Virus record (IMG/VR): IMGVR_UViG_3300042988_000982
Location: 1 to 22,316 of that record
Reading direction: 5' to 3' (one strand)
DNA: 22,316 nucleotides
Source of the DNA: a virus
Made by a program: the position numbers and the translations under genes. This document shows, piece after piece, positions 1 to 22,316 of the stretch. Each line of letters begins with the position of its first letter. The stretch's first letter is position 1. Under the pieces are notes generated by a model. It searched no databases. It worked only from the letters and a program-made list of their open reading frames with translations, and was not told the DNA's origin.

Positions 1-97
1 GGTTCCGGCCGCCGAGAAGAATGCACCCCGCCTTGAAAAGCGCATTCGCCGGGTGATTGCCGAGGCCAAAGCCCGCGCGGAGAAAACCACAAAATGA
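1..97 (+). CDS. C-terminal end of an HK97-gp10-like tail/connector protein (partial)
   Basis: An open frame enters from the left edge (first full codon at base 2) and stops at TGA 95-97, overlapping the next start codon as ATGA. The visible 31 residues are highly basic and helical (RIRRVIAEAKARAEK). A gene immediately before a DUF3168-type tail completion gene is usually the HK97 gp10-like protein of the neck/tail junction, whose C-terminus is often a basic helix. The family is inferred from position and composition only, because most of the protein lies outside the window. Confidence 0.5.
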   Translation, partial: VPAAEKNAPRLEKRIRRVIAEAKARAEKTTK

Positions 98-522
98 AAT
101 CCGCCGCGTTGCAACAGGCAGTTTACACCCGGCTCAATGATAGCTCTGTCACGTCATTGTTATCGACGGCCTATTCACCATTGACCGCGATCTTCACGGA
201 TGTTCCGCAGTCGATAGACGCGGAGAAGGAAGCAAACTTTCCGTTTGTCACAATCGGCGCGGACACCATCACCCCGTTTGACGATAAGGACAGCAACGGT
301 GGAAGCGCTATTGTGCAGATCGACATTTGGGACAGGGCGTCCTCCATGCTCGATCTCAAGGCCCTGGCCGATGTGGTTGACGCGAGAATGCGCCGGCAGA
401 CTCTTTCCATTTCGGGCGTCACGCATATCACCACGGAACTTGATTCGAGCACGTTCACGCGCGACCCGGATGGGAAGACGAAACGTGCATTGATTCTCTA
501 CCGTGTCTTGTGGATTGCCTAA
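94..522 (+). CDS. Tail completion/terminator protein, DUF3168-like
   Basis: This 142-residue protein resembles the DUF3168 family, which caps the head-proximal end of siphovirus tails and joins them to the neck. Family-like features are the N-terminal helix (LQQAVYTRLND), the FPFVTIGADTITPFDDK segment where a short strand precedes a charged loop, the IVQIDIWDR strand, a helix (LKALADVVDARMR) and a closing strand ending in RVLWIA. The length is typical. The start codon overlaps the preceding stop (ATGA), suggesting translational coupling. It sits directly before the tail-tube genes, the expected order. The call is by motif recognition and synteny; exact homologue not checked. Confidence 0.8.
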   Translation: MKSAALQQAVYTRLNDSSVTSLLSTAYSPLTAIFTDVPQSIDAEKEANFPFVTIGADTITPFDDKDSNGGSAIVQIDIWDRASSMLDLKALADVVDARMRRQTLSISGVTHITTELDSSTFTRDPDGKTKRALILYRVLWIA

Positions 523-562
523 GCAGATTGTGCTATGAAGCACTAGTTAGTGAGGTTGCGTA

Positions 563-1243
563 ATGGCTTTGTCTGGCCGCTCGGTGCGTATTAGCCGCAA
601 TGGTTCTAATATCGTTGGCGCGCGGACGGACTCAGTAACGCTCAATAATGAGCCATTGGATATAACGGACAAAGACGATTCCGGCTGGCGCACGTTGCTT
701 GCCGACACCGGGTTGCGCAGCCTGTCTTGCGAAATCGAGGGCGTTCTCAAGGATGGCGTGCTTGCATCCGATGGCGTGGGCACGCCCACCTCGGCGCTCC
801 TCAAGGAATGCGTTGTCACCATTTCCGGCGTGGCCACCTTCACGGGCGATTTCTATTTGCAGAGCTTGCAGATTGGCGGGGAAATGGCCGATGTCGTGAC
901 CTTCACGGCCACGCTCGAAAGCGGCGAGTCCATGACCGCAACCATTGGCCCATATAACACGGTTCTCCCGGCCATCACGGGCACGCTCTCTGGCACTAAT
1001 ACCCAGACCACCACAAGCGGCACATGGGCGGGCGATGCAACAATCACCTATGCGTACCAGTGGCAGCGCAACGCCACGTCCGATCCCAATTCGCCGTCAT
1101 GGGCCAACATCGCGGCTGCGACAAGCACGACCTACGCGCTCACGGTCTCGGATACCGGAAAATATATCCGGTGCCGCGTCACGGCTACCAACTCAGTCGG
1201 ATCAACGATTGCCTTCTCTAACATTCGCGGACCTGTTGCCTAA
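563..1243 (+). CDS. Major tail tube protein, long form with C-terminal Ig-like domain
   Basis: The 226-residue protein has two parts. Residues 1 to about 128 match TP901-1-type tail tube proteins (ALSGR start, NNEPLDITDKDDSGWRT core, FTGDFYL strand, VTFTATLESG end). Residues about 131-226 form an Ig-like domain with YAYQWQRN, TSTTYALTVSDTGKYIRCRV and ATNSVGS motifs, as in surface-exposed Ig-like modules of phage structural proteins. The tube part is about 58% identical by hand count to the next gene. An SD (GAGG, 8 nt) precedes the ATG. The role is inferred to be a tube subunit that displays an Ig domain on the tail surface, similar in principle to lambda gpV. The 40-nt gap before it contains small inverted repeats (GTGCT/AGCAC and CACTA/TAGTG). 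Confidence 0.85.
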   Translation: MALSGRSVRISRNGSNIVGARTDSVTLNNEPLDITDKDDSGWRTLLADTGLRSLSCEIEGVLKDGVLASDGVGTPTSALLKECVVTISGVATFTGDFYLQSLQIGGEMADVVTFTATLESGESMTATIGPYNTVLPAITGTLSGTNTQTTTSGTWAGDATITYAYQWQRNATSDPNSPSWANIAAATSTTYALTVSDTGKYIRCRVTATNSVGSTIAFSNIRGPVA

Positions 1244-1260
1244 AGAAAGGACACTAGAAA

Positions 1261-1650
1261 ATGGCTGCTCTCTCTGGTCGGAAATTGCGCATCAAGCGGG
1301 GCTCAACCGCAATCGCGGGCGCGCGCTCCGATTCCATCACCATCAACAATGAGCCGATTGACATCACTGATAAGGATGACAGTGGTTGGCGCACCTATCT
1401 TGCAGACGTGGGCGTGCGCTCCATCGACTGTGAGGTTGAGGGCGTGCTTGATGACGCCACGTTCCTGGCGCTTGCCGTGGGCACCTCCTCGGCATTGCTG
1501 GAAGCCTACACCATCGACATCATTGGCCTTGGTGAGTTCACGGGCAACTTTTATCTGGCCTCGTTTGCGCTCACGGGCGAACAGGCGGATGCCACGACCT
1601 TCACCGCCTCGATTCAGTCGAGCGGCACGATCGCTTGGACGGCGGACTAA
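1261..1650 (+). CDS. Major tail tube protein, short form without Ig domain
   Basis: This 129-residue protein is a tandem paralogue of the tube domain of the preceding gene. It shares the ALSGR, NNEP-DITDKDDSGWRT, FTG-FYL and TFTA segments and stops where the first one enters its Ig-like domain. It has an AAAGGA SD about 10 nt before the ATG. It lies 17 nt downstream of the long form and 6 nt upstream of the chaperone gene. Either this is the bulk tube subunit and the long form a minor decorated one, or both polymerise together. The high similarity suggests a duplication followed by domain gain or loss. Confidence 0.85.
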   Translation: MAALSGRKLRIKRGSTAIAGARSDSITINNEPIDITDKDDSGWRTYLADVGVRSIDCEVEGVLDDATFLALAVGTSSALLEAYTIDIIGLGEFTGNFYLASFALTGEQADATTFTASIQSSGTIAWTAD

Positions 1651-1656
1651 GCGCAT

Positions 1657-2028
1657 ATGGCAGTCTTCCGCGAATTGACGATCACTTGGAAGGGTGTTGA
1701 ATACAAGTTCACCCCCTCCATGCGCCTCATGCGCTCCATCGAAATGAACGATATTTCGTTCACGGACATTGCCATCCGCACCTCGCGCGGGCGGCCGCCG
1801 ATCTCGCACATTGCAACCGTGCTGGCCAAGATGCTGCAAGCGGGCGGGGCGAAGGCCACCGAGGAGGAGGTTTATCAGGAGCTTGTCACGGGTTCGCAAG
1901 AAAGCGCGACTGAATTGGTTGGCCTTGTCCTCACCGCGTTTTCACCGAGTGAGGGCAGCGCAAAAAATCCCGACGCCCAGACCGAAAGCCCGCAGACGGC
2001 GAGGGCGACGGAGAATGCGGGCGGCTAG
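1657..2028 (+). CDS. Tail assembly chaperone (gpG-like)
   Basis: The 123-residue protein sits between the tail-tube and tape-measure genes, the invariant site of the tail assembly chaperone that wraps the tape measure before tube polymerisation. It begins with a β-rich segment (LTITWKGVEYKFTPSMRLMRSIE), continues with helices (ISHIATVLAKMLQAGGAKATEEEVYQEL) and ends in a polar, low-complexity tail, a common gpG layout. A slippery heptamer lies near the 3' end (1962-1968) and the -1 frame beyond it is open through the next reading frame. The 0-frame stop is TAG 2026-2028. Function is assigned by position, architecture and the frameshift signature. Confidence 0.8.
   Translation: MAVFRELTITWKGVEYKFTPSMRLMRSIEMNDISFTDIAIRTSRGRPPISHIATVLAKMLQAGGAKATEEEVYQELVTGSQESATELVGLVLTAFSPSEGSAKNPDAQTESPQTARATENAGG
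1962..1968 (+). promoter_or_regulatory. Probable -1 ribosomal frameshift site (A AAA AAT) of the G/G-T chaperone
   Basis: In the 0 frame the codons read GCA AAA AAT, so bases 1962-1968 fit the X XXY YYZ slippery consensus. Slipping back one base moves the ribosome into a frame with no stop codon from here to TAG 2220-2222. It is 58 nt upstream of the 0-frame stop. A weak GC-rich stem (CGCCC at 1974-1978 with GGGCG at 2003-2007) could act as a stimulator, but this is uncertain. Confidence 0.6.
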
Positions 2029-2222
2029 ATTGGGATGGAATGTATTTGTGGGCTCGGCAATGGGGCATCCAGCCTTCCGAGTTCTGGGAAATGACCATCC
2101 CTGAGTGGTGGCTTGAATATGAGATCAAGGCTCCGCAAGAGCCGGGGTCAAAGTATGCCGGGAAACTGACACGGGCCGATGTCGAGGAACTAAAGGGTTT
2201 ACTAAAAGATGGCTCAAGTTAG
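1968..2222 (+). CDS. gpT-like C-terminal part of the G-T chaperone (expressed by -1 frameshift)
   Basis: This frame is open from the slippery site. It reads through a Gly/Asp/Glu-rich linker and then LDWDGMYLWARQWG, PSEFWEMTIPEWW and a charged end. The LDW-(8)-G-x-xPxEFWxMT pattern is typical of the second tail chaperone part in alphaproteobacterial phages, and the DW lies upstream of the only ATG (2040). This favours frameshift translation over an independent start. The fusion would be about 188 residues (104 from G plus 84 here). If started independently at ATG 2040 the protein would have 60 residues. The stop overlaps the tape-measure start by 14 nt. By analogy with lambda, the T part would contact tube subunits while G coats the tape measure. 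Confidence 0.65.
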   Translation, partial: SRRPDRKPADGEGDGECGRLDWDGMYLWARQWGIQPSEFWEMTIPEWWLEYEIKAPQEPGSKYAGKLTRADVEELKGLLKDGSS

Positions 2223-3885
2223 CGGCATTGAAGTCAAGTTTTCCGGGGATACCTCGGGACTAGACCGCGCCATAGGGCGGGCCAATAGTTCAATTGCGAC
2301 CTTCGCCAAGTCGGCAGCGGCGGGCCTCGCGGGCGCGTTGTCCGTTGGCGCATTCGTGGCGGCGGGCCGTGCGGCCCTCAATTTCGCTGATGACATTGGC
2401 AAGATGTCTCAGAAGGTGGGCATGTCCACCGAGGCCCTGTCCAAGTTGACATATGCGGCCAAGTTGTCAGACGTTTCCATGCAAGAGTTGCAAGTTGGAG
2501 TCCAGCAACTCGCAAAGAACATGGAAGCGGGCTCCGAGGGCCTGGCGGCGCTCGGCATCAGCGCCACGGATAGCGCGGGCAATCTCCGGTCCACGGCGGA
2601 AGTTTTCGCGGACGTGGCGGAAGCTTTCGCCAACATGGAGGATGGCGCGGGCAAGACCGCCATTGCCATGAACATATTCGGCCGCTCGGGCGCGCAGTTG
2701 ATTCCGCTCCTCAACTCGGGCAAGCGCGGCCTTAACGAAATGGGCAACGAGGCCCAACGACTCGGCGTTGTCATTTCGCAGGATGCGGCCAAGTCTGCCG
2801 AGCGTTTCAATGACAACCTCACGCGCTTGCAAGAGGCAATGAGCGGGATTGCGCAGGAGGTCACGCGCGACCTTTTGCCATCGCTCATCGGCATCTCGGA
2901 AGCATTGCTAGAGATCGTCAAATCTGGTTCCCCGGCCCGGCAATTCCTGAGTGACACGGCGGTTTTCCTCGAGGAATGGGGGCCATCCCTTTCCAACACG
3001 CGGCGCGAGATCGAATCCATAACCGAGGCGCTGCGATACCTCGGGATACTCGGCCCGAAACTGTTGGAAATAGACGTTCCCGGCGCGGACATTGCCCCGG
3101 ATGCGCCCGGCGGTGGCGGAAAGAGCAAGGCCCCGAGCCTCGGCGGCGGCAGTAGCGGCGGATCGAGCGGCGACACAATGCGGATGCCCGGCATCCCCGG
3201 CGCGGATGAGGTTGACGCATTCTTCATTGACCGCCTGGCCGCAATCCAAGAAGGCTTTATGACCGAGCGCGAAATACTCATCGAGGAGTACGCGGCTAAC
3301 CAAGCGGTGCTGCAAGGGGCGCTTGATAACAAGCTGCTATCCGAGCAGGAATATCAAACCCTGTCCACACAGTTGGCCGAGAAGCACGCCAAGGCGCTTT
3401 CACAAATTCAGAGCATCCAGTTGCAGGAAAACCTTGCGCTGGCGAGTGATTTCTTCGGCTCAATGCAACAGATCGCAGAGCAGGGCGGCAAGAAGGCCAC
3501 CAAGATCGCCAAGGTGTTCGGCATCGCCCAGGCGCTTATTTCCACATTCCAAGGCGCGGCGCGGGCGTTGACCCTGCCATTCCCGGCAAACCTCGCGGCG
3601 TATGCCACCACCTTGGCGCAAGGCATGAGCGCCGTTGCGGCCATCAAGGGCGTTTCCGAGAGCGGTGGCGGTGGCGGCGGCTCTGGTGGAGCGGCGCGCG
3701 GCGGGAGTCGCGGTGGTGCGGGCGGCGGCGGCAACTCGGGCGGGGGCGGCGGTCCCACAACCACATTCTCATTTACCCTGATGAATGACCCGATGGGATT
3801 TGGCGAAAAGTTCGCCCGGCAATTCATTGACCAATTGAACAGCACGCAACGCAACGGCGGGCAGATTCGCGGAGTGATCGCCTAA
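2209..3885 (+). CDS. Tail tape measure protein
   Basis: The 558-residue protein has the classic tape-measure start (VSGIEVKFSGDTSGLDRAIGRANSSI), a small Ala/Gly-rich hydrophobic stretch near residues 35-55, then the conserved block LNFADDIGKMSQKVGMSTEALSKL and long predicted helices. A Gly/Ser-rich segment splits it near residues 300-325, and a strongly Gly-rich tract lies near residues 485-515, followed by a short closing domain (TFSFTLMNDPMGFGEKFARQF). It sets tail length during assembly; at the usual ~1.5 Å per residue this predicts a short tail of roughly 80-85 nm. Its start overlaps the chaperone stop and its stop overlaps the next ATG (TAATG). Confidence 0.93.
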   Translation: MAQVSGIEVKFSGDTSGLDRAIGRANSSIATFAKSAAAGLAGALSVGAFVAAGRAALNFADDIGKMSQKVGMSTEALSKLTYAAKLSDVSMQELQVGVQQLAKNMEAGSEGLAALGISATDSAGNLRSTAEVFADVAEAFANMEDGAGKTAIAMNIFGRSGAQLIPLLNSGKRGLNEMGNEAQRLGVVISQDAAKSAERFNDNLTRLQEAMSGIAQEVTRDLLPSLIGISEALLEIVKSGSPARQFLSDTAVFLEEWGPSLSNTRREIESITEALRYLGILGPKLLEIDVPGADIAPDAPGGGGKSKAPSLGGGSSGGSSGDTMRMPGIPGADEVDAFFIDRLAAIQEGFMTEREILIEEYAANQAVLQGALDNKLLSEQEYQTLSTQLAEKHAKALSQIQSIQLQENLALASDFFGSMQQIAEQGGKKATKIAKVFGIAQALISTFQGAARALTLPFPANLAAYATTLAQGMSAVAAIKGVSESGGGGGGSGGAARGGSRGGAGGGGNSGGGGGPTTTFSFTLMNDPMGFGEKFARQFIDQLNSTQRNGGQIRGVIA

Positions 3886-4487
3886 TGGCTGATATTAAGA
3901 TTTCGGCACTAACCGCTCTCACGGGGGCCAACAGCGCCACGGATGATGTCTATGTAGTGGTGGACACCAGCGCGGTTGAAACCAAGAAGCAGACCCGCGC
4001 GGAACTGTTTAGCAGCATCCCGGCCGCAACATTCGTGGGCGCGAATATCTGGAATGACGCGGGCGCGAATGTCGATCAGCGCATGGAAGGCGACACCGAC
4101 GCCAACCTGTTTTTCCTTGACGCATCGGTTGACAATATCGGGATAGGTACGGCAACCCCAACGTCTAAGCTCCACGTTGGCGGCTCGTTCGCCTTGCCTG
4201 TTCCGGTCACGGTCACGGCCAACTATACGGTTGCCGCGACTGATTTCTGCATCATCAACAATCGCGCCGCCTCCAACACGCTCACGCTCCCGGCCGCCGC
4301 GTCATTCCCTGGTCGGATTTTGCTTGTCGTGACCATTCAAGCGCAAACGGTTGTTTCGGCCTCGTCCAACGTGGTGCCGAGACTGGGCGGTTCGGCGGGT
4401 ACGGCCATTCTCGCGGCGACAGACGGCGCGTGGGCGTTGCTCCAATCGAATGCTACCAACTGGGTTGCAATCGCGGGTACGCCATAA
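3885..4487 (+). CDS. Fibre-like tail protein of unknown role
   Basis: This 200-residue protein opens with DIKISALTAL and DDVYVVVDTSAVETKKQTRAEL, an N-terminal pattern common in phage and prophage fibre or appendage proteins. It contains NIGIGTATPTSKLHV, a motif typical of tail-fibre shafts, and its second half (VTVTANYTVAATDFCIINN onwards) is Thr/Ala/Val-rich and β-structured. It lies between the tape measure and distal-tail-like genes, joined to both by TAATG overlaps. That is an unusual place for a fibre gene, so a tail-tip decoration or side fibre is possible. No catalytic motif is visible. Confidence 0.6.
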   Translation: MADIKISALTALTGANSATDDVYVVVDTSAVETKKQTRAELFSSIPAATFVGANIWNDAGANVDQRMEGDTDANLFFLDASVDNIGIGTATPTSKLHVGGSFALPVPVTVTANYTVAATDFCIINNRAASNTLTLPAAASFPGRILLVVTIQAQTVVSASSNVVPRLGGSAGTAILAATDGAWALLQSNATNWVAIAGTP

Positions 4488-5269
4488 TGACAGTCAACAC
4501 CGCTGGTTTCACGCTCGGGTCAAACTATGCGCTCACCAATGCGCGGATTCTCTATGACCCGCTCACGGGCACCGTCACGGGCGACGGCACGACTCCGAGC
4601 TATGCGGCCAATGACTACACGAATCAACGCTGGCAACTCGCCCCCGGCACTCAGGCATGGACCTTGCAGACGGCGGCCGATGACACGGTTGATTGCGTTT
4701 TTATCGCGGCGCACAATCTCTCGGGCAAGACGGTCACGATCTCCACGGCAGCGACGGCGGGCGGCGCGCACACAACCCGCGCCACGGTAACGCCCACCGA
4801 TAACACGGCAATATGTGCCCTGTTCAATAACGCCGGGGTTGCCTACACCATCCGCGAGGTGAAAGTCACGGTTAACGATGGCACGGACGTTGCAATCGGC
4901 ATCATCCGCGCGGGCGTGGCCTTGCAAATGCCCATCCCGCTTTACGGCGGGCATCGGCCCTACAACCTCAACCGCATCACCGAGGCCCAACAGCAATTCA
5001 GCGAAACGGGCCAGTGGCTCGGGCGCATCATCAAGCGCCAGGCGGCAACCACCGCGTATAGTTGGGAATATCTGACGGCCTCTTGGTATGATGCGAATTT
5101 CGAGCCCTTCGCGCAAACCCTGCCGCTGAATCCGTTTTGCATCGCCGGCAACCCCTCGAAAATCACCTCAGACGTTGGATTCGTTTGGACCGACAGAGAT
5201 ATTGAAGTGTCCAATATGGGGGTTAAGGACTACCGCTCGGTTAGCCTTCCGGTGACGGGTTACTACTGA
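4487..5269 (+). CDS. Putative distal tail (Dit-like) protein
   Basis: The chosen ATG overlaps the previous stop (TAATG) and gives 260 residues; an upstream alternative start at 4430 would read 57 nt into the preceding gene out of frame and is less likely. The N-terminal half is β-rich (TVNTAGFTLGSNYALTNARI). The C-terminal half carries FSETGQWLGRIIKRQ, WDYLT-like and PLNPFCIAGNPSKITSDVGFVW segments and ends in SLPVTGYY. The protein resembles tail proteins found just upstream of hub genes in alphaproteobacterial siphoviruses. Position between tape measure and hub indicates a baseplate or distal-tail ring, but the Dit fold is not proven from sequence alone. Confidence 0.55.
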   Translation: MTVNTAGFTLGSNYALTNARILYDPLTGTVTGDGTTPSYAANDYTNQRWQLAPGTQAWTLQTAADDTVDCVFIAAHNLSGKTVTISTAATAGGAHTTRATVTPTDNTAICALFNNAGVAYTIREVKVTVNDGTDVAIGIIRAGVALQMPIPLYGGHRPYNLNRITEAQQQFSETGQWLGRIIKRQAATTAYSWEYLTASWYDANFEPFAQTLPLNPFCIAGNPSKITSDVGFVWTDRDIEVSNMGVKDYRSVSLPVTGYY

Positions 5270-7068
5270 TGCCGTTTGCCGCGCGCCCCATAGAAATGGT
5301 CGAGATTATTCAGCCGCTCTGCTCCCGCACGTTCGGCACCTCGCCATGTCTTGCAACGGGTGACAAGTGCTGGAACACCACCAAGACTTGCACCTATACA
5401 TCGGCGCTCGATCTCAGCAAATCGCTTTATCTCCGGTTCGTCGGCCAGAACGTCTATGAATGGCAGGATAACAATATCAACCTACTGGCCGAGAGCGGCG
5501 ACACGCTCATTTCGGAAGCCTCCTCACCCTTCCTCATTGACTACCTATACCAACCCGCCTTGGATATTCCGGCGCTCATTGGTTACAACACCGCGCCAAC
5601 GGTGTTGAATGTTGCCTCGGGTTCGCGCGACAAGGGGCCGCTAGGGTATCGCGCGGTATGTCAAGTCAACATCAAGGATTTCCCTTGGAATGACATTGGC
5701 ACAGACCCCTATGTGAGCACCCGCGCCTATGTGCCCGAGGAGCAGGGGTCATTCTGGACAAAATGGCTGGCGCGGAATCCGTATCATGTCGGCTATACGC
5801 TCAACATCTATGAGGGCTATTTAGGCGACGCCTTAAGCGCCATGACAAAGCGCGAGTATGTGATTGAAAAAATCGACTTTGGCAAGGATGGTGTGTCCAT
5901 TACCGCCAAGGATGTGTTGCGCAAGGTCACGGATACCAACCTCACCGCGCCCTATCTTTCCCCCGGCGAACTGGCCGCCGCGATCACCGATGTTGCAACC
6001 GAGTTGACGGTGGCGGGTGCCGTGCTGGCCGACTATCCGGCGACGGGCTATCTCCGCATCAATAGCGAAATCATCCAATATTCGGAACGATACGAAACCG
6101 ATAGCAGCAACCTCTATTTCGGCGGCCTCACGCGCGCCCAAGGCGGCACCACGGCGGCGGCGCATGCCCAGAATGACCGCGCGCAACGGGTCATCTATTA
6201 CAATGATGAGCCCTTCCATGATGTGCTCTATGATCTTCTTGTGAATTGGGGCGGCATCCCCGAGGCATATATCGACTATTCCGCATGGGATGCGGAAAAG
6301 ACAACCTATCGGCCCGATTACAATTTCACGGCATTCATAGCCGACCCCACCAAGATTGACGATCTCGCGGGCGAGGTATGTCTGCAAGCCTTGGCAAATG
6401 TCTGGTGGGATGAGCGGGCGCAACAGATCGTGATGAAGGCGGTAAAGCCCGAGCCGTCGCCTTACCTATTGACCGATGATGACGCCATTGTTGCGGGCTC
6501 GTTCTCGATCCGCGAGAAGCCCGAGGAGCGGGCGTCTCAGGTCCACGTCTATTATATCCAACGCACACCGACAGCCAGCGTCACAGAGAAGGCCAACTAT
6601 TCGCGCGTTGCGGTCTACATCGACGTTGCGAAACAGGTTGACTATGGTGGGGAGCCCCAGATTCGGGAGCTATATTGTCGGTTCATTCCAAGCCAGGCCA
6701 TCGCCAACACGCTGGCGAATAGCTATCTCAGCCGCTTTTCGGATGTGCGGCGCGAGGCAACATTTGACCTTTCTGCAAAGGATGCTTTTGGCATTTGGAC
6801 GGGCTCGGTTGTCACGATCCGACATTTCCTTGATGTGGACTATACGGGCGCGGCGCGCGATGGCGAATGGCTCATCACGTCAGCCGAGGTGGCGCGCAAT
6901 GGCCTGACATACCGCTTCACGGCGGAAGACAATGAAAAGGGCGGCGTTCTCTGGACGTGGCTCGATGCGGCCGGCCTCGATGCCGAGGGCGTGGCACAAG
7001 ATTATGTCTGGCTCGATGATGACGGAAATGATTTGAGTGCAGTTCCCCAACCCTACAGGTGGCTCTAA
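5269..7068 (+). CDS. Tail hub/tip protein with N-terminal Cys cluster
   Basis: This 599-residue protein is the largest tail-tip component and probably the central hub, equivalent to gp27/J-type proteins that close the tube. Four cysteines near the N-terminus (C18, C27, C34, C41) have spacing X8-X6-X6, reminiscent of the Fe-S binding region of lambda gpL. A middle segment near residues 235-305 has the recurring tail-tip insertion pattern GLTRAQGGTTAAAHA. The later part (DDLAGEVCLQALANVWWDERAQQIV) and the C-terminal FDLSAKDAFGIWTGSVVTIRH block are typical of hub domains. The TGATG-type overlap with the preceding gene indicates coupling. Confidence 0.75.
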   Translation: MPFAARPIEMVEIIQPLCSRTFGTSPCLATGDKCWNTTKTCTYTSALDLSKSLYLRFVGQNVYEWQDNNINLLAESGDTLISEASSPFLIDYLYQPALDIPALIGYNTAPTVLNVASGSRDKGPLGYRAVCQVNIKDFPWNDIGTDPYVSTRAYVPEEQGSFWTKWLARNPYHVGYTLNIYEGYLGDALSAMTKREYVIEKIDFGKDGVSITAKDVLRKVTDTNLTAPYLSPGELAAAITDVATELTVAGAVLADYPATGYLRINSEIIQYSERYETDSSNLYFGGLTRAQGGTTAAAHAQNDRAQRVIYYNDEPFHDVLYDLLVNWGGIPEAYIDYSAWDAEKTTYRPDYNFTAFIADPTKIDDLAGEVCLQALANVWWDERAQQIVMKAVKPEPSPYLLTDDDAIVAGSFSIREKPEERASQVHVYYIQRTPTASVTEKANYSRVAVYIDVAKQVDYGGEPQIRELYCRFIPSQAIANTLANSYLSRFSDVRREATFDLSAKDAFGIWTGSVVTIRHFLDVDYTGAARDGEWLITSAEVARNGLTYRFTAEDNEKGGVLWTWLDAAGLDAEGVAQDYVWLDDDGNDLSAVPQPYRWL

Positions 7069-7674
7069 ATGACAACCTATTCCACGATTTCAAACGCGGC
7101 TGTTGCCGTTGGCGCGATTCCATCCAGCACCACCGTCACGGCGCTCCGTGACAACCCGATTGCAATTGCAGAAGCGGCGGCCGGCGCACCTGTCATTTTT
7201 GCCGGGTGGCACCCGGTAACCAAGGTAACGGTTGGGGATGGTGTGATAGGCAAATATTATGACTTTTCAGTTGACGGCGCGGTTGCCTCGATCACGTCGC
7301 CCGATTTTGAAGATGGATATGAATATAGGATTATAATTGACGGCGCGAGTCATGGTAGCGGCGCAAGCCGGGCGTTTAGCGTTGGTCTATATGAGGAAAC
7401 CGACGCGGCTTATGAAACGGTTTACACCTCCGCGACAATAGCGTCATCGCAAACGGTCTTCCTTGATATGGAAATACTAATGCCCAGGCTATCAAAGGCA
7501 ACACACATTGTCAGGGTTAACGGAAGGGTCAGCGGTGTCACAATCAACGACACATGGCTGACAAGCGGAACGAATAAAATTCTCAATGTCAAATTCAATT
7601 GGGATGGCGGAATCACGTTTGACGCTGGCAAGGTGTACTTGTTCCGCCGCCGCGAGTTCGCGTCTCTTGACTAA
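7069..7674 (+). CDS. Tail tip-associated structural protein, unknown function
   Basis: The ATG directly follows the hub stop (TAA|ATG). The 201-residue product is predicted mostly β-stranded with no obvious membrane segment. It contains GKYYDFSVDGAVASITSPDFEDGYEYRI-type strands and a C-terminal segment FNWDGGITFDAGKVYLFRRRE. Codon use is slightly less GC-rich than its neighbours (many ATA and AAA codons near 7320-7600), a possible mark of recent acquisition. Its place after the hub suggests an accessory tip or receptor-binding part. No family is recognised. It is the last gene before the first regulatory gap. Confidence 0.6.
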   Translation: MTTYSTISNAAVAVGAIPSSTTVTALRDNPIAIAEAAAGAPVIFAGWHPVTKVTVGDGVIGKYYDFSVDGAVASITSPDFEDGYEYRIIIDGASHGSGASRAFSVGLYEETDAAYETVYTSATIASSQTVFLDMEILMPRLSKATHIVRVNGRVSGVTINDTWLTSGTNKILNVKFNWDGGITFDAGKVYLFRRREFASLD

Positions 7675-7677
7675 GAC

Positions 7678-7699
7678 TTGCGCAATATTGCGCTATTTA
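7678..7699 (+). repeat. Copy 1 of a conserved intergenic palindromic motif
   Basis: The 22-bp motif starts with TTGCGCAATATTGC and ends with ATTTA. Twenty of 22 positions match copy 2 at 9885-9906. It includes a perfect 14-bp palindrome, GCGCAATATTGCGC (7680-7693). It begins 75 nt before the start codon at 7753; copy 2 begins 77 nt before the start codon at 9962. A binding site for a dimeric regulator is the simplest explanation (inference). Confidence 0.65.
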
Positions 7700-7714
7700 G
7701 TGACTAAGTAGCGC
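7690..7714 (+). repeat. Inverted repeat between structural gene blocks
   Basis: The arms GCGCTATTTAGT and ACTAAGTAGCGC flank a single G and pair with one T·G wobble, giving about 11 bp with a 3-nt loop. It shares the bases GCGC (7690-7693) with the adjacent 14-bp palindrome. No U-tract follows directly, so a plain intrinsic terminator is unlikely. It could be an operator or an mRNA-stabilising hairpin for the upstream tail transcript. Confidence 0.6.
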
Positions 7715-7715
7715 G

Positions 7716-7744
7716 TTGCCGGGGCGGGTCTTTTCGCGTATGAT
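7716..7744 (+). promoter_or_regulatory. Candidate sigma70-type promoter for the fibre genes
   Basis: A -35 element TTGCCG (7716-7721), a 17-nt spacer and a -10 element TATGAT (7739-7744) point towards the gene at 7753. Expected transcription start is about 7751, almost at the ATG, so the message may be leaderless. No clear SD precedes that ATG, which fits. The call is by consensus only. Confidence 0.5.
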
Positions 7745-7752
7745 GCCGGGCT

Positions 7753-8121
7753 ATGTCAGCAGTTGTGCAAACGCCCGTAAAAAATTTTTATGTCCATATC
7801 GGTGCGCCAGATCCGATTATCGTGCGCTATCGCTCGGGCGGGACATCGGGCACACTCGTTTCGCTCGATAGCACGTTGAAGTTTACCTATGACACCGCCG
7901 CCGGCCGCGTAACCTTGGGCGTTGGAACGGGCATCACGCTTTCGACTGATGAGGCGGTTTCCAACTCCCGCGCCACCATTCAAATGACGGTTGCGCAATC
8001 GCGCGTCATCCCCGAGGGGCCTTTGACCACCTATGAAATCCAGCGCACAGACAACGGGCGCGAGGAGGTTTTCCTTATGGGCACACTCATAGGCGAAGGC
8101 GGGGTTAACACCGATGCCTGA
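7753..8121 (+). CDS. Small baseplate/fibre-associated protein, unknown
   Basis: The 122-residue protein is β-rich (YVHIGAPDPIIVRYRSGG, LKFTYDTAAGRVTLGVGTGITL, TTYEIQRTDNGREEVFLMGTLIGEGG). It ends 8 nt inside the following fibre gene, so the two are probably coupled. Small β-domain proteins immediately before a fibre gene often form its attachment point on the baseplate, but this is inferred from order. No SD is evident; the candidate promoter would start transcription about 2 nt before the ATG. No specific family is recognised. Confidence 0.6.
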   Translation: MSAVVQTPVKNFYVHIGAPDPIIVRYRSGGTSGTLVSLDSTLKFTYDTAAGRVTLGVGTGITLSTDEAVSNSRATIQMTVAQSRVIPEGPLTTYEIQRTDNGREEVFLMGTLIGEGGVNTDA

Positions 8122-9514
8122 TGTGGTTGAGGTATTTGGCGACGGCGCTTCTCAGATCGAGGTCATCACGGATGACGAGAATGTAGTTGAGGTTGTGGTG
8201 CCTGGCCCGGCCGGAACATCCAGCGGTGGCGGCGGCACATGGGGCTCAATCACCGGAACGCTATCCGATCAGACGGACTTGCAGACGGCGCTTAACGCGA
8301 AACAGGCGCTTGACGCGGACTTGACGGCGATTGCCGGGCTTGCCGGAACGTCTGGGTTTCTCACGAAAACTGCCGCTAATACATGGAGCCTCGACACCTC
8401 CACCTATTTGACATCGCTCGGCATTGGGTCATCAACTCAGGCTTGGGACGCCGATCTAGACGCCATTGCGGCGCTTGCTGGCACATCCGGCTTTCTGAAA
8501 AAGACGGCGGCGGACACTTGGACGCTTGACACGTCCACCTATCTCACCAGCGTTACGCCGGGCGGGTCAACCACGCAAATACAATACAATAACGCGGGCG
8601 CTCTAGATGGCGCTTCCGGCATCACGACAACCGGGACAGAGTTCACGATTGCCAGCGGCACCAAGACGGCATCAACGCCTGTTCTTAATATGTCGCAGAC
8701 GTGGAACAGCGGCGCGGTTACGTTTACAGCGATCAAGCTCAACGTCACGGACACCGCGTCAAATGCGTCTTCCCTGCTTGCAGATTTGCAGGTTGGGGGG
8801 TCTACTGTGGTTTCGGTTCTTAAAAGCGGGACGTTTCAAACATATATAAACTCAACATTTTCCGGGTTTTATATAACGCGCACAGGCGAGGCAAACGCCA
8901 AAATTGGGTTGCGCGTTGACTCGTCTTATGCGCCTCAACTTGCATTTGGGGCGGGCGGCGCAAACATTCTAGACATTGGCATTTGCAGGACCGGGAGCCA
9001 GACGCTTGCCGTTTGTACGAATCCTGGAGGCGCAAATGCGAATGGGCGTCTTGATCTTGCAACGATTGGGGTGGGCACTGATGCCTTGATAACCCGAAAG
9101 GCCGCCGCATCCCTTCGCCTAGGCGCAGCCGACGCTGCCGCCCCCGTCGCGCAAACGCTCGGCGTTCAGTCCGTGGTTGCTGGAACGAGCAACACGGCAG
9201 GCGCTAACTTTACCATTGCGGGTTCTCAGGGCACGGGCACGGGCGCGGGTGGCGATATTATCTTTCAGGTTGCCCCCCTTGGCAGTTCTGGATCATCGCA
9301 GAATGCCCTTGCTCAAGGCGCGCGTGTCTACGCTAACAAGACAATGGTAGTGGGCGCTGCCTTCACTGTCGCCACGCTCCCCGCCGCAGGCACGCAAGGC
9401 CGCAGGGCATGGGTGACGGACGCAACCGCGCCAACCTTCCTCGGCGCACTGACGGGCGGCGGCGCTGTCGTCTGCCCGGTTTTTGATAACGGAACAGCAT
9501 GGGTGTCAGGCTAA
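8114..9514 (+). CDS. Tail fibre protein with internal repeats
   Basis: This 466-residue protein has a short acidic N-terminal domain (VVEVFGDGASQIEVI), a Gly-rich hinge near residues 35-45 and the common fibre motif SITGTLSDQTDLQTALNAKQ. Two near-identical modules of about 35 residues follow with a 45-residue period (residues 67-101 and 112-146, each with LAGTSGFL-KTAA-TW-LDTSTYLTS). The rest is Ala/Gly/Thr/Ser-rich shaft-like sequence. The last ~60 residues (AFTVATLPAAGTQGRRAWVTDATAPTF onwards, ending in DNGTAWVSG) match the C-terminal pattern of many fibre and collar proteins. It probably forms a trimeric host-recognition fibre. The stop overlaps the next ATG. Confidence 0.85.
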   Translation: MPDVVEVFGDGASQIEVITDDENVVEVVVPGPAGTSSGGGGTWGSITGTLSDQTDLQTALNAKQALDADLTAIAGLAGTSGFLTKTAANTWSLDTSTYLTSLGIGSSTQAWDADLDAIAALAGTSGFLKKTAADTWTLDTSTYLTSVTPGGSTTQIQYNNAGALDGASGITTTGTEFTIASGTKTASTPVLNMSQTWNSGAVTFTAIKLNVTDTASNASSLLADLQVGGSTVVSVLKSGTFQTYINSTFSGFYITRTGEANAKIGLRVDSSYAPQLAFGAGGANILDIGICRTGSQTLAVCTNPGGANANGRLDLATIGVGTDALITRKAAASLRLGAADAAAPVAQTLGVQSVVAGTSNTAGANFTIAGSQGTGTGAGGDIIFQVAPLGSSGSSQNALAQGARVYANKTMVVGAAFTVATLPAAGTQGRRAWVTDATAPTFLGALTGGGAVVCPVFDNGTAWVSG

Positions 9515-9870
9515 TGGCTATTCTCTTTTTTGGCGTCAAGGGCGCAACGCTCGACTTCCGGCAGGATTTACAAATCCTCGACACCGACGCGCCGCGCATC
9601 ATTGCCCATCTAATGCAATCCGAGTTGGGCAAGGTTACGGAAACCGTCGAGACCCCCGTGAAGGATTGGGAACCGGGCAAGGGCGAGACTGAGGCAGACA
9701 GGCCCGTCACGCGCTCCACGGTCACACGCCAGGCTTCGCCGCAGGAAACCGCCGCCAACTATGCGCGGAAGATTCTTGCCGAACTGCTTTCGCAGACCGT
9801 CACGTCCGAGAAGGCCCGCGCTGCTGAGGCCGCCATTGCCGCCGTTGCTGACATTAAGCCCGTAGACTGA
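9514..9870 (+). CDS. Small protein downstream of the tail fibre, unknown
   Basis: The ATG at 9514 overlaps the fibre stop (TAATG) and gives 118 residues; an in-frame start at 9499 would extend it by five residues. The N-terminus is mildly hydrophobic (MAILFFGVKGATLDF), the middle is acidic, and the C-terminal third is an Ala-rich helix (ANYARKILAELLSQTV, ARAAEAAIAAVADI). It could be a fibre chaperone or a virion component, judged only by position. No motif decides this. Confidence 0.55.
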   Translation: MAILFFGVKGATLDFRQDLQILDTDAPRIIAHLMQSELGKVTETVETPVKDWEPGKGETEADRPVTRSTVTRQASPQETAANYARKILAELLSQTVTSEKARAAEAAIAAVADIKPVD

Positions 9871-9884
9871 CAAGCGGCGCACAG

Positions 9885-9906
9885 TTGCGCAATATTGCAC
9901 AATTTA
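9885..9906 (+). repeat. Copy 2 of the conserved intergenic palindromic motif
   Basis: The sequence TTGCGCAATATTGC is identical to copy 1 (7678-7691), and after three bases ATTTA follows in both. It begins 77 nt before the start codon at 9962, the first gene of the lysis region. No convincing -35/-10 pair is seen beside it, unlike copy 1. Confidence 0.65.
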
Positions 9907-9933
9907 TTTGATGCTTACTTAGTGCTATTGTGC
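9897..9933 (+). repeat. Inverted repeat in the gap before the lysis genes
   Basis: GCACAAT (9897-9903) and ATTGTGC (9927-9933) are perfect 7-bp arms separated by 23 bases. As in the gap at 7675-7752, the left arm overlaps the conserved palindromic motif. The loop contains TTAGTG, also present in the gaps at 523-562 and 7675-7752. It may be an operator pair or an mRNA hairpin. Confidence 0.45.
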
Positions 9934-9961
9934 CCCGAGAATTTCGCGGGAACGATTTTCG

Positions 9962-10258
9962 ATGGCACCTGAGACGGACATTGCGGAGCGGATGGTGCGG
10001 GTTGAAACCAAACTTGATTTCCTTATAGGGCAGATTGACAAGTTGCCGCCCTCGCCTGTCTGCCTTGTGAAGCATAAGGAAATTGATGATCGCCACGAAA
10101 TGCTCGTGGAAAAGGTTGAGAAGGTAGAACAGAAATTTTCCGGCCTTGAGCGGTGGCAGAATCGAGTTATCGGCGCGGTGGTTGCTGCCAATATCGTGCT
10201 TATTCTGGCGATGGAGAAAATCCGCTTATTCTTTTTCGGCGGCCCGTCTCATCCATGA
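9962..10258 (+). CDS. Coiled-coil protein with C-terminal TM segment (lysis-associated)
   Basis: The 98-residue protein has charged helices with heptad character (residues 1-30 and 40-65, for example HEMLVEKVEKVEQKF), followed by one hydrophobic segment at about 69-84 (VIGAVVAANIVLILAM) and a short basic/aromatic tail. The layout resembles XhlA-like holin-associated proteins, which act at the inner membrane with the holin. It is the first gene of the lysis cluster and has its own 91-nt leader with the conserved palindromic motif. Start is the first ATG; the SD is weak (GGGA, 12 nt). Confidence 0.65.
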   Translation: MAPETDIAERMVRVETKLDFLIGQIDKLPPSPVCLVKHKEIDDRHEMLVEKVEKVEQKFSGLERWQNRVIGAVVAANIVLILAMEKIRLFFFGGPSHP

Positions 10259-10282
10259 GCGCCGCAAAATTCAAGGTGGTCA

Positions 10283-11002
10283 ATGAAGGCGTTTTATGAT
10301 TCCTTGCGAAAGTCTTTCGGGCCTCTCTCGGCAAATCAGGTCAAGGGCCTAGATGCGTTGCTCGTCGCAAGTGACGGGCTCCCGGTTCGGCATCGGGCTT
10401 ATATCCTCGCAACCGCCTGGCATGAAACAGGCCCCGCCGCATCCGGCCTCCACATGACGCCGCGCAAGGAAATATGGGGGCCAACCTCCGCGCAACACCG
10501 CTATGAGGGGCACAAGGGCCTCGGGAATGTGCAGCTTGGTGATGGCAAGCGATACATGGGCCGGGGTTATGTGCAGATCACAGGCCGCGACAATTACAAG
10601 AAGGCGTCAACCGTTGTGGGGCGCGATCTGGTTTCCGAGCCAGACCTTGCCCTTGAGCCCGACATTGCCGGCAATATCATCGTGGACGGCATGCGCCGGG
10701 GCTGGTTCACGGGCAAGAAGATGTCCGACTTCGGCAACTATGCCGACATGCGCAAAGTCGTGAACGGCACCGACAAGGCCACATTGATTGCGGGCTATGC
10801 GGACAAATTCGAGGCGGCATTGCGCGCCGTCCCTGCGGATGCACCCACCGTGGCCACGCAGCCGCCCGTGGTGCCCGTCACGCCTCCCACGCCTGAGTAT
10901 GTTCCGCCTTCCTCGACCCCCGCCCAGAGCCTCGCGGCAATGATCCTCGGGGCCGTTGCCGCTGCATTTGCCGCTTTCGCTTACTGGATGACGAAAGGTT
11001 GA
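10283..11002 (+). CDS. Endolysin, GH19 chitinase/lysozyme-like, with C-terminal membrane anchor
   Basis: Residues 1 to about 182 form a GH19-type peptidoglycan hydrolase. The motif ILATAWHETG carries the probable catalytic Glu48, RYEGH (Glu75) is the likely second acid, and RGYVQITGRDNY (94-105) is the substrate-binding signature. A Pro-rich linker follows (about 183-213), then a hydrophobic helix at about 216-236 and a KG end. The enzyme should cleave the cell-wall glycan during lysis. The C-terminal anchor suggests it is held at the membrane until holin action, rather than being freely cytosolic. It stands between a coiled-coil/TM protein and several membrane proteins. SD: AAGG, 11 nt upstream. 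Confidence 0.88.
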   Translation: MKAFYDSLRKSFGPLSANQVKGLDALLVASDGLPVRHRAYILATAWHETGPAASGLHMTPRKEIWGPTSAQHRYEGHKGLGNVQLGDGKRYMGRGYVQITGRDNYKKASTVVGRDLVSEPDLALEPDIAGNIIVDGMRRGWFTGKKMSDFGNYADMRKVVNGTDKATLIAGYADKFEAALRAVPADAPTVATQPPVVPVTPPTPEYVPPSSTPAQSLAAMILGAVAAAFAAFAYWMTKG

Positions 11003-11006
11003 CCAC

Positions 11007-11132
11007 ATGGACAAGATCACACTCTACTGGAAAGCCCTGACGGGGCGCTTCGGCCCCCGCATCACCGTTGCCGTCATGGTGGGCGGTGCCGTGGTGATTA
11101 TGATGCTCATTGCGGCTGTTGTGGGCGGCTGA
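11007..11132 (+). CDS. 41-residue single-TM peptide of the lysis cluster
   Basis: This short frame starts 4 nt after the endolysin stop and ends one base before the ATG of the following holin-like gene. The peptide has a short basic N-terminus (MDKITLYWKALTGRFGPR) and one hydrophobic segment of about 20 residues (ITVAVMVGGAVVIMMLIAAV). Tight packing between two lysis genes and the membrane segment support it as a real gene. It could be a holin, antiholin or pinholin-like peptide; nothing in the sequence distinguishes these. Confidence 0.6.
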   Translation: MDKITLYWKALTGRFGPRITVAVMVGGAVVIMMLIAAVVGG

Positions 11133-11133
11133 C

Positions 11134-11346
11134 ATGCGCCTCGTTCCCGATTGGCGGGAGTCTTGGAAATGGCTTTCCATGCGGTTCACCGCCCTCATCA
11201 TCGCGCTTCCGGTGGCGTGGATGGCAGTTCCCGACGAGGTGAAGGCTTATCTTCCCGATGAGTGGAAGCCTTGGATCATGGTCGCGTTAGGCGTGTGCGT
11301 TTTCGTCGGCCGCGTCATTGACCAAACCAAGGGCAAGGCCGCTTGA
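11134..11346 (+). CDS. Small two-TM holin-like protein (DUF7940-like)
   Basis: Started at ATG 11134, just after the preceding stop, the protein has 70 residues. It begins MRLVPDWRESWKWLS, a pattern shared with small phage membrane proteins annotated as holin-like. Two hydrophobic segments are visible (FTALIIALPVAWMAV and PWIMVALGVCVFVGRVI) with a short acidic loop between them, then a basic tail. A TTG start 24 nt upstream lies inside the previous gene and is less likely. It precedes the three-TM holin, overlapping it as TTGA. Either could be the true holin. Confidence 0.7.
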   Translation: MRLVPDWRESWKWLSMRFTALIIALPVAWMAVPDEVKAYLPDEWKPWIMVALGVCVFVGRVIDQTKGKAA

Positions 11347-11747
11347 TAAGCGCAATCGTCAGCATCCTTACTGGCGGCCTTGTCGATAAGGTGGTTGACC
11401 TCGGCAAGGCTTATTTCAATAAGCAAATCAGCCAGGCCGAGTTTGAATCCAAGGTGAAGATCGCGGCGGGCGATGCGGCCGCACAAGTTGAAAAGTCATG
11501 GGCCGAGGCGGCCTCGAGCATCGCAGCCAGCACGCAAGACGCCCTCAAGGCTTCGCCCATCTTGCAACGGGGCTATGTCATCGTCCTGTTTATGCAACTG
11601 TTCGTCCTCGTCTGGTATCAAATCGGAACGAGCCTTTTCCTGCTCATCACGGGCGTTTCGTTCCCCCCGCCAATGGTTCCGATTGAATGGGCCTATTTGC
11701 TCATAAGCGCAATGATTGGCGCTGGCCCGTTCGTGTTCAAGAGGTGA
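11343..11747 (+). CDS. Holin of the three-TM, gene-transfer-agent type
   Basis: The 134-residue protein matches the layout of GTA-type three-TM holins. It has an amphipathic start (ISAIVSILTGGLVDKVVDLG), a charged helix (KQISQAEFESKVKI ... EKSWAEAASS), then hydrophobic segments at about 77-104 and 113-132 and a basic FKR end. It starts at TTG overlapping the previous stop (TTGA), an arrangement also seen at 13898. It would form the inner-membrane lesions that release or activate the endolysin. The protein family is found mainly in alphaproteobacterial phages and gene transfer agents. Confidence 0.75.
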   Translation: MISAIVSILTGGLVDKVVDLGKAYFNKQISQAEFESKVKIAAGDAAAQVEKSWAEAASSIAASTQDALKASPILQRGYVIVLFMQLFVLVWYQIGTSLFLLITGVSFPPPMVPIEWAYLLISAMIGAGPFVFKR

Positions 11748-11751
11748 TCCC

Positions 11752-12045
11752 ATGCGTTTAGTGTGTGCCGCCGTGCTTTGCCTCGCCCCGGTTCCCGCTA
11801 TCGCTCAAGAGGCCCCGCAACCTTGCGGCCCCACGGGCACCGTAGAAGCCCGCATTTCCAAGCAATATGGCGAAAGCCTTGTCGGTGCCGGCATTGTTCC
11901 CGGCGGCGTCCTGTTCACCACGGCCAACCCGGAAACCGGAACATTCACAATCATGCTTCGCCGCCCCGATGGCGTGACATGCGTGATGATGGGCGGCACC
12001 GGATACGCCTTCCAAGAGCCCAAGAAACCAGGAGTTGACCTGTAA
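11752..12045 (+). CDS. Small secreted protein, periplasmic
   Basis: ATG 11752 gives 97 residues with a clean signal peptide (MRLVCAAVLCLAPVPAIAQ, probable cut after AIAQ or AQEA). The mature part has two cysteines (in PQPCGPTG and VTCVMM) and the block YGE-LVGAGIVPGG-LFTTANPETGTFTIMLRRPDG. Similar short secreted proteins with a YGE...tGTWTil...PDG pattern occur in alphaproteobacterial genomes and prophages, with no known function. No lipobox is present, so it is not an obvious o-spanin. Its TAATG overlap with the next secreted protein suggests the two act together, perhaps at the envelope during lysis. Confidence 0.7.
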   Translation: MRLVCAAVLCLAPVPAIAQEAPQPCGPTGTVEARISKQYGESLVGAGIVPGGVLFTTANPETGTFTIMLRRPDGVTCVMMGGTGYAFQEPKKPGVDL

Positions 12046-12407
12046 TGCGTTCCCTTCTCCTCGCCTCCGCACTCTGCCTTCTCACCGCGCCCGCCTTTGC
12101 ACATTCGTGGTATTCAGAGCGCCGCGATCCGGTCTATTCGCAGACCTCATGTTGTGGTGGTCAAGACTGTGCACCCCTCCCGCAACACTCGATGCAGATC
12201 ACGCCGGATGGCTTGCGCGTGGTGCTGACGGTTGCCGAGGCTCAGGCAATCAATCCCTATCGCCGCTTCGGTTTTGACAAGCTCATACCCTTTGACCGAA
12301 TCCAAGTATCGGAAGACGGCCGCGCGCACATTTGCCTCATGGTGCATGAGTTGGAGAATGACCCGCGCGAAGGCTTCTATTGTATCTTCTTGCCCCCCAA
12401 TGGCTAA
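12045..12407 (+). CDS. Small secreted Cys-containing protein
   Basis: The 120-residue product has a signal peptide (MRSLLLASALCLLTAPAFA, cut before HSWY). The mature N-terminus HSWYSERRDP is followed by TSCCGGQDCAPL and, later, RAHICLMVHELENDPREGFYCIFLPP. The HSWY...CC..DC arrangement is a known periplasmic protein type in alphaproteobacteria, with unknown function. Five mature cysteines suggest disulfides. The start overlaps the preceding secreted protein's stop. It may be a lysis accessory or a lysogeny-independent cargo gene; neither is shown. Confidence 0.7.
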   Translation: MRSLLLASALCLLTAPAFAHSWYSERRDPVYSQTSCCGGQDCAPLPQHSMQITPDGLRVVLTVAEAQAINPYRRFGFDKLIPFDRIQVSEDGRAHICLMVHELENDPREGFYCIFLPPNG

Positions 12408-12410
12408 CCC

Positions 12411-12659
12411 ATGCGCCGCATCCGATACCGCTTCAGACGGCACCGCGGGTGTTGGGGGCGCGCGTGGCCGCATGAGTCCAGAATCGAAATTGACCCGGCG
12501 CTGGCCGACAAGTCACTTTTGGACGTGCTGCTCCATGAGGGTCTGCATGTAGTTTTCCCGATCATTGACGAGGAAACAATCAACGAGGCCGGGACATCCC
12601 TTGCCGATCTTCTTTGGCGCATCGGATTCCGGCTAAAAGATAAAGATGAGGACGATTGA
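12411..12659 (+). CDS. HExxH mini-protein, putative metallopeptidase-like
   Basis: The 82-residue protein has an Arg-rich N-terminus (MRRIRYRFRRHRG) and the motif LLHEGLH (H42-E43-x-x-H46), which in zincin peptidases supplies two zinc ligands and the catalytic Glu. A distal acidic helix (INEAGTSLADLLWRIGF) could provide a third ligand (Glu55 or Glu59). Small phage proteins of this type exist, and enzymatic activity is generally unproven. It lies 3 nt after the secreted-protein stop, and its stop abuts the next ATG. Confidence 0.6.
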   Translation: MRRIRYRFRRHRGCWGRAWPHESRIEIDPALADKSLLDVLLHEGLHVVFPIIDEETINEAGTSLADLLWRIGFRLKDKDEDD

Positions 12660-13901
12660 ATGCCCGCCAAACGATTGACCGATGCCCAATGCAAGGAAGC
12701 TCTTGCGGCGCACAAGAAGGCCAACGGGAGCCGGCGCAATGCTGCGGTGCTGCTCGGGCTCCCGGTCAACACCTTCCAGAGCCGCTTGCTTGAGGCACAC
12801 CGCCGCTTCGGCGCCCCCGAGCTAGTGGAAACGGTCAAGGATCATATCGAGGCGCGGCACGTCAAAAACCAGACGGAAATTCAGCGCCAACGCATCAAGG
12901 AGCTAGAGAAACAGGCGGCGGCGGATCGCACCATCCGCGAGGCGGTTTTCAATCTTTCCGCCCGCCCCATCGAGCCCCCAAGCTGGAACCCACGCCACTC
13001 CAAGAAGGGCCACAAGCGGGAGAGCATCATCCTTTTCCTGTCGGATATTCACATGGGGGAAAAGGTTTCTCTTGCCGAAATGAATGGGCGCAACTCCTAT
13101 AATATGAAGATAGCGGCGGCGCGTCTTGAGAGGTATTTTCAGTCAGTCGTAAAACTCGGCACCGAGCATTGGAGCGGGCCGCCCCCGGATTCGATCTATC
13201 TGGTTCTCGGCGGCGATCTTGTATCAGGCGAAATCCATGATGAATTGGCCAAGACAAATGACTTACAGGCTATCCCGGCGGTGCGGGTGTTGGCCGAGGC
13301 TATCGCGGCAGGGCTCTTGCTGCTCCGCGAATCCTTCCCGGCCATTCCGATTCATGTGATTTCGGTTCCTGGCAACCACGGCCGCAACACGAAAAAGCCC
13401 GAGGCCAAGGCATTTGCAATCAACTCTTATGACACGCTTGTTGCACTCCTCCTCGAATGGTGGGCTGATACCAAGGGCGTCAAGAATGTGACCTTCTCCG
13501 CGCCTCATTCCGGCGATGCTTTCGTCACCATCCACGGGTGGAACGTGCTGTTCACGCATGGCGATAGAATCGGATCTCGCGGCGGCTCGGGGTTTGTGGG
13601 GCCGGCAGCCACGGCGGCGCGTGGCATGCAAAAGGTTGTCCAAGACTACCTTTCCGAGGGCCGGGTGATTGACGTGATTGTGATGGGCCATTTCCACACG
13701 CCGCTAGAGTTGGAGCATGGATTCGTCGGCGCGTCCCTCGTTGGCCCGTCCGAATACTCGAAATCCGGCCGCATGAAATCGCACCCGGCGTCTCAATGGA
13801 TGCTCTCGATCCATCCCACCTATGGCGTTGCGCGGCGCTGGAAAATATCCGTGGGCGATAAATCCGAGGGCTCGATTTACGCGGGGCGCGAACAGGTTTG
13901 A
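12660..13901 (+). CDS. Metallophosphoesterase with N-terminal helix-turn-helix
   Basis: This 413-residue protein has all motifs of calcineurin-like metallophosphoesterases: SDIH (D129, H131), GGDLVSG (D186), GNHGR (N239, H240), FTHGDR (H300) and GHFH (H344, H346). These bind two metal ions. Residues about 8-45 form a Fis-type HTH (EALAAHKKANGSRRNAAVLLGLPVNTFQSRL), followed by a charged coiled-coil region (60-95). DNA binding plus phosphodiesterase suggests a nucleic-acid substrate, but the catalytic part alone does not define it. It is a late-region gene placed after lysis and abuts the mini-protein stop. Confidence 0.85.
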   Translation: MPAKRLTDAQCKEALAAHKKANGSRRNAAVLLGLPVNTFQSRLLEAHRRFGAPELVETVKDHIEARHVKNQTEIQRQRIKELEKQAAADRTIREAVFNLSARPIEPPSWNPRHSKKGHKRESIILFLSDIHMGEKVSLAEMNGRNSYNMKIAAARLERYFQSVVKLGTEHWSGPPPDSIYLVLGGDLVSGEIHDELAKTNDLQAIPAVRVLAEAIAAGLLLLRESFPAIPIHVISVPGNHGRNTKKPEAKAFAINSYDTLVALLLEWWADTKGVKNVTFSAPHSGDAFVTIHGWNVLFTHGDRIGSRGGSGFVGPAATAARGMQKVVQDYLSEGRVIDVIVMGHFHTPLELEHGFVGASLVGPSEYSKSGRMKSHPASQWMLSIHPTYGVARRWKISVGDKSEGSIYAGREQV

Positions 13902-14272
13902 GCATTCTTCGGCCGATGCGGCGCGTGATGGTGGAATCCCCCTATCGCGCGACGGAACATTTCACGGTTGCCCAACATCGGCAATATTTGCGCATGGCGA
14001 TGGCGGATTGCATCCGGCGTTTCGAGTCGCCTATGGCCTCGCACCATTTGCTCCCCGAGATACTAAACGACGATTCCGCCTATGAGCGGGCCTTGGGTAT
14101 AGAAGCGGGTTTCGCTTGGGGTATCCATGCGGACCTAATCGCGGTCTATAGTGACCTCGGCGTGAGCCGGGGCATGTCGGATGCCCTGGCCTTCTATAAA
14201 GCCCGAGGCAAGCCTATAGAGTGGCGCACAATCGACTATCGGGAGGTGAGGCGCATCCGCTCCATGTGCTGA
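13898..14272 (+). CDS. DUF7768-like protein (nucleotide-processing-like fold)
   Basis: The recognisable part begins at MRRVMVESPYRA and continues with YLRMAMADCIRRFESPMASHHLLPEIL, ERALGIEAGFAW, VYSDLGVSRGM and a closing segment (IEWRTIDY). This series matches the DUF7768 pattern, small phage/bacterial proteins related in layout to nucleoside 2-deoxyribosyltransferase-like folds. The annotated start is TTG 13898 overlapping the preceding stop (TTGA) and gives 124 residues; ATG 13916 would match the family's usual start and give 118. It is the last rightward gene. A role in nucleotide metabolism is possible, not shown. Confidence 0.75.
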   Translation: MSILRPMRRVMVESPYRATEHFTVAQHRQYLRMAMADCIRRFESPMASHHLLPEILNDDSAYERALGIEAGFAWGIHADLIAVYSDLGVSRGMSDALAFYKARGKPIEWRTIDYREVRRIRSMC

Positions 14273-14292
14273 CTGCATGGCTGCGAGGTCTG

Positions 14293-14673
14293 TTATGGCG
14301 ATGACTTCATGGCGCGCTTCGTTCGGTCGCGTTTGACCATCAGTCTGCCAACAGCAAAAGCAAGCCCCTTCACTTCATCGCGGGCGCGGTAATAGGCGTC
14401 CTGCACGGCGTTTGAAACATCATCATCAAGGCTGCCGTGCGCCCAACAGAAACATGGCACGGAGTTCTGGACGAACTGCCGAATATCACGGCAATGGGAA
14501 CAGGTCTTCGGTGTGTAAATATAGCCATCGTCCATTTTCCCTATGGCTTTCTCATATATCTCGCCCGCCGCAATGCCCCTTCCGCATTCGCCGCACTTGT
14601 GCGGCTTCCGCGCCTTAACGCATTTCGCAGTGTAGAAAACGGGGGCGTCATAATCGCAATAGCACTCTGTCAT
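14293..14673 (-). CDS. Small Cys-rich (zinc-binding-like) protein
   Basis: ATG 14673 has a strong SD (AAGGAGG) and overlaps the upstream stop as ATGA, giving 126 residues. Nine cysteines occur, including CxC (4, 6), C18, CGEC (27, 30), CSHC (58, 61) and CFC (74, 76). The paired CxxC sets suggest zinc ribbons. The C-terminus is basic (VKRDRTKRAMK). No family is recognised. It is the last gene of the leftward series, ending only 20 nt from the converging late gene; no terminator is visible in that gap. Confidence 0.7.
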   Translation of the reverse strand: MTECYCDYDAPVFYTAKCVKARKPHKCGECGRGIAAGEIYEKAIGKMDDGYIYTPKTCSHCRDIRQFVQNSVPCFCWAHGSLDDDVSNAVQDAYYRARDEVKGLAFAVGRLMVKRDRTKRAMKSSP

Positions 14674-15161
14674 ATCTCCTCCTTCATGGCGCGGGTGGCT
14701 GCGGCGCATTCAGCCTTGATGTGCGTGTATTCTGTCCAATCGTCTGGACGGTCCATATTGGAAGGCTCCACAGCCTTCGCCGCCTCCTCTAGCACGTCAT
14801 TCCGCGCCGCTCTCAGCATCTCCAACGCCTCGCGCAGCTTGTCGCGCTCTGCCACTAGGGCTGCTTTCTCGGAGTTCAGCCGCTGAATAATCTGTGACGC
14901 TTGTAGTTCGCTCGGCGTCATGTAGTCATCGAAATCACTCATGGCTTTCTCCTGCGGTGGAAGGGGGAGGATGATGTAGTCTTTAGTGATGCCAAAATAT
15001 CGCTCCCGCTCCATCCCCGGCCACGCGGCCAGAGCGGCGCGGAGGACACGGCGGGCTTCAATGCTGTACAGTTCCCGGTCTGTCGCATATCTCCACATTG
15101 GCCCGGCGATTAACTCGGCAGCCGCCTCCACCACTGCTTGCGGTATGTCGATCTCAGCCAT
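14670..15161 (-). CDS. Hypothetical protein, possibly a fusion of two small genes
   Basis: The start at 15161 has an SD (AGGAG, 9 nt) and gives 163 residues; ATG 15179, overlapping the upstream stop as ATGA, would add six. The first half (IDIPQAVVEAAAELIAGPMWRYATDR...ARRVLRAALAAWPGM) resembles small phage proteins of unknown function. The second half begins at an internal ATG (14942) that also has a good SD (AGGAG, about 8 nt) and encodes a coiled coil (LNSEKAALVAERDKLREALEML). The two halves could be separate products or a fusion after loss of a stop codon. The gene overlaps its neighbours by ATGA. Confidence 0.6.
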   Translation of the reverse strand: MAEIDIPQAVVEAAAELIAGPMWRYATDRELYSIEARRVLRAALAAWPGMERERYFGITKDYIILPLPPQEKAMSDFDDYMTPSELQASQIIQRLNSEKAALVAERDKLREALEMLRAARNDVLEEAAKAVEPSNMDRPDDWTEYTHIKAECAAATRAMKEEI

Positions 15162-15175
15162 TGCCTTTTCTCCTG

Positions 15176-15391
15176 TCATTTCTCGCCCCGCCAGATTGCG
15201 TCACGGATGGCGTAGTCTTTGTTGGCTCCCCACGGGATCGCCCCCATAGACTCCCAGAAGGCATAATGCCGGGCGAGCTGCACCGACACCCACGCGGCGC
15301 GGGCGTGGCGAATGATGGGAAGCCGCTTCCACCAAACGGCGCGCGGATATTTGTCAATGAACTGCTTCATGTCATCGTCGTGGTCAGTCAT
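15176..15391 (-). CDS. Hypothetical small basic/aromatic protein
   Basis: ATG 15391 has an SD-like AAAGGA and gives 71 residues (DHDDDMKQFIDKYPRAVWWKR ... AIWRGEK) rich in Trp and Arg. The reading frame stays open upstream to 15484 and there encodes a hydrophobic stretch, so a longer membrane-anchored form is conceivable through TTG 15445 or a frameshift. No family is recognised. It follows a 191-nt gap after the integrase stop, where no clear leftward promoter was found. Confidence 0.5.
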   Translation of the reverse strand: MTDHDDDMKQFIDKYPRAVWWKRLPIIRHARAAWVSVQLARHYAFWESMGAIPWGANKDYAIRDAIWRGEK

Positions 15392-15582
15392 TGGATTCCT
15401 TTCTTGCATGGATTTTGCACGGATTAACACGACGACACACGCCAAAACCGGAACAAACCAAGCCCAATGTGCCGGATATGTTCGCTAAATGGGCCGTTTC
15501 CGTTGCTATTTTCAGCATGTTGCGGCCCTAGACTTGGGCCATCCGGTGTTGCCGCGATGGCCCTTTTTCCATTGTAACACAA
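15392..15582. other. 191-nt gap between integrase and small genes
   Basis: This gap holds a strong + strand terminator (15536-15568), another imperfect stem (GGGCCG 15491-15496 with CGGCCC 15523-15528) and a possible 44-residue leftward frame (15384-15518). It is the expected position for attP, 3' of int, but the core cannot be found without the host sequence. Confidence 0.4.
15536..15568 (+). terminator. Intrinsic terminator, + strand
   Basis: GGGCCATC (15536-15543) pairs perfectly with GATGGCCC (15556-15563), the loop adds an inner CGG/CCG pairing, and TTTTT follows at 15564-15568. The reverse strand lacks a U-tract, so it acts on rightward transcripts. No + strand gene ends nearer than 14272, over 1.2 kb upstream. 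Confidence 0.75.
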
Positions 15583-16557
15583 TCATTTTCCGGTTTCACC
15601 TGTTTTCCGCTGCAAGGGTTTTGCAAGGTTTCTCGAGAGCCCCCGCATGAACTCATGCACGTCCGTCAATTCGAGGTGCCCATAGGAGGAATCGACCACG
15701 GCGAGTTTCTTCCACCCGCCCGCCTCCTTTAAAGCCTTGATACTGCCGCCCGCTTTCAGAAACCGTGCGGCAAACGCATGGCGGCCTAGTTCGTGCCCGT
15801 CTCGATAGGGTAGGCCCGCCGCCGCGCTAATGCGCCTCAAGGCCCCACCAACCCCCTGGCTGGTGGTGTAGCCCCACCCGCCGGCCGGGTATGCCCACCC
15901 CTCGGGCAAGGGCACCATGCGGGATTCGCCATTCTTGGTTTTCCCGACATGGGCATAGCCGTCTCGAATGTCTGCCGGCGTCACCCGCAGGGCCTCGCCC
16001 GTGCGGAGCCCGGTATAGGTCATCAGCGTGATAAGCGCCGCTAGGCCATCGGGGAGGTGCGGGAGCAAGGCGGCGATGTGGGCGTCATCGGCCGGCGTGA
16101 TCTGGGGCTTGGCCTCGGCCCGCCGTTCAAGCATCGGCACCGCCGCGCCGGGGAGCCCGGCACGGGCCGCAGATCGCAGGACGGCGGTCATGGGGCCATA
16201 AACTTGCCTGTTGAGCGTGGACGCCTTGGCATCGGGATAGAGCGCCCGCGCGGCCGCATCCACGGCAACCTGTCCGATCTCGGGCAATGGCGTCTCTTTG
16301 AAATGGTCGAGCAACGGGGCCATGAACCGGGCTTGCCGCCCCTTGTTGAGATACAAAATCACGGCATCGGCAAAAGTGGCGGGGTGGACTCGCCCGAGCT
16401 TGGCGCTTTCGTAGACCTCGCGCTCCCGCTTGATGCGGTAGGCTTCGGCCTGACCCCGGTCACGAGTGCCCGTGCTTTCAAATATTGTGTGCCCGGCGAC
16501 GGTGCCCGTGATGATCCAGTTGGGCGACCTCTTGGGATACCTTTTGAGCCTGAGCAT
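15583..16557 (-). CDS. int: Tyrosine recombinase / phage integrase
   Basis: ATG 16557 gives 324 residues. The C-terminal catalytic domain has the tyrosine-recombinase residues: Arg185 in YTGLRTGEAL, a Lys near 206-208 in the β-hairpin, the box HELGRHAFAARFL (His255, Arg259, His260, with one extra residue relative to the usual HxxR), Trp282 in GGWKK and the probable nucleophile Tyr292 in SSYGHLEL. The N-terminus (LKRYPKRSPNWIITGT... STGTRDRGQAEAY) matches the arm-binding region of alphaproteobacterial integrases. It catalyses insertion and excision between attP and attB. The excisionase frame overlaps its start by about 200 nt, and the gene belongs to the leftward operon. Confidence 0.9.
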   Translation of the reverse strand: MLRLKRYPKRSPNWIITGTVAGHTIFESTGTRDRGQAEAYRIKREREVYESAKLGRVHPATFADAVILYLNKGRQARFMAPLLDHFKETPLPEIGQVAVDAAARALYPDAKASTLNRQVYGPMTAVLRSAARAGLPGAAVPMLERRAEAKPQITPADDAHIAALLPHLPDGLAALITLMTYTGLRTGEALRVTPADIRDGYAHVGKTKNGESRMVPLPEGWAYPAGGWGYTTSQGVGGALRRISAAAGLPYRDGHELGRHAFAARFLKAGGSIKALKEAGGWKKLAVVDSSYGHLELTDVHEFMRGLSRNLAKPLQRKTGETGK

Positions 16558-16724
16558 GTGAGAAACCCTAAAAATGCCGTGACCTGTTCCGGCGTGAAAC
16601 CTATGCCCCGGCCCAGCTTGCAGCAACACCCGGCCTCTTTGGCCTTGGCAATGATGCGTTTGAGCGATGGCCGGCGGCCCTCGGGGAACATTTCGCGCAC
16701 CTCCTCGGGACTATAGAGCCTCAT
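16359..16724 (-). CDS. Excisionase-like DNA-binding protein (overlaps int)
   Basis: ATG 16724 has a good SD (GGAGGT). Residues 1 to about 55 form a compact winged-HTH (MRLYSPEEVREMFPEGRRPS, IIAKAKEAG, GIGFTPEQVTAFLGFL) typical of recombination directionality factors found beside integrases. From about residue 57 the frame runs out of phase inside the integrase gene and encodes a Ser/Pro/Arg-rich tail to residue 121. Related annotated proteins often show a similar tail (PTGSSRAPSPG-like), so the overlap may be real, though such tails can be an annotation artefact. It should favour excision by bending attachment-site DNA. Confidence 0.65.
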   Translation of the reverse strand: MRLYSPEEVREMFPEGRRPSLKRIIAKAKEAGCCCKLGRGIGFTPEQVTAFLGFLTCSGSKGIPRGRPTGSSRAPSPGTQYLKARALVTGVRPKPTASSGSARSTKAPSSGESTPPLLPMP

Positions 16725-16739
16725 GCTACCTCCGGTGTG

Positions 16740-16883
16740 TCATGAAGCGGCATCCATGCCGAGAAGGATGGATGCAAGTAAAAACCAACCCCACCCTTCT
16801 ATTCCATAAAATGCCAGCACGCCCGCAAGCACGGCGCAGATAATAGGCAGCACGGCGGGGAAAAATCGTGTTGCAATGCTCAT
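16740..16883 (-). CDS. 47-residue membrane protein
   Basis: This short frame starts at ATG 16883, overlapping the GapR-like stop (ATGA), and ends 15 nt before the excisionase start. The peptide has two hydrophobic stretches ([22 protein letters not shown] and [14 protein letters not shown]) joined by a short loop. Coupling on the upstream side and the hydrophobic composition support it. Function is unknown. Confidence 0.6.
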
Positions 16884-17170
16884 GCCGCCTTCACCCCGTC
16901 GCGTTCCATTGCCGCCTGTCCAAGCGGGAGATCGGCCAGCATGCCGAGCGCATCCATATAGAGCGCAAGCATGGATTCTTCCTCGGCACGCGCCGCCGCT
17001 TCCTTCTTGCGGAGCGCAATCACCTTGCGGAGAATCTTAGTGTCGAAACCGTTGGCCTTCGCCTCGGCATAGACCTCCTTGATGTCGCCCGAGATCGCGG
17101 CCTTGTCTTCTTCCAGGCGCTCGATTCTTTCCACCAGCGCCCTTAGCTGGCCGTTGGATTGCTGGCTCAT
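16880..17170 (-). CDS. gapR: GapR-like (DUF2312) DNA-binding protein
   Basis: The 96-residue protein matches GapR/DUF2312 along almost its whole length: [50 protein letters not shown], then an acidic helix ending in [17 protein letters not shown] (40-49) is a family hallmark. GapR is a small alphaproteobacterial nucleoid protein that clamps overtwisted DNA and assists chromosome replication. A phage copy could act on phage DNA replication or interfere with the host's own GapR. It is coupled by ATGA to both neighbours. Length is similar to the Caulobacter protein, with a slightly longer C-terminus. Confidence 0.88.
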
Positions 17171-17352
17171 TCGTTGTCACCTTTCACTGTCATAACACAG
17201 GGGGGGAGGATGCGCGTGACGCGGCGTTCATTTTCGTCAGCCCATCCGCCGTCGAACTCGCGGAACATCGCGCGGCGGCGCTTCGCCTTCACATAGCCCC
17301 ATGCGGAAAGAACAAGGAGCAGGGCAAGCACGAATGTAACGGGGTCAATCAT
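17167..17352 (-). CDS. 61-residue single-TM protein
   Basis: It has an N-terminal hydrophobic segment ([17 protein letters not shown]) followed by a basic stretch ([12 protein letters not shown]) and a short cytosolic tail. By the positive-inside rule the tail is inside the cell. The stop overlaps the GapR-like start (ATGA), and its start lies 2 nt after the preceding gene's stop. No family is recognised. Confidence 0.55.
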
Positions 17353-17354
17353 GG

Positions 17355-17609
17355 TTAGTGATCCTTGCTTGGGGGGATTGAGGGGCGGGCAAACTTGGCG
17401 AGGGTATCCAAAGCCTTTTTGGCCTCGTCAGATTCGCGGCGGCATCTATCGCAGGGATAAACGCGCACTGTGTTTGAAACCGAGTGCGCCCCGGTGGGCT
17501 CCCCGCTTGCATAGTGATCGTGTTGCTCATAGCCTACGCGAAGAATTTCTTTGCAGTCCGCGCAAATCAGCTTCATCACCACCATTCGCCGCGTGCAATC
17601 TTCAATCAT
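17355..17609 (-). CDS. Small zinc-finger-like protein
   Basis: ATG 17609 has an SD-like GAGG seven bases upstream and overlaps the HNH stop, giving 84 residues. Two CxxC pairs, CADC (16, 19) and CDRC (53, 56), suggest a single zinc-binding knuckle split by a His-rich loop (EQHDHY). Longer starts upstream lie inside the HNH gene and are not supported. It may bind nucleic acid; function unknown. Confidence 0.6.
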   Translation of the reverse strand: MIEDCTRRMVVMKLICADCKEILRVGYEQHDHYASGEPTGAHSVSNTVRVYPCDRCRRESDEAKKALDTLAKFARPSIPPSKDH

Positions 17610-17991
17610 CGGATGCCTCATTGAGTTTGAAATTGCGTTTCGGGAAACCGCGCGATTGAATCGGGCGCACGGACTTAGGCCATAGGCCCGCATGCTTGAG
17701 GCGCTGGCGGCGCTCTTTCGCGCGGGAAGCATTCTCGGCAACCGTCTTTTCGCGGTGCGCCTCAACCGTCACCAGTTGCAAATTTGCTTCACGATTCGAC
17801 CCGCCATCCTTGAGCGGCACGATATGATCGGCATGGGTTGTCTCCCCGGCGCGAATCTTCCGGCCCGAGATCGCGCACCGCCCGTGCTGCTTTAGAAAGA
17901 GGCGGTCAATCACGCTTTTCGGCGGTTTGGAGTCGGGCGTTTTCCCTATCCATTCCTCCACGCGGCGGCCTGTCAAAAGGAAATCAGCCAT
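17602..17991 (-). CDS. HNH endonuclease
   Basis: The 129-residue protein carries an HNH core: GRCAISG, THADHIVPLKDGGSNREANLQLV and HREKT (His53, Asp55, His56, Asn70, His79). The usual metal-binding CxxC before the core is reduced to Cys39 with Ser at the second position. Small HNH proteins occur in phage genomes as packaging-associated nucleases or as homing-type endonucleases. Here it sits in the early operon, away from terminase, so its role is unclear. It starts 8 nt inside the upstream winged-helix gene. Confidence 0.85.
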   Translation of the reverse strand: MADFLLTGRRVEEWIGKTPDSKPPKSVIDRLFLKQHGRCAISGRKIRAGETTHADHIVPLKDGGSNREANLQLVTVEAHREKTVAENASRAKERRQRLKHAGLWPKSVRPIQSRGFPKRNFKLNEASDD

Positions 17992-18313
17992 TGCGCGGCC
18001 CCCGGAACGTCATCACCGGATGCACGAAACGATATGTTGACGCCCCTGGCCGCTGCTCTGCGATCTCTAGCCATCCCCTTTCGACAAGGGATTGCACCCG
18101 CTTAAACATCGAGCCTTCCGAGGTGAGCATGCGCAGCCCCAATTCTCGGAAATTGATTCCGAATGGCCGGGCATTGGGGCGGTGCTTCACTAGCCAATTA
18201 TAGGTCAGGGCCATTTCTGGCGTCATGCCGTAGCGTGGCCGGCCGTCTTCCGGTTGCCCGAGCGGGAAGCCCGGCACGGTGCGAATGGCGTAGAATGCTA
18301 GGTCTTGGTTCAT
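17984..18313 (-). CDS. Winged-helix DNA-binding protein, possibly replication-related
   Basis: The 109-residue protein has a winged-helix layout: helices MTPEMALTYNWLVKHR and FRELGLRMLTSEGSMFKRVQSLVERGWL, then a hairpin-like EIAEQRPGASTYRFV. MarR-like and phage replication-initiator domains look like this. It is coupled (ATGA) to the DnaA-domain-IV-like gene upstream and overlaps the HNH gene, so the trio may share a function. DNA target and role are unknown. Confidence 0.6.
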   Translation of the reverse strand: MNQDLAFYAIRTVPGFPLGQPEDGRPRYGMTPEMALTYNWLVKHRPNARPFGINFRELGLRMLTSEGSMFKRVQSLVERGWLEIAEQRPGASTYRFVHPVMTFRGPRNG

Positions 18314-18669
18314 GATTCTAGCTCCTCGATGGTGATTCCGAGACGCTTGCAGACCTCGCGGAGCTTTGGCTTGTGCTTAGCAAGGCGGCGGTTAATCTGC
18401 GAAATGCCGTGTATCACCGTGCTATGGTGCCGATTGGCCATAAACATTCCGATTTCGCAGTAGGTGCGCGGCGTGGCGTGGCGGGCGATCCAGTAGACGG
18501 CATTGCGCGCGGTGACGTTGTGGGCAACACGGCGCTGGCTCATCAAGTCCATCTTGCCGATCAAGTAGACGGCGCAAACGGTCTCGAGAATCGCCATCAG
18601 TTTCGGCGCGCGGGCAACAAATGAAACGCCCTCCATCACCTCGGGTTGTGCCTCGGGGTCAAACGTCAT
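18310..18669 (-). CDS. Free-standing DnaA domain-IV-like DNA-binding protein
   Basis: The 119-residue protein resembles the C-terminal DNA-binding domain of DnaA without the ATPase part. The series VCAVYLIGKMDLMSQRR--HNVTARNAVYWIARHATPRTYCEIGMFMANRHHSTVIHGISQI follows the DnaA helix order, with R80-H-H-S-T-V85 at the place of the DnaA signature GRDHTTV. The usual Asp is replaced by His81. About 20 N-terminal residues have no counterpart and may be a linker. Such a domain would bind DnaA boxes and could mark a phage origin or compete with the host initiator. It is coupled to neighbours by ATGA overlaps. Confidence 0.8.
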   Translation of the reverse strand: MTFDPEAQPEVMEGVSFVARAPKLMAILETVCAVYLIGKMDLMSQRRVAHNVTARNAVYWIARHATPRTYCEIGMFMANRHHSTVIHGISQINRRLAKHKPKLREVCKRLGITIEELES

Positions 18670-19112
18670 GCTGCGGCCCTCGCTTCTGGTGATTGTGCCG
18701 GGTCAACGCCTGTCTGGGCATGAATCCAATGGAAAACCCGCTCGGCAACTTGCTGAAATTCCTTTTTCAACAGCGCCCGCCGTGCCATGCTTCGCGCGGT
18801 GTAGATCGTCACCACATCGCCGCGCGCAATGGCGATGCAGTAGGCATCCTTCATGCGGAAGGCGTTTGCGACATTCGGCGCGGCGGTTTTCGAGCCGCAA
18901 GCAATCGTGATGGCGTCACAATGGCCGATAGCAATGAGCGCATGTTTGCGAAGAATCTCCGCATTCGGGAACTGCTCCCGGTGTTCGTCCCTGAGATTGG
19001 CCCAAGCATCGCGGAGCGCCGCAAAAAACCTTCTCCGCATAGGATCGGCGCTCATATAGTCGCCGCCGATCTCACAACCGCAGTCAGGGCAATGGATCGC
19101 CTTGTCAGTCAT
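18666..19112 (-). CDS. Zn-ribbon-containing phage protein, unknown function
   Basis: The 148-residue protein starts with a short Cys cluster (HCPDCGC; C8, C11, C13). A conserved-looking block follows: MRRRFFAALRDAWANL, EQFPNAEILRKHALIAIGHCD, AYCIAIARGDVVTIYTARSM, FQQVAERVFHWIHAQTGVDPAQ. This second block resembles a protein type common in alphaproteobacterial prophages, located near recombination genes, with no known activity. ATGA overlaps join it to both neighbours. Confidence 0.6.
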   Translation of the reverse strand: MTDKAIHCPDCGCEIGGDYMSADPMRRRFFAALRDAWANLRDEHREQFPNAEILRKHALIAIGHCDAITIACGSKTAAPNVANAFRMKDAYCIAIARGDVVTIYTARSMARRALLKKEFQQVAERVFHWIHAQTGVDPAQSPEARAAA

Positions 19113-19438
19113 GTGCGGCCCTCCGCTTTAGCGATGGCCTGCACCAATCGCTCAAGTGCTGGGGTAACGTGTCCCAACCAATCAGTCACCGCGTCTGGCG
19201 GCATGTCATCGGTAAGATGATCACTTTCCCAATCTTCCAATCGAGCAAGTGCAAATGACGCATCGGAATACAGTTCCGGTGCAGCGGCTATGAGGCGGGC
19301 GTTGGCAAAGGCTTCGTTTTCGCTTCGGCCCTCAACGCTAATTGAACGTTTCGGTGCTACAGTAACAAACCAACCGCTTTTAGTTTCCGTTTCAACGAAG
19401 CCTTCAAAAAACCAAGGCCCCGGCGTGTGCTTGCTCAT
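19109..19438 (-). CDS. Conserved phage protein of the MSKHTPGPW type
   Basis: The 109-residue protein opens with MSKHTPGPWFFEG and contains NARLIAAAPELY, hallmarks of a very common small phage protein. It ends in AIAKAEGRT, also typical. Its function is unknown. The start overlaps the upstream stop by ATGA, and the gene sits two places after the annealing protein in the early operon. Confidence 0.75.
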   Translation of the reverse strand: MSKHTPGPWFFEGFVETETKSGWFVTVAPKRSISVEGRSENEAFANARLIAAAPELYSDASFALARLEDWESDHLTDDMPPDAVTDWLGHVTPALERLVQAIAKAEGRT

Positions 19439-19671
19439 TGGCCAGCCTCCAACCCATGCGACACCTCACGCGACACCCGCGCAAGTGACCTCTCGGGGAG
19501 GCAGAGATAACGGACCTCACCAACAAGCGCCTCTAGCTGCTCTTGGACTGCAAGCATTTCCTGGCGGGCAATCGCGGCATGGCCGGCGCAGCCTTGCAAT
19601 GACAGGCCATCGCGCTCGATGTACTGGCCGCCCGTGAGGAGGAATAATGCAACAAGGGAATAGGTGTTCAT
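19435..19671 (-). CDS. Small exported or membrane-associated protein
   Basis: ATG 19671 overlaps the annealing-protein stop (ATGA) and gives 78 residues. The start MNTYSLVALFLLTGGQYI looks like a short hydrophobic signal/anchor. The remainder has two cysteines (LQGCAGH, RYLCLPERS) and a helix (AIARQEMLAVQEQLEALV). A longer frame starting at 19779 would lie inside the preceding gene. The function is unknown. Confidence 0.5.
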   Translation of the reverse strand: MNTYSLVALFLLTGGQYIERDGLSLQGCAGHAAIARQEMLAVQEQLEALVGEVRYLCLPERSLARVSREVSHGLEAGQ

Positions 19672-20588
19672 TGCGCCATTTCCTTCTCGATGCGTTCGAT
19701 CTCGGTCTTGAGCGCCAAGGCATCGGACTTGTTGCGCGCCCAGAACTCTTGCAGCGGAATCCGGTTGAGATTTTTCCATTGCGAAACCTCATGCGGCTTC
19801 ATGCTGCGGAATCGGGACAGTATCATGTCGGTGGCCTTGCCGAGCGGGATGCGCTCCAACCCGTCGCCCATGTCAAAGAGAATGGCATCGACGCCCCCTA
19901 TCATGGTGAGGCGCTGCTCCACGTTGGCCTGTTCCGCAATCTCGGATGCGGTCAGGTCAAGAGTCTTGGCGCGGTCCAATTCCTCATCGGCATAGATGGC
20001 GCTCAAGTCTTCCGGCCATGCCCGGCGGATGGCTTGGGCCTCGGCGCACTTGCTCAACATCACGCGCGCCATCTTGCGCCAGTTGGCCTTGTTGGGGTCC
20101 AGTTGCGAGGTGCCATCCTTGCGGAACGAGCGGCGGCCGTTCTCGCCATCAACCCATTTCCCGCCCTCAACAATGGGGGCGAACTCATCCCAATAAGCAA
20201 TGGCGCTCACCTCATGCCATGCGCCATGCGAGAACTGGTAAACAGACACCTCGGCCGATACCAACCCGAGCGGGTTGCTTGCCTCGTTGACCAAGGCCGG
20301 GTCATAGGTGAAGCGCGGCGCGCGGTCATCGGGTCGATACTCTCCCGAGCGTTTCGCAACCGAGCGGAAACCGTCGATACCAACCACAATCGACATATTG
20401 CGGCGATCCGGCTTGTCCTTTGAAAAAATGAAGCAATAGATTTGCTTCCGTAGCGGATCGAGCCCGAGCGCGGTTGCCACGCTCAAAAACACGTTAAATT
20501 CATCCGGGCTACAATCCGGGTTCATGCGCTGAATTAGTGCAAGTTGGGCGGGGCGGAAACGGTCAGTGATGGCAACAACATTATTCAT
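19668..20588 (-). CDS. recT: Single-strand annealing recombinase, Bet/RecT family
   Basis: ATG 20588 gives 306 residues and follows the upstream stop by 4 nt with an AGGA SD. The family blocks are present: FLSVATALGLDPLRKQIYCF, NMSIVVGIDGFRSVAKRSGEY (the Bet/RecT β-core), W-DEFAPIVEGGKWVD, and NWRKMARVMLSKCAEAQAIRRAWPEDLSAIYADEE. It anneals complementary single strands during phage recombination, normally with a partner 5'-3' exonuclease; none was found in this window. The C-terminal ~100 residues (LTMIGGVDAILFDMGDGLERIPLG...) are less typical and may be a partner-binding region. Gp157 lies directly upstream, a frequent pairing. Confidence 0.9.
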   Translation of the reverse strand: MNNVVAITDRFRPAQLALIQRMNPDCSPDEFNVFLSVATALGLDPLRKQIYCFIFSKDKPDRRNMSIVVGIDGFRSVAKRSGEYRPDDRAPRFTYDPALVNEASNPLGLVSAEVSVYQFSHGAWHEVSAIAYWDEFAPIVEGGKWVDGENGRRSFRKDGTSQLDPNKANWRKMARVMLSKCAEAQAIRRAWPEDLSAIYADEELDRAKTLDLTASEIAEQANVEQRLTMIGGVDAILFDMGDGLERIPLGKATDMILSRFRSMKPHEVSQWKNLNRIPLQEFWARNKSDALALKTEIERIEKEMAQ

Positions 20589-20592
20589 CGGG

Positions 20593-21099
20593 TCACGTCC
20601 TGATTTGGATGGTTTCATTTCCGTTACTCATCTGCGCGCCGGGCACCTCGCGGCCTTCCTTGAGTGCATCGGCAACCGCTTTCCGGTCCAACTTGGGATC
20701 ACTAGGCTTCCAGAACTCGGAAGGAATGCTTGCCTCCTCCAAGATCAGGACGGCGGGCGGAACCGCCTTGCGGCTAATGGTGCCCGCTGGCGTCTCGACC
20801 TTGCGAATTTCACCCGCTTGCATCGCGGCCAGGATGGCAACGCGGCGCATGTCCACGCGCTTCTTGATGCGGTCGCGGCGGGCAACGAGCTTGTCAATCA
20901 GGTCGGTGATGCCCCCGGCCAGTGCGCCGTCGCTGGCGTTCTGCTCTGCCGCCATGCGGATCAACCCCTCAAGGTCGATTTCCCCTTCTATCGTGTCGGC
21001 AATGACTTCCTCGTCATCGCCCGCGATCTCGCGCAGTTGCTCTTTCAGAACATCCGCCGCCTGAGTGGCGCGGTGCAGCGCATAGTCGATGTTATCCAT
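20593..21099 (-). CDS. Gp157-family phage protein
   Basis: The 168-residue protein follows the Siphovirus Gp157 pattern: a helical start (DYALHRATQAADVLKEQL), a DDEEVIADTIEGEIDLEGLI acidic block, a helical middle (ITDLIDKLVARRDRIKKRVDMRRVAILAAMQ) and a C-terminal β-region (VETPAGTISRKAVPPAVLI, IPSEFWKP, LKEGREVPGAQM). The family accompanies phage recombination genes and has been linked to phage-resistance phenotypes in Streptococcus. Here it directly precedes the Bet/RecT gene, so it probably serves the same process. A possible 26-residue frame overlaps its start. Confidence 0.85.
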   Translation of the reverse strand: MDNIDYALHRATQAADVLKEQLREIAGDDEEVIADTIEGEIDLEGLIRMAAEQNASDGALAGGITDLIDKLVARRDRIKKRVDMRRVAILAAMQAGEIRKVETPAGTISRKAVPPAVLILEEASIPSEFWKPSDPKLDRKAVADALKEGREVPGAQMSNGNETIQIRT

Positions 21100-21172
21100 T
21101 GAAGCCCGCTCCTAGAATCATGATGAGGAAAAGCCCGAGGGCGATTGCGTAGTCGCGCGCGGCCTGTCTCAT
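21092..21172 (-). CDS. 26-residue membrane microprotein (candidate)
   Basis: ATG 21172 overlaps the stop of the upstream gene (ATGA) and the frame ends 8 nt into the Gp157 gene. The peptide has a basic start (MRQAARD) and a hydrophobic run (YAIALGLFLIMILGAGF). Both overlaps match the coupling pattern used throughout this operon, and the gap would otherwise be unused. It is very short, so confidence is limited. Confidence 0.45.
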   Translation of the reverse strand: MRQAARDYAIALGLFLIMILGAGFNG

Positions 21173-21384
21173 TCCTCGCTCCACGGCTCTGCCTCGTATT
21201 GCTTCCAGAGCTTTGCGAGGCTTGCGCGGCGGTTAACTGTGCCGTCTGGTCTGGTGACGAATGGCACCTTCACATCGTCGCCGCTCTCGATGACGTAGGC
21301 CATTCCGCACTCGTCAACATTGAAACCAAACTTCCCGAGCGCGTCTCTAAATTGGCGCTGGCTCATGTCTCGCGCGGCGGTCAT
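21169..21384 (-). CDS. Small hypothetical protein of the early operon
   Basis: The 71-residue protein (MTAARDMSQRQFRDALGKFGFNVDE ... LAKLWKQYEAEPWSEE) looks soluble and has an N-terminal helical part that could be a degenerate HTH (SQRQFRDALGKFGF). Its start overlaps the preceding stop (ATGA) and its stop overlaps the next start. No family is recognised. Confidence 0.6.
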   Translation of the reverse strand: MTAARDMSQRQFRDALGKFGFNVDECGMAYVIESGDDVKVPFVTRPDGTVNRRASLAKLWKQYEAEPWSEE

Positions 21385-21608
21385 GCGGCCACCTCGACAG
21401 GTTTCGGCGCGGCCTCGGCAGGGGCCTCAATGGGGGTCAGTGTGTAGCCAAGGAGCCCGGCGGTTGTGGTCAACTCTCGCACCGCCGCAGCCAAGTAAAG
21501 ACTGCTTGTCCGGTTGGCGTGTTCCTTGATGGTGTGGACCAGAAGCGCCGCCTCCGCACATGCGTGGGCGTGAAGGTATGCCGTGTAAAACTTCATGCCA
21601 TCGTCCAT
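21381..21608 (-). CDS. Small hypothetical helical protein
   Basis: ATG 21608 overlaps the upstream stop (TGATG) and gives 75 residues. It is predicted largely helical (FYTAYLHAHACAEAALLVHTI, SSLYLAAAVRELTTTAGLLG) with an Ala/Pro-rich C-terminal tail. A longer frame to 21710 lies inside the upstream gene and is rejected. No function is suggested by the sequence. Confidence 0.6.
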   Translation of the reverse strand: MDDGMKFYTAYLHAHACAEAALLVHTIKEHANRTSSLYLAAAVRELTTTAGLLGYTLTPIEAPAEAAPKPVEVAA

Positions 21609-21964
21609 CACAACACCCCCGCGTGATAGGCCGCGCGCTCGGCGTCCGTGGTGTAACGCGGAAGGATGCGATCTTCCGCAAGCTGTTCGCGGAGTTGCGT
21701 TTCGAGCCATTCCTTGTCGGCAAATTTCAAAAGGACGGGGAACAAATCCGGCCCGGCGTAGGCACCATATGAGGGGAGGCGTTCCGTGGTGCCCGTTTCA
21801 CTGTTCCAGACGTGCTCGACGCCCTCGAAGCGAAACTTGGTGATTTCCCAGCCCAGTTCACCTCCGCTCACCGTGTATTCGATCTCGGCGAAGCAATCCG
21901 TCTGGAAAAAGCACACGCCCGATTCCTCGGCGGTGATCGTGGTCTCGATTTCGTAAATGCCCAT
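21608..21964 (-). CDS. First gene of the leftward operon, unknown function
   Basis: ATG 21964 has a strong SD (GGGAGG, 9 nt) and gives 118 residues; an upstream ATG (22009) lacks one. The N-terminal half is β-rich (MGIYEIETTITAEESGVCFF, FAEIEYTVSGGELGWEITKFRFEGVEHVW) and the C-terminal half helical (PVLLKFADKEWLETQLREQLAED). It is the first gene after a candidate promoter and operator. First-position early genes can be regulators or host-takeover factors, but nothing here proves either. Confidence 0.6.
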   Translation of the reverse strand: MGIYEIETTITAEESGVCFFQTDCFAEIEYTVSGGELGWEITKFRFEGVEHVWNSETGTTERLPSYGAYAGPDLFPVLLKFADKEWLETQLREQLAEDRILPRYTTDAERAAYHAGVL

Positions 21965-22001
21965 GCGGGGCTTCCTCCCTTGGTGAAATTCAACAAGGGG
22001 C

Positions 22002-22030
22002 AGCATCAACCAAAATGGTTGCTATGTCAA
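22002..22030 (-). promoter_or_regulatory. Candidate leftward early promoter
   Basis: Read on the - strand, a perfect -35 (TTGACA, 22030-22025), a 17-nt spacer and a weak -10 (GATGCT, 22007-22002, 3/6 matches) point to the gene at 21964. A start near 21995 would leave a leader of about 30 nt with the SD. The weak -10 keeps confidence low. Confidence 0.4.
22007..22021. promoter_or_regulatory. Operator-like inverted repeat in the promoter spacer
   Basis: CAACCA and TGGTTG are perfect 6-bp arms around AAA, lying inside the spacer of the candidate early promoter. A second ATCAACCA half-site at 22037-22044 repeats the first (22005-22012), 32 bp (about three helical turns) away. This fits repressor binding. 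Confidence 0.4.
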
Positions 22031-22065
22031 GCGCAAATCAACCAGATTGGCGGGATAGGGAAAAG

Positions 22066-22316
22066 TCAAACGCAGATATAAAGGTGATCGGCCACGTTGA
22101 AATCTATTTCGCCCGCACGTTCGGTGCGAAAATTGGTCGAGGCGAATTGCGCTTTTCGGCCCCGCGTGGCGCACGTCTGTTGCGCCTGGGACGTATCCTC
22201 GGCGCGCGGTTTCTGGCACTCGATCCCCATTCCACAATGCACGGTGATCTTGACCGAATCGCCGTTGAAATCGCTCACGGCGGGCGCTGACGCCGCGCAA
22301 CCCACAAGGAAAGTAA
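22066..22316 (-). CDS. Small lipoprotein (partial, N-terminus outside window)
   Basis: On the - strand the frame is open from the right edge to its stop at 22066. Near the edge it reads TFLVGCAASA, a lipobox (L-V-G-C), so the signal peptide begins outside the window. The mature part contains FNGDSVKI, a Cys pair region (VHCGMGIEC), an AQQTCATRG-KAQF block and a closing HLYICV. This resembles small alphaproteobacterial lipoproteins with a DFNGDSV...hLyLC pattern. The GTG at 22305 within the lipobox region is not the true start. It could alter the envelope of a lysogen or belong to lysis, but neither is shown. Confidence 0.6.
   Translation of the reverse strand, partial: TFLVGCAASAPAVSDFNGDSVKITVHCGMGIECQKPRAEDTSQAQQTCATRGRKAQFASTNFRTERAGEIDFNVADHLYICV

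Follow-up and report, generated by a model that had tools for sequence, protein, structure and literature searches.

The question raised by this locus is what a phage gains from carrying the DNA-binding domain of DnaA (domain IV) as a protein of its own, detached from the rest of the initiator. The gene lies on a viral fragment of 22,316 nucleotides (IMG/VR record IMGVR_UViG_3300042988_000982), which covers part of the phage genome only and is hereafter called the window. The initial annotation had described a free-standing DnaA domain-IV-like protein in an early operon, coupled to a winged-helix protein, and had proposed that it could define a phage origin, recruit host factors or block host initiation. 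The genes that bear on this question, in the direction of the operon, are the following.

20593 to 21099, minus strand: Sipho_Gp157 protein, same operon (PF05565, E 2.7e-21)
19668 to 20618, minus strand: RecT single-strand annealing protein, same operon (PF03837, E 2.7e-23; 75-83% identity in sister phages)
18666 to 19112, minus strand: upstream gene of 148 aa, function unknown, at the edge of a variable slot (phrog_15346, E 3.4e-31; homologues edge the slot in L169-L172)
18310 to 18669, minus strand: free-standing DnaA domain-IV-like protein gene, 119 aa, with an HTH domain at residues 22-116 and low confidence in residues 1-20 (PF08299 and AlphaFold2 model)
17984 to 18313, minus strand: winged-helix protein, 109 aa, in ATGA overlap with the DnaA-domain gene
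17602 to 17991, minus strand: HNH endonuclease (PF01844, E 2.4e-6; 72-80% identity in sister phages), which travels with the winged-helix gene
16880 to 17170, minus strand: GapR-like DNA-binding protein of the same early operon, 1.1 kb beyond the DnaA-domain gene and not mentioned in the initial annotation (PF10073, E 9.8e-33; NF010247 above cut-off)
15583 to 16629, minus strand: tyrosine integrase, as in temperate phages (PF00589, E 2.9e-13)

The identity of the domain is well established. The protein matches the PF08299 (Bac_DnaA_C) profile over residues 26-92 with 61.9 bits against a cut-off of 31.5 (E 6.1e-17), its sequence matches in the PDB are exclusively to DnaA, and the full-length DnaA profile TIGR00362 (E 2.6e-17) is covered only at its C-terminal positions 344-433 of 437, with 63 bits against a cut-off of 343.9. 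With 55 viral relatives as input, AlphaFold2 gave a model of mean pLDDT 86 (about 80 or more for residues 21-119). Its predicted fold is that of domain IV: superposition on the DnaA-box complex of the E. coli domain (1J1V) gave Z 17.9 and an rmsd of 0.9 Å over 94 of 94 residues, and superposition on 3PVP gave Z 17.7. A fold other than that of domain IV, which the initial annotation would have counted against its claim, is thus not what the prediction yields. The R-HHSTV signature that had first drawn attention to the gene is present as N-R-H-H-S-T-V-I-H at residues 79-87. The AAA+ ATPase domain that belongs to a full DnaA initiator was found neither in the frame nor in the upstream gene, with no match to PF00308 in Pfam. 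Profile and predicted structure thus confirm 18310-18669 as the gene of a stand-alone DnaA domain IV without ATPase, as had been claimed, and such a protein would be a DNA-binding module devoid of the ATPase needed to oligomerise and melt DNA. Likewise borne out is the absence of a replicative helicase or primase from the window, for which there was no match among the 20 window proteins scanned with Pfam, nor among those scanned with PHROGs.

The face of the domain that meets DNA appears from the alignment to be largely kept. In 1J1V numbering, the equivalents of R399, R407, H434, T436 and H439 are retained as R47, R55, H82, T84 and H87, and D433, T435 and P423 are changed to H81, S83 and C71; these positions we take to contact DNA in the DnaA-box complex. 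The R399 and R407 equivalents, which lie outside the pattern used for searching, are invariant in all 56 stand-alone viral proteins of the alignment, and H434 and T436 are likewise invariant across the survey, in part as a product of that pattern, which demanded both. Three further viral proteins of the set have a histidine in place of D433, and a specificity altered with respect to the DnaA box is therefore plausible.

The gene itself is intact, with an ATG at 18669 and a TGA at 18310-18312 on the minus strand, and is joined by ATGA overlaps both to the 148-aa gene before it and to the winged-helix gene after it. Its base composition (GC 58%, GC3 75%) is like that of neighbouring genes and it is therefore not obviously a fresh import. 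These properties bear on the rival reading that the gene is a functionless, decaying remnant of a captured dnaA, which is truncated with respect to DnaA and dispensable in sister phages as a remnant might be. An uninterrupted frame with overlaps on both sides, a composition matching the operon, a complete domain with its contact residues and the many stand-alone relatives of similar size all argue against decay, and we rank this rival as very improbable. Two further frames of the window may be recorded here. One, of 114 aa as predicted (19435-19779, minus strand), runs across the end of recT in a different reading frame, and L171 and L172 encode homologues; the other, on the late strand behind the lysis genes (12660-13901, plus strand), encodes a metallophosphoesterase (phrog_284 exonuclease, E 2.4e-46).

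Comparison with the closest phages shows how firmly the gene belongs to its operon. Relatives whose RecT is 75-83% identical share the order Gp157, RecT, 148-aa gene, slot, winged helix and HNH. The slot is empty in L169 and L170, where the 148-aa gene leads directly to the winged-helix gene, and elsewhere its contents are unrelated, namely a 72-aa gene in L171 and genes of 177 and 73 aa in L172. Two further relatives, L177 and L178, have retained the winged-helix gene and the HNH gene with no DnaA-domain gene before them, and the L177 record has a DnaA-domain gene elsewhere, near GapR. Conservation in the phage lineage, as expected of an initiator that binds the phage origin, was not found, PF08299 being absent from two whole sister records, G002 of 38.9 kb and G004 of 42.2 kb. 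Since sister phages do without it, the DnaA-domain gene is an optional accessory, and not a core initiator, within the early recombination operon of a temperate phage that carries an integrase; its placement in an early operon was described correctly, although it is no fixed part of that operon. The same recT operon is also found on L168 (JAUPWC010000136.1), a contig of 3.3 kb binned as Verrucomicrobiota, which may be a mis-binned phage contig.

The proposed coupling to the winged-helix gene holds for the layout, in which the two genes overlap by ATGA, and fails as a specific association, since the winged-helix and HNH genes persist together in sisters that lack the DnaA-domain gene; the winged-helix gene belongs with the HNH gene. 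The winged-helix protein is 41-50% identical to its sister-phage counterparts and has a weak MarR_2 match below cut-off (19.4 bits). Its AlphaFold2 model adopts a winged-helix fold (pLDDT 69 overall, 78-89 in residues 31-100), with no significant match in the PDB (best E 0.013, to general winged-helix proteins only) and none among PHROGs, and a role as replisome organiser is accordingly unsupported.

Lone DnaA domain IV proteins are common in phages rather than rare. At least 142 viral relatives were recovered when IMG/VR was scanned with an alignment of five sequences; 80 of them were retrieved, and most of these are stand-alone proteins of 100-230 aa. For the window protein alone, no close homologue was found in the viral and bacterial collections. 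In GenBank some stand-alone domains are annotated as 'DnaA protein', as in Olleya phage Harreka_1 (QQV90431) and Microcystis phage Mae-JY35 (XAI96573), and others are unannotated, as in the Bradyrhizobium prophages ppBjS10J-1 and ppBeUSDA76-2, where the third or fourth gene after the domain encodes GapR (DUF2312). Judging from GapR and these Rhizobiales prophage relatives, the host of the window phage is probably an alphaproteobacterium. Full DnaA-like proteins with an AAA+ domain occur on seven viral contigs (L019, L020, L022, L024, L025, L033 and L144) and are possibly phage-encoded DnaA initiators. In a tree of the large set, the window protein is placed with viral stand-alone proteins, neighbours including DnaB, with branch support 95/87; after removal of long branches the split is without support and the AU test does not reject a grouping with alphaproteobacterial DnaA (p 0.2).

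If the protein defined a phage origin, DnaA boxes or iterons would be expected nearby. The search for clustered boxes, run within the 22 kb window, gave 20 boxes where 20.3 are expected, with neither excess nor cluster, and no iterons were found in the window, so that no such array lies near the gene. Over the stand-alone viral loci the exact box TTWTNCACA falls below expectation (53 against 77), TTATCCACA with one mismatch is in slight excess (197 against 169), and clustered 8-mers next to the gene are significant in 5 other loci only. Together with the absence of the gene from the closest sisters, this weakens the suggestion that the protein marks the phage origin. In L049, which has about ten copies of GTACACGAT just upstream of its stand-alone gene, behind a primase-polymerase, a second array (a 29-base unit in 11-12 copies) follows the gene; the two arrays (4228-4544 and 5322-5657) flank it and form a candidate origin. 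In L015 (7355-7722) and L039 (8935-9302), TCCACCGGA is repeated seven times inside the replication gene that follows GapR, in a lambda O-like layout.

A more modest part in replication is nevertheless conceivable, in which the protein would label or reinforce the phage origin and assist the loading there of a replisome organiser, or of host DnaA and DnaB, with no melting of its own. In many phages the gene sits in the replication module: in L052 and L081 DnaB lies directly ahead of it, the two genes sharing 4 bases, in L085 one further gene stands between them, and in all three an O/DnaD-type or primosomal-type protein is found just upstream. The gene after GapR is a PHROG replication or primosomal protein in six loci (L045, L030, L032, L039, L068 and L122), phages exist whose full-length DnaA, AAA+ domain included, immediately follows GapR (L022) or lies in related early operons, and the repeats upstream of the L049 gene would suit this role as well. 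Such an accessory is harder to reconcile with the sister phages that lack the gene, with the want of iterons and box clusters in the window and the box counts above, and with L015 and L039, whose iterons sit within a separate initiator gene; on balance we regard it as somewhat unlikely. DnaB was found in only 2 of the 38 whole records tested, a sample that includes six full-length-DnaA contigs and three sister phages.

The neighbourhoods contain another recurrent partner. GapR has matches in 151 phage records, whereas a 2025 report calls its phage GapR the first (PMC12185513), and a DnaA domain is also present in 16 of 80 viral GapR loci. Of the pairs formed, 17 of 18 are on one strand and, once near-identical loci are removed, 13 of 15 lie no more than 2.5 kb apart, the count including L144/L148, where DnaA is full length. 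GapR and the DnaA domain are thus linked, and a shared early position explains part of the linkage.

The only tested function found in the literature for a lone domain IV comes from gene transfer agents (GTAs), a precedent that the initial annotation did not mention. GafY (earlier HdaB), which is homologous to DnaA domain IV, switches on GTA promoters together with IHF, contacts RpoD domains 3-4 and has GafZ as partner (PMC9632790, PMC11150451). Activation of GTA promoters likewise depends on the DnaA-like N-terminal domain of GafA, and Hyphomicrobiales have a small DnaA-like gene ahead of gafA (PMC9638019). In Caulobacter, an excess of HdaB/GafY is reported to have increased the copy number of some loci, blocked division and been lethal (PMC9632790). 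These effects could be read in favour of a host-directed factor that occupies DnaA boxes or binds Hda or DnaA, thereby altering host initiation, or the transcription that DnaA controls, during infection, and a conserved DNA-binding face in a replaceable small gene of an early operon would suit host take-over. The same study, however, attributes the effects to gene transfer agent induction (PMC9632790), and the substitutions at H81, S83 and C71 may alter binding to the host box, which leaves this rival distinctly unlikely, if less so than a decaying remnant.

We therefore consider, tentatively and with rather less than even confidence, that the window protein is an ATPase-free, site-specific DNA-binding adaptor of the GafY type. 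By analogy with studied relatives and from the gene neighbourhoods, it would bind specific short sites, related to the DnaA box and probably not identical with it, and would bring a partner to the bound sites; if it acts like GafY, that partner would be RNA polymerase and the sites promoters of the phage or the host. This reading draws on the predicted fold and the DNA face, on the optional place of the gene, on the GTA precedent, on the neighbourhoods in other phages and on the lack of box clusters and iterons in the window. The protein shares with GafY/HdaB the stand-alone domain IV, and the adjacent downstream GafZ (DUF6456) partner is missing from the window, where PF20057 gave no match at E <= 10 although adjacent genes are present; nor was a sigma-like neighbour seen there. 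The window protein finds host DnaA of Rhizobiaceae with phmmer (32 bits, 7e-10), whereas the one GafY compared, from Shinella, was not reported; this chromosomal GafY has an arginine where DnaA has H434. Without a DUF6456 partner, and with a sequence apparently nearer to DnaA than to the GafY compared, the window protein is not classed as a GafY. The gene lies among early genes, which suits an activator of late genes less than a late position would, and the relatives beside DnaB and replication initiators speak against the GafY-type reading.

Elsewhere such partners do occur, and neighbourhoods in other phages point toward transcription as well as toward replication. A DUF6456 (GafZ-type) gene is found in 8 stand-alone records, downstream and on the same strand in 8 of 8 at 0.2-4.7 kb, with 5 of the 8 matches below the Pfam cut-off. 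Its frequency of 8 in 68 is not significantly higher than the 1 in 38 of GapR phages that have no DnaA domain (Fisher p 0.10; one weak match was seen among 50 GapR phages). The constant order is noteworthy, with a probability of 1.5e-5 on a simple null model in which relatedness and operon direction are disregarded. A small sigma-like protein (PHROG sigma factor) lies downstream in L078 and L067, and similar unclassified small proteins do so in L052, L081 and L085. At 18507-18875 of the L170 record (G002), from a sister phage that lacks the DnaA-domain gene, DUF6456 is matched weakly (24.6 bits, below cut-off), and thus a GafZ-like gene can occur without the DnaA-domain gene. A wider scenario, which we hold to be unlikely, is that lone DnaA domain IV proteins are widespread phage regulators and the source of the GTA activators GafY and GafA, each acting as a site-finder with a sigma-like or GafZ-like partner between replication and late genes, so that one site-recognition module would serve both phage replication and late transcription.

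In the literature searched, the function of a lone domain IV has been studied in gene transfer agents only, frequent as it is in phages. A GafY-like role would explain the origin of the GTA activators and define a class of phage transcription factor built from a replication initiator, and a role in replication would make it a phage initiator stripped of its ATPase. Because there are sister phages that carry the gene and others that lack it, comparing them can test either reading directly.

Set against known systems, the protein stands closest to DnaA domain IV itself (PF08299; 1J1V, 3PVP), with the complete fold over 94 residues at 0.9 Å and the equivalents of R399, R407, H434, T436 and H439 kept; it differs from DnaA in having no domains I-III, in the three substitutions and in an identity of about 27%. 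The full-length viral DnaA proteins of the seven contigs have the same C-terminal domain and also lie in phage early regions, but carry an AAA+ domain and in some cases domain I, unlike the 119-aa protein, with GapR adjacent in L022. The proteins of Harreka_1, Mae-JY35 and the Bradyrhizobium prophages resemble it as stand-alone domains of 146-175 aa in an early region, and differ in having 27-32% identity, other neighbours and records that state no function. With GafY/HdaB (Caulobacter CCNA_01111) and the GafA N-terminus (Rhodobacter capsulatus rcc01865) it has in common a small DnaA domain IV DNA-binding module, stand-alone in GafY and N-terminal in GafA, within a phage-derived element of alphaproteobacteria; from GafY it is set apart by the missing DUF6456 partner, by a sequence apparently nearer to DnaA and by the histidine that it retains where GafY has an arginine.
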